A stretch of 51,783 bases of DNA from Candidatus Kuenenia stuttgartensis (GTDB lineage: Bacteria > Planctomycetota > Phycisphaerae > Phycisphaerales > SM1A02): NCBI GenBank assembly GCA_945902075.1, contig CAMDMA010000024.1, forward strand, positions 1 to 51,783, written 5' to 3'. The notes beneath the pieces were generated by a model. It saw only the letters and a list, made by a program, of their open reading frames with translations, had not been told where the DNA came from and ran no database searches. The position numbers and the translations under genes are program-made. Below, one piece after another: positions 1-51,783 of this stretch. Numbering within the stretch: the stretch's first letter is position 1; every line of letters starts with the position of its first letter.

Positions 1-317
1 CATCTTGCCGCGCGGCGGCAAGCTGCGGTTTCCTGGCTCACGCCACGAAACAAGGTCTTTACGCTCCGGAAGTCCGGAGAGCGAATCCCTTCACCCGCTC
101 TCAAGCGAGAAAGCCGGAAGGTCAAAACCGAGAGGTTTGAGCCTGAAACTCGCGTCGCATGGCAAGGATGATCACGCGCATCAAACCCCACCATCGATCC
201 CCACAGCCAGATGCCAGTCCAAGAGTTGTGCTCCGAGATGCGCTTCCACCTACCGCCGCACGGATGTCGTAAGAGTGACCGAACCCGGTCCGACGCGGCC
301 AAGAGTAGACTTCGCGC
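1..317. other. Gene-free stretch at window start
   Basis: I see no convincing gene here. Frames that stay open across it are Arg/Ser-rich and run into the real gene at 318 in the wrong frame. A 7-bp stem (bases 4-10 with 16-22) lies at the very edge and might be the terminator of a gene to the left, but no T-run follows it. A second small inverted repeat (64-70 with 73-79) has only a 2-base loop. Confidence 0.4.
306..311 (+). promoter_or_regulatory. Putative -10 box (TAGACT), leaderless geometry
   Basis: TAGACT ends six bases before the GTG at 318. The same box-to-start spacing recurs at many genes in the window, so transcription probably begins at or next to the start codon. No clear -35 box is visible. 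Confidence 0.5.
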
Positions 318-776
318 GTGGCAACGCTCCGCCTGTTTCTCTCCATCCCGGTTGGACTCGTCCTTATGGGCGCGGTCGTCTGGCTCGCGGAGTTGTTGAC
401 CCACGCGGTGTTTCCACCAAGTCAAGAGCTGCTCGACGCCATGAAGCGGCTTCAAGCGGATCCGACGGCGGGCGAAGCTCGTGCTGCGGTGACCGCTGCC
501 TTTGCGACGATGCCTGCGGGGTCGTTTCTCGGATTGATCGTTGGTTGGGTTGCGGGTGCCGCGGCGGGCGCATGGATTGCGAGCCGCATGAGCGGGATTC
601 TGAAGCGACCGGTGGCCGTCGCCATCGGCGTACTCTCCACAGTTGCCGTCGGAAGCCAGTTGTACTTCATCCCGCATCCGTCCTGGATGATCGTGCCCTC
701 GCTTGCGCTGCCACTCCTTGCGAGCATCCTGATCGCTTGGTCCGCGGCGAAGGCCCCTCCTAAAACGACGCGCTGA
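318..776 (+). CDS. Small integral membrane protein, unknown function
   Basis: 152 residues starting at GTG, chosen because a TAGACT box lies six bases upstream. Four hydrophobic helices are visible (about 5-27, 67-90, 99-117, 122-145), the second rich in Gly and Ala, with a short soluble loop after the first. I do not recognise a family. The layout resembles many small bacterial inner-membrane proteins that could be accessory subunits or orphan proteins. It converges on the gene at 760-1308, and the two coding ends overlap by 17 bp. No function is claimed. Confidence 0.7.
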   Translation: MATLRLFLSIPVGLVLMGAVVWLAELLTHAVFPPSQELLDAMKRLQADPTAGEARAAVTAAFATMPAGSFLGLIVGWVAGAAAGAWIASRMSGILKRPVAVAIGVLSTVAVGSQLYFIPHPSWMIVPSLALPLLASILIAWSAAKAPPKTTR

Positions 777-1308
777 AGCGCAGCCAAACCACGCCTTCGC
801 CGTCGATCCCGTCGACAGTTGCAGCGGTTGATGCTTCAAACGCGGTGAACCCATCGAGTGCAGCGCCAACGCTCGTGTCGCCGGCTTGCCAGCCGCCGCC
901 AATCATCGCGCGCCAACCGCTCCCAAGTTGGATGACAAGTGCCGTCGACGCTTGCCAAGCCGCAAGCCCCCCGCTTCGCATTCCGCTCTCGGGCAGCGTT
1001 CCTCCATCGAAAAAGTCGGGAGCGATCGCGCCGAACGCTGGAACGATCTCCGCGTGAGACTCGAACGACATGCCGCGAACCACTTCGTGCCGCGCGAAGA
1101 GGCCGAGCGGGTGCGTCGGCCGCCACTGGAGCGGGGCGAATTGGTCAACCGCGGGCACTTCGTCAATCCAGGCCCATGGTTGCCGGAGGTCGCGCCAGTC
1201 ATGATCGTCTTCAAAGGACGCACCAGCGTCTCGCACAAAGACAAGTGCCGTCGCGACGAAAAGCGAACGGCCAAGAACCGAACGGGGGTACGAGGAACGC
1301 AAAGACAT
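760..1308 (-). CDS. Hypothetical exported protein, possibly outer-membrane associated
   Basis: 182 residues. The N-terminus has basic residues followed by a hydrophobic stretch (about 10-30) ending in an Ala-Gly-Ala-Ser region, which suggests a signal peptide. The mature part is rich in Trp, Gly and acidic residues. The C-terminus has alternating polar/hydrophobic strands (residues about 125-182) and ends in Phe, as outer-membrane beta-strands often do. That is suggestive only: the protein is short for a barrel. I do not recognise a family. It converges with the membrane-protein gene at 318-776. No -10 box of the window-wide type precedes its ATG. Confidence 0.55.
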   Translation of the reverse strand: MSLRSSYPRSVLGRSLFVATALVFVRDAGASFEDDHDWRDLRQPWAWIDEVPAVDQFAPLQWRPTHPLGLFARHEVVRGMSFESHAEIVPAFGAIAPDFFDGGTLPESGMRSGGLAAWQASTALVIQLGSGWRAMIGGGWQAGDTSVGAALDGFTAFEASTAATVDGIDGEGVVWLRFSASF

Positions 1309-1447
1309 GGCATTTGGACGCGGAGCGGCAGGCCACTGTTCCCGAAATTTGCAGGTCCGTTTGAGTGATGATCAGTTCGAGCCATGCCCATTCCCACTCG
1401 CATGCCCACGAAGCTCCTCAAGCATCGTCGCTGCAGGTGATGATTGC

Positions 1448-1453
1448 TACCTT
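1448..1453 (+). promoter_or_regulatory. Putative -10 box (TACCTT), leaderless geometry
   Basis: TACCTT ends six bases before ATG 1460. It supports that ATG over an in-frame start at 1307 that would add 51 residues lying across the upstream intergenic region. Confidence 0.55.
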
Positions 1454-1459
1454 GCCCGA

Positions 1460-2098
1460 ATGAAGCCCAGCTCCACCGCCTTGCGTGTGACCCTTCCGAA
1501 GACCATTGTCGCGGCTTCCGCCGTCGCGCTGCTTCTTGCAGCTGCTCCGATGATGACGCAATCGGACTCCGCGCCCGTTGCCGCACCCGGCCGTCCGGCG
1601 AAACGCGAAGCCGCCGTCGCCGATGCTGCGCTTGCGCCGCTCGCGTTTCTTGAAGGGCGTTGGGAGACGACGCTTCCGAACGGAATGGTGAGCGAGGAGT
1701 CATGGCTCCCCGTGCGCGGTAAGTCGATGCTCGGGAGCTTCCGACAAACACGCCCCGATGGCATGCCTGCGTTCTTCGAGTTCACGCAGATCGTCGCTGA
1801 GAAGTCGCGCGTCGTCCTGCGCCAGATCCATGTGCACGGATCCTTCGACACCGATGAACGCCGCAAGGACCCGATGGTGCTCCAGTTGTCGAAGGCCGAG
1901 ACGAACAACGCAATCTTTGTGCCGGTGACCGAACCAGAGCAGTCGCACTCCGCTGATCTTGCGAGCATCACCTACACACGAAAGGATGCAGAAACGCTGG
2001 TGTTGCGCATCGAGTCGAGGCCGGTGAAGGACTCAAAGAACCCAGACGCCCCCGCAAAGCCACAGGTCATTGAGCTCGTCATGAAGCGCGCCCGCTGA
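1460..2098 (+). CDS. Exported DUF6265-like (lipocalin-like) protein
   Basis: 212 residues from ATG 1460. Residues about 10-30 form a signal-peptide-like hydrophobic stretch. After an Ala/Pro-rich linker comes 'FLEGRWETTLPNGM' (from about residue 58), followed by 'EESWLP', 'GKSMLGSFR' and 'FFEFTQI'. This order (a W after a short leader, E.W, GtM.G.fr, FE) is typical of the DUF6265 and related small beta-barrel domains that estimate a ligand-bearing fold; no catalytic role is known. The gene precedes the channel gene at 2117 by 18 bp on the same strand and may be co-transcribed with it. The family assignment rests on motif resemblance. Confidence 0.65.
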   Translation: MKPSSTALRVTLPKTIVAASAVALLLAAAPMMTQSDSAPVAAPGRPAKREAAVADAALAPLAFLEGRWETTLPNGMVSEESWLPVRGKSMLGSFRQTRPDGMPAFFEFTQIVAEKSRVVLRQIHVHGSFDTDERRKDPMVLQLSKAETNNAIFVPVTEPEQSHSADLASITYTRKDAETLVLRIESRPVKDSKNPDAPAKPQVIELVMKRAR

Positions 2099-2116
2099 GT
2101 ATCCCGTCGTTCTCCC

Positions 2117-3217
2117 ATGCTTCACCTCGCGAAACACCTCGTCACCTTGATCGCAACCATCGTTGCCGCATGCGCCGTCAGCGCGGAGACGTTCGCGCAG
2201 GTTGCTGTGCCACCTTCGGCCTCGCCGCTGAAGGTCGGCGTCTTCGTCGAGGCACCGTTTGTCACCAAGGACGCGAAAGGGACGCTCGACGGATTTTCGG
2301 TCGAGGTGTGGAAGGCCATCGAGCCAAAACTCGGAGTCACCGCCAACTTCTGCGAATTCGACTCCTTCCCCGCGCTTGTGGAGGCTGTGGCCTCCGGTTC
2401 GATTGACCTTGCAGTTTGCGGGATGTTGATGACAAGTGCTCTAGAGCACCGTCTGGAGTTCACCCATCCAGTCGCCAACGGCGGCCTGCGGGTGATGGTG
2501 GATTCCGCCCCGAAACATTCGCTGCAAGCACTATGGCGCGGACTCGTGGAGAACGGGCACGTCACCATTCTTGGCTACGGCGCACTGATCGTCGGTGCGT
2601 GCAGTATTCCGCTGATGTTTATCTGGCGAAAGCTCGACAAGGACTTCCCTGCAACCCCTCATGATGGTTTCGCGGAGGCGTTCTATCGAACGGTTTCACT
2701 CACTATGAGTGGCAAAGCGAAGGTGACCACCGTCTCGACGTGGATCACCAAGCTTCTCGCCGCCTGTTGGCTTGTCTGCGGAGTGGGAATTGTTGCGTAT
2801 GTGACATCAAGCGTCACTGCGGTGATGACTACACAGTCGTTGCGACAGTCGATCAACAGTGTCGATGACCTTGCTGGGAAGCCCGTGGGCGTGATCACTG
2901 GAACACTCGGCGAATCGTACTGCGTGAGTCGCGGTTTTGAGACGCGCACATTTCTCACGATAAAAGCTGCCGTCGACGCGCTCGTTGCGCACGAGGTCCT
3001 TGCACTCGTCGCGGACGGTCCGGAATTGGAGGCGTTTGATCAGGCGAACCCCGCGCTCCCGATCACGGAGGTTGGTCCGCTCTTTGCGAAGCGCCGCTAC
3101 GCGTTTGCGGTACCGATGCACAGCGCGCTCCGACACCGCATCAACATCGCCCTCGTCGAAATCGAGGAATCAGGCGAATCTGAGAAGATCCACAGGAAGT
3201 ATTTTGGCGACGCCTGA
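2117..3217 (+). CDS. Prokaryotic ionotropic glutamate receptor-like channel (GluR0 type)
   Basis: 366 residues. A signal peptide (1-28) leads into the first lobe of a family-3 solute-binding fold (about 38-132, including 'GFSVEVWKAIE' and an Arg at about 112 in the 'ERxxxFsxP'-type position). Next come a membrane helix (149-171), a re-entrant pore-loop region (184-206), a second membrane helix (212-236) and the second binding lobe (about 248-364). This split-lobe layout is that of bacterial ligand-gated ion channels ancestral to eukaryotic glutamate receptors, in which ligand binding outside the cytoplasm opens a tetrameric pore. The pore segment reads 'SLTMSGKAKVTT' where K+-selective relatives carry a T-V-G-Y-G signature, so K+ selectivity is doubtful. 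The ligand is probably an amino acid, by inference. It converges on the glycosyltransferase gene with an 18-bp gap. Confidence 0.8.
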   Translation: MLHLAKHLVTLIATIVAACAVSAETFAQVAVPPSASPLKVGVFVEAPFVTKDAKGTLDGFSVEVWKAIEPKLGVTANFCEFDSFPALVEAVASGSIDLAVCGMLMTSALEHRLEFTHPVANGGLRVMVDSAPKHSLQALWRGLVENGHVTILGYGALIVGACSIPLMFIWRKLDKDFPATPHDGFAEAFYRTVSLTMSGKAKVTTVSTWITKLLAACWLVCGVGIVAYVTSSVTAVMTTQSLRQSINSVDDLAGKPVGVITGTLGESYCVSRGFETRTFLTIKAAVDALVAHEVLALVADGPELEAFDQANPALPITEVGPLFAKRRYAFAVPMHSALRHRINIALVEIEESGESEKIHRKYFGDA

Positions 3218-3235
3218 ACGGACCGTCGGAAGCAC

Positions 3236-4456
3236 TTAGCGCTTCGCGTGCACGCCTTCGAGAATGCGAAGCATCTTCATTGCGAGGTTGGTTCGATCGT
3301 AGTTCTGCGCGCCCTTCAGGCAAGCCTCGCGGAAACTCGCAAGCTCCGCCGGATCGTTCTTGAGGCGGCGTAATGCGGCAACGAGTTGCCCCGCATTTTC
3401 CGGCTCGAACGGAATTCCCGCGTGCTCGTCACGCACGATGTCGGCGCTTTCGCCCGCGACGCCGTGCAGAACCGGCAGCCCCATTCCCATCGACTCGAAC
3501 AACTTTGAAGGGATCACCGTCGTGAAAAGTTCCGTCTTCTTCAGGTGAATCACACTGACGTCGAGAAGCGACCAGTATCGCGGCACATCAGCCTTTGGAA
3601 CCGAATCGACGAAGCGCACATTCTCGAGCTTCATGGATGCAGCCTGATCGCGGAGTGCTTGCTTGCGCGCGCCGTCTCCGAGAAACAGAAATACGATGTC
3701 CGTGCCGCGCAGTTGGTCCGCCGCCTCAAGCAGTGTCTCGAGCCCGTGCGCCATGCCGTGGGTACCGATGTAGCCGGCGACAAACTTGCCCTCGAGGCCG
3801 AGTTGTGCTGTGAGCGCAACATCCTTCGCCCGCGGCTTGAACTGCGAGATATCAACGCCGTTGGTGATGACCTCGATCTTCGAGGCGTCGATGCCGCGGC
3901 GGACAAGGATTTCCTTGAACGATCGCGTCACCGAGATCACGCGCGCGCTCTTGCGATAAAGGAAAAGCTCAAGCCATTCCAAGAAGGCGATCGCGCGTTC
4001 ATTCGTCATCGCGCCGACGGCCTTAATCGATTCTGGCCACAGGTCGCGAAGTTCAAAGATGTACGGGCGAAACTTGTACCGACTCACGACGTACGCCGCG
4101 CAGGCTGTGAAAAACTGCGGGCTGGTGCCGATGATCAGGTCGACCTTGCGGACAAACAGGCATGCGAGGATGGCCGAGGCCATGTAACTCTGGTAATCGA
4201 GGATGCGACGGATGAAGCCTTCATTGGCCGTGATGTACGACCAGACGCGAACGACCTCGATCCCTTCCATTGTCTCGCGCTGCCAGAGGCGATTGCGATA
4301 GCCGTCGAAGACCTTCCCCTTGGGAAAGTTCGGCGCGCATGTCACAACCGTCACCTTGTGGCCAGCCTTGACCCACTCACGGCAATGCTCAAACGTCCTG
4401 CTCGCAGGCGCATTCACTTCGGGTGGAAAATTGTCGGTGAGGAACAGAATGTGCAC
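3236..4456 (-). CDS. Family 4 glycosyltransferase, WbuB-like (GT-B fold)
   Basis: 406 residues from a GTG start, last gene of the polysaccharide operon. It transfers a sugar from an NDP donor onto a lipid-linked or polymer acceptor at the cytoplasmic membrane. The N-terminal Rossmann half starts 'LTDNFPPEVNAPASR' and contains 'ELRDLWPESI', both hallmarks of the WbuB/WcaI-like group. The C-terminal GT1 half (about 200-390) has 'ITNGVD', 'GYIGTHGMAHGL', and a donor-binding stretch from 'FESMGMGLPVL' to 'GESADIV', where the E-x-E type pair lies. The preceding heparinase gene ends seven bases before it. WbuB-type enzymes often move N-acetyl-fucosamine or similar amino sugars; the exact substrate here is unknown. 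Confidence 0.88.
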   Translation of the reverse strand: MHILFLTDNFPPEVNAPASRTFEHCREWVKAGHKVTVVTCAPNFPKGKVFDGYRNRLWQRETMEGIEVVRVWSYITANEGFIRRILDYQSYMASAILACLFVRKVDLIIGTSPQFFTACAAYVVSRYKFRPYIFELRDLWPESIKAVGAMTNERAIAFLEWLELFLYRKSARVISVTRSFKEILVRRGIDASKIEVITNGVDISQFKPRAKDVALTAQLGLEGKFVAGYIGTHGMAHGLETLLEAADQLRGTDIVFLFLGDGARKQALRDQAASMKLENVRFVDSVPKADVPRYWSLLDVSVIHLKKTELFTTVIPSKLFESMGMGLPVLHGVAGESADIVRDEHAGIPFEPENAGQLVAALRRLKNDPAELASFREACLKGAQNYDRTNLAMKMLRILEGVHAKR

Positions 4457-4462
4457 GGTCGG

Positions 4463-6109
4463 CTACCACTGGAATCGGACGGTGGCGGAGCGATCCACAA
4501 ATGCCACAACCAACTTGTTCTGATATCGGATAAGTCCAAACTCAGGATGAAAGGTTGTGGACACTGTTTGGAGCGTTCCACTGCTGCAGCGCAGACGGAT
4601 TGGGCCCACGGTGGCGGCGTCCGATGTCAACTGCGTGATCGGCATGGTGACGTGCCAATGGGAGAGGCATACGCCGGGGCCGGCGACACGATCATCCACC
4701 GTCAGGGCTTGGGGATCAAAAGTCCAAGTTCTTGTATGAACAGGACTTCCATGCAGCCATCGATAGCCATCGTGACTGCAGGCGATCGTCACCTGCTCGA
4801 TATTGTCGCTCGCAACTTGGCTGCCCTGCAGCCCGGCAGCCGTGATCTGGAGCCCCCTTGGACGCGCACGACGGGCGACGCGAAAGCCAGACCAAACCTC
4901 CGACGAGTCCTTGCCGTCGACGGTCACGGTGTTGTGGGCGGCCGTTCCCCGCTGCCGAAGCCGTTCCATGCCTGTCCCGTATTCGCCGGTGCCAGAGTTG
5001 ACGAGCACCCGCGCGCCGTCGATCGAGAGCTCCATCGACAGCGTGTCGGCGTGCGCGTGGCCGGGGAGATAGTCAGGCCCGATCGGCGCGACATCGAGGA
5101 TCGCCACCATGCGCCCCCGCTCGACACGGATGTAGCCACTCTCTGGGAAGTGGGTGACGCCTTCGGCGGTCGGCACGCAGGACGGAAAAGCAAGCCTCGC
5201 CGCATAGCCATCAAGTTCGGCAGTTGTCGGCGCGATTCCAATCGCCGAGTCGTTGAAAAACGAGACCTCGCCATCCGGGTGGCACATTGCTGCGAGAAAC
5301 CGACGCATCGGCGCGATGCGCTCCTCGACAAGCCGCTGGTCGGCTTTCGCGACGACGCCGGGAAAGGTGCGCATCACATTGACGAGGTCAAGCATGTCCT
5401 CAACCGCGAGTGCGTGGTACATCGGACTGCGCTCGAACTGACCGCCGTCCGCGAGGATCTGCTCCGGAATCTCCGCGCGCAAAATGCGCAGTCCGGTTTC
5501 GCGCCAGGCATCGGCTTCCGCACCCTCAAAGTAGAGTCCGGCGAAGACCAACGCCTTGGCGTTGACAAACAGGTGGTTCCCGAGCAGATGCCACTCAAGA
5601 CGTCCTGCAAGCCAGCGCGCTTGGACCGCGAGGCTCGCAACCATTTCCTTACTCGGCGCGTGACCTGCGCCGATCCACTTGATCCAGTTCACGATGCGCA
5701 GCGATGTCGGATACGGCTCCCATCCTGAGCCATGCGCCGCGGGATTTTCTGCGATCCACCGCTCAACAAGCGCGCGGTGCCAGGCCGCACGCGCTCGCGC
5801 ATCGACGGCCGTTAGATCATCGAAGTAATGCAAGTTGTAGCGCCAGAGTTTCGCGAGCGCCGGGTCGTCCCAGCCGTGCGCATCGAGGTCGCGCTCCTCG
5901 TTCAGAAAGCGAAATCGCGCGGGTCCGAGCATGCTCACGCGACGATGTGCAACTTCAACCCAATTGCCGTCCCTGGCGCGACTCGCCGGCGCGGGTCGAT
6001 GGTCGGGCTTCGGATGCGACAAACGATGCCGCACCCGACCGACCAACTGCGCGGTCTTGAGGTGTCGGACCGTGTGCCAAAGCCGAAGCGCCTGCGCGAA
6101 CGAGCCCAT
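4463..6109 (-). CDS. Heparinase II/III (alginate lyase) family protein
   Basis: 548 residues; the ATG abuts the stop of wecB and has GAGG six bases upstream. The N-terminal alpha-toroid (about 60-300) includes 'NLHYFDDL', 'HGSGWEPYPTSLRIVNWIKW' split by loops, 'LGNHLF.NAKAL' and 'DGGQFERSPMYH'. The C-terminal beta-sandwich (about 310-535) has 'GPDYLPGHAHADTLSMEL', with the conserved His pair of the lyase fold. The family cleaves uronic-acid polysaccharides by beta-elimination. Inside assembly operons such proteins are thought to trim or release the polymer during export, or to modify it. No signal peptide is evident, which is odd for a lyase of exported polymer. Confidence 0.87.
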   Translation of the reverse strand: MGSFAQALRLWHTVRHLKTAQLVGRVRHRLSHPKPDHRPAPASRARDGNWVEVAHRRVSMLGPARFRFLNEERDLDAHGWDDPALAKLWRYNLHYFDDLTAVDARARAAWHRALVERWIAENPAAHGSGWEPYPTSLRIVNWIKWIGAGHAPSKEMVASLAVQARWLAGRLEWHLLGNHLFVNAKALVFAGLYFEGAEADAWRETGLRILRAEIPEQILADGGQFERSPMYHALAVEDMLDLVNVMRTFPGVVAKADQRLVEERIAPMRRFLAAMCHPDGEVSFFNDSAIGIAPTTAELDGYAARLAFPSCVPTAEGVTHFPESGYIRVERGRMVAILDVAPIGPDYLPGHAHADTLSMELSIDGARVLVNSGTGEYGTGMERLRQRGTAAHNTVTVDGKDSSEVWSGFRVARRARPRGLQITAAGLQGSQVASDNIEQVTIACSHDGYRWLHGSPVHTRTWTFDPQALTVDDRVAGPGVCLSHWHVTMPITQLTSDAATVGPIRLRCSSGTLQTVSTTFHPEFGLIRYQNKLVVAFVDRSATVRFQW

Positions 6110-7234
6110 TCACGACCTCGTGCTTGCGAGTTGCTGCTCAAGCGATGCGACAATACGCTCGGCGGTGCGGCCATCCCACAGCTCAGGAATGCTGCCCTTC
6201 TTCCATCCACCGGCGAAGAGCCTATCGAGCGCGGGCTTCAGTGCCGCTGGATTGGTGCCGAGGAGTTCATTCGTTCCGACCTCGACCGTCTCCGGCCGCT
6301 CAGTGTTGTCGCGAAGCGTCATGCAAGGCACGCCCATCACGGTTGTTTCCTCGGTGATACCGCCGGAATCGGTGATGACAGCCTTCGCATGCTTCACGAG
6401 CCAGTTGAACTCGAGGTACGGCTGCGGATCGACGAGTTTGAGGGCATCAGGAAGTGCACCGAACTCTCGCATTGTCTTTGCCGTGCGCGGATGCACCGGA
6501 AAAACCACCGGTTCGCCGCGTGTTCCCTCGATGATCGCATCGAGAAGCTTGGTAAAGGTGCTTCCAGAGTCGACATTTGCCGGACGATGCATCGTCATCA
6601 CAAAGTAGCCGCTGGGTTGTAGGCCGAGTTCGTCGAAGAATACAGGCTTTGCGAGCCGATCCATATTGGCGAGCAGCGTGTCGATCATGGTGTTTCCGAC
6701 GAAGAAAATCCGCTCGTCGGGAATGCCCGCGTTGCGCAGGTTGCGATTCGCGTGCGCACTCGTCGTGTAGAAATAATTGGTGATCGCATCAGTCACCATG
6801 CGATTGATCTCTTCAGGCATCGTCCAGTCGCCCGAGCGGATTCCCGCCTCGACATGCGCGACTTTGACGCAGAGTTTCTGCGCCGCGATCGAGCAGGCCA
6901 TCGTGCTCGTCACATCACCGACGACGAGGCAGATGGCGGGCTTGCGCTCCATGAGCAACTTCTCGTAGCGCGTCATGATCGTGCCCGTCTGCTCCGACTG
7001 CGTGCCCGAACCAACCTCAAGGTTGACATCCGGCGCGGGAATACCGAGCTGTCGGAAAAAGTCGCCCGACATCTTCTCGTCGTAGTGCTGCCCGGTGTGG
7101 ACGAGGCGGTGACGAAGGCGTCCGCCTTGCGATTCGCGCGCTTTGATGGCACGAATGATCGGCGCGATCTTCATGAAGTTCGGACGCGCGCCCGCAATGA
7201 TGTCGACCAGAATATCGCCGTGTGTTTCGCTCAT
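6110..7234 (-). CDS. wecB: UDP-N-acetylglucosamine 2-epimerase, non-hydrolysing
   Basis: 374 residues, the normal length. It interconverts UDP-GlcNAc and UDP-ManNAc in the cytoplasm, supplying an amino-sugar donor for the polysaccharide. The N-terminus reads 'IIAGARPNFMKIAPII', the 'GxRPn' variant of the nucleotide-binding loop. 'VVGDVTSTMACSIAA', 'HVEAGIRSGDWTMPEEINR' and 'HPRTAKTM' follow, with the acidic residues of the active site in place. The start codon overlaps the stop of the bi-domain oxidoreductase (ATGA), and AAGGA lies about seven bases upstream. Some close relatives act on other UDP-diacetamido sugars, which cannot be excluded. Confidence 0.9.
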   Translation of the reverse strand: MSETHGDILVDIIAGARPNFMKIAPIIRAIKARESQGGRLRHRLVHTGQHYDEKMSGDFFRQLGIPAPDVNLEVGSGTQSEQTGTIMTRYEKLLMERKPAICLVVGDVTSTMACSIAAQKLCVKVAHVEAGIRSGDWTMPEEINRMVTDAITNYFYTTSAHANRNLRNAGIPDERIFFVGNTMIDTLLANMDRLAKPVFFDELGLQPSGYFVMTMHRPANVDSGSTFTKLLDAIIEGTRGEPVVFPVHPRTAKTMREFGALPDALKLVDPQPYLEFNWLVKHAKAVITDSGGITEETTVMGVPCMTLRDNTERPETVEVGTNELLGTNPAALKPALDRLFAGGWKKGSIPELWDGRTAERIVASLEQQLASTRS

Positions 7235-9375
7235 GACTTTGTCCTTGCAAGGTCTGCGGCCTCGATCGTTGCACGCGCGACTTCAATCAGTTCATCGAAG
7301 GGAATGGGCGATGCACTCCGAGCAGCGACCGCATCAACAAATGCTGCCGCGCAGGCTTTTTGCCCCTTGTTTTGCGACCAGAGATTCATCTTGCTGAACT
7401 TCGGCCAGCCAAAACCGGTCAGGCGGCGAAAATTGTCGAGTTGCAACACGCGACCTTGCGCGAAGACTTCAAGACGTTCCTTCGGAAACGCTTTGCTGCC
7501 GTTGGCGAAGTAATGCACGGTGCCGATCGAGCCATCGGCGAAATTCATCTCGACACTCACGGTATCGCCCGATGCCGCATCCATCGCGTTCGCGCGGATT
7601 GCCGTGATCGGTTCGCCCGCGAGGAAACGGATAAGGTCGATGAAGTGACAACCTTCGCCCACAATGCGGCCGCCGCCGACGTCACGGTCCTGTGTCCAGT
7701 GCTCCGCAGGGATCGCGCCCGCATTCGCGGTCATGACGAACGCCTTCGGCCCACGGGCACCAGCCATCAGTTGCTTCATCTTGACAACCTGCGGCGCAAA
7801 GCGACGGTTGAAACCAACCATCACGATCGGTGCGACGCCCTTCGCGGATGCCTCCGCATATGCCGCTTCGATCTCGCGCAACTCGTCAAGTTTGAGTGCG
7901 ATCGGCTTCTCGACGAACACGTGCTTACCCGCGCGCAATGCTTGGCAGACCATCGACGCGTGTGAATCATGACGGGTCGAAATGATGATCGAGTTGACCT
8001 CTGGGTCGCGGAAGACACCGTCGGTGTCGGTCGTCGTCGACTCAAAGCCAAACTTCCGACCCGCATGGACACCGCTCACGCCACCACTCGATGCCACAGT
8101 CCGGAGCCGTGCGCCAGCGTCCTTAAACGCGGGAATCAGCACGCCGGTCGCGTAGTTCCCCGAGCCAATAAACCCAATCGATGTCGCGACCTTTGTCGGC
8201 GCAGGCACATTTCCACGCGGGAGCGTGACAGATGGCTTTCGAATCTCCGCATCGCTCTTCGCGGACGGTGCTGGATACTCAAGCAGAATACCGAGCGAGG
8301 GCGCGCCACCTCCGACGAGTTCGTACGCAGCTTCCGCAGACTCAATGGCAAAACGATGGGAAATCAGCGGCTTCACGTCAATCCGGCCATCCGACATCAT
8401 GTCGAGCACGGCCTCGAAGTTGCGCTGCTCGGTCCATCGGACGAAGCCCACCGGATAGTCGTTGCCGCGCTCTTCGTAACTCGGGTCGTACCGGCCGGGG
8501 CCGTACGAGCAGGAGACTTGGAAGGTCAGCTCTTTCTCGAAGAAGTCCGCTCGAGAGAGTTCGAGTCCCGTGACGCCAACGAGGACGATACGACCGCGCT
8601 TGCGGCACATCAACGCCGCTTGGTGCATCGGTTCGTTGCTCTTGGTCGCAGCGGTGATGATCACAGCGTCGACGCCGCGTCCGCGGGAGTAGGCCTTTGC
8701 TGCTTCGACTGGATCCTGGCCTGCCGCGAGGTTGACAACATCCGCACCGAATTGCTGCGCAAGCGCGAGTTTCTCAGGGTCGAAATCGAGCCCGAGCACG
8801 CGGCAACCGTGTGCTCGCAGTAACTGCACGGTGACGAGTCCGATGAGTCCAAGTCCGGTGACAACCACGGTCTCGCCGAGCGACGGCTGCACGAGCCGAA
8901 TGCCTTGCAGCGCGATCGCACCGAGAACGGTGAACGCAGCCTCATCGTCACTCACATTGTCCGGCACGCGTGCGGCGAGATTGATCGGTACGCTCACGGC
9001 CTCAGCGTGCTTGCCGTTCGACGCGATGCGGTCGCCCGGCGCGTAGCCAACGAGTCCGCCGCCAGCCTCAAGCACGGTGCCGACATTGCAGTAGCCAAGT
9101 GGCAGCGGCTGGTCGAGTTTGTTCATCACCGACTCGATCGTCGGCATGAGCCCATCGGTCTTGATCTTGTCGAGCACCATGCGGACTTTGTCCGGCTGTT
9201 GGCGCGCCTTCTCGATCCAGCCCGCTTTACCGAAGTCGACGAGCATGCGCTCGGTGCCAACGGAGACGAGCGTGCGCGAAGTACGCACGAGGAGGTGGCC
9301 GCGCTTGACGGCGGGGCACGGAACGTCGGCGACTTCAGTGGCGCCGTTCTTTAGGGACTGGAGGATCTGCTTCAA
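7231..9375 (-). CDS. Bi-domain oxidoreductase: MDR dehydrogenase fused to Gfo/Idh/MocA
   Basis: 714 residues from TTG 9375, supported by an AGGAAGG Shine-Dalgarno about six bases upstream. Residues 1-365 are a zinc-alcohol-dehydrogenase-type (MDR) module with 'SVGTERMLVDFGKAGW', 'PLGYCNVG' and the NAD(P) loop 'VTGLGLIGLVTVQLL'. Residues about 385-714 are a Gfo/Idh/MocA module with 'IGFIGSGNYATGVLIPAF', 'FVEKPIAL' and 'GGRIVGEGCHFIDLI'. This two-module family is a regular member of surface-polysaccharide operons, next to heparinase-like and WecB-like genes. It presumably oxidises or reduces a nucleotide sugar, but the reaction is not established to my knowledge. It is translationally coupled to wecB by a 4-bp overlap. 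Confidence 0.88.
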   Translation of the reverse strand: MKQILQSLKNGATEVADVPCPAVKRGHLLVRTSRTLVSVGTERMLVDFGKAGWIEKARQQPDKVRMVLDKIKTDGLMPTIESVMNKLDQPLPLGYCNVGTVLEAGGGLVGYAPGDRIASNGKHAEAVSVPINLAARVPDNVSDDEAAFTVLGAIALQGIRLVQPSLGETVVVTGLGLIGLVTVQLLRAHGCRVLGLDFDPEKLALAQQFGADVVNLAAGQDPVEAAKAYSRGRGVDAVIITAATKSNEPMHQAALMCRKRGRIVLVGVTGLELSRADFFEKELTFQVSCSYGPGRYDPSYEERGNDYPVGFVRWTEQRNFEAVLDMMSDGRIDVKPLISHRFAIESAEAAYELVGGGAPSLGILLEYPAPSAKSDAEIRKPSVTLPRGNVPAPTKVATSIGFIGSGNYATGVLIPAFKDAGARLRTVASSGGVSGVHAGRKFGFESTTTDTDGVFRDPEVNSIIISTRHDSHASMVCQALRAGKHVFVEKPIALKLDELREIEAAYAEASAKGVAPIVMVGFNRRFAPQVVKMKQLMAGARGPKAFVMTANAGAIPAEHWTQDRDVGGGRIVGEGCHFIDLIRFLAGEPITAIRANAMDAASGDTVSVEMNFADGSIGTVHYFANGSKAFPKERLEVFAQGRVLQLDNFRRLTGFGWPKFSKMNLWSQNKGQKACAAAFVDAVAARSASPIPFDELIEVARATIEAADLARTKS

Positions 9376-9498
9376 GTGGGCCTTCCTGCGGTGACGGTCC
9401 CCGCGTGAGCGGGGTGGCCTGTTCTATCGGCGCGCTTGGCGGATGGTCATCCTTGAAACATCAGGAACTTCGCGGAAATCGTCTGCTTCGGCGCGGGG

Positions 9499-11415
9499 TT
9501 ATGCGACATCAGCGCTGCGGCGACCATCGATGAACCGCCTGCACCACATCTCGATTGAGAGAAGTGAGAGCAGCGTGTAGCTCGCGTCGACCTTGCCAGC
9601 CTGATTCGCGTCAATGAGACTCTGTACGGCTTCAGGACGGAAGAGCCCGCGTCGACGGACGCTGTCGGCACCAAGGAGCTCCGCGACGAGCGCACGGAGA
9701 TCGTGCTGCATCCATCGTCGGATGGGCGCACCGAAGCCAGACTTCGGGCGATAGATCACGTCGTGCGGGAGATACGGCTCCATCGCCTTTTTGAGCACCC
9801 ACTTGCCCACTTTGCCGCGCTGCTTGAACCGCGTGGGAATGCGCGCGGCAAACTCGACAAGTTCGAGATCGAGGAGCGGGACGCGCACCTCGACGCCGAC
9901 GGCCATCGACATCTTGTCTGTGTACGGCAGGTTGTGATCTGCGAGAAAAAACCGCTGCTCCATCGCAAGCATGCGCTCGATCGGCGGCACGGACGATGGA
10001 AGTGGCCGAATGAAGTCGACCATCGGATCGAGTGCTTGATGAGAACCGACTGCGCTGCGCATCTCGTCGGTGTAAAGCGAAAACAGCATGTCCTCGCGCG
10101 CCCATTTGAAGTAATTCGCGAGCCGCACGTCGCCAGAAAGCCCAGCTCCATTGCAGGCCTTGGCGATCTTCCGAAAAAGCGCACGACGATTATCGAGACT
10201 CAGACTCGCGCGCTCAAGTCCCCGACGAAGCGTCGCGGGCATCCAATCCCAATATTTTTGCAGGCTCACCGCGTGATGGCGTCGGTAGCCGGTGAAAAGA
10301 TCGTCGCCGCCTGCGCCGGAAAGCAGCACTTTCATGCCATTTTTCCTCGCGAGTTCGCAGATGTACAGAACATTGAGCGGTGCCGGATCGGCGAGCGGCT
10401 CATCGAGTTGCCAGATCATGCGCTCGAGGTCGCCAGCCATGCGATTCGCCTCGATTTCGACCGTGTGGAGCCGTACACCGAGGTGCTTGGCGACACGCTC
10501 CGCATACGGAAGATCGTCGGTCATGCCTTCTTCCGCACCACCAACCTGTCGGATCGTGAAGCACTGCAGATCCGCTGCACGCTCGCGGGCAAATGCGACC
10601 ACCGCGCTCGAATCCAGCCCACCCGAGAGAAACGCGCCAACAGGAACATCCGCAACGAGTTGGCGCTCGACGGCAGCACGGATGTTTTGCGCCGTGCCCT
10701 CGATCGATTCGCGCTCGCTGAGGTCCTGCACCACCCCCCGAAACACGGGCAGTTGATACCACGTCCAGCGCCGTTCGATGCGTCCTTCGCGGAGCACCAT
10801 CGCCTCACCGGGAAGCAGCTTGCGTACGTCCTTCAGCGGCGTACCTTCACCAGGACACCACAGGCAACTGATGTACCGGTGCAGCGATATGTGATCAATC
10901 GCGCGCGCCTCGGGCACAAGGTCGAGGAGCCCCTTGATCTCGCTGCAATACGCGATACCACGCATTGATTGTGCGTAATAAAGCGGCTTCACGCCGAGCG
11001 CATCGCGCGCCACCAGCGTGGTGCCCGTGCGTGCATCGAAGAAGGCGACCGTGAAAATCCCGTTGAGGCGCGCGAGCATCTGCTCACCCTCTTCGAGATA
11101 GAGGTGCAGGATGACCTCAGTGTCCGAATGGCCGCGAAAGGTGTGGCCCTTCGCTTCGAGCTCGCGCCTCAGCTCGCGGTAGTTGTAGATCTCGCCGTTG
11201 AATACGAGTTGCACCGCGCCGTGGGCGGCGTGCATCGGCTGGTGTCCAAGCGGGGAGAGGTCGATGATCGAGAGTCGGGCGTGGCCAAGGCCCACGCAGG
11301 CGCCGTCATCGAAAAAGTCGCCGGAATCGTCGGGGCCACGGTGACAGATGGAGCGGATTCCGCTCTGAAGGGCGCCGTGATCGAAACGACCGGAATAACC
11401 GATGATGCCGCACAT
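9499..11415 (-). CDS. asnB: Asparagine synthase (glutamine-hydrolysing) of the polysaccharide-operon type
   Basis: 638 residues starting 'MCGIIGYSG'; the start is fixed because Cys2 must become the N-terminal nucleophile. An upstream in-frame extension to 11745 is rejected for that reason. The class-II glutamine amidotransferase half (1-210) has 'RGPDDSG', 'LGHARLSIIDLS' and 'FNGEIYNYRELR'. The synthetase half holds the ATP-pyrophosphatase loop 'SGGLDSSAVVAF' and 'SGAGGDDLFTGYRRH'. In surface-polysaccharide operons this enzyme is thought to amidate a sugar carboxylate rather than make free asparagine; that is inference. It is the first gene of the minus-strand operon, with a 123-bp gap to the next gene. 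GAGG lies ten bases before ATG, and a TACAGT further upstream could be its -10 box. Confidence 0.9.
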   Translation of the reverse strand: MCGIIGYSGRFDHGALQSGIRSICHRGPDDSGDFFDDGACVGLGHARLSIIDLSPLGHQPMHAAHGAVQLVFNGEIYNYRELRRELEAKGHTFRGHSDTEVILHLYLEEGEQMLARLNGIFTVAFFDARTGTTLVARDALGVKPLYYAQSMRGIAYCSEIKGLLDLVPEARAIDHISLHRYISCLWCPGEGTPLKDVRKLLPGEAMVLREGRIERRWTWYQLPVFRGVVQDLSERESIEGTAQNIRAAVERQLVADVPVGAFLSGGLDSSAVVAFARERAADLQCFTIRQVGGAEEGMTDDLPYAERVAKHLGVRLHTVEIEANRMAGDLERMIWQLDEPLADPAPLNVLYICELARKNGMKVLLSGAGGDDLFTGYRRHHAVSLQKYWDWMPATLRRGLERASLSLDNRRALFRKIAKACNGAGLSGDVRLANYFKWAREDMLFSLYTDEMRSAVGSHQALDPMVDFIRPLPSSVPPIERMLAMEQRFFLADHNLPYTDKMSMAVGVEVRVPLLDLELVEFAARIPTRFKQRGKVGKWVLKKAMEPYLPHDVIYRPKSGFGAPIRRWMQHDLRALVAELLGADSVRRRGLFRPEAVQSLIDANQAGKVDASYTLLSLLSIEMWCRRFIDGRRSADVA

Positions 11416-11543
11416 TTGGTGGAAACCTCGTAACGCCGACTGTAGCCCCCCTCCATCGGCCCGTTCGGTGCGCCCATCAAGCAAAATCGTCGGGAGCTTG
11501 ACAGGGACCACCTCATCGACCGCCGCCAGGGCGGAGCGGCCGT

Positions 11544-11549
11544 TACGCT
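11544..11549 (+). promoter_or_regulatory. Putative -10 box (TACGCT), leaderless geometry
   Basis: TACGCT ends six bases before ATG 11556, in the 140-bp region between divergent asnB and the S46 peptidase gene. Confidence 0.55.
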
Positions 11550-11555
11550 CTCGAA

Positions 11556-13628
11556 ATGCTCTTGAATGCTGAACGTTGGCTTTATCTCCCTGCCGTCGCA
11601 CTTCTCGTCGCCGCGCCAGTCCACGCCGACGAAGGTATGTGGCTCCCAAACGCGCTGCCCCTGGCAACCCTGCAAGCCAAGTTCGGGTTCCAACCGACCC
11701 CGGCATGGACAGAACACCTGCAGAAGTCTGCGGTGCGATTTTCAACCGGCGGCTCCGGCTCGCTCGTCTCGCCCGATGGGCTCGTGATGACCAACCACCA
11801 TGTCGGCAGCGACATGCTTGCGAAACTGTCCACGCCCGAACGCGATTTGCTCGCCACGGGCTTCCTCGCGACGTCGCGGGCTGAAGAGCTTCCCTGCCCG
11901 GATCTGGAGTTAAACATCCTCTGGGAGATTGAGGACGTCACCGCGCGGGTCAACGCTGCCGCGAACGGCTTGACGGACCTCTCCGCAGCTGGCGCCGCCA
12001 AACGCAAGGCCGTCGCCGCGATTGAGGACGAAAGCAATACCGCGAGCGGACTCACGAGCGAAGTCGTCGCGCTCTACCAAGGCGGCCGCTACCACCTCTA
12101 TCGCTATCGCACGTACCGCGACGTGCGACTCGTTTTTGCGCCGGAGACTGCCATCGCGTTCTTCGGCGGCGATGCCGACAACTTCGAGTTTCCCCGCTAC
12201 GACCTCGACTGCTGCTTCTTTCGCATTTACGAAGACGGCAAGCCTCTGGTGCCAACCCACCACCTTGCGTGGGATGTTGGTGAAGGGAAAGATGGCGCAC
12301 GCGAAGGCGAACTCGTTTTTACTTGGGGTCATCCTGGGTCGACCAATCGACTCTACACCGCAGATCACGTTGCCTTTCTGCGCGATGTTGAGGAGCCTCT
12401 CTCACTCAAGCGCCTCTGGCGCAACGAAGTCCGACTCGCAAGTTTCATGGGGCGCAGCGCAGAGAATGCGCGCATCGCTCGCGAAGATTTTTTCGGCACA
12501 CAAAATGGACGCAAAGCAACGCAGGGACTTGTCGATGCTCTCCAGGATCCCGCACTCGTTGCCGCAAAGCGCGCTGAAGAAACCGCGCTCCTCGCACAAC
12601 TCACAGGAAAACCCGAAGCCGCACGCTTCGAGCGGGGCCGTGCCCAGGTGAAAGGATCACTCGAGGCTTCGAAACGTCTCGCAGCCGACTACTTCGCGCT
12701 TGAGCGGCGATTTCGCGGTGGCGACCTCGCACAAATCGCACGCACGATCGTGCGACTTCAGGCTGAGAGCGAAAAGCCAAGTGCAGATCGACTTCCTGAA
12801 TACGGCGATGCGAACCGCGCGTCGCTTGAAGCGATGCTCTACTCACCCGCACCGATCTACGCCGCACTGGAAGTTGAGCGGATGACGTCCTGGCTCTCGT
12901 CGCTTGCGGAAGATCGCGGCCTTGACGACGCACTCGTTTCGAAGTTGCTCGCCGGGAAAAGCCCGCGCGCGCGGGCGACAGAACTTGTGCATGGAACAAA
13001 GCTCACCGATGTGCAAGCGCGGCGGAAGCTTGACGCCACCGATCCAATGATTGCGTTTGTGGCGTCGATCGACGCCGACGCGCGCCGAGCACGGAAAGCG
13101 TGGGAGGACGAGGTCGACAGCCCGCAAAAGCTCGGATACGCCGATATCGCCGCCGCGCGGTTCGCCGCACTGGGCGACAGCGTGTATCCCGATGCCACTT
13201 TCACACTTCGCATGAGTTACGGAACCGTACAAGGTTGGACGAGCGAAACCTCTGAGCGCGTTCCAGCCTTTACGACGATTGGTGGGACGTTTGATCGCGC
13301 CAAAGAACGCGCGGGCGAGGCGGGTTTCGAACTTCCTCAGTCATGGCTCGACGCGCGCGCGCAACTCAATACTGCAACCCCATTCAACTTCGTCTCGACC
13401 AACGACATCATCGGCGGCAATTCGGGCTCACCGATTGTCGATGTCGATGGCGAGATCGTCGGTCTCATCTTTGATGGAAATCTCGACAGCCTCGCCGGTG
13501 ATGTTGTCTTCGAAATCACGCGCAACCGCGCGGTGTCGGTCGATGCGCGAGGAATGCTCGAAGCAATGCGTGTGGTCTACGGTGCTGGCGTGCTCGTTGA
13601 CGAGATGACCTCGGCTCGGAAGCCCTGA
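11556..13628 (+). CDS. S46 family dipeptidyl peptidase (DPP7/DPP11 type)
   Basis: 690 residues, close to the family's usual 700-720. A signal peptide (1-24, cut near 'VHADEG') exports it to the periplasm, where the family releases N-terminal dipeptides from oligopeptides. The mature start 'DEGMWLPNALP' is characteristic. The chymotrypsin-like triad is visible as His in 'TNHHVGSD' (81/82), Asp in 'FEFPRYDLD' (about 220-225) and Ser in 'GGNSGSPIVD' (about 617). The long helical insert between them (about 290-530) is the S46 cap domain. The specificity loop 'GLIFDGNLDSLAGD' is present, but I cannot tell DPP7-like from DPP11-like preference. The M28-fusion gene follows 51 bp downstream, suggesting joint peptide breakdown. 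Confidence 0.9.
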   Translation: MLLNAERWLYLPAVALLVAAPVHADEGMWLPNALPLATLQAKFGFQPTPAWTEHLQKSAVRFSTGGSGSLVSPDGLVMTNHHVGSDMLAKLSTPERDLLATGFLATSRAEELPCPDLELNILWEIEDVTARVNAAANGLTDLSAAGAAKRKAVAAIEDESNTASGLTSEVVALYQGGRYHLYRYRTYRDVRLVFAPETAIAFFGGDADNFEFPRYDLDCCFFRIYEDGKPLVPTHHLAWDVGEGKDGAREGELVFTWGHPGSTNRLYTADHVAFLRDVEEPLSLKRLWRNEVRLASFMGRSAENARIAREDFFGTQNGRKATQGLVDALQDPALVAAKRAEETALLAQLTGKPEAARFERGRAQVKGSLEASKRLAADYFALERRFRGGDLAQIARTIVRLQAESEKPSADRLPEYGDANRASLEAMLYSPAPIYAALEVERMTSWLSSLAEDRGLDDALVSKLLAGKSPRARATELVHGTKLTDVQARRKLDATDPMIAFVASIDADARRARKAWEDEVDSPQKLGYADIAAARFAALGDSVYPDATFTLRMSYGTVQGWTSETSERVPAFTTIGGTFDRAKERAGEAGFELPQSWLDARAQLNTATPFNFVSTNDIIGGNSGSPIVDVDGEIVGLIFDGNLDSLAGDVVFEITRNRAVSVDARGMLEAMRVVYGAGVLVDEMTSARKP

Positions 13629-13667
13629 TCTCGCGCGCGATCGGCTGACGCGCGAAGAGCCAGCGGT

Positions 13668-13673
13668 TACGCT
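13668..13673 (+). promoter_or_regulatory. Putative -10 box (TACGCT), leaderless geometry
   Basis: TACGCT ends six bases before ATG 13680. This favours that ATG over a TTG at 13674, which lies inside the spacer. Confidence 0.55.
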
Positions 13674-13679
13674 TTGGGC

Positions 13680-16211
13680 ATGCATCAAGCTCTTCGCGCA
13701 CTTGCCGCGTGCATCGTCACACTTGCAAACTCGATTGCGCTCGCGGATCGCACCTCGGATCCAATTCCGAAGCTCGACCCTACGACGATTGGCGCCGACA
13801 TCGCAGAACTCGCTTCTGACGCGATGAACGGCCGTGCGTTTCGGACCGAGGACGGGCGGCGCGCTGCGCAGTGGGTCGCAGACAAACTCGCAGCGGCTGG
13901 CGCAGTTCCACTCGCGGGGCGCGACTCGATGCTCGTACCGATCGCACGCATGCCCGCGGCGTCGCCAAACGTTGTCGCGTGGATTCCACCAGCCGGCCCG
14001 AAGCCGAGCGGCGAGTACATCCTCGTGACCGCGCACTACGACCATCTGCCGCCGAAGTCAGGCGCGCGTGCGGAGGAGGATGCGATTTATAACGGTGCCG
14101 ATGACAATGCGAGCGGCACTTGCGGGATGATCGCCGTCGCCAACGCGATGCGCGCCGATGCGCTCGATGTCGGTGTGGTTTTTGTCGCTTTCACCGGCGA
14201 AGAGGCTGGACTCATCGGGAGCCGCGCGTTCGTGGAGGAGGAAACGCTTCCAATCGCGCGTCTTCGCGGGGTTTTCAATTTGGACATGATCTCGCGCCAG
14301 CCGGACGGTGCGATCCGTCTCGACGGTGGCGAGAAAGGCAAGCCGCTCACTGATGTACTCGTTCGCCTCGCCCCTTTGGTCCCGCTTGAGATGAAGGTCG
14401 ACACCCATCCTGACTGGCTCAGTCGCAGCGATCAAGGAGCATTTCTCGCCGTCGGCGTTCCGGCTGTGCTCTTCAGCTGCGAAGACCACGAGGACTATCA
14501 CAAGGTCACCGATCACGCGGACAAAATCGATGCTGTGCTTGCAGCCAAAGTCTCCGCGCTTGTCGTCGGTGCGGTGCGAACATTCGCTGTGGAGATGAGT
14601 CCACGCTTTGACACATCGCCATTCTGCGATGACCTTGGCGTACCGACGCGCACCATTCGTGTCGGGCGCACCATGCCGAACCCGCCGTACTGGAAGCCTG
14701 CAACGCGCCGTGATCCTGACCGAGGCGTTGTGCCTGCGATCCTCGAGGCGCTCTCCCAAGAGCGGGGTTGGAAGTTCGAGGAAAAGGCGATTCCCATCGG
14801 CGGCGAGGTGGCCGCACTTGAATCGGGTGAGGTCGATCTTGTCGCGAATGGCACAGTACCCATGGCCATCGACGATGCGCGCGCGGAGTCGCTCGCGTCG
14901 ATTGCGTTTGTGACGCAGAGCGGTGTTGGCGCATTGGTCGCCGCGCTCTCACCGCTTCAAAATGCCAAGGATTTTGAAGTGTCGGCCGGCGACGGGCTCC
15001 GTCTCGGCGTGCGCAGCGGAACTGCCGGTGCGCGTTGGCGCGCGTTGTTTGCAAACAAATCAACCGCTGTCATGCTCAATGGACCAGAAGGTGTCGCCGC
15101 CTCGCAGGTTGAGAAGAGTGAACTCACGGCAATCCTCGGTGACCTCTTATCGCTCACCCAACGCGCCGCTCGCGATCCCGCGTTTCGAGTGATCGTCCTC
15201 GACCGTGCGCCAAACATCGTGCTCACGCGCGCAGCCGACCGCCGATTTCTCGAAGCGCTCGCGCCGATCCTCGACGGTTTGCGCACGCGCGGAGTGTTCG
15301 CGCCAAGCCTTGAGAAGGCTGGGCTCAGCACACATGCTGTCATCGGCCAAGATAAGGGCCGCGTGAAACTCCTCTCGCCGACGGGCTCGGTCGAATGGGA
15401 GTATCCCTGCGATCACAACTCGCATGATCTCCAGGTGCTCGCCAACGGAAACTTCCTGCTTCATCCCGCATCGGATCGCATCATCGAGGTCACGCGCGAC
15501 AAACGCATCGTGTGGGAATGGAGAAGCCAGCCCGTAGCACCGTACGTAGGACGAGTTGAAATCCATGGATTTCAGCGGCTAGCTGACGGCAACACGATGA
15601 TCGCTGAGACTGGAAATCTGCGTATTCTTGAAGTCACCGCAAACGGCGCGATCGTGAAGGCTGTGCCGATCCTTGTCGAACGCCCGGACGCGCATCGTGA
15701 TACACGCCGCGTCCGGAAGACTGATGCTGGGACCTACCTCGTCTGCCACGAAGGCCTCGGCCTCGTGCGGGAGTACAACGCGAGTGGTCAGGTGATCTGG
15801 GAATACACACTTGATTTGAACGGCCAACCCGCAACCGGCGGGCAAGACGGGCACGGAACGAGCGTGTTTCATGCGCTGCGCCTTCCGAACGGCAACACGC
15901 TGATCGGCGGTGGCAACAACAATCGTGTGATGGAAGTGACCGCGGAGAAGAAGATCGTCTGGTCGATCGAACGCGACGAGCTCAAGCGTCCAGACGGCCG
16001 GGCAATTCGCCTTTGCTGGGTCACGAGCTTACAAGCGCTTCCGAATGGAAACATCATCGTTGGGAATACGCACGCGGGACCGGAGCAGCCGCAGATGTTC
16101 GAAGTCACGCGCGCGAAAAAAGTCGTTTGGATGCTCGACGATTGGAGCGCATTTGGAAACGACCTTTGCACTGGATGGTGCCTTGATCTCCCGGAAGGAA
16201 CACTTCGATGA
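13680..16211 (+). CDS. Triple fusion: M28 metallopeptidase + solute-binding domain + beta-propeller
   Basis: 843 residues in one open frame. A signal peptide covers 1-23. The M28 zinc aminopeptidase module (about 30-305) has all expected ligands: His119 in 'AHYDHL', Asp142 in 'GADDNASG', catalytic Glu174 and ligand Glu175 in 'GEEAGLIGS', Asp202 in 'NLDM' and His274 in 'DYHKVTDH'. Residues about 322-548 look like a family-3 periplasmic binding domain: 'TIRVGRTMPNPPYW', 'GVVPAILEALSQERGW' and 'EVAALESGEVDLVANG', then a second lobe from 'GLRLGVRSG'. Residues about 550-843 are a propeller with repeated 'LxNGNtLi' strands like the next gene. Export is likely, so the protein could bind and trim peptides in the periplasm. 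I know of no described protein with this order. The stop overlaps a possible next start (ATGA at 16208-16211). Confidence 0.8.
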   Translation: MHQALRALAACIVTLANSIALADRTSDPIPKLDPTTIGADIAELASDAMNGRAFRTEDGRRAAQWVADKLAAAGAVPLAGRDSMLVPIARMPAASPNVVAWIPPAGPKPSGEYILVTAHYDHLPPKSGARAEEDAIYNGADDNASGTCGMIAVANAMRADALDVGVVFVAFTGEEAGLIGSRAFVEEETLPIARLRGVFNLDMISRQPDGAIRLDGGEKGKPLTDVLVRLAPLVPLEMKVDTHPDWLSRSDQGAFLAVGVPAVLFSCEDHEDYHKVTDHADKIDAVLAAKVSALVVGAVRTFAVEMSPRFDTSPFCDDLGVPTRTIRVGRTMPNPPYWKPATRRDPDRGVVPAILEALSQERGWKFEEKAIPIGGEVAALESGEVDLVANGTVPMAIDDARAESLASIAFVTQSGVGALVAALSPLQNAKDFEVSAGDGLRLGVRSGTAGARWRALFANKSTAVMLNGPEGVAASQVEKSELTAILGDLLSLTQRAARDPAFRVIVLDRAPNIVLTRAADRRFLEALAPILDGLRTRGVFAPSLEKAGLSTHAVIGQDKGRVKLLSPTGSVEWEYPCDHNSHDLQVLANGNFLLHPASDRIIEVTRDKRIVWEWRSQPVAPYVGRVEIHGFQRLADGNTMIAETGNLRILEVTANGAIVKAVPILVERPDAHRDTRRVRKTDAGTYLVCHEGLGLVREYNASGQVIWEYTLDLNGQPATGGQDGHGTSVFHALRLPNGNTLIGGGNNNRVMEVTAEKKIVWSIERDELKRPDGRAIRLCWVTSLQALPNGNIIVGNTHAGPEQPQMFEVTRAKKVVWMLDDWSAFGNDLCTGWCLDLPEGTLR

Positions 16212-16270
16212 TGCAGCCTTTCAATCACACGCATGGTGGTGACGTCACACTCGCAACGAAGGACGCAGCC

Positions 16271-17206
16271 ATGTGTCCGTTCTTACGCGGCCTCCTCGGG
16301 AGCCTACTCGTCGTTTCCGCTGCTCTCGCCGCGAGTCCGACCGATGGCGCAATCACGCACCGCTTCATCGCCTTTGGCAGTTCGACTCGTATCGTTGAGG
16401 CTGATGGAACGACCTCGTGGACCTATCCCGAGTCAACGCGCGATGGGCAAGTACTTCAGAACGGCAACATCTTGCTCGCGCTGTCAAAAAGCGAAAAATA
16501 TCCCGGTGGTGCGGTCGTCGAGGTAACCCCTGCGGGCACCACGGGAGGCAAGATTGTCTTTGAATTTGCGGGCACACAGAGCGAGATCAACACGGTGCAG
16601 CGCCTTGAGAATGGCAACACGCTCGTCGTCGAAGCAGGCGCGCGACCGCGTATTCTCGAACTCGACCGTCGCGGTCGGATTGCAATTGAACTCGCGCTGC
16701 GCGGACAGACCGACAACCATCACATGCAATCGCGGATGACGCGCAAACTGGCCCAAGGGCATTATCTCGTTCCGCAACTTCTCGATCGCGTCGTGCGTCA
16801 GTACACGCCCAAGGGCGACATCGCATGGGAGTACAAGACACCCGATGAGCCGAAGGATGCGTGGCCGTTCACGGCGATTCGGCTTGACAATGGCAACACG
16901 CTCATCACCTGCACCCATGCCAACATGGTGATTGAGGTCGATGCTGCAGGCGCCATCGTGTGGAAAGTGTCGAACGCGGATTTCGAGAAGCCGTTCCTCA
17001 ACGACCCCTGCGGCGCGCAACGCCTCGCGAATGGCAACACCGTGATCTGTAGTTACGCCGTTGGCGAGGGTGGAACAAAGTTGGTCGAAGTGACGCGTGA
17101 AAAGAAGGTTGTGTGGACGTTTGTCGAATCGGACGGACCAGGCATCCATGAGGTCCAGATTCTCGCGACCGACGGTGTGACGCTGCCTGAACGACCAATG
17201 CGCTGA
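16271..17206 (+). CDS. Exported beta-propeller protein (arylsulfotransferase/PQQ-like repeats)
   Basis: 311 residues from ATG 16271. That start is chosen for a GAAGGA ribosome site seven bases upstream and an immediate signal peptide ('CPFLRGLLGSLLVV', cut near 'ALAASP'). ATGs at 16208 and 16211, coupled to the previous stop, are alternatives. At least four blades carry 'LxNGNtll' turns ('LQNGNILLAL', 'LENGNTLVVE', 'LDNGNTLITC', 'LANGNTVICS'), each followed by 'V.EV....kkVvW'. The same motif set forms the last 290 residues of the preceding fusion, so one probably arose from the other. No catalytic residues can be assigned; a binding or scaffold role is plausible. Confidence 0.75.
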   Translation: MCPFLRGLLGSLLVVSAALAASPTDGAITHRFIAFGSSTRIVEADGTTSWTYPESTRDGQVLQNGNILLALSKSEKYPGGAVVEVTPAGTTGGKIVFEFAGTQSEINTVQRLENGNTLVVEAGARPRILELDRRGRIAIELALRGQTDNHHMQSRMTRKLAQGHYLVPQLLDRVVRQYTPKGDIAWEYKTPDEPKDAWPFTAIRLDNGNTLITCTHANMVIEVDAAGAIVWKVSNADFEKPFLNDPCGAQRLANGNTVICSYAVGEGGTKLVEVTREKKVVWTFVESDGPGIHEVQILATDGVTLPERPMR

Positions 17207-17462
17207 ATCGCCAGCAAGCATCGGTGCGCGATCGAATGGAAACTACGGCGCGAATGTGCACAGTTCGCGAAATCCCTGCATCCAAGACCCCCGCGGTTGG
17301 CGAAGTGTCGTGGCTCGCTCTCCGCGTGACCTTGGCTGGAGCGGCAAATGTCCTTTTATGACGCGCGTCTTCCTTCGGGTTTCCGTTGTGGAGATCTGCG
17401 TGGTCTTTCGCCCGAAACTTCGGCATTCGTCGCCGAATCAAATACAGGAATGAGATTTTAAT

Positions 17463-18380
17463 ATGCTCGCTACCACAATCCTCGCCTCGCTTCTCGCCTC
17501 CGCCACTCCCGCTGTCGTCGCCGATGCCACCATCGTCGAAACCGCCATCGCCGCTGGCGACTTCAAGACTCTTGTTGCCGCCGTTCAGGCAGCCGACCTC
17601 GTCGAGACGCTGAACGGCAAGGGCCCGTTCACCGTGTTCGCACCAACCGATGCGGCATTCGCCAAGCTTCCGCCGGAAACCCTGGCGATGCTGCTCAAGC
17701 CAGAGAACAAGGCCAAGCTCGCAGCGATCCTCACCTACCACGTTGTCCCCGGTTCGGTGAAGGCGGCTGATGTTGTCAAGCTCAAGACCGCAGGCTCCGT
17801 TCAGGGCCAGCGCGTCGACATCAAAGTTGACGGCGCGAACGTGACTGTCGACGGCGCGAAGGTCGTCAAGACCGACATCGGCTGCTCCAACGGCGTCATT
17901 CACGTCATCGACACCGTCATCCTCCCGGTCGATGGAACCATCGTTGACGTCGCCGCAAAGAATGGCTCCTTCAACACGCTCGTCGCGGCTGTCAAGGCCG
18001 CGGGTCTCGTCGAGACTCTCTCCGGCAAGGGTCCGTTCACCGTGCTCGCCCCAACCGATGCGGCATTCGCGAAGCTCCCGGCTGGCACCCTTGAAATGCT
18101 TCTCAAGCCTGAGAACAAGAAGCAACTCGCGGCCATCCTCACCTACCACGTCGTCCCGGGAGTCGCCGCCTACGCGGACCAGGTGGTCAAGATGAAGGAA
18201 GTCCCCACCGTCCTCGGAAGCCCAATCGCGGTTTCAGTGGTCGACGGCAAGGTCATGCTCGGGAACGCAACGGTTGTTGCGACCGACGTCGAGGCTTCGA
18301 ACGGCGTGATCCACGTGATCGACACCGTGCTCCTCCCGTCGCCAGAGAAGAAGGCGCAGACGACCGCTTCAGAGGAGTGA
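17463..18380 (+). CDS. Secreted protein with two fasciclin (FAS1) domains
   Basis: 305 residues with a short signal peptide (1-20). Two tandem FAS1 domains follow (about 22-158 and 159-294). Each has the H1 box '[17 protein letters not shown]' or '[17 protein letters not shown]', '[12 protein letters not shown]' and the H2 end '[11 protein letters not shown]'. FAS1 domains are extracellular adhesion modules. The two copies are alike at DNA level too, which points to a fairly recent internal duplication. A purine-rich AGGAATGAG about nine bases before ATG is a likely ribosome site, so this gene is leadered. A strong terminator follows the stop. The Lys/Ala/Ser-rich tail shows no membrane anchor. 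Confidence 0.92.
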
Positions 18381-18398
18381 ATCCCGTAAAAGCTTGAT

Positions 18399-18438
18399 CC
18401 GATCCCGCGCGGATTTCCGCGCGGGATCGGTCATTTTT
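18399..18438 (+). terminator. Rho-independent terminator after the fasciclin gene
   Basis: A perfect 14-bp GC-rich stem (18399-18412 with 18417-18430, loop ATTT) is followed by TCATTTTT. It lies 18 bases after the fasciclin stop and before the convergent DUF1501 gene. Confidence 0.85.
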
Positions 18439-18475
18439 GTGGGCAAAGTTGTTCGCGCAGTTGTCGGCTGAGACG

Positions 18476-19960
18476 TCAGCGAATGATGTCGTGAACCACC
18501 CGTCCATGCACGTCCGTCAGCCGAAAATCGCGGCCCTGGTGGCGAAAGGTCAGTTGCTCGTGATCGACGCCGCAAAGTCGGAGGATGGTCGCCTGCATGT
18601 CGTGGACATGTACGGGGTTCGACGCGATGTTCCAGCCAAAGTCGTCGGTCGCACCATGAACGTGCCCGCCCTTCGCACCGCCGCCCGCCAACCACATGCT
18701 GTAGGCGCGCCCGAAGTGGTCACGACCGTTTGGCGCCTCGCTCGGCCCCTGCCCGAAAGGTGTGCGGCCAAACTCCCCGCACCAAACTACAAGCGTCTCA
18801 TCAAGGAGCCCGCGTTGTTTGAGATCGCGCACAAGTGCCGCACTGGGCTGGTCGGTGTCGCGGCACTGGACCGCGAGTTGAGAGTGCAAGTTCCCGTGCT
18901 GATCCCAACCCGAATGCATGAGTTGCACAAAGCGCACACCGCGCTCTGACAGTCTCCGCGCGATGAGACAGTTGTTGGCAAATGTGCCGGGAACCAGCAC
19001 ATCGGGGCCGTACAGCTCCAGTACCGATGCCGGCTCATTTGAGAAATCCAGCAAATCCGGCACGCTCTCTTGCATGCGAAACGCCATTTCATACTGCGCG
19101 ATGCGCGTCTCGATCGCGGGGTCGGCAACACCACTCTGAGCCGCCCGCGTCCGATTGAGCGTCGCGACATCGTCGAGAAGGTCCCGACGCGAGCCCCGCG
19201 TGACCCCCGCCGGATTACCAAGATACGGAACTGGGTCGTCGCCACTGCGGAAGCGCACACCCTGGTGGCGCCCGGGCAGAAAGCCGTTCGACCAGTAATG
19301 CTCGTAAAAGAGTTGCCCACAGGATTTCTCGCGGTCTGAAGAGGTCATCGCCACGAACGCCGGGAGTTCGTCGCACTCGTTGCCGAGACCGTACCCAAGC
19401 CACGCACCCATCGCGGGTCGGCCGGGTTGCTCAGAGCCTGTCATGAAAAACGTGACGCCGGGCGAGTGGTTTACGGCCTCCGTGTGCATTGAGCGCACGA
19501 GGCAGATGTCGTCGGCGACACCGCCGATGTGCGGAAGGAGTTCGCTGATTTCGATACCTGATTCCCCGCACCGCCGAAACGGCTTGAGCCCAGGAAGTGC
19601 GGGAAAACGGCCATAGCCCGAAGACATCGTCGAGAGCCGCGTCGCCCCGCGGATCGACTCAGGAATATCCTGCCCAACGAGCCGCGCGAGTTCGGGTTTC
19701 GGATCAAAGAGATCGATGTGCGACGGCCCTCCTCCCTGCCACAAGCAGATGACGCGCTTCGCCCGCGGCGGAATGTGCGGGAGCCCAGCGAGGCCAAGGC
19801 CAGCCGATCGGAAGGGCACTGCGCCGCCCGCGCCCGATTCACGCGCAAACATCGAAGCAAGGGCGACCCCGCCGATCCCGTGCATCGACGAACGTAAAAA
19901 ATCTCGTCGGGTCAGTGCCGCGCGAAATGCTGTGCCAAACATAATGGTTGGATCACTCAC
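18476..19960 (-). CDS. DUF1501 family protein with Tat-type signal
   Basis: 494 residues. A twin-arginine motif 'TRRDFLRSS' (about 18-26) followed by a Gly/Ala hydrophobic stretch indicates folded export. The core shows 'KRVICLWQGGGPSHIDLFDPKPEL', broken only by short loops, 'HSPGVTFFMTG', 'SGWDQHGN' and 'VVWCGEFGRTPF', all typical of DUF1501, a sulfatase-like fold abundant in planctomycetes. The start (GTG 19960) overlaps the stop of the PSD1 gene by 8 bp; ATG 19942 is an alternative. DUF1501 and DUF1549/DUF1553 proteins are nearly always paired; their substrate is unknown. Confidence 0.9.
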   Translation of the reverse strand: MSDPTIMFGTAFRAALTRRDFLRSSMHGIGGVALASMFARESGAGGAVPFRSAGLGLAGLPHIPPRAKRVICLWQGGGPSHIDLFDPKPELARLVGQDIPESIRGATRLSTMSSGYGRFPALPGLKPFRRCGESGIEISELLPHIGGVADDICLVRSMHTEAVNHSPGVTFFMTGSEQPGRPAMGAWLGYGLGNECDELPAFVAMTSSDREKSCGQLFYEHYWSNGFLPGRHQGVRFRSGDDPVPYLGNPAGVTRGSRRDLLDDVATLNRTRAAQSGVADPAIETRIAQYEMAFRMQESVPDLLDFSNEPASVLELYGPDVLVPGTFANNCLIARRLSERGVRFVQLMHSGWDQHGNLHSQLAVQCRDTDQPSAALVRDLKQRGLLDETLVVWCGEFGRTPFGQGPSEAPNGRDHFGRAYSMWLAGGGAKGGHVHGATDDFGWNIASNPVHVHDMQATILRLCGVDHEQLTFRHQGRDFRLTDVHGRVVHDIIR

Positions 19961-22346
19961 GGGTCAGCGCCTCATCAAGATTGAGAATGCCAAGGCACGC
20001 GATCGTGAGTGCCGCTTGCTCGACGAGTTCGGGCGAAACATCGTGGGCAGCATCGGCTCCACCCGCCGCGTAGTCCTCGGTTCCCAACTCGCCGAGAGAA
20101 AGCAGCGCACGCGCGGCCGCCGGATCGCCAACGTACATGGCGCGCTGCCGCTCGAGCATTCGTTCGAGCACCAAGGCCTCGGCTTCTGTGGGGACCCGAC
20201 CAACAACGAACCGAAACGCAGTCGCGAGCCGCGCGCTCGGCGACGCTTCCGCCCGACTCACGCGCGACGCGAGTACGCGTGCAGCCTCGACCCAGGTGGG
20301 ATCGTTGAGCGTGGTCAGCGCGTGGAGCGGCGAATTCGTGACGGCGACGCGAACGCGACAAGACTGCCGCTGCGATGCATCGAACATGTTCGCAGGTGCG
20401 ATCGTGCGCCGCCAGAAGGTGTAGAGACTGCGTCGATAGAGCGCCGAACCATGGGATGCCGGGTAAGTGAAATCACGCTCTTTCGTGATCGCAAGCGGCT
20501 CCCACACACGCTCGGGTTGATAGGGATAAACCGGCGCACCGCCGATTGACGCGTTCAGTAACCCACTCGCCGAAAGCGCAACATCGCGGAGCACCATCGC
20601 TGGAAGCCGAAATCGCGGCGCACGTGCGAGTAGCAGATTGTCTGGGTCCCGCGCAAAAGCAGCCGCGTTCGCGTGGCTTGACTGCCGATAGACCGCGCTC
20701 GTCACGATGAGCCGATGGAGTGCCTTCGTTCGCCAGCCGGATTCGCGAAACAGGACGGCGAGCGTGTCGAGCAATTCGCGCTGCGCGGGCGGCTGGCTCT
20801 GCGTACCGAAATCTTCCGGAGTGCGGACAAGTCCGTCGCCGAAGAAAGTCTGCCACGCGCGATTCACCGCCACTCGAGCGACGAGCGGGTTGTCCGCCGA
20901 GAACATCCACTGCGCGAGGCCAAGCCGATTGCGAGGCGCGTCACCCGCGAGCGGCGGAAGAAATGCGGGCGTCGCGAATCCGAGTTCCTCTGCCGGCGCG
21001 GTGTACGAGCCGCGCGTCAGCACGCGTGTCACCCGTGGTGATGCATCGCTCATCACCATCACGCGCGGCCACTCGTCCCGCATGAACTGATCAAATGCAG
21101 CCTTTCCCGCATCGCGGGCAGCCTGCGCTGACTCACCCTCGCCCATCGATTGCGCGTGTGCTTCAAGCGACGCCCGCCGCGCGCGGATCGCGGCATCCGC
21201 GTACTCAAGCACCGGCGGCGCAACACGGATGCGACTCGGCGAGCCATCGACGATGCCAGATTCGGGCACACGGTTGAATGCATCGAGCATCGCGTAGTAG
21301 TCGCGCTGCGTGATAGGGTCGTACTTATGATCATGGCACTGCGCGCACGACATCGTGAGGCCGAGGAAGGTCGTGGCCGTCGCGTCCACGCGGTCGAACA
21401 GCGTGACCCAACGATTTTCCTCGGGAATTGCGCCACCTTCGCCATTGAGGAGATGATTGCGATTGAACGCGGTCGCGAGACGGGTGTCGTCGGTCGCGTC
21501 AGACAGGAGGTCGCCCGCGAGCATCTCCGTCGCGAGTCGGTCGTACGGGGTGTCCTTATTCAGTTCGCGTACGAGCCAGTCGCGCCAAAGCCACTGAAAG
21601 GTATCTCCGTCCTGCTGAAATCCGTTTGAATCCGCGTAGCGTGCCGCATCGAGCCACGGAAGCGCCATGCGCTCACCATAGTGCGGACTCGCGAGGAGTC
21701 GATCGATCACTCGCTCATACGCACTATGCCCGCGGTCATCGACAAACGCATCCACCTCTGCTGGAGTCGGCGGGAGTCCCGTGAGGTCGAGCGTGACGCG
21801 ACGAACCAGTGTCTCGCGATCGGCTTCTGGCAACATCGACCAGCCTTCACGTGCGAGCCTCGCGCCCACGATCAGGTCTATGGGATGACGCGCGACCTGG
21901 CGCGCGACGATCGGCGCCGCGCGCGGTGGAACAAACGCCCAATGATCCTCGAACGCTGCGCCAGCATCGATCCAACGCGCGAGGACGCGTTTGTCATCGG
22001 CGCTCAGCACATGACGCGAATCCGGTGGCGGCATCACCTTTGCCGCATCAGTCGCGCGCACCCGCGTCATCAGCGGACTCCGGTCAGCCGAACCCGGAAC
22101 GATCGCACCACTGGTAACCGCCGCATCGGCGGCACCTTCACGCTGGTCAAGCCGAAGCCCACCACGCCGCTTCGACGCGTCCGTGCCGTGACATTGCAGA
22201 CAGTTGTCTGCGAGAATCGGCCGCACCTCACGATGAAAGTCCGGCGCAGCAACGTCGAGGGCCGCACGCATGCCGTCATGCACCACGAGTCCCGCCACGC
22301 CAAGGGTGGCTGAGAGAACCAGCGTGCCGTAAATCCGGGGCGACAT
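19953..22346 (-). CDS. PSD1 / planctomycete cytochrome C domain protein (DUF1549-DUF1553)
   Basis: 797 residues from ATG 22346; an in-frame start 48 bases further up lacks a signal-like beginning. An N-terminal membrane helix (about 5-23) precedes a planctomycete cytochrome-c domain with one haem site (Cys49-x-x-Cys52-His53). Next come 'ADDKRVLARWIDAGA' and 'EDHWAFVPP', DUF1549 (about 150-350, 'RRVTLDLTGLPPTPAEVDAFV', 'LDAARYADSNGFQQD') and DUF1553 (about 470-760, 'NPLVARVAVNRAWQ' and 'ALHRLIVTSAVYRQSSH'). It presumably passes electrons in the periplasm for a reaction carried out with its DUF1501 partner, which is translationally coupled to it. Confidence 0.92.
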   Translation of the reverse strand: MSPRIYGTLVLSATLGVAGLVVHDGMRAALDVAAPDFHREVRPILADNCLQCHGTDASKRRGGLRLDQREGAADAAVTSGAIVPGSADRSPLMTRVRATDAAKVMPPPDSRHVLSADDKRVLARWIDAGAAFEDHWAFVPPRAAPIVARQVARHPIDLIVGARLAREGWSMLPEADRETLVRRVTLDLTGLPPTPAEVDAFVDDRGHSAYERVIDRLLASPHYGERMALPWLDAARYADSNGFQQDGDTFQWLWRDWLVRELNKDTPYDRLATEMLAGDLLSDATDDTRLATAFNRNHLLNGEGGAIPEENRWVTLFDRVDATATTFLGLTMSCAQCHDHKYDPITQRDYYAMLDAFNRVPESGIVDGSPSRIRVAPPVLEYADAAIRARRASLEAHAQSMGEGESAQAARDAGKAAFDQFMRDEWPRVMVMSDASPRVTRVLTRGSYTAPAEELGFATPAFLPPLAGDAPRNRLGLAQWMFSADNPLVARVAVNRAWQTFFGDGLVRTPEDFGTQSQPPAQRELLDTLAVLFRESGWRTKALHRLIVTSAVYRQSSHANAAAFARDPDNLLLARAPRFRLPAMVLRDVALSASGLLNASIGGAPVYPYQPERVWEPLAITKERDFTYPASHGSALYRRSLYTFWRRTIAPANMFDASQRQSCRVRVAVTNSPLHALTTLNDPTWVEAARVLASRVSRAEASPSARLATAFRFVVGRVPTEAEALVLERMLERQRAMYVGDPAAARALLSLGELGTEDYAAGGADAAHDVSPELVEQAALTIACLGILNLDEALTRE

Positions 22347-22395
22347 GTCGAGATGATCGCAGATCGCCACGCCCCTTCCAAGTCCTCGGTCCAAG

Positions 22396-22401
22396 TACGA
22401 T
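22396..22401 (+). promoter_or_regulatory. Putative -10 box (TACGAT), leaderless geometry
   Basis: TACGAT ends six bases before ATG 22408, in the 61-bp gap between the divergent PSD1 and hisN genes. Confidence 0.55.
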
Positions 22402-22407
22402 CGTCCT

Positions 22408-23274
22408 ATGCGACCTCACCCCTCAGCCACCGACCCGGCCTTCTCCGCTCGCGTCGCGCTGATGCTCGAACTCGCCGAGCGCGCTGGCACCGTCGCGCTG
22501 CGGCACTTCCAGTGCGCGAAACTGTCCATCGAGACAAAGCCTGACGCGTCGCCGGTCACTGAAGCTGATCTCGAGATTGAAGCGATGATTCGAACTCAGA
22601 TTCGTGCAGGCTTTGCAGCCGACGCGATGCTGGGCGAAGAAATGGGAGAGGAGCGCGGCGAAGAATCAGGCACCACTGGCTTCCGCTGGATCATCGATCC
22701 GATCGACGGCACTGTATCGTTCGCGCATGGCGTGCCACTCTTTGGCCTGCTTCTCGCGATTGAGTACAACGGAACGATCCACGCTGGTATCTGCGCATTT
22801 CCAGCGCTTCGCGAGCGCATTTGGGCGGTGCGCGGCGAGGGCACTTGGTGGGAGCGCGTAGATGCTGACGGCGTGCCGCATCGCACCGCGGCACGCGTAC
22901 GGCCGTGCGCCCGACTTGCGGATGCCCTCGTCTGCTCGACGGGCCTTGAGTACTTTGACCGCACGCAGACCACCGAAACGCTGGTCGCCGTCGCGCGCAC
23001 GGCGCGGCGAATTCGCGGCTGGAGCGATTGCTACGGACTCGCGTTGGTCGCGACGGGTCGTGCGGACGCTGCGTTTGAACCACTCATGAAGCCTTGGGAC
23101 TGCGGACCGTTCCCCGTGATTTTCGCGGAAGCGGGCGGCATCTTCACCGACTGGCGTGGCAGCGAAACCATCATGGGCGGCAACGCCGTTGCATGCCACC
23201 GCGATCTGCACGCGGAACTCCTCCGCGTACTTCAGCCAAGCGCGTCCCATGAAGCATCGAAGGCAAACGCATAG
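22408..23274 (+). CDS. hisN: Histidinol-phosphatase of the inositol monophosphatase family
   Basis: 288 residues. It belongs to the Mg2+-dependent inositol-monophosphatase superfamily and resembles the HisN branch that dephosphorylates L-histidinol phosphate in histidine synthesis. Metal-binding motifs are visible: 'PVTEADLEIE' (about 49-58), 'GEEMGEE' (about 74-80), 'DPIDGTVSFAHGVPLFG' (about 99-115) and 'KPWDCGPFPVIFAEAGG' (about 226-242). 'SDCYGLALVATGRADA' upstream of the last motif is the HisN-like stretch. No other his genes lie nearby, so another sugar or polyol phosphate substrate remains possible. Its 3' end overlaps the convergent sulfotransferase gene by 43 bp. Confidence 0.85.
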   Translation: MRPHPSATDPAFSARVALMLELAERAGTVALRHFQCAKLSIETKPDASPVTEADLEIEAMIRTQIRAGFAADAMLGEEMGEERGEESGTTGFRWIIDPIDGTVSFAHGVPLFGLLLAIEYNGTIHAGICAFPALRERIWAVRGEGTWWERVDADGVPHRTAARVRPCARLADALVCSTGLEYFDRTQTTETLVAVARTARRIRGWSDCYGLALVATGRADAAFEPLMKPWDCGPFPVIFAEAGGIFTDWRGSETIMGGNAVACHRDLHAELLRVLQPSASHEASKANA

Positions 23275-24671
23275 TTTTTCCAGCGTCCGATCGACGACCG
23301 ATTGATCTTTCGCCGCACCTGCTCAAAGCTCAGCGTGAGTACGGTGCGGCGGTTCTCTTCAGGCGCGAGCACAGCTGAATCAAACGGCAGGTCGAGCAAC
23401 GCGAGCACCCGACGCATTTCGCGCTCGGGGTGATCGACGAGTTCCTCGTACTGCACCGTCAGCGCGCGCAGCCCAAGCACTTCGATGGCCCGTCGGACGA
23501 TGCCACGCTCAAGCTCGATCACGCGCCGGATGGACGCGAGGTCACGCGTCAGCCCCCATGTTTGCGGATGGAAATTCGACAAAAACATGCTGATCGCACA
23601 GTCGCGCGGTTCGCGCTCGATGTGGACGAACGCTGCGCCAGGAAGGACGGTTGCGAGTGCCGGCATCAGCCGCCACTGAGCGAGAGCCTTATCAAAGGTC
23701 CACTGCGCACCAGCACGTCTGCGCAAGGCCGCACCCTCAAGATACTGCGCCGATAATGTTGCCGCGTCGGAGGCCTTGAGTCCTCGGAGGTTGTCCGGCA
23801 GGAGTCCGAGTTCTGTCAGCGACTCACCCAACAGAAAGGTGCCCTCATACTCGCCGATTCCAGACACCATCGGATGGCGGTCAAGCATCTGCTCAAGCAG
23901 TGTGGTTCCGCTGCGAGGTAGTCCAACGACGAGCGCCGTGTTCGTTACGATCGGCCCTGCGGCGGGACATGCGGTCGGTCCCTTTTCCAAGAGCCGATAT
24001 TGCGCAGCGATGCTCGCTTCGATCGCGCCGATGTCGAAGACCGGGGTCGTCTGGCGATGAGTCTCCACGGCGAGCTCAAATGCATCCCGATACCTTCCGT
24101 CGGCGTCCAGCATTCGAATGGCATCGAAGCCAGCCACACGCTTGAGCACCATGTTTTTGCTGCTCCGTGCGGTCTTCGTGAGCAGCTCGATCGCTGCGGC
24201 GCGATCCTTCCGAGCCATCGCCCGTGCCGCGAAGACCGCGGCACGCTCGTCCGCAAGCCACGCACCGCCCTTGGCCAAAAAATCGTCAAACTCCTCATGG
24301 CGACCAGCGCGATGGAGTACCTCTGCCAACGACACACTTGCTTCGACCTGATTTGCGGGGCGTCGGTCAAGCAACCGACGGAGCCTCCTTGCCGCCTCGT
24401 CAGACCTCCCGAGACGATGGTCACAGATCGCCCGAAGAAGGAGCAATGCCGCGTTTGACGAGACCATTGAGAGTGCCCGATCGGCCGCATCCGACGCGCT
24501 CTGGAGCCGACCGGTGCTGAAGTAGGCGCGGGCCATCGCCTCGTGCGGCACAGGCTCGCGGGGGGCGCGCGCAATCCATCGTTGTGCACGCGCAAGTACC
24601 TCTCCGAAGCGCTTTTGCGTCAATAGGGCTTCGAGTTCTCCTGCCTCGGTACTGGTCTTCCGCGGAGTCAT
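23232..24671 (-). CDS. TPR-containing sulfotransferase
   Basis: 479 residues from ATG 24671; an in-frame extension to 24785 is possible but looks non-coding. The N-terminal 230 residues are helical TPR-like repeats ('ARAYFSTGRLQSASDAADRAL', split over two helices, then 'LRAICDHRLGRSDEAARRL'). The sulfotransferase domain (about 243-479) opens with the PAPS 5'-phosphosulfate loop 'GLPRSGTTLLEQMLDRHP' (250-267) and has 'EREPRDCAISMF' as the 3'-phosphate region. This architecture is common in bacteria and loosely resembles tyrosylprotein sulfotransferases. The acceptor is unknown; surface polysaccharide or protein are both possible. A TACGCC lies five bases before the ATG. Confidence 0.88.
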   Translation of the reverse strand: MTPRKTSTEAGELEALLTQKRFGEVLARAQRWIARAPREPVPHEAMARAYFSTGRLQSASDAADRALSMVSSNAALLLLRAICDHRLGRSDEAARRLRRLLDRRPANQVEASVSLAEVLHRAGRHEEFDDFLAKGGAWLADERAAVFAARAMARKDRAAAIELLTKTARSSKNMVLKRVAGFDAIRMLDADGRYRDAFELAVETHRQTTPVFDIGAIEASIAAQYRLLEKGPTACPAAGPIVTNTALVVGLPRSGTTLLEQMLDRHPMVSGIGEYEGTFLLGESLTELGLLPDNLRGLKASDAATLSAQYLEGAALRRRAGAQWTFDKALAQWRLMPALATVLPGAAFVHIEREPRDCAISMFLSNFHPQTWGLTRDLASIRRVIELERGIVRRAIEVLGLRALTVQYEELVDHPEREMRRVLALLDLPFDSAVLAPEENRRTVLTLSFEQVRRKINRSSIGRWKNYAFAFDASWDALG

Positions 24672-25203
24672 CGAAAGGCGTATCGACCCACCTCTCCTCG
24701 ACGCCCAACACTTTTTATCTTTTCCTCGCTTTGAGGTTGACGCGACTCGATCCCGTGCCACTGTTTGAGCGGAGTCAGTGAACAAGGGCTACTGAGCGCA
24801 AGCTCGGTGAGTGAGTGAGTGATCAGTTCTGGATCGACCTGCGGTTGATCCGATCGGAATCCCCGATCGAGTATCGCAGTACCGAGCCAGTCGCGATGAA
24901 GTAAGGAAGAAGCAAGGCAAACTTTGGGAGCGTTGCGCTCAGCGCAATCTACCCAGAGTTGCCGAAGTCGAATCCTGAATTTGATCCCCGTGCCTGTTCC
25001 TGTCAAGCCTTCCCCCTTAGGCCTTCCCCCTTAAGCCTTCCCCCTTAAAGCCTGTTCCTTTAGAAATTTTCTGGGTCGCTTTCATTTGCCCAGTTGGGGA
25101 TGTCATTCGTCTCCTGAGCTCTTGAGTTCTTGGACCCTTTGAATTTCTGTCCCTTGTCCCCTTGTCCTTTCTGTTCCCCCCAATTTTTTCATCGGAGAGA
25201 TCT
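24672..25203. other. Gene-free region upstream of the first anchor-protein gene
   Basis: The 532 bases hold no believable coding frame. They contain four tandem GTGA units (24807-24822), three 14-base repeats (25007-25048) and a pyrimidine-rich leader (about 25130-25190) ending in a GGAGAGA ribosome site at 25194-25200. The base composition is visibly lower in GC than the neighbouring genes. It probably carries the promoter and long 5' leader of the gene at 25204. Confidence 0.5.
25007..25048. repeat. Three tandem 14-base repeats
   Basis: Three back-to-back copies of GCCTTCCCCCTTAR (25007-25020, 25021-25034, 25035-25048), identical but for the last base, are followed by a degenerate half copy. 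They lie 155 bases upstream of the start codon at 25204. Fourteen bases is not a helical-turn multiple typical of a classic operator array, so they may equally be a slippage product or an RNA leader element. Confidence 0.8.
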
Positions 25204-25746
25204 ATGAAGACTGTTCTTGCTGCTGGCGTCGCTGCTGCCGCCCTCGTGTCCGCCGCCTCGGCCGACGTGACCTACACCCTCACAAACACGACCTTCACGG
25301 GTTTCAATTTCAATGAGGCTGCTGTTGCTGGCTCGCTCTCCGGCACACTCATCGGCGCCTCAATCAACGTGACGCTGAACGCCTCGGCCGGCTTCACCTA
25401 CGCCGACGACCTCGCCGTCTACGTCGCAGGCAGTCCGCTCGCGCTTGGCGGCGCACTTCAGTGCGGTGGCTTCTCGAACCTCCAAGCCGCACAGCGTTAC
25501 TCCTGGCCGAACGGTGGAAGCTCAGCTCCGGGCACGACGTGCATCGGTACCGTCAACTTCACGACCGGGATCAACATGGCCGCCAATCCAAGCCTCTCGG
25601 TTTGGATCGGAAACGGCTACGGCGCTGCAGGTACAACGGGCACGTGGACGGGCACCATTACGCTGATTGGTGTGAATGCGGTGCCGGCTCCGGGAGCGAT
25701 CGCGCTCCTCGGACTTGCGGGTCTCGCAGGCCGTCGTCGCCGCTGA
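25204..25746 (+). CDS. Secreted protein with PEP-CTERM-like anchor, copy 1
   Basis: 180 residues from ATG 25204, fixed by the GGAGAGA site three bases after which TCT and the start follow. A signal peptide ('MKTVLAAGVAAAALVSAASA') precedes 'DVTYTLTN'. The mature domain is Gly/Thr/Asn-rich beta-strand sequence with two Cys (in 'LQCGGFSN' and 'TTCIGTV'). The C-terminus is 'VPAPGAIALLGLAGLAGRRRR', a motif-helix-Arg tail that resembles PEP-CTERM/exosortase sorting signals. Phycisphaerae commonly use this VPAPG version. It is therefore probably processed and attached at the surface. No exosortase gene is in the window. Copy 2 lies 334 bp downstream. Confidence 0.85.
   Translation: MKTVLAAGVAAAALVSAASADVTYTLTNTTFTGFNFNEAAVAGSLSGTLIGASINVTLNASAGFTYADDLAVYVAGSPLALGGALQCGGFSNLQAAQRYSWPNGGSSAPGTTCIGTVNFTTGINMAANPSLSVWIGNGYGAAGTTGTWTGTITLIGVNAVPAPGAIALLGLAGLAGRRRR
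25261..25746 (+). repeat. Direct repeat unit A (duplicated anchor-protein gene body)
   Basis: This stretch aligns without gaps to 26161-26646, an offset of exactly 900 bases. I count about 30 mismatches by eye (roughly 94 % identity). The similarity starts just after the signal-peptide region and ends shortly after the stop codon. Confidence 0.9.
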
Positions 25747-25790
25747 TCAAGAATGAACGAGTGTTCGCGCTCGAACATCTGACACAATCT

Positions 25791-25826
25791 CAGGGCGGTC
25801 TCTTCGGGGGCCGCCCTGTCATTTTT
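25791..25826 (+). terminator. Terminator between the duplicated genes
   Basis: Stem CAGGGCGG/CCGCCCTG (25791-25798 with 25811-25818), extendable through TC/GG pairs, is followed by TCATTTTT. The two duplicated genes are thus probably transcribed separately. Confidence 0.8.
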
Positions 25827-26079
25827 GAACCTGCTTTGAGCAGGGCCCCCTTCTGAGGCGCATTCTCAGGTCCGTTCGAGGCGAAACCGCATCTGTCAAG
25901 CTGCGCGACCCTTCCAGCCCTCGCCAACCAACCTCAAGAACGACATTTGAGATGCAGATACCTTGCCCTCGCTTGAGGGCGGAGTAGGGTCTTCTTGGAG
26001 ACGGATCGAACGCATGAATCGTCCGCGCGCTGCGGACGGGCGAGTCGGATCGGACTCTGATGAGAAGGGAACAGAAAAA

Positions 26080-26646
26080 ATGAAGATCAAACTTGCTGCG
26101 CGCGTGACCGCTGCGGCCCTCGTGTCCGTCCCGGTGTCTGCCCTTGTGTCCACCGCGTCGGCCGACGTGACCTACACCCTCACAAACCAGACCTACACGG
26201 GTTTCAATTTCACTGAGGCTGCTGCTGGCGGCTCGCTCTCCGGCACACTCATCGGCGCCTCAATCAACGTGACGCTGAACGCCTCGACCAACTACACCTA
26301 CGCCGACGACCTCGCCATCTATGTCGCAGGCAATCCGCTCGCGACTGGCGGCGCACTTCAGTGCGGTGGCTTCTCGAACCTCTCAGCCGCACAGCGTTAC
26401 TCCTGGCCGAACGGTGGAAGCGACGTCCCAGGCACGACGTGCATCGGTACCGTCAACTTCACGACCGGGATCGACATGGCCGCCAATCCAAGCCTCTCGG
26501 TTTGGATCGGAAACGGCTACGGCGCTGCAGGTACTTCGGGCACGTGGACGGGCACCATTACGCTGATTGGTGTGGATGCGGTGCCGGCACCGGGAGCGAT
26601 CGCGCTCCTCGGACTTGCGGGTCTCGCAGGCCGTCGTCGTCGCTGA
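26080..26646 (+). CDS. Secreted protein with PEP-CTERM-like anchor, copy 2
   Basis: 188 residues from ATG 26080, which has GAGAAGGGA about ten bases upstream; an upstream ATG at 25963 would add a non-signal extension. The signal peptide ('KIKLAARVTAAALVSVPVSAL...') is longer than and different from copy 1. The mature domain and tail are almost the same, including both Cys and 'VPAPGAIALLGLAGLAGRRRR'. The substitutions concentrate in short loops, for example 'TTFTGFNFNEAAVA' against 'QTYTGFNFTEAAAG', leaving the hydrophobic pattern intact. This suggests functional divergence under selection. Function unknown; a surface structural or binding protein is likely. Confidence 0.85.
   Translation: MKIKLAARVTAAALVSVPVSALVSTASADVTYTLTNQTYTGFNFTEAAAGGSLSGTLIGASINVTLNASTNYTYADDLAIYVAGNPLATGGALQCGGFSNLSAAQRYSWPNGGSDVPGTTCIGTVNFTTGIDMAANPSLSVWIGNGYGAAGTSGTWTGTITLIGVDAVPAPGAIALLGLAGLAGRRRR
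26161..26646 (+). repeat. Direct repeat unit B (duplicated anchor-protein gene body)
   Basis: Partner of 25261-25746. The signal peptides and upstream leaders of the two genes differ, so either only the gene body was copied or the 5' ends have diverged fast. Confidence 0.9.
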
Positions 26647-26664
26647 TCACATGACAAGCTCCAA

Positions 26665-26704
26665 GCGCGCGGCGATCCTCAGCGAGGGTCGCCGCGCGCG
26701 TTTT
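26665..26704 (+). terminator. Terminator after copy 2
   Basis: An about 16-bp stem (26665-26680 with 26684-26699, one G-T pair, 3-base loop AGC) is followed by G then TTTT. It separates the anchor-protein gene from the convergent SLC13 gene. Confidence 0.8.
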
Positions 26705-26733
26705 GGTGACAACTGCACAAGCTCGGCATTCGC

Positions 26734-28203
26734 TCAGAGAAGCACCTTCGCCATGACCACGATCACTATGATCGCGATCACGTCGAGCGCGAGCCCGGCG
26801 CGCATCATGTCGTGTGCCCGCACTTTTCCCGACGCGTACACAAGTGCATTGGGTGGTGTTCCAACGGGGAGTGCAAACGCCCAACTTGCCGCAAAAACCG
26901 CGGGAATCACCAACGTCTCCGGCGCAACCCCAAGCCCGGGCGCCAACGCCCCGACGATCGGAACAGCCATCGCGGCGAGCGTTGTATTCGAGGCAACCTC
27001 ACTCGCAAAGACAATCGTGCCCACAAGAAGTACAAGTAGTAGAACCGACGGGAGCGTGCCGGCAGCGGCGATCATCGCACCGAGCTGTGTCGAGAGTCCG
27101 GTCCGCTGCATGGCGTCTGCAAGGCAAAGCCCGCCTCCGAAGAGTACGAGGACGCGCCACGGAATTCGTGCAAATGCGCTCGCTTCAAGGAGTCGCCCGC
27201 GACCGTCCGCCGTTGGCAGAAAGAACAGCACGGTGGCGGCGGCGATCGCAATGGTCCCGTCCTTCACGAGCGGAAGTCGACCCGCAAAGAGCGGCAGCGT
27301 CACCCATGCGCCGACTGCGAGGGCAAACACGACAAGTGTGGCCCAACCATCACGGCCGATCGCACCCATGCGTGCACGTTCCTGTGTGACGGAGATCCCG
27401 CGTGCCGGGAACAACCACACGCCGAGGACGACGACCGCAATTGGAAGAAAGACCATGGTGGTCGGCACGCTGAAGCGCAACCATCGGAGAAAGTCCATCT
27501 CGACGCCGTTCTTCCGCAGCCACTCGACGGCGATTGGATTTGGCGGGCTACCAATAATTGTGAGTGCGCCGCCGATACTCGAGGCGAACGCGATACCGAG
27601 AAGGAGCGACGTCGCGAATCTCACCGCTGCGGCGCGTTGCGCATCGTCGCGCGCACCTTCGCGCGCGTGTGTCCCGAGGGCAATCGCAAGCGGCAGCATC
27701 GTCGCCGCGGTCGCGAGGTTTGAGACGAAGGCACTCAGTACCGCAGAAGCCACCATGACTGCCGCGAGCACCCGCAACGGCGACGTCCCGGCGAGTCGTA
27801 CAAGCCCAGTCGCGAGCCGCCCAGACACGCCCGTGCGCTCCAGCGCCAGCGCGAGGAGTGATCCGCCGGCGAACAGGAAGATGACATCGTTGGCGTAGGG
27901 CGCCGCGATATCCGCAGGCTTCCCGATGCCGAGAACGGAGAGCGCGACGAACGGCAGCAAGCCCGTGACTGCCGGCTCCACCGCGAGCGTCACCCACCAG
28001 CATGCCATGAGCGCCAGGAGCGCAAGCGCCCACGCAGCATCCGCTGAGAGTGCACCTGCCCCACCAAGCGCCGGATGCGTTCCGATGATGGCCACCAACG
28101 CGAGTGCGGGACCGAGGACAAGCCCCACACGCGCTGCCGCATGCGAACCCTCTGCGATCTCCCCGCTGAGCTCGTCATCGGGCGTTTCTTCGCTCACAGT
28201 CAT
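26734..28203 (-). CDS. SLC13/DASS family sodium-coupled anion transporter
   Basis: 489 residues with about twelve membrane helices after a 25-residue acidic N-terminus. The family imports dicarboxylates, sulfate or phosphate with Na+. The two pseudo-repeats each show a substrate/Na+ site: 'SNLATAATMLPLA' (about 161-173, a variant of the usual S-N-T) with 'IGGALTIIGSPPN' after it, and 'SEVASNTTLAAMAVP' (about 402-416) with 'PVGTPPNALVYASG' after it. The second S-N-T is canonical, while the first has Leu-Ala between Asn and Thr, so specificity may be shifted. A TATCGT box six bases upstream supports the ATG. Confidence 0.9.
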   Translation of the reverse strand: MTVSEETPDDELSGEIAEGSHAAARVGLVLGPALALVAIIGTHPALGGAGALSADAAWALALLALMACWWVTLAVEPAVTGLLPFVALSVLGIGKPADIAAPYANDVIFLFAGGSLLALALERTGVSGRLATGLVRLAGTSPLRVLAAVMVASAVLSAFVSNLATAATMLPLAIALGTHAREGARDDAQRAAAVRFATSLLLGIAFASSIGGALTIIGSPPNPIAVEWLRKNGVEMDFLRWLRFSVPTTMVFLPIAVVVLGVWLFPARGISVTQERARMGAIGRDGWATLVVFALAVGAWVTLPLFAGRLPLVKDGTIAIAAATVLFFLPTADGRGRLLEASAFARIPWRVLVLFGGGLCLADAMQRTGLSTQLGAMIAAAGTLPSVLLLVLLVGTIVFASEVASNTTLAAMAVPIVGALAPGLGVAPETLVIPAVFAASWAFALPVGTPPNALVYASGKVRAHDMMRAGLALDVIAIIVIVVMAKVLL

Positions 28204-28209
28204 GCGCGA

Positions 28210-28215
28210 ACGATA
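28210..28215 (-). promoter_or_regulatory. Putative -10 box (TATCGT), leaderless geometry
   Basis: On the minus strand TATCGT ends six bases before the ATG of the SLC13 gene at 28203. Confidence 0.5.
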
Positions 28216-28368
28216 CCGCGCGCCGCGACGCGCGAACCATCGGACGGATGCCAGAAGACCAACAAATTCTGCGGGAATTCACAGCACATCACGCGGCACA
28301 CGAAAAATGTCCGTCCATATCCGATGCTTTGTCGTCCCCGAACACTCGTCCGAAACAAACGCCTCACC

Positions 28369-31089
28369 ATGCCCGGACCTCTGTTGACCCGTCGATCGTT
28401 TTCCGCAGTGCTCCTGGCAGTGTCCTGCCTCACGCCAGGATGGATCGCCCCGACCGCAGTTGCGCAGAACGGGTCGTTCGTCAACTTTGAATCACCCCAA
28501 TCGCATCCGATCGATCTCACTCCCGATGGCACGACGCTTCTTGCCGTGAATACCGCAGACGGACAACTCGAAGTGTTTGACCTCATCGGCGGCCTTCCAC
28601 TGCGCCGTGGATCCGTGCCGGTCGGAATCGACCCTGTCTCCGTGCGCGCGCGAACAAACACCGAGATTTGGGTGGTCAACCAAATCTCTGACTCGCTCAG
28701 CGTGATCGATCTCGTCACGATGCGTGTCGTGCGCACGGTGCTTGTCGGCGACGAGCCCGCGGACATTGTGTTCACCGCGAAGCCCGCGCGCGCGTTTGTC
28801 TCGCTTGCGCTTTCTTCGCGCCTCATCTCGTTCGATCCAACGCTCGCGTCGCCGACGTTGACCGCAACCCCGATTCTCGGTAGCTCGCCGCGCGCGCTCG
28901 CTGTGAGTCCGGACGGAACCAAGGTCTACCTCGCGGTCTTTGAGTCGGGAAACCAGACCACGATCGTGCCGCGCACTTCGGTGAGCAACGCTTCTGGACC
29001 GTATGGCGGTCAAAATCCACCACCAAACTCCGGCACCACCTTCGATCCGCCGCGTGCGGCTGGCCAGCCAAATCCTCCGACCGTGGGACACATCGTCCGC
29101 AGAAACGCCAATGGTCAGTGGCTCGATGACAACAATCGCAACTGGACGAGCCGTGTGACCTGGGGCGTGGTGGACAACGACATCGCGGTCATCAACACCA
29201 GTACGCTCGCGACCTCCTACGTGACCGGCCTCATGAGCTGCGTCGCAGGAATCGGCGTTGCGCCGAACGGGACGATTCTCACTGTCGGCATCGATGCGCG
29301 CAACGAAGTTCGCTTCGAACCCAATCTCGACGGCAAGTTTGCCAAAATGATGGGGGCATTCGTTCCAGCAGGTGGCGTCGGTATACCGACGCGTGTCGAC
29401 CTGAACCCACATCTCACCTACACCAGTTCGTCGATCCCGGAAATGGACCGCTACCAGTCGATCGGCGATCCGCGCGGAGTTGCGTGGCTACCCGACTCGA
29501 GCGCTGCGTTTGTCGCGTCGCTCGGGTCGAACTGCGTGATCGCACTGACTTCCACCGGGGCGCGTCTTGCGAAGATTTCGGTCGGTGAGGGCCCTAGCGG
29601 AGTTGTCGCTTCGCCTTCCGGCGCGTTTGTCTACGTGCTCAATCGCTTCGAAGGCTCAGTCAGTGCGATTGGCACGAGCTCGCTCTCGGAGCTTGGCCGC
29701 GCCACCTTTCACGATGCCACACCCGCAAACATCAAGGCAGGACGAAAGTTCCTCTTCGACACCAATCTCACTTCTGGACTTGGCCACACCTCGTGCGCAA
29801 CGTGCCATATCGATGGCCGCAGCGACCGACTGGGATGGGATCTCGGCGATCCCGCTGGCGCGATCGAACTCTTCGATGAAAGTTGCCAGGTACCAGGTTG
29901 CACCAGTTGGCACCCGATGAAGGGGCCGATGACGACGCAGACCATGGTTGGCATCATTGGCAACGAACCGTTCCACTGGCGCGGCGAGAAGGATGATCTC
30001 TCAGAATTCAATGTGGCCTTCACGCACCTCCAAGGGCGTGGTGCTGAGATCACCCCGACCGAGATGGCGTCCCTGCAGACGTACGTAGGTTCGCTTGTCT
30101 TCGCGCCAAACCCCAATCGAAACCTCGATGGCACGTTGAAGACTTCCGTATCGATCTTTGGCGGCGTGGTGACTGGCCTTGGCGGTACTGGCAATCCCGT
30201 CGTGGGGCAGAGCATCTTTAACACTGCGCAGATCTTCGGCGCACCTCCTGGACTCACCTGCCTCAACTGCCACTCAGGACCGGCCGGAACCAACAACCTC
30301 GTGGACATCCCGGCTCCCGGCGGTAGTCCACAAAATCGTAAAAACGCACCTCTGCGTGATCTCGTCCGAAAGGTCGGAGCAAATCGCGCCTCGACGACTG
30401 CACTTCGCGGTTTTGGGTTCGATCACAACGGCGAGGATGCGACGCTGCAGGATGTGCTCAACATCGGATTCCGATTTCCTGCCGGCGCGACAGGTGCCCA
30501 ACAGCGGCGGGATGTCGAGGCTTTCTGCCTCTCCTTTGGCGATATCCATGGAGGTATCGGTGCGCAAACCACCGCCAACGGCACCACCAACGATACGGCG
30601 CGCATCACCCAATTCATGTCGATTGCGGGCGGCAACTCAGTCGGACTGATCGTGAAGGGCACCATCGACGGCATCGGCCGAGGCTTTATGTTCCAGGGGG
30701 GCGTGTTCCGGAGCGACCGTGCGGATGAGCCGACCCGGACCGCTGCTGCGCTCCTTGCCCTTGCGACGACCGGTGGCGAGCTGACCTACACGGTCGTCCC
30801 CGCCGGCTCGCAACTTCGCCTCGGTATCGATCGCGACCTCGACGGCTTCCTCGACCGCGACGAGATGGACGCCGGTACCGATCCGGCAGATTCCGCAAGT
30901 ATCCCAGGTGTGTGCGTCGCGGACATTTCTCCTGCGATCCCCGACGGCCTCGTCAACGGCGCAGACCTCGCCGTGCTGCTGAGTGCTTGGGGTACGCCTG
31001 GGCTCACAGACCTCGATGGCAGCGGCAGTACCGAAGCAGCTGACCTCGCGCTTCTTCTGGGTGCCTGGGGCGCCTGCAACGAAAGCTAG
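28369..31089 (+). CDS. Beta-propeller di-haem cytochrome protein with dockerin-like tail
   Basis: 906 residues from ATG 28369, where 'MPGPLLTRRSFSAVLLAV' forms a signal peptide (cut near 'AVAQNG'); ATG 28324 is a less likely start. Residues about 40-440 are YVTN-type propeller repeats ('DGTTLLAVNTADGQLEVFDL', cut by short loops, 'ALAVSPDGTKVYLAVFESGN', 'GVVASPSGAFVYVLNRFEGS'). Two c-type haem sites follow, Cys476-x-x-Cys479-His480 and Cys631-x-x-Cys634-His635, in a region like di-haem peroxidases/MauG. Residues about 855-906 are a dockerin-like pair of acidic loops with 'GLVNGADLAVLLSAWG' and 'DLDGSGSTEAADLALLLGAW', typical of Phycisphaerae secreted proteins. Likely a periplasmic or surface redox protein; the reaction is unknown. 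Confidence 0.85.
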   Translation: MPGPLLTRRSFSAVLLAVSCLTPGWIAPTAVAQNGSFVNFESPQSHPIDLTPDGTTLLAVNTADGQLEVFDLIGGLPLRRGSVPVGIDPVSVRARTNTEIWVVNQISDSLSVIDLVTMRVVRTVLVGDEPADIVFTAKPARAFVSLALSSRLISFDPTLASPTLTATPILGSSPRALAVSPDGTKVYLAVFESGNQTTIVPRTSVSNASGPYGGQNPPPNSGTTFDPPRAAGQPNPPTVGHIVRRNANGQWLDDNNRNWTSRVTWGVVDNDIAVINTSTLATSYVTGLMSCVAGIGVAPNGTILTVGIDARNEVRFEPNLDGKFAKMMGAFVPAGGVGIPTRVDLNPHLTYTSSSIPEMDRYQSIGDPRGVAWLPDSSAAFVASLGSNCVIALTSTGARLAKISVGEGPSGVVASPSGAFVYVLNRFEGSVSAIGTSSLSELGRATFHDATPANIKAGRKFLFDTNLTSGLGHTSCATCHIDGRSDRLGWDLGDPAGAIELFDESCQVPGCTSWHPMKGPMTTQTMVGIIGNEPFHWRGEKDDLSEFNVAFTHLQGRGAEITPTEMASLQTYVGSLVFAPNPNRNLDGTLKTSVSIFGGVVTGLGGTGNPVVGQSIFNTAQIFGAPPGLTCLNCHSGPAGTNNLVDIPAPGGSPQNRKNAPLRDLVRKVGANRASTTALRGFGFDHNGEDATLQDVLNIGFRFPAGATGAQQRRDVEAFCLSFGDIHGGIGAQTTANGTTNDTARITQFMSIAGGNSVGLIVKGTIDGIGRGFMFQGGVFRSDRADEPTRTAAALLALATTGGELTYTVVPAGSQLRLGIDRDLDGFLDRDEMDAGTDPADSASIPGVCVADISPAIPDGLVNGADLAVLLSAWGTPGLTDLDGSGSTEAADLALLLGAWGACNES

Positions 31090-31130
31090 AAGAGAAGCAC
31101 AAACAGCCAATCCGTCCATCCGCCGACCTG

Positions 31131-31168
31131 CCGCGATTGCGCTTGCGCACGCAATCGCGGCTGTTCTT
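31131..31168 (+). terminator. Possible terminator after the di-haem gene
   Basis: A perfect 11-bp stem CCGCGATTGCG/CGCAATCGCGG (31131-31141 with 31150-31160) is followed by the weak T-tract CTGTTCTT. It lies 41 bases after the stop. Confidence 0.55.
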
Positions 31169-31272
31169 CGACGTTGCGCACCCGCAACTTCGCGCGGCGG
31201 GGCCGATGATGGGCCCGGCGCAAAGAAAGAACGGACACCCCGCGGCACGAACAGCCGTAAAGGACCTCAACG

Positions 31273-32160
31273 ATGCAATTCCGCTCCATGACGCTCGCCA
31301 GCGCCCTCGCCCTTTCGCTCGCTTCGCTGGCTCTCGCACAGGATGGGACGTTTCCCCCGGGCGGCGGTCCGGGCGGTGGCGCGCCGCGAGGTCCTGACGG
31401 TCAGCGAGGTCTTGACGGTCAGCAAGGTCCTGGCGGCCAACGCCCGGCTGGCCAGCGTGGCGGCGATCCCGCGCAGATGGTCGACCGCGTGATGCAGGCC
31501 GACGCAAACGGCGACGGCAAGCTCTCGAAGGAGGAGATGCCTCCGATGCTTGTCGAGCGCATCTGGGAGCGCGCGGACACCAACAAGGACGGCTTTGTCG
31601 ACCGAGTCGAACTCGAGGTTGTCGCAAAGGAAGGCGGCATGCGCGGTGGTCAGGGAGGACAGGCCGGACAAGGCAGTCAGGGTGGTCGCGGCAACGCTGG
31701 CGGCGCCGCAATGAATTTTGAAGGCGCGATGAAGCAGGCGAACGGCGCATACAAGGCCCTCCGCGCCTCCGCACTCGACGCAGCATCTCTGAAGACCGAT
31801 CTCGAGGCCGTCCAGCGGCTGCAGATGGGACTTGTCGGTTCGAAGGGCACGATCGCAAGCGTGCCGGTCTCAGACGCTGCGAAGGCGAAGTATGGCGAGG
31901 ACAAAGCCGCCTACGAGAAGGCGTTCCGCAAGTCTTTGCTTGCGTCGATCATGGTCTCGTTCGAGATTGAACAAGCCATTCTTGACGGCGACTCCGCTGC
32001 GGCGAAGGCCGGCCTCACCAAACTCCACGACACCGAGGAGAGCGGCCACTCGCTCTTCCAGGAGGGCGACGAAGCGAACAACGAGAAGGAAGGCGGCAAG
32101 TCGGCGGCTCCGCGCGCGCGCGGATCACGCGGCCAGAACGCACCAGCGACGAAGGATTGA
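31273..32160 (+). CDS. Exported EF-hand protein with cytochrome b562-like domain
   Basis: 295 residues; AAAGGA lies eight bases before the ATG. After the signal peptide (1-22) comes a Gly/Pro/Gln-rich, collagen-like stretch ('GPDGQRGLDGQQGPGGQ'). Two EF-hand loops follow, D77-x-N-x-D-x-K to E88 and D102-x-N-x-D-x-F to E113, both with full Ca2+ ligand sets, then a second Gly/Gln-rich linker (121-146). Residues about 148-265 are four-helix sequence whose ends resemble cytochrome b562: Met153 in 'FEGAMKQANGAYKALR' and His259 in 'LHDTEESGHSLFQEG' sit where b562 has its axial haem ligands. A Ca2+-responsive haem protein is an inference. A strong terminator follows. Confidence 0.75.
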   Translation: MQFRSMTLASALALSLASLALAQDGTFPPGGGPGGGAPRGPDGQRGLDGQQGPGGQRPAGQRGGDPAQMVDRVMQADANGDGKLSKEEMPPMLVERIWERADTNKDGFVDRVELEVVAKEGGMRGGQGGQAGQGSQGGRGNAGGAAMNFEGAMKQANGAYKALRASALDAASLKTDLEAVQRLQMGLVGSKGTIASVPVSDAAKAKYGEDKAAYEKAFRKSLLASIMVSFEIEQAILDGDSAAAKAGLTKLHDTEESGHSLFQEGDEANNEKEGGKSAAPRARGSRGQNAPATKD

Positions 32161-32202
32161 AACCGGCACGCATCCGCGGACCAGCCTTCGGCAACCTTAA
32201 AA

Positions 32203-32238
32203 AACGGCGGCACCGACAAGGTGCCGCCGTTAGGTTTT
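32203..32238 (+). terminator. Terminator after the EF-hand gene
   Basis: A perfect 12-bp stem AACGGCGGCACC/GGTGCCGCCGTT (32203-32214 with 32220-32231, loop GACAA) is followed by AGGTTTTT. Confidence 0.9.
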
Positions 32239-32394
32239 TCAAAATTGTCCGCACCAAGGAGCCGGGGCGGGAGCCCTATTCGGGCCAAAATGCCCAGCGA
32301 ATCGCATGATCACGGATAGATTCATCCGAGGTAACGCTACTCTCGTTGCCTGTCTCATTCGAGTCTCTCTTCACGAACGGTCGAGCCAAATTCC

Positions 32395-32667
32395 ATGCCC
32401 CACCATCGCCGTACCCTCGAGCAACTGTTCGCCCATCCGACCTCGCACAACATCCACTGGCGCGATGTTGTCCAATTGTTTGAATCGCTCGGCGGAACCA
32501 CCGAAGAGACCAAGCACGACCACCTCAAGGTCAAGCTGGCGGGTCGCGAGATGACCTTCAACATTCCACATGGTGGCGGACACACGCTCCAGAGTGATCA
32601 CGAGATTTCCGCAATCCGCCGCTTCCTGAAGGACTGTGGCGCAGCGCCGACCGCAAACGTGTCCTAG
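32395..32667 (+). CDS. Solo HicA-like (YcfA) small protein
   Basis: 90 residues. The pattern 'TLEQLFAHPTSHNIHWRDVVQLFESLGG', broken at position 20 by a helix turn, then 'KHDHLKVKLAGREMTFNIPH' and 'EISAIRRFLKDCG' matches the HicA fold, a small dsRNA-binding-like domain used as an mRNA-cleaving toxin. The central His-x-x-His cluster and the following 'fniPHgg' are in the places where HicA has its active His. No HicB antitoxin lies on either side, so this may be one of the stand-alone members whose toxin role is unproven. A terminator follows at 32725. Confidence 0.7.
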   Translation: MPHHRRTLEQLFAHPTSHNIHWRDVVQLFESLGGTTEETKHDHLKVKLAGREMTFNIPHGGGHTLQSDHEISAIRRFLKDCGAAPTANVS

Positions 32668-32724
32668 CGCACGTCGGCTTACACGATCTTCCAGTCGCCA
32701 TCGTTGCAAGTGATGACGCACGCT

Positions 32725-32763
32725 CGCGGCCGGGTTCCACTAAACCCGGCTGCGAATTTTTTT
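32725..32763 (+). terminator. Terminator after the HicA-like gene, overlapping the convergent gene end
   Basis: A 12-bp stem with one G-T pair (32725-32736 with 32743-32754, loop CCACTA) is followed by AATTTTTTT. The stem includes the stop codon and last codons of the O-antigen ligase gene on the other strand. Confidence 0.85.
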
Positions 32764-34116
32764 GCCGTCGGCGTTTGACGAGCGCGCCCAATGGTCGATG
32801 CCATCGTCTTGTGCGCCGAGTCCGGCGCGCGACCATGCACTGGATGACGGCCGCGGAAAGAGCACCATCACAGCAAGTGTGCAGAGCACTGCACCTTGGA
32901 TCGATCGCTGAAACACATGGTCAAACTGCGCCGAAGCGAGCGTCCCAACGAGTGCCGCGACCGCCACGATCGCGAGTGGCTCTGCGTGCATCCGACGAAA
33001 CGCTCCGACCAACCCGACCGTGAACGCGGCGGCTAGGAGCCCAAGACCGACAATGCCCGATTCGTAGAGCACATCAAGTGGCGTGTTGTGCGCGTACTTC
33101 ACTTCGCGGGCGCGGCGGATACGCTCGCTCGACGGCGTGGGCGAGGGCATCGCATCGATGACGCCGTCGATATCGGCGCGCCACGCGTAGCGGCCGTGAC
33201 CGAACCAAAATCGATCCGGAACGGCGAGCGCCGTCACGCGCCAAAGTTCGAGGCGGCTCGACGAAAACGCACTCATCGCCTCATAGTCAGGAAGCACCAC
33301 AGTGGGCGCCGTCGCGCGATCGCCGACTCCGAATGCTTCTCGGAGACTCTTGTTCGCCGCACCGCCTGACAGGAAGCTCAGTGCAATCGTGCCGATTACC
33401 GCAAGCGGAATCAGCACCGCGACCGCGATCCGACCGCGAAACCGAAGTCGTTGGACGGCCAACGCCCCGAGTACCACGAGTCCGACCAACGCGCCAAAGA
33501 CCGGAGCACGTTGCGTCATGGTCGACTGCATCGCAAGGATGGCGGCACCACCGAGGACGCCCACGATTTGAAGCAGACGTTGTGATCCAAGGAGAGCGGA
33601 GAAACCAAAGACCACACCAACGGTGAGTGTCCAGGCCGATCCGTCCGCGATTTCGATCCGAAACTCCGGCTGCCCAGCCCAGTGGTAGAGCGCGCGTCCG
33701 AACGAAACAAGCGCGCCCAGTGCCGCGCCAACCGCAAGTCCCGCGAGTAGAAGCCGCCATCGCGGCAACACCGGGAGGAGAAGCAGCGGAATGAAAAACA
33801 TCCGCTTCGGAAGTAGTTCACTCCACTCGACGCGCGCCGGGTCGAGCGCGGTGATGACGGCGGTCAGGACGAGGTACAGAACCACCAACATGCCCGCCGG
33901 AGTCCACAACGCCGCGCGCCACACCCGCGCGGTCGCAGGTAGTCGGTAGACACAAATAAATGCGACCACACCAAACATGGCCGCTTCGACCGGACGAAAG
34001 AGCGAGAGCGATGCACACCACGCTGCGGCGCACCATGCGAGAAGCCGCGTACGCGTGAAGTCACCGCGCTCGTACTCCTCGAGTTCATCCGCCAGCGACC
34101 GGGCGGGAAGCAGCAT
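32740..34116 (-). CDS. O-antigen ligase family protein (WaaL/Wzy_C)
   Basis: 458 residues from ATG 34116; a TTG three codons upstream is an alternative. About eleven to twelve membrane helices are visible. A long periplasmic loop (about 285-350) holds 'FSSSRLELWRVTALAVPDRFWFGHGRYAW', split here for length, with the Arg motif of the family, and 'VKYAHNTPLDVLYESGIVGL' with the conserved His. Enzymes of this fold transfer undecaprenyl-linked glycans to lipid A, to other acceptors or polymerise them, in the periplasm. It sits 21 kb from the polysaccharide operon, with no glycan genes beside it. The C-terminal 40 residues are soluble and basic. Confidence 0.87.
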   Translation of the reverse strand: MLLPARSLADELEEYERGDFTRTRLLAWCAAAWCASLSLFRPVEAAMFGVVAFICVYRLPATARVWRAALWTPAGMLVVLYLVLTAVITALDPARVEWSELLPKRMFFIPLLLLPVLPRWRLLLAGLAVGAALGALVSFGRALYHWAGQPEFRIEIADGSAWTLTVGVVFGFSALLGSQRLLQIVGVLGGAAILAMQSTMTQRAPVFGALVGLVVLGALAVQRLRFRGRIAVAVLIPLAVIGTIALSFLSGGAANKSLREAFGVGDRATAPTVVLPDYEAMSAFSSSRLELWRVTALAVPDRFWFGHGRYAWRADIDGVIDAMPSPTPSSERIRRAREVKYAHNTPLDVLYESGIVGLGLLAAAFTVGLVGAFRRMHAEPLAIVAVAALVGTLASAQFDHVFQRSIQGAVLCTLAVMVLFPRPSSSAWSRAGLGAQDDGIDHWARSSNADGKKIRSRV

Positions 34117-34162
34117 GGAAAGCAATCGCAGGTCTCCAGAAAAAACTTGGTGAGTTCAAAGC

Positions 34163-34197
34163 GACAATGCGCGCGCGAAAATCGCGCGCGCATTGTC
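34163..34197 (-). terminator. Strong hairpin downstream of the W/N-rich repeat gene
   Basis: A perfect 16-bp inverted repeat (34163-34178 with 34182-34197, loop AAA) consists mainly of alternating CG. It lies between the minus-strand gene ending at 34230 and the next minus-strand gene starting at 34116. No T-run follows directly on the minus strand; the nearest is about 16 bases further, so this may be an RNA-stability or processing hairpin rather than an intrinsic terminator. Confidence 0.55.
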
Positions 34198-34229
34198 CAA
34201 ATTCGTGCGAACCGAGCGGCCGATGACGA

Positions 34230-36665
34230 TCAACGTCGTCCGCTGCCTCCATGAAATGCCGATGCCGCCGGACGCGAGACCGGTCCAGGTCGGTAGTTCT
34301 GCTGATAGGACGGGTGGAATCCGCTCACGCCGCTGCGCGGAGCGGTGCCCCAATTCTGATTGGCGTACGCGTTCGAAGACGGACGCGGCTGTGCGGCGTT
34401 GCCGCTATTCCAGACCGAACGGTTCGTTCCATAGTTGTAGCCAGAGTTGCGATAGAAGTTCGACGGCTGATCGACGGGCTGGCGATCCTGCGGCTCATTT
34501 CCGGCAGCACTTGCCGCGTTCCACTTTTGCCAGTTCGCTGGCTCCTTGTTCTGCGGTTCGTCACCGGCTGCACTCGCCGCGTTCCACTTCTGCCAGTTTG
34601 CTGGCTCCTTGTTCTGCGGTTCGTCACCGGCTGCATTCGCTGCGTTCCACTTCTGCCAGTCTGAACTTTCACCCCAGGGATTGCTCGCGGAGTAGCCCTG
34701 CTGTGCATTGGTGGCACGGTTGTTCGCGTAGAGACGGTGGTTGTGCTGCCACTCGTTGTTCCAGTTGGGATTCCAGTTGGGGTGCCAGTTGTTTGCCCAG
34801 CCGGACCAGCTATTCCAACGGTTCCAATTGTTCCATCCCCATCCCCAGCCACTTGACCAACCCGGGCACCAGCCCCAACCACCCCACCCGTTGTCAAGGT
34901 AGTAGGGTTGGATGCAAGGCTCCAGATAGTTGTAATCAGCGTTGTACGCGTAGGGCGCGTAGGTGCCGGTTTGGCCGTCATAGAGCGCATTCGCGCCGTA
35001 GGTTTCCGGCGCGGGCTGGTAGTTCGATGCGGTGGCCGGCGTTGCTTGGAGTGCTGAGTAGTCGTGACCCGTGCCATAAACCGGCGTGCCTTCGTTGAGA
35101 TAGGTACCGAGATAGCCCGCGCTGAAGCCGAAGGTCACACTCGTGAGTGCGCCCGTCTTTGGATCCTTCTCGCTGCCGTAGACCTCGACATAGGTCGCTG
35201 CGTAGACGGGGCAGGTCGCGGGAATCTGGTAGATCGCATCTGGAACAGTGTCTGTCACCGTCCACGGACCGTTGGTCGAACTTGCGACAAACCAGGCTCC
35301 AGAGTTACAGCAATAAAACTGATTGCCGATACCGAAGACCGGTTGCGACGCGTTGGTGGCGTATCCGATGTCGGCGGAGTTGGTTCCGGAGACAGGAACG
35401 AAGTTCGGGGCGCCGTTGTAGGAGACGTAGCAGGTCGCGTCGGGATGCACCGTGATTGTGCGAACCTCACGCGCGGCAACAACGGCGGCCTTCGCCTCGG
35501 TGGTGCCGGGAACCGACGCACGCGCAGCGACGAGGCGTCCGCGCACCGCGAGGTTCTGAAACGATGCAGGAACTTGTGCCGGACTTGCGTACTGCCACGG
35601 AGTTCCCGGTGCAGCATGGAACCACCTGCCCGACTGCAGCGTCCACCACTCGCTCGGCGAGTCGACCTTGAGGAGTACGCAGTTGGCGTTGGTGACTTCA
35701 CGCACACCCGGCGCGGCAGCAACGAGATTTGGCGTGCCTGCGATCGCGATGAGAACCGTGGGCTCGGTCGCGACGATGATTCGCGCGGGCACTTCACCAG
35801 TTGAAGTCGCGCTGCTGGGTTGCGCGCCGCCGGTGGCGTCGGGTGCGGACTTCGCTGTTCCAAGTGCAGCAACCGCGGAGGCTGGCGGAGCAGAGTCCGC
35901 GGCATAGGTACCGTTCAGTGTGAGAGAACTCATCCACGAACCGGTGCCACCCGCTCCTGCGCCAACCTGCACAAACCACTTGCCCTCAGGCGACTGAAGC
36001 ACGACGAACGCCGAGTTTTTCACCGACTTCCACCCATCGTTTCCCGCAGGGACGAGGATCGGAGCACCATCGATGGTGATGAGCGTCGCGGCAACGTTTG
36101 AGTCGACAAACTTCGGGGGCGTGAACGAGAGTCCCGGCGTACCCGCTGCGCGTGCATTCGCAATCGCCATGTCTTGGACGAGCGTCTGCCGATCAACCGT
36201 GAAAGCGAGTCCCTTGAGCGCTGTGTTGAGCGCTAATGCAACCGAGTCATCAGCGGTCGAACCGAACGTCACGTTCTGCACCGTCATGGTGTGGACCTCA
36301 AGTTCACCGGGCACATCCGCGGGAACCGCCTGCGCAGTCAAGTTGGCGATGCCGTTGAGTGCGGTGCCACCCGTGCTTGACCCCTGACTTGTTCGCGTGA
36401 TGGTGACCGCTGCGGACATCTGAAGCGTGATGCCATCAAGGCTCTCAAACTGCGGCTGGTAGACGGTGATCTGCTCGCCGCCCTGAGTTGTGACCTGCGG
36501 CCATTCGCTGGCAGGTGCTGCGGCGGCCGAGGCCGGCGGGGTGGAAGCCTGGGCAGAAACCAGCGTTCCAGACGGGCGAGCAGCGATCGCCGTAGCACTC
36601 AGGCCGGCGACGAGAATCGCGGGAAAGATACGGAGAAGGGTCTGAAAGCATTCGTGATTTGGCAT
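34230..36665 (-). CDS. Exported W/N-rich repeat protein, 'carbohydrate-binding family V/XII'-like
   Basis: 811 residues from ATG 36665, supported by a TACAAC box six bases upstream. A signal peptide (about 8-30, cut near 'AIAARP') is followed by three or four similar modules of about 80 residues built on 'W..L.sGrWF.a....WqyasP' ('WWTLQSGRWFHAAPGTPW', 'CNSGAWFVASSTNGPWTVT'). These modules occur in large exported proteins of proteobacteria and planctomycetes often labelled carbohydrate-binding V/XII. Then 'FGFSAGYLGTYLNEGTPVYGTG' leads to a Trp/Gly/Asn-rich zone ('WGGWGWCPGWSSGWGWGW') and three copies of a 21-residue repeat. The tail is Asn/Ser/Gly/Arg-rich. Probably a cell-surface protein; function unknown. 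Confidence 0.7.
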   Translation of the reverse strand: MPNHECFQTLLRIFPAILVAGLSATAIAARPSGTLVSAQASTPPASAAAAPASEWPQVTTQGGEQITVYQPQFESLDGITLQMSAAVTITRTSQGSSTGGTALNGIANLTAQAVPADVPGELEVHTMTVQNVTFGSTADDSVALALNTALKGLAFTVDRQTLVQDMAIANARAAGTPGLSFTPPKFVDSNVAATLITIDGAPILVPAGNDGWKSVKNSAFVVLQSPEGKWFVQVGAGAGGTGSWMSSLTLNGTYAADSAPPASAVAALGTAKSAPDATGGAQPSSATSTGEVPARIIVATEPTVLIAIAGTPNLVAAAPGVREVTNANCVLLKVDSPSEWWTLQSGRWFHAAPGTPWQYASPAQVPASFQNLAVRGRLVAARASVPGTTEAKAAVVAAREVRTITVHPDATCYVSYNGAPNFVPVSGTNSADIGYATNASQPVFGIGNQFYCCNSGAWFVASSTNGPWTVTDTVPDAIYQIPATCPVYAATYVEVYGSEKDPKTGALTSVTFGFSAGYLGTYLNEGTPVYGTGHDYSALQATPATASNYQPAPETYGANALYDGQTGTYAPYAYNADYNYLEPCIQPYYLDNGWGGWGWCPGWSSGWGWGWNNWNRWNSWSGWANNWHPNWNPNWNNEWQHNHRLYANNRATNAQQGYSASNPWGESSDWQKWNAANAAGDEPQNKEPANWQKWNAASAAGDEPQNKEPANWQKWNAASAAGNEPQDRQPVDQPSNFYRNSGYNYGTNRSVWNSGNAAQPRPSSNAYANQNWGTAPRSGVSGFHPSYQQNYRPGPVSRPAASAFHGGSGRR
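34486..34674 (-). repeat. Three in-frame 63-base repeats in the W/N-rich gene
   Basis: The period is exactly 63 bases (21 codons). Each unit encodes 'WQKWNAAsAAGdEPQnkeP' with small changes. The first and last units differ most, and the middle two share long identical DNA. Unit borders are approximate. Confidence 0.85.
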
Positions 36666-36671
36666 TTCGCT

Positions 36672-36677
36672 GTTGTA
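36672..36677 (-). promoter_or_regulatory. Putative -10 box (TACAAC), leaderless geometry
   Basis: On the minus strand TACAAC ends six bases before ATG 36665. It departs from the consensus at the final T. Confidence 0.4.
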
Positions 36678-36737
36678 CCCGGAACACTGCAATTCGGCCA
36701 CTCCTTGATGTGCCGCGAATCAGTGATCAACGCGCGG

Positions 36738-36743
36738 TACGCT
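36738..36743 (+). promoter_or_regulatory. Putative -10 box (TACGCT), leaderless geometry
   Basis: TACGCT ends six bases before GTG 36750 and is the main reason to prefer that start for the DHA2 transporter over ATG 36708. Confidence 0.55.
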
Positions 36744-36749
36744 GCGCGC

Positions 36750-38150
36750 GTGACCGATGCTGCACCGACTCCGCGCCGCTGGCTCGTCCTCCTTGCGATG
36801 ACGGGAAGCCTCTCGATGATCTTTCTCGACATCACCGTCACCGGCGTGGCGGGGCCTGCGATTGGAGAGGGGTTTGGCGTTGGCCTCGACGGCCCCAGCC
36901 GACTTGCCAATGCCTATCTCGTGGCACTCGCCGCGCTCATGGCGATTGGCGGACGCCTCGGCGACATCATCGGCAAGCGCACGGCGTTTCTCGCTGGAGT
37001 CGCGCTCTTCGCCGGAGCAAGCGCACTCTGCGGGCTCGCCAACTCATTTGAGTTGCTGCTCGTTGGTCGTGTGCTGCAAGGCGTTGGTGCTGCACTCATG
37101 CAACCCGCGTCGGCGTCGCTTGTCATCGAATCGTTTGCCCCCGGTGAACGTGGAAAGGCAATGGGGATTTACATGGGAATCTCCATGTCATTCTTCGCAC
37201 TCGGGCCCCTCATCGGTGGACTTGTCACCGAGCACTGGGGATGGCGTTGGGTCTTCTATATGAACCTGCCGATTGCAGCGATTGCGATCGCGCTCGCGAC
37301 CATCGCACGACCGCTTAATCTCAAGAGCACCAATCGTTCGATCGACATCCCCTCAGTCCTGCTGCTCGTGTTCGGACTTCCGCTCTCGGTGCTCGCGCTG
37401 CAAGATGGAAGCAAGCCCGCGGACGACGGGCAACTGCGCATCCTCTCACCGTGGTATTTTGGAAGCCTCAGTGTGGGCCTGGCACTCTGCACGGCCTTCG
37501 TCTTCCGACAGTTGCGAATCGCGCGCCCGCTCCTCGAACTCTCGCTGTTCCGCGATCGCGCACTGCTGGCAAATGCACTCCTGATCGCGATCATGCAGTT
37601 TGCGATGGCGGGGATTGTCGTGGAAGGCTCGATTTACGCGCAGGAGGTACTCGGATTCTCACCATCGCGCGCAGGCGCGAGCCTTATGCCGATGCTTGTT
37701 CCGGTGATCCTCCTCGCACAGGTCGCTGGCAGACGCTACGACCGTCTTGGTGTTCGACCACTCGCGCGAATCGGCACGGTGCTCGCGACGCTTGGGTTTG
37801 CTGTGTGGGGCGCGGGTTGCTTCGTTGAGCGCTACGCGGTCATCGCATCCGGCATGATGATCCTTGGCGGTGGCGTCGCGTTCATCATGTCACCGGCAAA
37901 CACCGATGCGCTCTCGCGGGCGCCCGCGGAAATGCGCGGCCAAGTGTCCGGTCTCATGCAGACATTCCGGCAAGCTGGCGGCGCACTCGGTGTCGCGTTT
38001 ACCGCATGCGTGGTTGACCTCTCGCGCGCCACGGGCCAGCCGCTGTCGGGCGCGATCGGCTTCGCGATGATTGGCGGCGCTTGTATCGCGGCGCTTGGCA
38101 TCGTCGTTGCGCATCGGATGCCCGCGACCAGCGGGCGCGCGGCGGTGTAG
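36750..38150 (+). CDS. MFS transporter, DHA2 (14-helix) drug:H+ antiporter family
   Basis: 466 residues from GTG 36750. Fourteen membrane helices fit the EmrB/QacA-type DHA2 family, which exports toxic compounds with protons. Motif D1-like 'FLDITVTGVAGPAI' lies in helix 1, motif A 'GGRLGDIIGKR' between helices 2 and 3, motif B 'GRVLQGVGAALMQP' in helix 4 and motif C 'GPLIGGLVTEHWGWRWVFY' in helix 5. All key Gly, Arg and Asp positions are kept. ATG 36708 would add 14 residues with no membrane or promoter support. The TAG stop doubles as the start of the -10-like box of the next gene. Substrate unknown. Confidence 0.9.
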   Translation: MTDAAPTPRRWLVLLAMTGSLSMIFLDITVTGVAGPAIGEGFGVGLDGPSRLANAYLVALAALMAIGGRLGDIIGKRTAFLAGVALFAGASALCGLANSFELLLVGRVLQGVGAALMQPASASLVIESFAPGERGKAMGIYMGISMSFFALGPLIGGLVTEHWGWRWVFYMNLPIAAIAIALATIARPLNLKSTNRSIDIPSVLLLVFGLPLSVLALQDGSKPADDGQLRILSPWYFGSLSVGLALCTAFVFRQLRIARPLLELSLFRDRALLANALLIAIMQFAMAGIVVEGSIYAQEVLGFSPSRAGASLMPMLVPVILLAQVAGRRYDRLGVRPLARIGTVLATLGFAVWGAGCFVERYAVIASGMMILGGGVAFIMSPANTDALSRAPAEMRGQVSGLMQTFRQAGGALGVAFTACVVDLSRATGQPLSGAIGFAMIGGACIAALGIVVAHRMPATSGRAAV

Positions 38151-38153
38151 CCT
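38148..38153 (+). promoter_or_regulatory. Putative -10 box (TAGCCT) overlapping a stop codon
   Basis: TAGCCT ends six bases before ATG 38160. Its first three bases are the stop codon of the DHA2 transporter gene. Confidence 0.5.
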
Positions 38154-38159
38154 CCGGGG

Positions 38160-38531
38160 ATGAACCCGAAAGTTGCGCTTGTCGTTGCGCCCATCCTCCT
38201 TGTCTTCTCGAACATCTTCATGACCTACGCCTGGTACGGGCATCTCAAAGACTTCAAGTCGAAGTCGCTGTGGATTGCCATCCTCGCGAGTTGGGCTGTG
38301 GCATTTTTCGAGTATTGCCTCCAAGTGCCCGCGAATCGCATCGGTTTCCAACAGGCAGGGATCTCACTTGCGCAACTGAAAGTCATGCAGGAAGTGATCA
38401 CGATGTGCGTGTTCGCTGCCTTTGCGGTCATTTACATGAAAGAGCGACTGACGATGAATTTCCTCTATGCAGGCCTTTGCCTCGTGGCAGCGGCGTTTTT
38501 CATGTTCCGCGATTTGAAGCCTGCGGCCTAG
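38160..38531 (+). CDS. DMT family protein, DUF486
   Basis: 123 residues, the usual size. Four membrane helices are visible (about 6-25, 36-55, 72-93, 97-117) with 'YAWYGHLK', 'ASWAVAFFEYCLQVPANRIG' and 'AVIYMKERLTMNFLYAGLC', all conserved in DUF486. These are small relatives of drug/metabolite transporters that probably work as dimers; no substrate is established. It lies nine bases after the DHA2 gene but has its own apparent promoter box. Confidence 0.93.
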   Translation: MNPKVALVVAPILLVFSNIFMTYAWYGHLKDFKSKSLWIAILASWAVAFFEYCLQVPANRIGFQQAGISLAQLKVMQEVITMCVFAAFAVIYMKERLTMNFLYAGLCLVAAAFFMFRDLKPAA

Positions 38532-38559
38532 TTCGCCCTGAGGATCGTTTCGAAGGATG

Positions 38560-38565
38560 TACATT
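38560..38565 (+). promoter_or_regulatory. Putative -10 box (TACATT), leaderless geometry
   Basis: TACATT ends six bases before ATG 38572, indicating that the in-frame ATG at 38557 (upstream of the box) is not the start. Confidence 0.55.
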
Positions 38566-38571
38566 TTGCGG

Positions 38572-39741
38572 ATGACCTCTTTGCATAAAGTGCCTCGACG
38601 ACGCGATCTCCGCGCACGGCGTGTTCTCGCCGAGCTTCCGCTCGCCGTCGGACTCGCGACAGGTGTCGCGGTCATCGCACAGTGGTCGCCGGGCGGCGAG
38701 GTCAAGTCTGCCGCGAATATCGCTTGGAGCCTTTGGCTCGTGGCGACCATCGTCGTCTGCGCGTTTCGCGCGATGGCTCATGCCGACACGCTCGCGGAGA
38801 TCTTCGGGGAGCCACTGGGAACGCTCATCCTCACGGTCTCAGCGATCACGATCGAAGTTGCGGCAGTCTGCGCCATCATGCTTGGAAGTGACGGCGACCC
38901 CACCGTCGCCCGCGACACGATGTTCTCCGTGCTCATGATCATTTTGAATCTGCTGATCGGTCTCTCCATGCTGCTCGGCGGATGGAAGCGTGGCGAGCAG
39001 GAGTTCAATCCGCAGAGCGCCTCGTCATACCTTCCTCTCATCGTCGCACTCGCGACGATTACGCTCGTGCTCCCGCGTTTTACCCAGAGTGCAGCGGGTG
39101 GATCAATGAGCGACCCGATGGAGCTTTTCGTCGGAGTCAGTTCGCTCGGCATCTATCTCGTCTTCCTCATCATGCAGACAACGAAGCACCGCGCCTTTTT
39201 TGCTCATCACGGGACAACTGAGCGTGCGGCAGCATTGTCGCGAAAGGCGCACGCAACTGGCAAAGTGCATGAACATGGCTCACCGTGGATCGCGGGACTG
39301 CTGCTTCTGATCGCGCTCGTCGCCGTCGTCATGATCGCGGAGGGCCTCGCGGGCCGCGTGCGCCATCTCCTCTCCGCGCTGTACATCCCGAGCGGTATCG
39401 GCGGTGTTTTGATCGCTGCGCTTGTTCTCGCGCCTGAGGCCTTCGCGGCACTCCGCGCCTCCGCACGCAACGATATGCAGCGCAGCATCAATATCCTCCT
39501 CGGCAGCGCGCTCGCCACGATTGGGTTGACTGTTCCGGCCATCATGGTGATTCGCTGGATAACCGGCTCGTCACCCGAACTCGGACTCGATGCCCCCTAC
39601 ATCGTCCTGCTCATTGCGACCTTCCTCGTCTCGTCGATCAACCTTCTCCGCGGTCGCGTCAACGCCATGCAGGGCGTGATCCATATTCTTCTCTTCCTCG
39701 CCTGGATCGTGACGATTCTCGATGAAGCCACCGTGCCGTGA
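38572..39741 (+). CDS. chaA: Calcium/sodium:proton antiporter ChaA
   Basis: 389 residues from ATG 38572. Ten to eleven membrane helices are arranged in two inverted halves, as in the Ca2+:cation antiporter superfamily. The first alpha-repeat shows 'FGEPLGTLILTVSAITIEVAA' (split after Ile-Thr), including the G-E-P-x-G-T and S-A-x-x-x-E positions that bind cation. The second has 'NDMQRSINILLGSALATIGLT', also interrupted by a helix turn, and 'VPAIMVI'. The protein exports Ca2+, Na+ or K+ in exchange for H+ across the inner membrane. The basic N-terminal tail 'HKVPRRRDLRARR' fits the positive-inside rule. Confidence 0.9.
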   Translation: MTSLHKVPRRRDLRARRVLAELPLAVGLATGVAVIAQWSPGGEVKSAANIAWSLWLVATIVVCAFRAMAHADTLAEIFGEPLGTLILTVSAITIEVAAVCAIMLGSDGDPTVARDTMFSVLMIILNLLIGLSMLLGGWKRGEQEFNPQSASSYLPLIVALATITLVLPRFTQSAAGGSMSDPMELFVGVSSLGIYLVFLIMQTTKHRAFFAHHGTTERAAALSRKAHATGKVHEHGSPWIAGLLLLIALVAVVMIAEGLAGRVRHLLSALYIPSGIGGVLIAALVLAPEAFAALRASARNDMQRSINILLGSALATIGLTVPAIMVIRWITGSSPELGLDAPYIVLLIATFLVSSINLLRGRVNAMQGVIHILLFLAWIVTILDEATVP

Positions 39742-39771
39742 CGGCGACTGCGCCTCGTCACTGCGGGCAAG

Positions 39772-39777
39772 TACACT
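39772..39777 (+). promoter_or_regulatory. Putative -10 box (TACACT), leaderless geometry
   Basis: TACACT ends six bases before ATG 39784. Confidence 0.55.
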
Positions 39778-39783
39778 TCGGGG

Positions 39784-42219
39784 ATGCGCCCTGCATTCCT
39801 CGTCTTGATCGCTTTCACCGCGGCTCTGACCGCGTCGTCCGCACTCTTTGCGAGCGTCCCCGCGCCCACGGTGAATGACCGCGTGGCGACGATCGATGCA
39901 AACCAGACGGCTTCCGCTGGCGTGCCCATCGGCGAACTCGATCGCGCGCTCGCCTCCGTGCCTTCCGATCAGCGCGCCTCACTCGCGTGGCTCATCAAAC
40001 ATATGCCCGACGCGGACCGCGACACGCTTGACGCGGCCTTTCTCCTTGCCCACGTCGACGGTGCGTACTCCGCGTGGAAGTCAGCGCCATGGAGCGCGAT
40101 GGTTGACGAGGAGACCTTTCGCGATGCGATCCTTCCCTACGCGAGCGTCAGCGAAACGCGTGAACTGTGGCTTCCAACATTGCGTGCGACATGCCTTCCC
40201 CTGATTGTCGGCGCGAAATCGCCGGGCGAGGCTGCCGTGCTCCTCAATCAGAAGCTCTTTCCCGCGGTTCAAGTAAAATACTCAACGAAACGCGCGCGCG
40301 CCGACCAATCGCCGAGCGAGTCGATCGCATCGGGCCTCGCGTCATGCACCGGACTTTCGGTGCTCCTCATCGACGCGTGCCGCTCGGTGGGAGTCCCTGC
40401 ACGATTCGTCGGAGTCCCGATGTGGACCGATGGCAGCGGCAATCACTCGTGGGTTGAAATCTGGGATGGCGCGCAGTGGCGCTACACCGGCGCCGCCGAA
40501 CCATCGGGTGACAAACTCGACGAGGGCTGGTTCGGGGGACGTGCCTCGGGGCAAAACCGAAGCAAGCCCGAACACGCGATCTACGCGGTCACCTGGCGCG
40601 ATACCGGAGTTGAGTTCCCAATGGTGTTTGACGCCTCGCGGCCGCGTGCCAGCGCCGTGGACGTCACCGACCGCTACGCCGGAAAAGCGGCAACGGTCGG
40701 TGAGGGAATGAAGTTGATGCGCGTGACCGTTCGTGATCCGGGGACCAATCTCCGCCTATCGCGCCCGGTTGAAATCCGCGATGCCGCCGGAAAGTCGATT
40801 CTTGCGTCAGGAACCACCAAAGACGAGCGCTTCGACCTCAATGATCACCTCGAACTCGTCGTGCCGATCGTGGGACCACAGTCGTACTGGGTGAATGGCG
40901 CGTCGATCGCGGAAATCAAACTGGTGAAGTCAGGCGACGCAGTCGTCGAGGTGACTCTCACGGCTCCGACCGAAGCAATGTCAGCACCCGGCGCAGTTGG
41001 CGATGAACGCGCAACGACCGACGATGCGCGCGTCGATGCTGTCGAACCGATCCGTGAAATGCAGCTCTTCCTTCGCAAAGGCTCGGTTGCGGAGCTCGTG
41101 GCGCAACCATTCGCGGCGACTCCAATCGATCGGGGCGACGTCGATCGTGTCGCGACAATTCTCAGGAAAGACTACGCCACCGAAGTGCGCAAGTTGCAGA
41201 AGAACGAGTTTGAATCGAAGGTGCTCATCGCAGATGACGGGACCAAAATGCCATTTTGGTACGCGGTTTATGGTGAGAAGCCGAAGTCTGGCCGCAGCCT
41301 TTACATCTCGATGCACGGCGGCGGCGGCGCGCCTGCGCAGGTGAATGACCAACAATGGGAGAACCAGAAGAAGCTCTACAAGCCGACTGAGGGCGTGTAT
41401 GTCGCGCCGCGCGCGCCGACCGATACGTGGAATCTCTGGCACCAAGGACACATCGATACGCTCTTCGCCGAACTCATACGCGACATGATTGTGTTTGAGG
41501 ATGTCGATCCAAACAAGGTTTACTTTATGGGCTACAGCGCTGGTGGCGATGGCGTGTACCAACTCGCGCCGCGCATGGCCGACTCCCTCGCGGCCGCCGC
41601 GATGATGGCCGGACATCCCAATGAGACGCGGCCTGACAGTCTGCGGAATCTCCCTTTCACGCTGCACATGGGTGGCGAGGACAAGGCCTTCACCCGCAAC
41701 GACATCGCGCGCCGCTGGAAGACCATGCTCGCAGAACTGGCCGCGAACGATCCAGGGGGCTACCCCAACGAGGTCGTGATCCACGAAGGCAAGGGACACT
41801 GGATGGATCGCGAGGATGCGGTCGCTGTGCCGTGGATGGCGAAATTCACCCGCGATCTCCGACCCACCAAAATCATCTGGCTTCAAGACGACGTGACCTC
41901 ATCCCGCTTTTATTGGCTTGCAAATCCTGCGCCGAAAGCGGGCCAGCGTGTGGTCGCGACGCGAGATGGCCAGACGGTCACGGTTGATGAAGCGAGCGGC
42001 GTGGACGAGCTTGTGGTGCGCTTTGATGATTCGATGGTGGATCTCTCGAAAGCCGTCACTGTCAAGGCTGGGGCTGCGCTCGGTGGCGGCGTGCTGTTCG
42101 ATGGAATTCTTCCGCGCTCTATTGGTGTCATGGCGAAGACACTTGTTGAACGTGGAGATCCAAGCGGAATCTTCAGTGCGGAGATTCAGGTCAAGATGCC
42201 AACGAAGTCCGGGACATGA
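39784..42219 (+). CDS. Exported transglutaminase-like + esterase fusion protein
   Basis: 811 residues with a signal peptide (1-24). The transglutaminase-like fold (about 130-260) has the thiol Cys188 in 'GLASCTGLSVLL', His221 in 'GNHSWVEIWDG' and an acidic partner near 'TGAAEPSGDKLD'. A beta-rich linker (about 300-405) follows. The alpha/beta hydrolase (about 490-700) has the oxyanion 'SMHGGGG' (His511), nucleophile Ser585 in 'MGYSAGGDG' and His672 in 'GKGHWMD'. The C-terminal 110 residues are a beta-sandwich with 'VDELVVRFDDSMVDLSKAVTV', cut by loops. Both catalytic sets look intact, so it could cleave cross-linked or esterified surface polymers. I do not know a characterised homologue with this full order, though transglutaminase-esterase fusions may be widespread in planctomycetes. 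Confidence 0.8.
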   Translation: MRPAFLVLIAFTAALTASSALFASVPAPTVNDRVATIDANQTASAGVPIGELDRALASVPSDQRASLAWLIKHMPDADRDTLDAAFLLAHVDGAYSAWKSAPWSAMVDEETFRDAILPYASVSETRELWLPTLRATCLPLIVGAKSPGEAAVLLNQKLFPAVQVKYSTKRARADQSPSESIASGLASCTGLSVLLIDACRSVGVPARFVGVPMWTDGSGNHSWVEIWDGAQWRYTGAAEPSGDKLDEGWFGGRASGQNRSKPEHAIYAVTWRDTGVEFPMVFDASRPRASAVDVTDRYAGKAATVGEGMKLMRVTVRDPGTNLRLSRPVEIRDAAGKSILASGTTKDERFDLNDHLELVVPIVGPQSYWVNGASIAEIKLVKSGDAVVEVTLTAPTEAMSAPGAVGDERATTDDARVDAVEPIREMQLFLRKGSVAELVAQPFAATPIDRGDVDRVATILRKDYATEVRKLQKNEFESKVLIADDGTKMPFWYAVYGEKPKSGRSLYISMHGGGGAPAQVNDQQWENQKKLYKPTEGVYVAPRAPTDTWNLWHQGHIDTLFAELIRDMIVFEDVDPNKVYFMGYSAGGDGVYQLAPRMADSLAAAAMMAGHPNETRPDSLRNLPFTLHMGGEDKAFTRNDIARRWKTMLAELAANDPGGYPNEVVIHEGKGHWMDREDAVAVPWMAKFTRDLRPTKIIWLQDDVTSSRFYWLANPAPKAGQRVVATRDGQTVTVDEASGVDELVVRFDDSMVDLSKAVTVKAGAALGGGVLFDGILPRSIGVMAKTLVERGDPSGIFSAEIQVKMPTKSGT

Positions 42220-42234
42220 CCCCGCCGGATCGGC

Positions 42235-42240
42235 TACCCT
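42235..42240 (+). promoter_or_regulatory. Putative -10 box (TACCCT)
   Basis: TACCCT ends seven bases before GTG 42248, one more than usual in the window, and marks the start of the methyltransferase-like gene. Confidence 0.5.
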
Positions 42241-42247
42241 ACGAGCA

Positions 42248-42838
42248 GTGAACTTTCGACTCGTTGCCTCTCGGCTTGTTCTCGGCTCGATCGCTGCGGT
42301 GGCTTGCTTTACTCAACACGCTTGGGCGGAGACTGGCAACGTCGACAAACTGCTTGCGGGGCTCGGCTATGGGCTTCTGATCGCCGGATGCATCGGCCGT
42401 ATCTGGTGCGCGGTCTACATCGCCGGCCGCAAGAACCTCGACCTTGTCGATAAAGGCCCATTCTCGATCACGCGTAACCCACTGTACTTTTTCAGCTTCC
42501 TCGCCTTCATTGGGGCAGGTTTGTCCTTCGAATCGCTCACCATCGCCGCCGCCTTCGGTGCGGCCTTCTTCGCGACACACTGGCGCACGATCCACCTTGA
42601 AGAGCGCAATCTCCACAAGATTTTCGGCGCGGTGTACGACGAGTACATGAAGCGTGTGCCGCGCTTTTTCCCGAAGCCACGCCTCTACGCAGGGTCCGAA
42701 TTTGTGACGGTCAACTCTCGCGTTTTTACGCGCACGATGCTCGAAGCCGGGCTGATTCCACTCGTTTACCTCGGCGCTCAGGCGATTGAGGTTGGCCATG
42801 AGCAGGGCATTCTGCCGACGCTCCTCCGGCTGTATTGA
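42248..42838 (+). CDS. Isoprenylcysteine carboxyl methyltransferase family protein
   Basis: 196 residues from GTG 42248; the frame is open further upstream only inside the previous gene. Three to five membrane helices are visible. The catalytic region has 'DKGPFSITRNPLYFFSFLAFIG', broken for length, 'RTIHLEERNLHKIFG' and 'YDEYMKRVPRFFP', the R-N-P-x-Y and E-E-x-x-L...F-G-x-x-Y-x-x-Y signatures of the ICMT/PEMT-like family. Eukaryotic ICMT methylates prenylated cysteines; bacterial members methylate small lipids or are uncharacterised. It lies between the fusion esterase and the convergent DUF442 gene, nine bases apart at the 3' end. Confidence 0.88.
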   Translation: MNFRLVASRLVLGSIAAVACFTQHAWAETGNVDKLLAGLGYGLLIAGCIGRIWCAVYIAGRKNLDLVDKGPFSITRNPLYFFSFLAFIGAGLSFESLTIAAAFGAAFFATHWRTIHLEERNLHKIFGAVYDEYMKRVPRFFPKPRLYAGSEFVTVNSRVFTRTMLEAGLIPLVYLGAQAIEVGHEQGILPTLLRLY

Positions 42839-42846
42839 GTGCCACT

Positions 42847-43575
42847 TCAATTCTTGCCAGAGACGGGTCGCGAAGAGCCTGCGGGCTGTGACGGCGTCGT
42901 GGCCTTTGCTTCACGCGCTCCCTCTACAAATTGCAGCGTCGCGTCGGTCATCGGGCCGGGTCGTAGGCCAGCGGCGCGCGCGTGCGCGAGTGCGTCTTCC
43001 GTCGACAACCCCTGCTTCCGTGCGAGATAGCTGCCCCACACCATGCCACAAGTCGACGCCGAGCCGCAGTGCATGAGTGTGGGACCAGTCCCTTCGTCGA
43101 CTGACCGCGCAAAGGCATCGATGTACGCATCGGTGAGCGTCTCGGCGTTGACCGGCATCTCGATGAGCTCGATACCGAGTTGCTTCGCGACAAGCCGCGG
43201 GTCGTAGCCGCGCGCGGCAATGACCTCTTCCGCGCTCTTCAGTGCGATGATTCGCTTGACCCCACGCGCCGCGAGCGTGCGCAACCCGGCCTCGGTCGGC
43301 CAGCCCGCAAAGTACATCGCTCCGTTGGAGGAGATGTTGTTGAACTCGCTGACGAGTGTTGGGTCCGCAATCGGCTGTGCGAGGAGGGGCGCGCTTCGCT
43401 CAAGGACCGGAGTGGCGGCCGCGGTCGGCACGAGTGCCATATTCGACGGCTCAATGAGCTCGGCGCGCGGTGCGGGCTGCTTCTGCGGCGAGCATCCGGC
43501 AAACAGGGCGAGAAACGCCGCAGCGTTGACGGTTGCGGCGAAAATTGGAAACGTGGCGCGGGTTGGAAGCGGCAT
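42847..43575 (-). CDS. DUF442-like protein-tyrosine-phosphatase fold lipoprotein, catalytic Arg missing
   Basis: 242 residues. The N-terminal hydrophobic segment ends in 'FLALFAGC', a plausible though imperfect lipobox with Cys28. The phosphatase-fold domain (about 75-225) reads 'MYFAGWPTEAGLRTLAARGVKRII' over its first strand-helix-strand, 'ELIEMPVNAETLTDAYIDAF', and the P-loop 'LMHCGSASTCGMVWG' with Cys170. DUF442 relatives have H-C-x(4-5)-R; here no Arg follows the Cys, Thr-Cys taking its place. The protein may bind phosphorylated or other ligands without hydrolysis, or use a changed mechanism. It converges with the methyltransferase-like gene. Confidence 0.78.
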   Translation of the reverse strand: MPLPTRATFPIFAATVNAAAFLALFAGCSPQKQPAPRAELIEPSNMALVPTAAATPVLERSAPLLAQPIADPTLVSEFNNISSNGAMYFAGWPTEAGLRTLAARGVKRIIALKSAEEVIAARGYDPRLVAKQLGIELIEMPVNAETLTDAYIDAFARSVDEGTGPTLMHCGSASTCGMVWGSYLARKQGLSTEDALAHARAAGLRPGPMTDATLQFVEGAREAKATTPSQPAGSSRPVSGKN

Positions 43576-44116
43576 ATTCGTTACATCGGCTCGAACTGTT
43601 CATAAATCTTCAATGGAACGATCCGCGAGGAGTCCAGATGTCGAGATAGCGCTCACTCTTGCCAGTTTCCGGTAGGCAGGTCTCCGAGAAACATCGTCCA
43701 CGCACGACCGTCTCCAAATGATGGAAGTCACCTGTGCGGCAGCCAGAGGAGAGTTTCAACCGCTCTGATTTCCCAGAGCTCTGGCAGTGCCGATCGCTCG
43801 TGTTTCCTCGGTGCCCACGAGTCACCGTTGATTTGCGACGAACCCTCCTCTCCTCCCCCGTCCGTCCGTCGCCGTGGTTCGTACGCTCGGTCGGATCGCG
43901 CGCCGACGGCGATGATTCGAACTCAGCTTTCGACCTACAAAGTGCCTCACGAATGGCGTTGCGGTCAGACCGCGAAAGCCAGAGATTGCGACGCCTCAAG
44001 CGCCACGATTTCGCATTCCGTTCGCAAGCTGTACGAGTGGCTTCTTTGAAACCTCTTGGCTTACGACTGTTCGCCCGGCACACACGACAGAACGCCTTGA
44101 TCTATTCTTGCCGCCC
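43576..44116. other. Gene-free gap before the fucose-type cluster
   Basis: The 541 bases carry frames on both strands (for example 43734-44120 plus, 43610-44083 minus) that are Arg/Ser-rich with no recognisable fold, and I do not call them. Composition is less GC-biased than in genes and third-position GC is not raised. A TATTCT at 44103-44108 ends eight bases before the GTG at 44117 and may be its -10 box. The region may be a decayed gene. Confidence 0.45.
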
Positions 44117-45196
44117 GTGAACAAGCCTCGCTCCGACGAACCGACGAAACTCACGCCGCAAGCGCGACCTGTATTCGTCTTGGGCGCCGGTGCGATCGTG
44201 CGTGACGCACAGCTTCCGGCGTACCGTCGCGACGGCGTGCCCATCGGCGGTTTCTTTGACCTGCATCACGACCGCGCCGTAGCCCTCGCGGCGACTTTTC
44301 CAGGCGCGGAAGCATTTGCAACGCGCGACGCGCTCATCGTGCGGTGCAGCGCGGTGAACGGCATCTATGACCTCGCTCTCCCTCCGCAGGCGTTGACCGA
44401 GACGCTCACCGCGTTGCCGCGAGGGGCAACCGTGCTTGTGCAGAAGCCCTTCGGCAGCACGCTCAATGACGCCACTGCACTCCTTCAACTCGCAGACGCG
44501 CGCGGAATCCGTGGCGCTGTGAACTTTCAACTCCGATTCGCACCCGCGATCGTTGCGCTCCGCGCGTTGATCGCGGAGGGCGTACTCGGCGAGATCGTCG
44601 ACTTCGAGATACGCATCGTCTGCCGCATGCCCTGGAACACGTGGCCGTTTCTTGAAGGTATGCCGCGGATGGAGATTTTGATGCACTCCATCCACTACCT
44701 CGATCTCGCGCGGGCGATCCTTGGCGAACCGGAGCGCGTTTGGTCCGCTGCCTTTGGGCACACAGCGGATGCGCAACTCGCTGAAACCCGCTCGACAACC
44801 GTGCTTGGATTCCGCGGCGGTCAACGCGCGGTCCTCTCGACCTACCACCACCATGACGCACCACCGAAGCATGACGCCTCGCACCTCCGCATCGAGGGCA
44901 CCCTTGGCACCGCAGTCGCGCGACTCGGTGTGAACCTTGACTATCCGCGCGGCCGAACCGATACGCTCGAAGTGTCGACGCATGGTGGTGCCTGGCGTTC
45001 GATCGAGTTGTCAGGTAGCTGGTTTCCCGACGCGTTCGGCGGCCCGATGCGTGAGCTTCAACAGCTTGCGAGAGATCCAACCTTCTCACCGCAGTCGAAC
45101 TTCGCAGACGCCTGGCGCACCATGGCCCTTGTTGAAGCGTGCTACGCGAGTGCTGCGAAAGGCGAGCGCGTTCCCACCACTCCGCTCGAGAACTAA
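44117..45196 (+). CDS. Gfo/Idh/MocA family oxidoreductase
   Basis: 359 residues from GTG 44117. The N-terminal Rossmann fold has 'VFVLGAGAIVRDAQLPAY' and the catalytic loop 'VLVQKPFGSTL', where the usual Glu of E-K-P is Gln. The C-terminal beta-sheet domain has 'GAVNFQLRFAPAIVALR', 'MHSIHYLDLARAILGEP' and 'RIEGTLGTAVARLG'. The family oxidises or reduces sugars and sugar derivatives with NAD(P). It opens the plus-strand cluster with L-fuconate dehydratase, whose start is four bases from its stop, so a sugar dehydrogenase step in the same pathway is likely. L-fucose or a related 6-deoxy sugar is a candidate substrate. Confidence 0.85.
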   Translation: MNKPRSDEPTKLTPQARPVFVLGAGAIVRDAQLPAYRRDGVPIGGFFDLHHDRAVALAATFPGAEAFATRDALIVRCSAVNGIYDLALPPQALTETLTALPRGATVLVQKPFGSTLNDATALLQLADARGIRGAVNFQLRFAPAIVALRALIAEGVLGEIVDFEIRIVCRMPWNTWPFLEGMPRMEILMHSIHYLDLARAILGEPERVWSAAFGHTADAQLAETRSTTVLGFRGGQRAVLSTYHHHDAPPKHDASHLRIEGTLGTAVARLGVNLDYPRGRTDTLEVSTHGGAWRSIELSGSWFPDAFGGPMRELQQLARDPTFSPQSNFADAWRTMALVEACYASAAKGERVPTTPLEN

Positions 45197-45200
45197 CCCA

Positions 45201-46523
45201 ATGCCAGACACCACCATCATCCGCGCGGAGATCGTTGATCTTCGCTTTCCAACCTCCGAGGATCATCATGGCTCGGATGCGGTTCATGTTGATCCCGACT
45301 ACTCCGCTGCCTATGTCGTACTGCACACGGACGGTACACACAATGGTCACGGGCTGACTTTCACCATTGGTCGCGGCAACGAGATCGTCTGCCAAGCGAT
45401 CGAATCGCTGTCGACACTCGTGGTCGGCCGAACACTCGCCGATATCGCCCATGACCGCCGCGCGTTCTGGCGCAGCCTCGCGCAGGACTCGCAATTTCGT
45501 TGGCTTGGCCCTGAGAAAGGTGTGATGCAACTCGCGCTCGCTGCGATCATCAACGCAGTGTGGGACCTCGAGGCACGCGAGTCGGGCAAACCATTGTGGA
45601 GACTTCTCGCCGACATGCCGGCGGAGGAACTTGTCGCGGCCACCGACCTGCATGGAATCCGTGATGCTGTCGACGAAGCGTCGATGCTTGCGATGCTCAA
45701 AAACAACGATTCTTCCCGCGCGGAGCGTATCGCGCGCGTCGAACGCGAGGGATTCCCCGCGTACACCACCAGCTGCGGTTGGATCGGATATTCGGACGAC
45801 ACCGTGCGCGCGCGCTGCCGCGAGGCGATCCGTGAGGGCTTCAATCACTTCAAGATGAAGATCGGCCAGTCAATCGATGACGATGTTCGCCGCGCGCGCA
45901 TCATCCGCGAAGAAATTGGACCGCAACGCGTTTTGATGGTTGATGCAAATCAACGCTTCGATGTGCAGCAAGCGATCCAATGGATCAAACCGCTCGCACA
46001 ATTCGATCTTTGGTGGTTCGAGGAGCCGGTGTCCCCTGATGATGTCCTCGGCCATGCAGAGATCGCGCGAGCGATTGCGCCGATCCAAGTGGCCACCGGT
46101 GAACAGTGCCAAAATCGTGTGATGTTTAAGCAGTTTCTTGCCTCGGGTGGCATGCAGATTTGTCAACTCGACTCATGCCGAGTTGGTGGCGTCAATGACA
46201 ACCTCGCCATCATGGCACTTGCTCGTCGATACGGCGTTCCAGTGTGCCCTCACGCCGGTGGTGTTGGACTCTGCGAACTCGTCGCGCACCTCATCATGGT
46301 TGATTACATTCGCTTTAACCCATCGATGGATGGCCGCGTCTGCGAGTTCGTCGACCATCTGCACGAACATTTTGTCGATCCCTGCATCGTGCGAAATGGG
46401 CATTACCTTGCACCGGAGAAACCTGGATATTCCTGCGAAATCAAGCGCGAATCGCTGCGAGCATTCGCCTTCCCCAACGGCCCCGAGTGGGTCAAACGAC
46501 AACCAAACGGAGCAGCGCGATGA
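45201..46523 (+). CDS. L-fuconate dehydratase (enolase superfamily)
   Basis: 440 residues from ATG 45201. The enzyme removes water from L-fuconate to give 2-keto-3-deoxy-L-fuconate, a Mg2+-dependent step in the oxidative L-fucose pathway. The N-terminal cap shows 'GSDAVHVDPDYSAAYVVL' and 'LGPEKGVMQLALAAI'. The barrel has 'FPAYTTSCGWIGYSDDT', the base Lys pair in 'FKMKIGQ', metal ligands in 'VDANQRFD', 'WFEEPVSPDD' and 'ATGEQCQNR', and the acid/base His in 'VCPHAGGVGLCELV'. The match to this subgroup, which includes human ENOSF1, runs along the whole length. Its last bases overlap the next start (ATGA). Confidence 0.95.
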   Translation: MPDTTIIRAEIVDLRFPTSEDHHGSDAVHVDPDYSAAYVVLHTDGTHNGHGLTFTIGRGNEIVCQAIESLSTLVVGRTLADIAHDRRAFWRSLAQDSQFRWLGPEKGVMQLALAAIINAVWDLEARESGKPLWRLLADMPAEELVAATDLHGIRDAVDEASMLAMLKNNDSSRAERIARVEREGFPAYTTSCGWIGYSDDTVRARCREAIREGFNHFKMKIGQSIDDDVRRARIIREEIGPQRVLMVDANQRFDVQQAIQWIKPLAQFDLWWFEEPVSPDDVLGHAEIARAIAPIQVATGEQCQNRVMFKQFLASGGMQICQLDSCRVGGVNDNLAIMALARRYGVPVCPHAGGVGLCELVAHLIMVDYIRFNPSMDGRVCEFVDHLHEHFVDPCIVRNGHYLAPEKPGYSCEIKRESLRAFAFPNGPEWVKRQPNGAAR

Positions 46524-47263
46524 GTGGACGACTCAATGGCAAGCGTGCATTTGTGACGGCAGCGGCGGCTGGAATCGGCCGCGCATGTGCGGTTCATTTT
46601 GCACGCGAGGGCGCGGAAGTAATCGCCACCGATATCGATGCAGATAGCCTCGCATTGCTTGCCGCCGAAAGCCCACGCATCACCGTGCGCACGCTTGACG
46701 CCCGCGATTTTGCCGCGATTCGAACTGCTGCCGTCGAGGCAGGTGCGATTGACATCTTGCTCAACGCCGCCGGATTCGTTCATCAAGGAACGCTCCTCGA
46801 GTGTGATGAGAAGTCGTGGGATTTCTCGTTTGATCTCAATGTGAAGAGCGTGTACCGCATGCTGCATGCATTTCTGCCCGGAATGATTGAGCGCAAACGC
46901 GGAAGCATTGTGTCGATTGCGAGTGTCGCGAGTTCGATTCGCGGAGTGCCCAACCGCGCGGCATACAGCGCGACGAAGGCGGCTCTCATCGGTCTCACCA
47001 AAGCGGTTGCTGCCGATACCGTTGCGCACGGCGTTCGCGTGAACGCGATCTGTCCGGGCACGGTCGAAACACCGTCGCTTGCCGGACGCATCAATCAAAA
47101 CGCCGACCCGGACGCCGCACGCGCAGCATTCATCGCGCGCCAGCCGATGGGTCGCCTCGGAACGGCCGATGAAATCGCGCGGCTTGCGGTTTATCTCGCA
47201 AGCGATGAGGCGAGCTACACCACCGGCGCGATTCATGTGATCGATGGTGGCTGGACCATGTGA
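46520..47263 (+). CDS. SDR dehydrogenase, 2-keto-3-deoxy-L-fuconate dehydrogenase type
   Basis: 247 residues from ATG 46520, overlapping the dehydratase stop by 4 bp. A classical short-chain dehydrogenase: the coenzyme loop is 'VTAAAAGIGRACAVHF' (Ala-rich variant of T-G-x-x-x-G-I-G, as in the human BDH2 type), Asp in 'ATDID' suggests NAD+, 'NAAGFVHQG' is the NAAG motif and Ser/Tyr/Lys appear in 'SIASVASS' and 'YSATKAALIGL'. 'CPGTVETPSL' completes the set. Members of this branch oxidise the 4-hydroxyl of 2-keto-3-deoxy-L-fuconate, which fits the coupled dehydratase. It converges on the lactonase gene with a 3-base gap. Confidence 0.93.
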   Translation: MSGRLNGKRAFVTAAAAGIGRACAVHFAREGAEVIATDIDADSLALLAAESPRITVRTLDARDFAAIRTAAVEAGAIDILLNAAGFVHQGTLLECDEKSWDFSFDLNVKSVYRMLHAFLPGMIERKRGSIVSIASVASSIRGVPNRAAYSATKAALIGLTKAVAADTVAHGVRVNAICPGTVETPSLAGRINQNADPDAARAAFIARQPMGRLGTADEIARLAVYLASDEASYTTGAIHVIDGGWTM

Positions 47264-47266
47264 GCG

Positions 47267-48133
47267 TCAGAATCGGTAGATTCGCAGCGCATTTTCCATC
47301 AAAACCGCCCGACGCTCGTCGGCGGACCACGCCGTTGCGATCTCGTTCGTCACGCGGATCCACTGCGTGAGTCGCGTGGTCGCGAAGCAGACTGGCCAAT
47401 TCGAACCCCACATCACACGCGTCGGACCGAAGCACTCGAGACACCACTCGACCCACGGTCGAGCTTCGTCCGCGGAGAGCGCACGCCCCGCGTTTTCAAA
47501 CATCGCCGACCACTTCACAGAGACATTATCGCATGCAGCAACGCGTGCCACGAGTCGCTGCCACTCCAGACGCTCCGGACTCAACCAACCCGCGCGCAGT
47601 GGTGGATTTCCAAGATGGTCGAGGATAATCATGGCATCGGGTGCGGAACGCGCACTGTGTTCAACAAGTGCGAGGTCCGACCAACGCGTGCAAAAATCAA
47701 AGGAAAATCCGTGCGAACCCAGCACGCGTAGATCAGCGAGAAATCGCGTGGTGCCAAATGGCACATCTCTTGCATGGAAGACGCGCCTCGCGCCCCGAAC
47801 TTCAGTGATCTCTGCGACCGCATCGAGTTGTGCTGCAAAATCGGCGGCGCCTAGATCGACGGCGGCAACGATCGCAAAACGCCGCCCCTCCGCGCGTGCC
47901 GATGCCGCAAGGCTCTGCGCTTCCCGCGCAGAATCGCTTGGCGCCATGTCCGCCTCGACGAGTACGACCGGACCACCGGTGCCCCCTTCCGACGCTACGC
48001 GGGACAGATTGAACGATCCAGCAAAATGTGGCGCCTGCGTGAACCACGGCGCCCGCAACTCCGCCGCGTCCCACACGTGAAGGTGCGCGTCGGACCAAGT
48101 CATGTGATCGAAAACAGCGTCAGCGTTCGCCAT
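47267..48133 (-). CDS. Amidohydrolase-2 family lactonase, probable L-fucono-1,5-lactonase
   Basis: 288 residues. A TIM-barrel hydrolase of the COG3618 group that opens sugar lactones. The HxH site is in 'SDAHLHVWDAAELRAPWF' (about 14-31), with 'FHARDVPFG', His in 'IILDHLGNPPLR' and 'VSVKWSAMFE' later. The usual metal/base Asp of 'GSDWP' is replaced by Asn in 'VMWGSNWPVCF', which weakens the assignment or indicates a metal-free mechanism. In fucose pathways this enzyme hydrolyses the product of fucose dehydrogenase. It lies divergent from the aldo/keto reductase gene across only 34 bp, with opposite -10-like boxes in between. Confidence 0.85.
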   Translation of the reverse strand: MANADAVFDHMTWSDAHLHVWDAAELRAPWFTQAPHFAGSFNLSRVASEGGTGGPVVLVEADMAPSDSAREAQSLAASARAEGRRFAIVAAVDLGAADFAAQLDAVAEITEVRGARRVFHARDVPFGTTRFLADLRVLGSHGFSFDFCTRWSDLALVEHSARSAPDAMIILDHLGNPPLRAGWLSPERLEWQRLVARVAACDNVSVKWSAMFENAGRALSADEARPWVEWCLECFGPTRVMWGSNWPVCFATTRLTQWIRVTNEIATAWSADERRAVLMENALRIYRF

Positions 48134-48139
48134 CGCTGC

Positions 48140-48145
48140 AGCCTA
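48140..48145 (-). promoter_or_regulatory. Putative -10 box (TAGGCT), leaderless geometry
   Basis: On the minus strand TAGGCT ends six bases before ATG 48133 of the lactonase. It lies ten bases from the opposite box at 48156-48161. Confidence 0.5.
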
Positions 48146-48155
48146 CCCGGCCCGC

Positions 48156-48161
48156 TACCCT
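48156..48161 (+). promoter_or_regulatory. Putative -10 box (TACCCT), leaderless geometry
   Basis: TACCCT ends six bases before ATG 48168 of the aldo/keto reductase. Its -35 region would fall inside the lactonase coding sequence. Confidence 0.55.
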
Positions 48162-48167
48162 GCGCGC

Positions 48168-49295
48168 ATGTCGACGAATTGCCACGCGCTCAACCACTAT
48201 GTCACTCTCGGGCGTTCCGGATTACGCGTCTCTCCGCTGTGCCTTGGCACCATGACCTTCGGCCTTGAATGGGGCTTCGGCTGCGCCGAGGAAGTTGCCA
48301 CATCGATGCTCACGCGATATCTCGAGCATGGCGGGAACTTCATCGACGCAGCCAATATCTACACCAAAGGTCACAACGAATCGATCCTTGGCGATTACTT
48401 CACTTCAGGCCCGGGGCGCGGTCGCCGCGACCGCGTCGTCATCGCCACCAAGTTTGGCGGCAACATGTGGCCGGGCGATCCGAATGGCGGCGGCTCAAGC
48501 CGAAAGTCCATGTTCAACGCCGTGGAGCATTCGCTCCGACGCATGAAGACCGATTACATCGATCTGCTCTGGTGCCACTTCCAAGACGTGCACACGCCAA
48601 TTGACGAGACGATGCAGTCGCTCGATCTTCTGGTTCAACAGGGCAAAGTGCGATATTCCGGATTCAGCGATCACCCGGCGTGGGTCTGCGTGCAAGCGAC
48701 GTACGAGGCGGTGTTCCGTGGATGGTCGCAGCCGATCGCAATCCAGATCGAACACTCACTCCTACAACGCACCGTCGAATACGACCTCCTCCCAATGGCG
48801 CGCAAAATCGGCCTCGGTGTGACACCGTGGAGTCCACTCCGTGGTGGCGTGCTCAGCGGGAAATTCACTCGAGAAGATCGCCCCAAGGATGATGGCTCAA
48901 CGCGCGTTCGCAGCGATTCCAAATACCTCAGCGAGTCAACGTATGTGCTGCTTGACGCGATTCGCGAGATCGCCGAATCGCACACCTCCGCACATTCAAC
49001 AGTCACGCCGGCGCAGGTCGCGCTGCGTTGGGTCATGGACCGTGCAGGCGTCACCAGCACGATCATCGGCGCGCGCACGATGCAACAACTCGATGACAAC
49101 TTGGCAGCCTGTGCACTTCGGTTGGGTGCTGATGAAACAACCCGATTAGACCGCCTTACCGAACCGCTTCCCTGCTTTCCACACGACTTTATCAACAACC
49201 TGATTCCCAACACTATTCATGGCGGCACGCGCATCAACGGTCGCGACACCCAGCCATGGCCGCTCGCTCCACATTCCGATTCTGAGCGCTGGTGA
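48168..49295 (+). CDS. Aldo/keto reductase
   Basis: 375 residues, a (beta/alpha)8 NADPH oxidoreductase. The catalytic tetrad is visible as Asp and Tyr in 'FIDAANIYTKGHNE' (about 56-69), Lys in 'VVIATKFGG' and His in 'DLLWCHFQD'. The cofactor end has 'TPWSPLRGGVLSGKF' and 'TSTIIGARTMQQLDDNL'. It is close to the YajO/potassium-channel beta-like group. In some fucose clusters an aldo/keto reductase acts as L-fucose dehydrogenase, so this and the Gfo/Idh protein are both candidates for the first oxidation. The stop TGA overlaps a possible GTG start of astB. Confidence 0.9.
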   Translation: MSTNCHALNHYVTLGRSGLRVSPLCLGTMTFGLEWGFGCAEEVATSMLTRYLEHGGNFIDAANIYTKGHNESILGDYFTSGPGRGRRDRVVIATKFGGNMWPGDPNGGGSSRKSMFNAVEHSLRRMKTDYIDLLWCHFQDVHTPIDETMQSLDLLVQQGKVRYSGFSDHPAWVCVQATYEAVFRGWSQPIAIQIEHSLLQRTVEYDLLPMARKIGLGVTPWSPLRGGVLSGKFTREDRPKDDGSTRVRSDSKYLSESTYVLLDAIREIAESHTSAHSTVTPAQVALRWVMDRAGVTSTIIGARTMQQLDDNLAACALRLGADETTRLDRLTEPLPCFPHDFINNLIPNTIHGGTRINGRDTQPWPLAPHSDSERW

Positions 49296-49300
49296 TCCAC

Positions 49301-50647
49301 ATGCCTGAAGCAAACTTCGACGGCCTGGTTGGCCCCACCCATAGTTACGCTGGCCTTTCGTACGGCAACATCGCGAGCGCGCGCAACCAAGGCGCAACAA
49401 GTAATCCGCGCGCCGCGGCGCTCCAGGGCCTTGCGAAGATGGAGGCAGTCGCCGAACTTGGACTCGTACAGGGCGTGCTGCCGCCGCAGGAGCGACCGCA
49501 TCTTCCCACGCTGCGAGCCCACGGTTTCTCTGGTTCTGACGCGGAAGTTCTCGCGAAAGTGGCTGAGGCCGATCCCGTTCTCCTCGCGCGGGTTTCAAGC
49601 GCGAGTTCGATGTGGACCGCCAACGCTGCCACCGTGATGCCGGGGAGTGATACGCGTGACGGTCGGACGCATTTCGTCACTGCGAATCTGCGGGCAATGT
49701 TCCATCGCGCCATTGAGCCGCCCGTGACTGCGCGTGTACTCTCAGCGACCTTCGCGGACCAGACGCGCTTTGCGATTCATGATGCGCTTCCAGCGGACAG
49801 CGCATTCGACTTCGGCGACGAAGGTGCGGCGAACCACACGCGCCTCACCCGCAGCGCTGCAAACGGCGGCGAAGTTTGCGGCATCCACCTCTTCGCCTAC
49901 GGTCGTGCCGAGAGCGCGAAGCGCGTTCCAACACGATTTCCCGCTCGGCAGACCCTCGCTGCAAGCATGCGTGTCGCTGAGCTTGGCCAACTTGATCTCT
50001 CCCGATGCATTTTTGCACAACAAAACGCTGATGCAATCGATGCGGGAGTGTTTCACAATGATGTGATTTGCGTCGGAAATGGCAACATGTTGTTCTGTCA
50101 CGAATTCGCGTTCGAAGACCGATCAGCGACGCACGCTGCACTCCGCGAAGCCGTCGGTGAATCACTCATCATCGCCGAGATCACCAACGATGAAGTTGGG
50201 CTCGAGGATGTCGTGAAGAGCTATCTCTTTAACAGTCAACTCCTGACAGTCGCCGACGGGACGATGGCACTTCTCTGTCCGATCGAATGCGCCGAAAATC
50301 CGCGTGTGCGCGCCGCGATTGATCGCGTCATCTCCGACCACACGAATCCGCTCACACGCGTGACCTTCTTAGATGTGCGCGAAAGTATGCGCAACGGTGG
50401 AGGCCCGGCCTGCCTGCGGCTTCGCGTGCCGCTGACGGAATTGGATCTTGCTTCGATGAACCGTGCGGTCCTCATTGATGCAGATTGCCTCGCGGTCCTG
50501 CAATCTTGGGTAAAGACGCACTATCGCGAATCACTGAGCGCGCACGATCTCGCGGATCCATTGTTACTGCGTGAGTCGCGAGATGCGCTCGACGAACTGA
50601 CTCGGATCCTCAAACTCGGATCGATCTACGACTTCCAGCGTGCGTGA
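49301..50647 (+). CDS. astB: N-succinylarginine dihydrolase
   Basis: 448 residues from ATG 49301 (GTG 49292, overlapping the previous stop, is an alternative). The enzyme of the pentein fold converts N2-succinylarginine to N2-succinylornithine, 2 NH3 and CO2 in the AST arginine-degradation route. Near-unbroken family motifs run along it: 'NFDGLVGPTHSYAGLSYGN', 'SSMWTANAATV', 'FGDEGAANHTRL' (Glu and His of the active site), 'FAQQNADAIDAGVFHNDV', 'ESMRNGGGPACLRLRV' (catalytic Cys) and 'LNLGSVY'-like 'LKLGSIYDF'. The other ast genes are absent, which makes a role in the usual pathway uncertain here. Confidence 0.95.
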   Translation: MPEANFDGLVGPTHSYAGLSYGNIASARNQGATSNPRAAALQGLAKMEAVAELGLVQGVLPPQERPHLPTLRAHGFSGSDAEVLAKVAEADPVLLARVSSASSMWTANAATVMPGSDTRDGRTHFVTANLRAMFHRAIEPPVTARVLSATFADQTRFAIHDALPADSAFDFGDEGAANHTRLTRSAANGGEVCGIHLFAYGRAESAKRVPTRFPARQTLAASMRVAELGQLDLSRCIFAQQNADAIDAGVFHNDVICVGNGNMLFCHEFAFEDRSATHAALREAVGESLIIAEITNDEVGLEDVVKSYLFNSQLLTVADGTMALLCPIECAENPRVRAAIDRVISDHTNPLTRVTFLDVRESMRNGGGPACLRLRVPLTELDLASMNRAVLIDADCLAVLQSWVKTHYRESLSAHDLADPLLLRESRDALDELTRILKLGSIYDFQRA

Positions 50648-50701
50648 CCCTCACGACTCCACAGGGATGTGTTCGCAACACCTGCCAGCATCGTCTGGCG
50701 C

Positions 50702-50707
50702 TATCCT
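50702..50707 (+). promoter_or_regulatory. Putative -10 box (TATCCT), leaderless geometry
   Basis: TATCCT ends six bases before ATG 50714, 55 bases after the astB stop. Confidence 0.55.
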
Positions 50708-50713
50708 GCGACA

Positions 50714-51783
50714 ATGCGCCGGTTCCAATCAATTGTTAAATTTACAGCATCCCATCTTTATCTGCGGACCTTTGGCGTGCGCGCCTTCGTTCTCGCGTTC
50801 CTCGTCGTACTGACTGGGCTTGCGCCTGTCGGCTGCGCAGCGAAGCGTCCGATCGTTCCACCTGATGAATTGACTGCTCAAGGCGTGCAGCGTCGCGTCG
50901 ACCTCCGCAGTGATCTGCTTGCGAAATCCCAAGCGCTTCTGATGCGCGTGGCGATGGGCGCCGAAGCTGATCGCACGATTGATGTGTTGGTGCTCTCGGG
51001 CGGCGGAGACTACGGCGCGTTCGGCGCTGCGGTCTTACGGAGTTGGAAGTCGTGCACTGGCGCCGACGCGATGCCGGAGTTTGATGTGGTGACCGGTGTA
51101 AGTACCGGCGCGTTGATCGCGCCATTCGCATTTCTTGGCACCGACACGGATCTCAAGGCTTGCGAAGATCTCTATCGAAATCCGAAGCCTGACTGGGTTC
51201 GCACTCGAGGGATTCTTGCGCTCCTACCGGACAACGCCAGTCTCGCCGAAGTCCCCGGACTTGAGCGCGAACTCCGTGGCGCAGTGAACAAGGACTTCGT
51301 AAAGCGACTCTCCACCGAGGGGGCGCGCGGACGCCTGCTCATCGTCAACGCCACCGATCTCGACCACGGTCGTGCACAGGCATTCGAACTCTCATCTGAA
51401 GCAACACGCGTCCTTGAGAATGACAACATCGATCGCCTACACGACATCATGCTGGCGAGTGCAGGAATCCCTGGAGTTTTCCCCCCTCGCGAGATCGACG
51501 GCACGCTCTACGCCGACGGCGGTGTGACCTCGAACATCCTTTACGGCGCACCGGTGCAGTACGAAGACTCGATCATGTATCGATTCAAGAAGGCCTTCCC
51601 AAACGCGAAGCCACTGAAGGTGCGATATTGGGTGATCTTCAACAACCAAGCGATGACGCCTGCGAAGACTGTGCAGCGTTCGTGGCTGGAGGTGCTCGGG
51701 CGGAGCATTGAGGTCGCGATCCGCTCGTCGACGATGACGTCACTGCGCCACCTCTACTCATACGCCGACTCCGTGACACGCCG
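50714..51783 (+). CDS. Patatin-like phospholipase, 3' end outside the window
   Basis: At least 356 residues are in frame and open to the window edge, so the C-terminus is missing. A basic N-terminus and hydrophobic helix (about 20-41) end in 'LAPVGCAAK', a possible lipoprotein site. The patatin domain begins near residue 90: oxyanion loop 'LSGGGDYGAFG', nucleophile Ser in 'VVTGVSTGALIAPFAF' and the catalytic Asp in 'LYADGGVTSN'. Members cleave acyl esters of phospholipids or other lipids, here probably at the inner face of the outer membrane or in the periplasm. The start is supported by the TATCCT box. Confidence 0.9.
   Translation, partial: MRRFQSIVKFTASHLYLRTFGVRAFVLAFLVVLTGLAPVGCAAKRPIVPPDELTAQGVQRRVDLRSDLLAKSQALLMRVAMGAEADRTIDVLVLSGGGDYGAFGAAVLRSWKSCTGADAMPEFDVVTGVSTGALIAPFAFLGTDTDLKACEDLYRNPKPDWVRTRGILALLPDNASLAEVPGLERELRGAVNKDFVKRLSTEGARGRLLIVNATDLDHGRAQAFELSSEATRVLENDNIDRLHDIMLASAGIPGVFPPREIDGTLYADGGVTSNILYGAPVQYEDSIMYRFKKAFPNAKPLKVRYWVIFNNQAMTPAKTVQRSWLEVLGRSIEVAIRSSTMTSLRHLYSYADSVTR

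Follow-up and report, generated by a model that had tools for sequence, protein, structure and literature searches.

Why would one apparently exported chain carry an aminopeptidase-like domain, a binding protein of the type used by transporters and a beta-propeller, and what could the binding domain do for the peptidase? This is the question raised by a gene in the planctomycete DNA analysed here (51,783 nucleotides in total, hereafter the window). The analysis covered the identity of the three parts, their occurrence in related genomes and the conservation of the middle domain. Coordinates are collected in Table 1.

Domain architecture of the fused protein

The translated domains follow one another as an apparent signal peptide, an M28 peptidase, an SBP_bac_3-type binding-protein (SBP) domain and a propeller. 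The preliminary description, which counted a single frame of 844 codons, agrees with the 843 residues plus stop found here; an in-frame TTG at 13674, two codons upstream, is an alternative start that would add two residues. A hydrophobic stretch is also present at the N-termini of the orthologues, and from its sequence the chain is apparently an exported protein.

Table 1 Features of the locus, all positions counted within the window
Feature	Positions	Strand	Basis
Upstream neighbour, S46 dipeptidyl peptidase	11556..13628	+	PF10459, 7.2e-195
Whole gene, M28-SBP-propeller protein, apparently exported	13680..16211	+	843 aa + stop, one open frame (translation)
Apparent N-terminal signal peptide, residues 1-23	13680..13748	+	By-eye reading of translation
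M28 peptidase domain, Pfam match residues 97-296 (fold matches ~29-307)	13968..14567	+	PF04389, AAP/SGAP fold
H119, presumed first metal-ligand residue of M28	14034..14036	+	Identical in 24/24 M28 rows
Conserved linker, residues 306-319, invariant M306, R309, D311, P314	14595..14636	+	Alignment
SBP_bac_3-type two-lobed binding-protein domain, residues ~320-548	14637..15323	+	PF00497, PDB profile search, fold
Loop residues 338-348, invariant W338, R343, R344, R348	14691..14723	+	Alignment
Beta-propeller domain, residues 555-843	15342..16208	+	PF22701, PF14269, 3no2 fold
Downstream neighbour, separate propeller paralogue	16208..17206	+	31-36% identical to fused propeller

The peptidase part matched PF04389 with 119.8 bits (cut-off 21.3, E 1.5e-34), and its fold in the structural model matched the aminopeptidases of Vibrio and Streptomyces (Z 19-21). 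Residues H119, D121, D141, E174, E175, D202 and H274 were identical in all 24 aligned M28 rows, 14 with an SBP and 10 without. By analogy with the Vibrio/Aeromonas aminopeptidase, we take H119, D141, E175, D202 and H274 to be the metal ligands and E174 the general base. The protein is an M28 exopeptidase with intact active-site residues, and its activity is predicted. It shares the PF04389 domain and the metal and catalytic residues with AAP (Vibrio/Aeromonas, 1amp/3b35), SGAP (Streptomyces griseus, 1xjo) and YwaD (6hc6), while the matched chains of AAP and SGAP, the two with the fold likeness given above, differ in having the length of one domain (271-299 residues); none of the M28 matches among the structures included an SBP or a propeller. 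Planctomycete relatives consisting of M28 only (L020, L064, L115-L122) are 44-52% identical in this domain and have the same active-site residues, but their frames stop 6 to 48 residues past the aligned M28, with SBP and propeller absent.

The window's copy of the middle domain was weak when taken alone. It scored 25.0 bits against PF00497, just under the cut-off of 26.4, SBP_bac_3 was a sub-threshold match in the Pfam scan of the whole protein (E 0.00024), and the best E value in a PDB sequence search was 0.11, with nothing significant. The assignment became firm once 15 orthologues had been added: the resulting 16-row profile reached 108 distinct PDB sequences at E <= 0.01, with GlnPQ SBD1-SBD2 at the top (5.2e-35). 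All 16 aligned middle domains, the window's included, matched PF00497 at E 0.1 or better (best 1.6e-23). An AlphaFold model of the domain (mean pLDDT 85.5, pTM 0.80) predicted the two-lobed fold whole; Foldseek matched it to a glutamine-binding protein at 1.6e-13, and VIA-align returned several glutamine-binding proteins and cyclohexadienyl dehydratases tied at Z ~20, the top seven rows having rmsd 2.6-3.0 over 210-227 residues. The middle domain is securely a type-II binding-protein fold of the SBP_bac_3 family. In sequence profile and fold it is like the amino-acid SBPs (GlnBP 1wdn/8eyz, LAO 1lst, GlnPQ SBD 6h30, AncQR 4zv1), from which it differs in a partly lost pocket, a Trp/Arg set of its own and its junction to a peptidase rather than a transporter.

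The C-terminal propeller matched PF22701 above its cut-off (40.4 bits). Among the arylsulfotransferase-type families, PF14269 gave 30.1 bits against a cut-off of 27, its best stretch being only 31 residues long, and PF05935 gave 12 bits against 24.2. Residues 551-836 superposed on the Bacteroides caccae propeller 3no2 at Z 28.3 (rmsd 2.4, 259 residues); the likeness in fold extends to the sulfotransferase propellers Cpz4 (9kf6, Z 22.6) and ASST (3ets, Z 21.4). H582, H629, H798, R676, R679, E643, E691 and W780 were invariant in 29/29 propellers (13 fused, 16 separate), whereas in 3no2, as read from one pairwise alignment, Glu and Gln take the places of H582 and H629.

The M28 domain with all its zinc ligands, the middle region likened by eye to family-3 amino-acid-binding proteins and the propeller, as first described, thus agree with both the profile and the fold searches, and we regard the joining of the three domains in a single chain as virtually certain. 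The layout had been called undescribed, and no description of an M28-SBP-propeller architecture was found in the open-access literature searched. The whole-chain AlphaFold model had a mean pLDDT of 78.4 and a pTM of 0.58, so it is usable for single domains and not for their arrangement relative to one another.

Two neighbouring genes lie close to the fusion. The S46 gene ends 51 bases before the M28 gene, and S46 was found in 7 of the 16 genomes of the window's genus. On the other side, a second propeller starts either at ATG 16208, overlapping the stop of the M28 gene, or at ATG 16271, which by eye gives a better export signal; the resemblance between the two propellers that had been remarked on earlier is that of paralogues. 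In the second propeller and three relatives (4/4), E643, R676 and R679 are kept, but other residues stand at H582, H629, E691, W780, N796 and H798. The neighbour therefore differs at a putative central site, where an active or binding site might lie; that these residues face the funnel is our inference. A constant operon with S46 and the second propeller was considered and rejected, given the occurrence of S46 above and a second propeller that adjoins the fusion in some relatives only. The propeller is likewise not a unique partner of M28-SBP: other relatives of it occur alone, or in one frame with parts that we take from their motifs to be cytochrome/DUF1549-like or DUF1080-like, in the same order.

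Distribution and history of the fusion

We compared 20 genomes, mostly metagenome-assembled, from two genera (16 from the window's genus and 4 from a second genus of the family), belonging to planctomycetes mostly known from lake and pond samples where they carry the fusion. The three-part frame was present in 13 of them; four had no propeller on the chain, one had a broken frame, one was left unassigned and one was without the fusion. Within the window's genus, M28-SBP sequence was found at 1e-60 or better in 15/16 genomes. Seven genomes hold the complete three-domain frame (G000, G007, G009, G011, G012, G013 and G015), and in three more (G001, G005 and G014) the frame enters at a contig edge within M28 and continues over SBP and propeller. 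In G002, G003, G004 and G006, M28-SBP ends in a stop with no propeller on the chain. G010 has contig-edge pieces covering the start of M28 only, and G008 gave no M28-SBP in the profile match among the 16 genomes. G002 encodes its propeller on a different contig as a frame of its own (L039, 352 residues), which shares 80% identity with the window's propeller; none was found in G003, G004 and G006 (97, 88 and 82% complete). In the second genus, G083, G106 and G123 carry the fusion; that of G047 is broken into two frames (L040), which we read as an assembly error or decay there.

In the two genera, every genome with an assembled M28-SBP junction (18/18) had both domains in one frame. M28-SBP is a fixed core there; the propeller is an addition that can in part be dispensed with. 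The preliminary description had suggested looking for the same fusion in other planctomycetes, and had entertained orthologues with the parts as separate genes and a frameshift at this place. A frameshift or assembly artefact at the window was rejected, as 12 other genomes in the two genera keep a continuous three-domain frame (in three of these it starts at a contig edge inside M28); of that earlier alternative, what stands is that orthologues with a separate or missing propeller exist.

Among 400 genomes of the order, 63 matched the M28-SBP profile at 1e-65 or better, 14 in the window's genus and 4 in the second. The other 45 belonged to seven other genera of the family and ended by profile position 310, which indicates M28 only. 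Among the matches listed, those spanning M28 and SBP came only from the two genera (g1 and g28), and the samples of the class (397 genomes) and the phylum (392) added no further one; the phylum, class and order samples overlap, and for most genomes the three best first-look candidates were scored. An SBP alignment run against 101 genomes of the family matched at 1e-60 or better in the same two genera only. The pattern scan, which was the sole search reaching into other phyla, gave 18 loci, one of which (L041, titled Armatimonadetes) was a propeller alone.

In the M28 tree, the M28-SBP proteins formed one clade apart from the ten M28-only relatives (support 100), and the branches ordering fused and split forms had support of 27-48. 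In the propeller tree, the separate propeller of G002 grouped with a fused one (support 96), and the fused propellers L030, L031 and L034 sat on a long branch; these two placements make a second fusion possible. The simplest reading is that a stand-alone M28 captured an SBP once, and that the propeller was added at about the same time, with loss or splitting later on.

Divergence and conservation of the binding-protein domain

Measured against the window's copy, the M28 domains are 71-82% identical (full-length rows) and the propellers 63-78%, whereas the SBP domains are only 25-43% identical. As a control for rate, we used SBP-permease fusions of six species of the genus, in which the PAAT permease and its own SBP share a frame; we sorted them into two types once the identities were known. 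In six same-type species pairs the transporter SBPs were 76-86% identical, while the peptidase-fused SBPs of the same pairs were 36-52% identical in five; the sixth and closest pair reached 88%. In most pairs (5/6), divergence is thus faster for the fused SBP than for the transporter SBP. Such unusually fast change of a receptor-like part between species suggests that the part took on a new use and does not just catch nutrients.

Seventeen fused domains were aligned with AncQR, GlnPQ SBD1 and two SBPs taken from other proteins in the family, using site numbers that we take from E. coli GlnBP, where R75 presumably binds the alpha-carboxylate and D157 the alpha-amino group of the ligand. Among ten sites of the glutamine/arginine pocket, only G68 (17/17), D157 (16/17) and a Ser/Thr at 118 (16/17) were well kept. 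The carboxylate Arg (R75) was at the aligned site in 8/17 rows; in the window's copy it stands two columns off, and in others it is missing. The aromatic residues F13 and F50 were kept in 2/17 and 1/17 fused domains, respectively. Mean pairwise identity over the ten pocket columns was 0.425, compared with 0.419 over all 211 columns, and 46% of random column sets scored as high as the pocket set. In this alignment, the classical amino-acid pocket is conserved no more than the rest of the domain, which counts against amino-acid capture and also weakens any reading that relies on a working classical pocket. Average conservation of the pocket, together with evolution faster than that of the transporter SBPs, would fit a module that has lost ligand binding as well.

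The conserved positions lie elsewhere. R324, W338, R343, R344, R495 and R498 were invariant in 17/17 rows, and at these positions and at E384 the compared SBPs carry a different letter or a gap. W338, R343 and R344 fall in a loop which we take to border the cleft in this fold; they are replaced or gapped in the four compared SBPs, and R348 is common to two of the four. There were 24 invariant columns, four of them in the linker, and nine were Arg, against 9% Arg in the sequences. Since this Trp/Arg set stays invariant while the domain diverges so far, something other than the classical pocket is fixed. The model was of low confidence in the same region (pLDDT < 50 at residues 333-345 in the whole-chain model and 334-347 in the domain model).

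In the preliminary description, the binding module would capture the released amino acid or sense product. Capture would mean that the domain holds the amino acid set free by M28 or delivers it for uptake. Family and fold of the domain are what this proposal would predict, as are D157 and the Ser/Thr at 118, and the PAAT permease (TIGR01726) was found in 10/16 genomes of the genus. The proposal is nevertheless weakened by the erratic R75, the rarity of both aromatic residues, a pocket at chance conservation and the permease record itself, since TIGR01726 was not found in the window's genome (97% complete) or in G003, G007, G009, G013 and G015 (97, 97, 78, 96 and 95% complete), against 11/14 control genomes with a match. 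Five of these six genomes carry the full three-domain frame, the exception being G003, which is without the propeller.

The permease search covered one class, PAAT. The window's genome has three SBP_bac_3 matches, namely the fusion and two proteins with channel-like membrane parts. At 2117-3217 of the window an SBP is interrupted or followed by such a part (PF00060 below cut-off), and on contig C13 an SBP is accompanied by a TVGYGD channel (PF07885 and PF00060). The SBP matches checked in G003 and G015 were channel-like too, and in G007 an SBP is joined to the membrane family PF03458, so that SBPs of the genus have membrane partners of other kinds as well. With TIGR01726 not found and the other two SBP_bac_3 proteins channel-like, hand-over to the PAAT class is unlikely in the window's organism. 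Taken together, we consider capture of the released amino acid improbable and the weaker rival of the reading that we favour below.

The main rival of that reading is a domain without a ligand, which would give the peptidase structural support, a dimer contact or a docking surface. The low identity of the SBP beside that of its two partners, the slower change of the permease-fused SBPs and the unremarkable pocket would all follow from lost binding, and the invariant Arg/Trp set could be an interface. A mere spacer would not be expected to hold G68, D157 and the Ser/Thr at 118 almost fixed, to be predicted with its two lobes whole, or to be kept where the propeller is gone, and we judge this explanation to be rather unlikely. 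The invariant Trp/Arg residues beside the presumed cleft and the excess of Arg among the invariant columns could also point to recruitment of substrate, with the cleft holding peptides or an anionic polymer and bringing them to the M28 site. The Arg residues, however, lie in a low-confidence loop and may face another domain, and neither SBP_bac_5 nor another peptide-binding SBP family was among the eight Pfam families that matched the middle domains; recruitment thus seems very unlikely.

Candidate role of the binding-protein domain

The description that we tentatively prefer, as plausible though short of probable, is that the SBP is a repurposed module which regulates in cis, or selects substrates for, an exported peptidase. 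A regulator or selector describes the domain best because the M28-SBP junction is in frame wherever it was assembled, the cleft is drifting and the Trp/Arg set is fixed. Outside the cytoplasm, the M28 part would remove residues from the N-termini of peptides; in the window's organism, the S46 dipeptidyl peptidase of the upstream gene may act before it. The SBP domain would open and close on a ligand (a peptide, an amino acid or another, perhaps anionic, molecule), and its movement would control access to the M28 site or choose among the substrates cut there, comparable to the way in which the catalytic domain of MltF is switched by a regulatory domain. It would not serve as the receptor of an ABC transporter for amino acids. 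Counting against an in-cis role, the whole-chain pTM and the pLDDT of the Trp/Arg loop are too low for a confident geometry between the domains.

Binding-protein domains act as switches of channels and kinases, and the regulatory domain of MltF is itself SBP_bac_3-like. In cyclohexadienyl dehydratase fusions, the SBP fold is the enzyme. Chorismate mutase-cyclohexadienyl dehydratase fusions (8pnj, 8cq3), in which an SBP fold lies inside an enzyme chain, were among the top structural matches (Z 20.5-20.7). MltF is an envelope enzyme whose chain also includes a regulatory domain operated by a ligand; occupation of its N-terminal domain by a muropeptide is reported to switch the catalytic domain on (PMC10746161). 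MltF differs from the window protein in its unrelated catalytic domain, in having the regulatory domain first and in its known ligand; no SLT transglycosylase domain was among the 12 Pfam families matching the window protein at E up to 1. MltF serves as a precedent for the mechanism and not for membership.

A further-reaching scenario, which we offer as speculative and doubtful, is a ligand-gated secreted exopeptidase. M28 would have captured a transporter-type SBP once in the ancestor of the two genera, the uptake role would have been lost, and the cleft would have been rewired around the Trp/Arg set, with specificity drifting by species. The propeller, with its invariant His/Arg/Glu set, would be a second active enzyme, so that one chain would combine a cutter, a sensor and a second enzyme.

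According to a study of the CL500-3 clade of lake planctomycetes (Nemodlikiaceae), these bacteria are auxotrophic for several amino acids and degrade amino acids, and a peptide-degrading surface complex was proposed for them (PMC6461901). The 17 orthologous SBP domains provide a natural series for following the drift of a captured binding domain. If the in-cis role holds true, a peptidase under the control of a binding domain would be new, and it would show how a bacterium feeding on dissolved protein could tune digestion outside its cytoplasm.

Propeller next to the fused gene and variants of the fusion

The second propeller departs from the fused one at H582, H629, E691, W780, N796 and H798 (numbered as in the fused M28-SBP-propeller protein), six residues that do not vary across 29 other propellers, and to judge from these changes it may have lost an active site. 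Among the relatives found, the three-domain gene was broken only in G047, a genome from the second genus of the family, where it is split into two overlapping frames with the break inside the SBP part (locus L040, 4753-7427).

At three related loci (L030, L031 and L034), the carboxylate-Arg site of the SBP domains holds an insert of about 20-25 residues. The fused propellers of the same loci lie on a long branch. Relatives of the fasciclin protein were located about 7 kb away from the fusion at L030 and L034.

Features of the window considered in this part
Feature	Position	Strand	Remark
SBP_bac_3 protein interrupted by a membrane segment, 366 residues	2117-3217	+	PF00497, 1.3e-21
Second propeller	16208-17206	+	adjoins the fused gene
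Protein with two fasciclin domains	17463-18380	+	adjoins the cluster

Channel-like protein and other SBP fusions

The predicted layout of the interrupted SBP_bac_3 protein resembles that of GluR0-type receptor channels, though it lacks the TVGYGD filter, which is present in similarly built proteins of three other loci (L056, L059 and L060) and of contig C13 of the window's own genome. The Lig_chan profile (PF00060) scored 26.2 bits on this protein, under the cut-off of 30.8. Relatives with 49-54% identity were found at loci L107 and L109, the former (genome G015) on one contig with the fusion.

In G007, another genome of the genus, a single frame joins a PF03458 Gly_transporter part to SBP_bac_3 (L146, 719-2476) and is, by its predicted domains, another unusual SBP fusion within the genus. 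The SBP-permease fusions of the genus fall into two types (L101, L103 and L105 versus L102, L104 and L106), which are 43-48% identical.

Propellers outside the fusion

A stand-alone propeller with 69% identity to that of the window was observed on a contig titled Armatimonadetes (L041, 6929-8023), reflecting either transfer or a planctomycete contig mis-binned as Armatimonadetes. In other planctomycetes, at three loci (L134, L135 and L144), propellers of the same family stand in frame with further parts, which we take from their motifs to be cytochrome/DUF1549-like or DUF1080-like. The propeller thus appears to be a mobile module that occurs in exported proteins.
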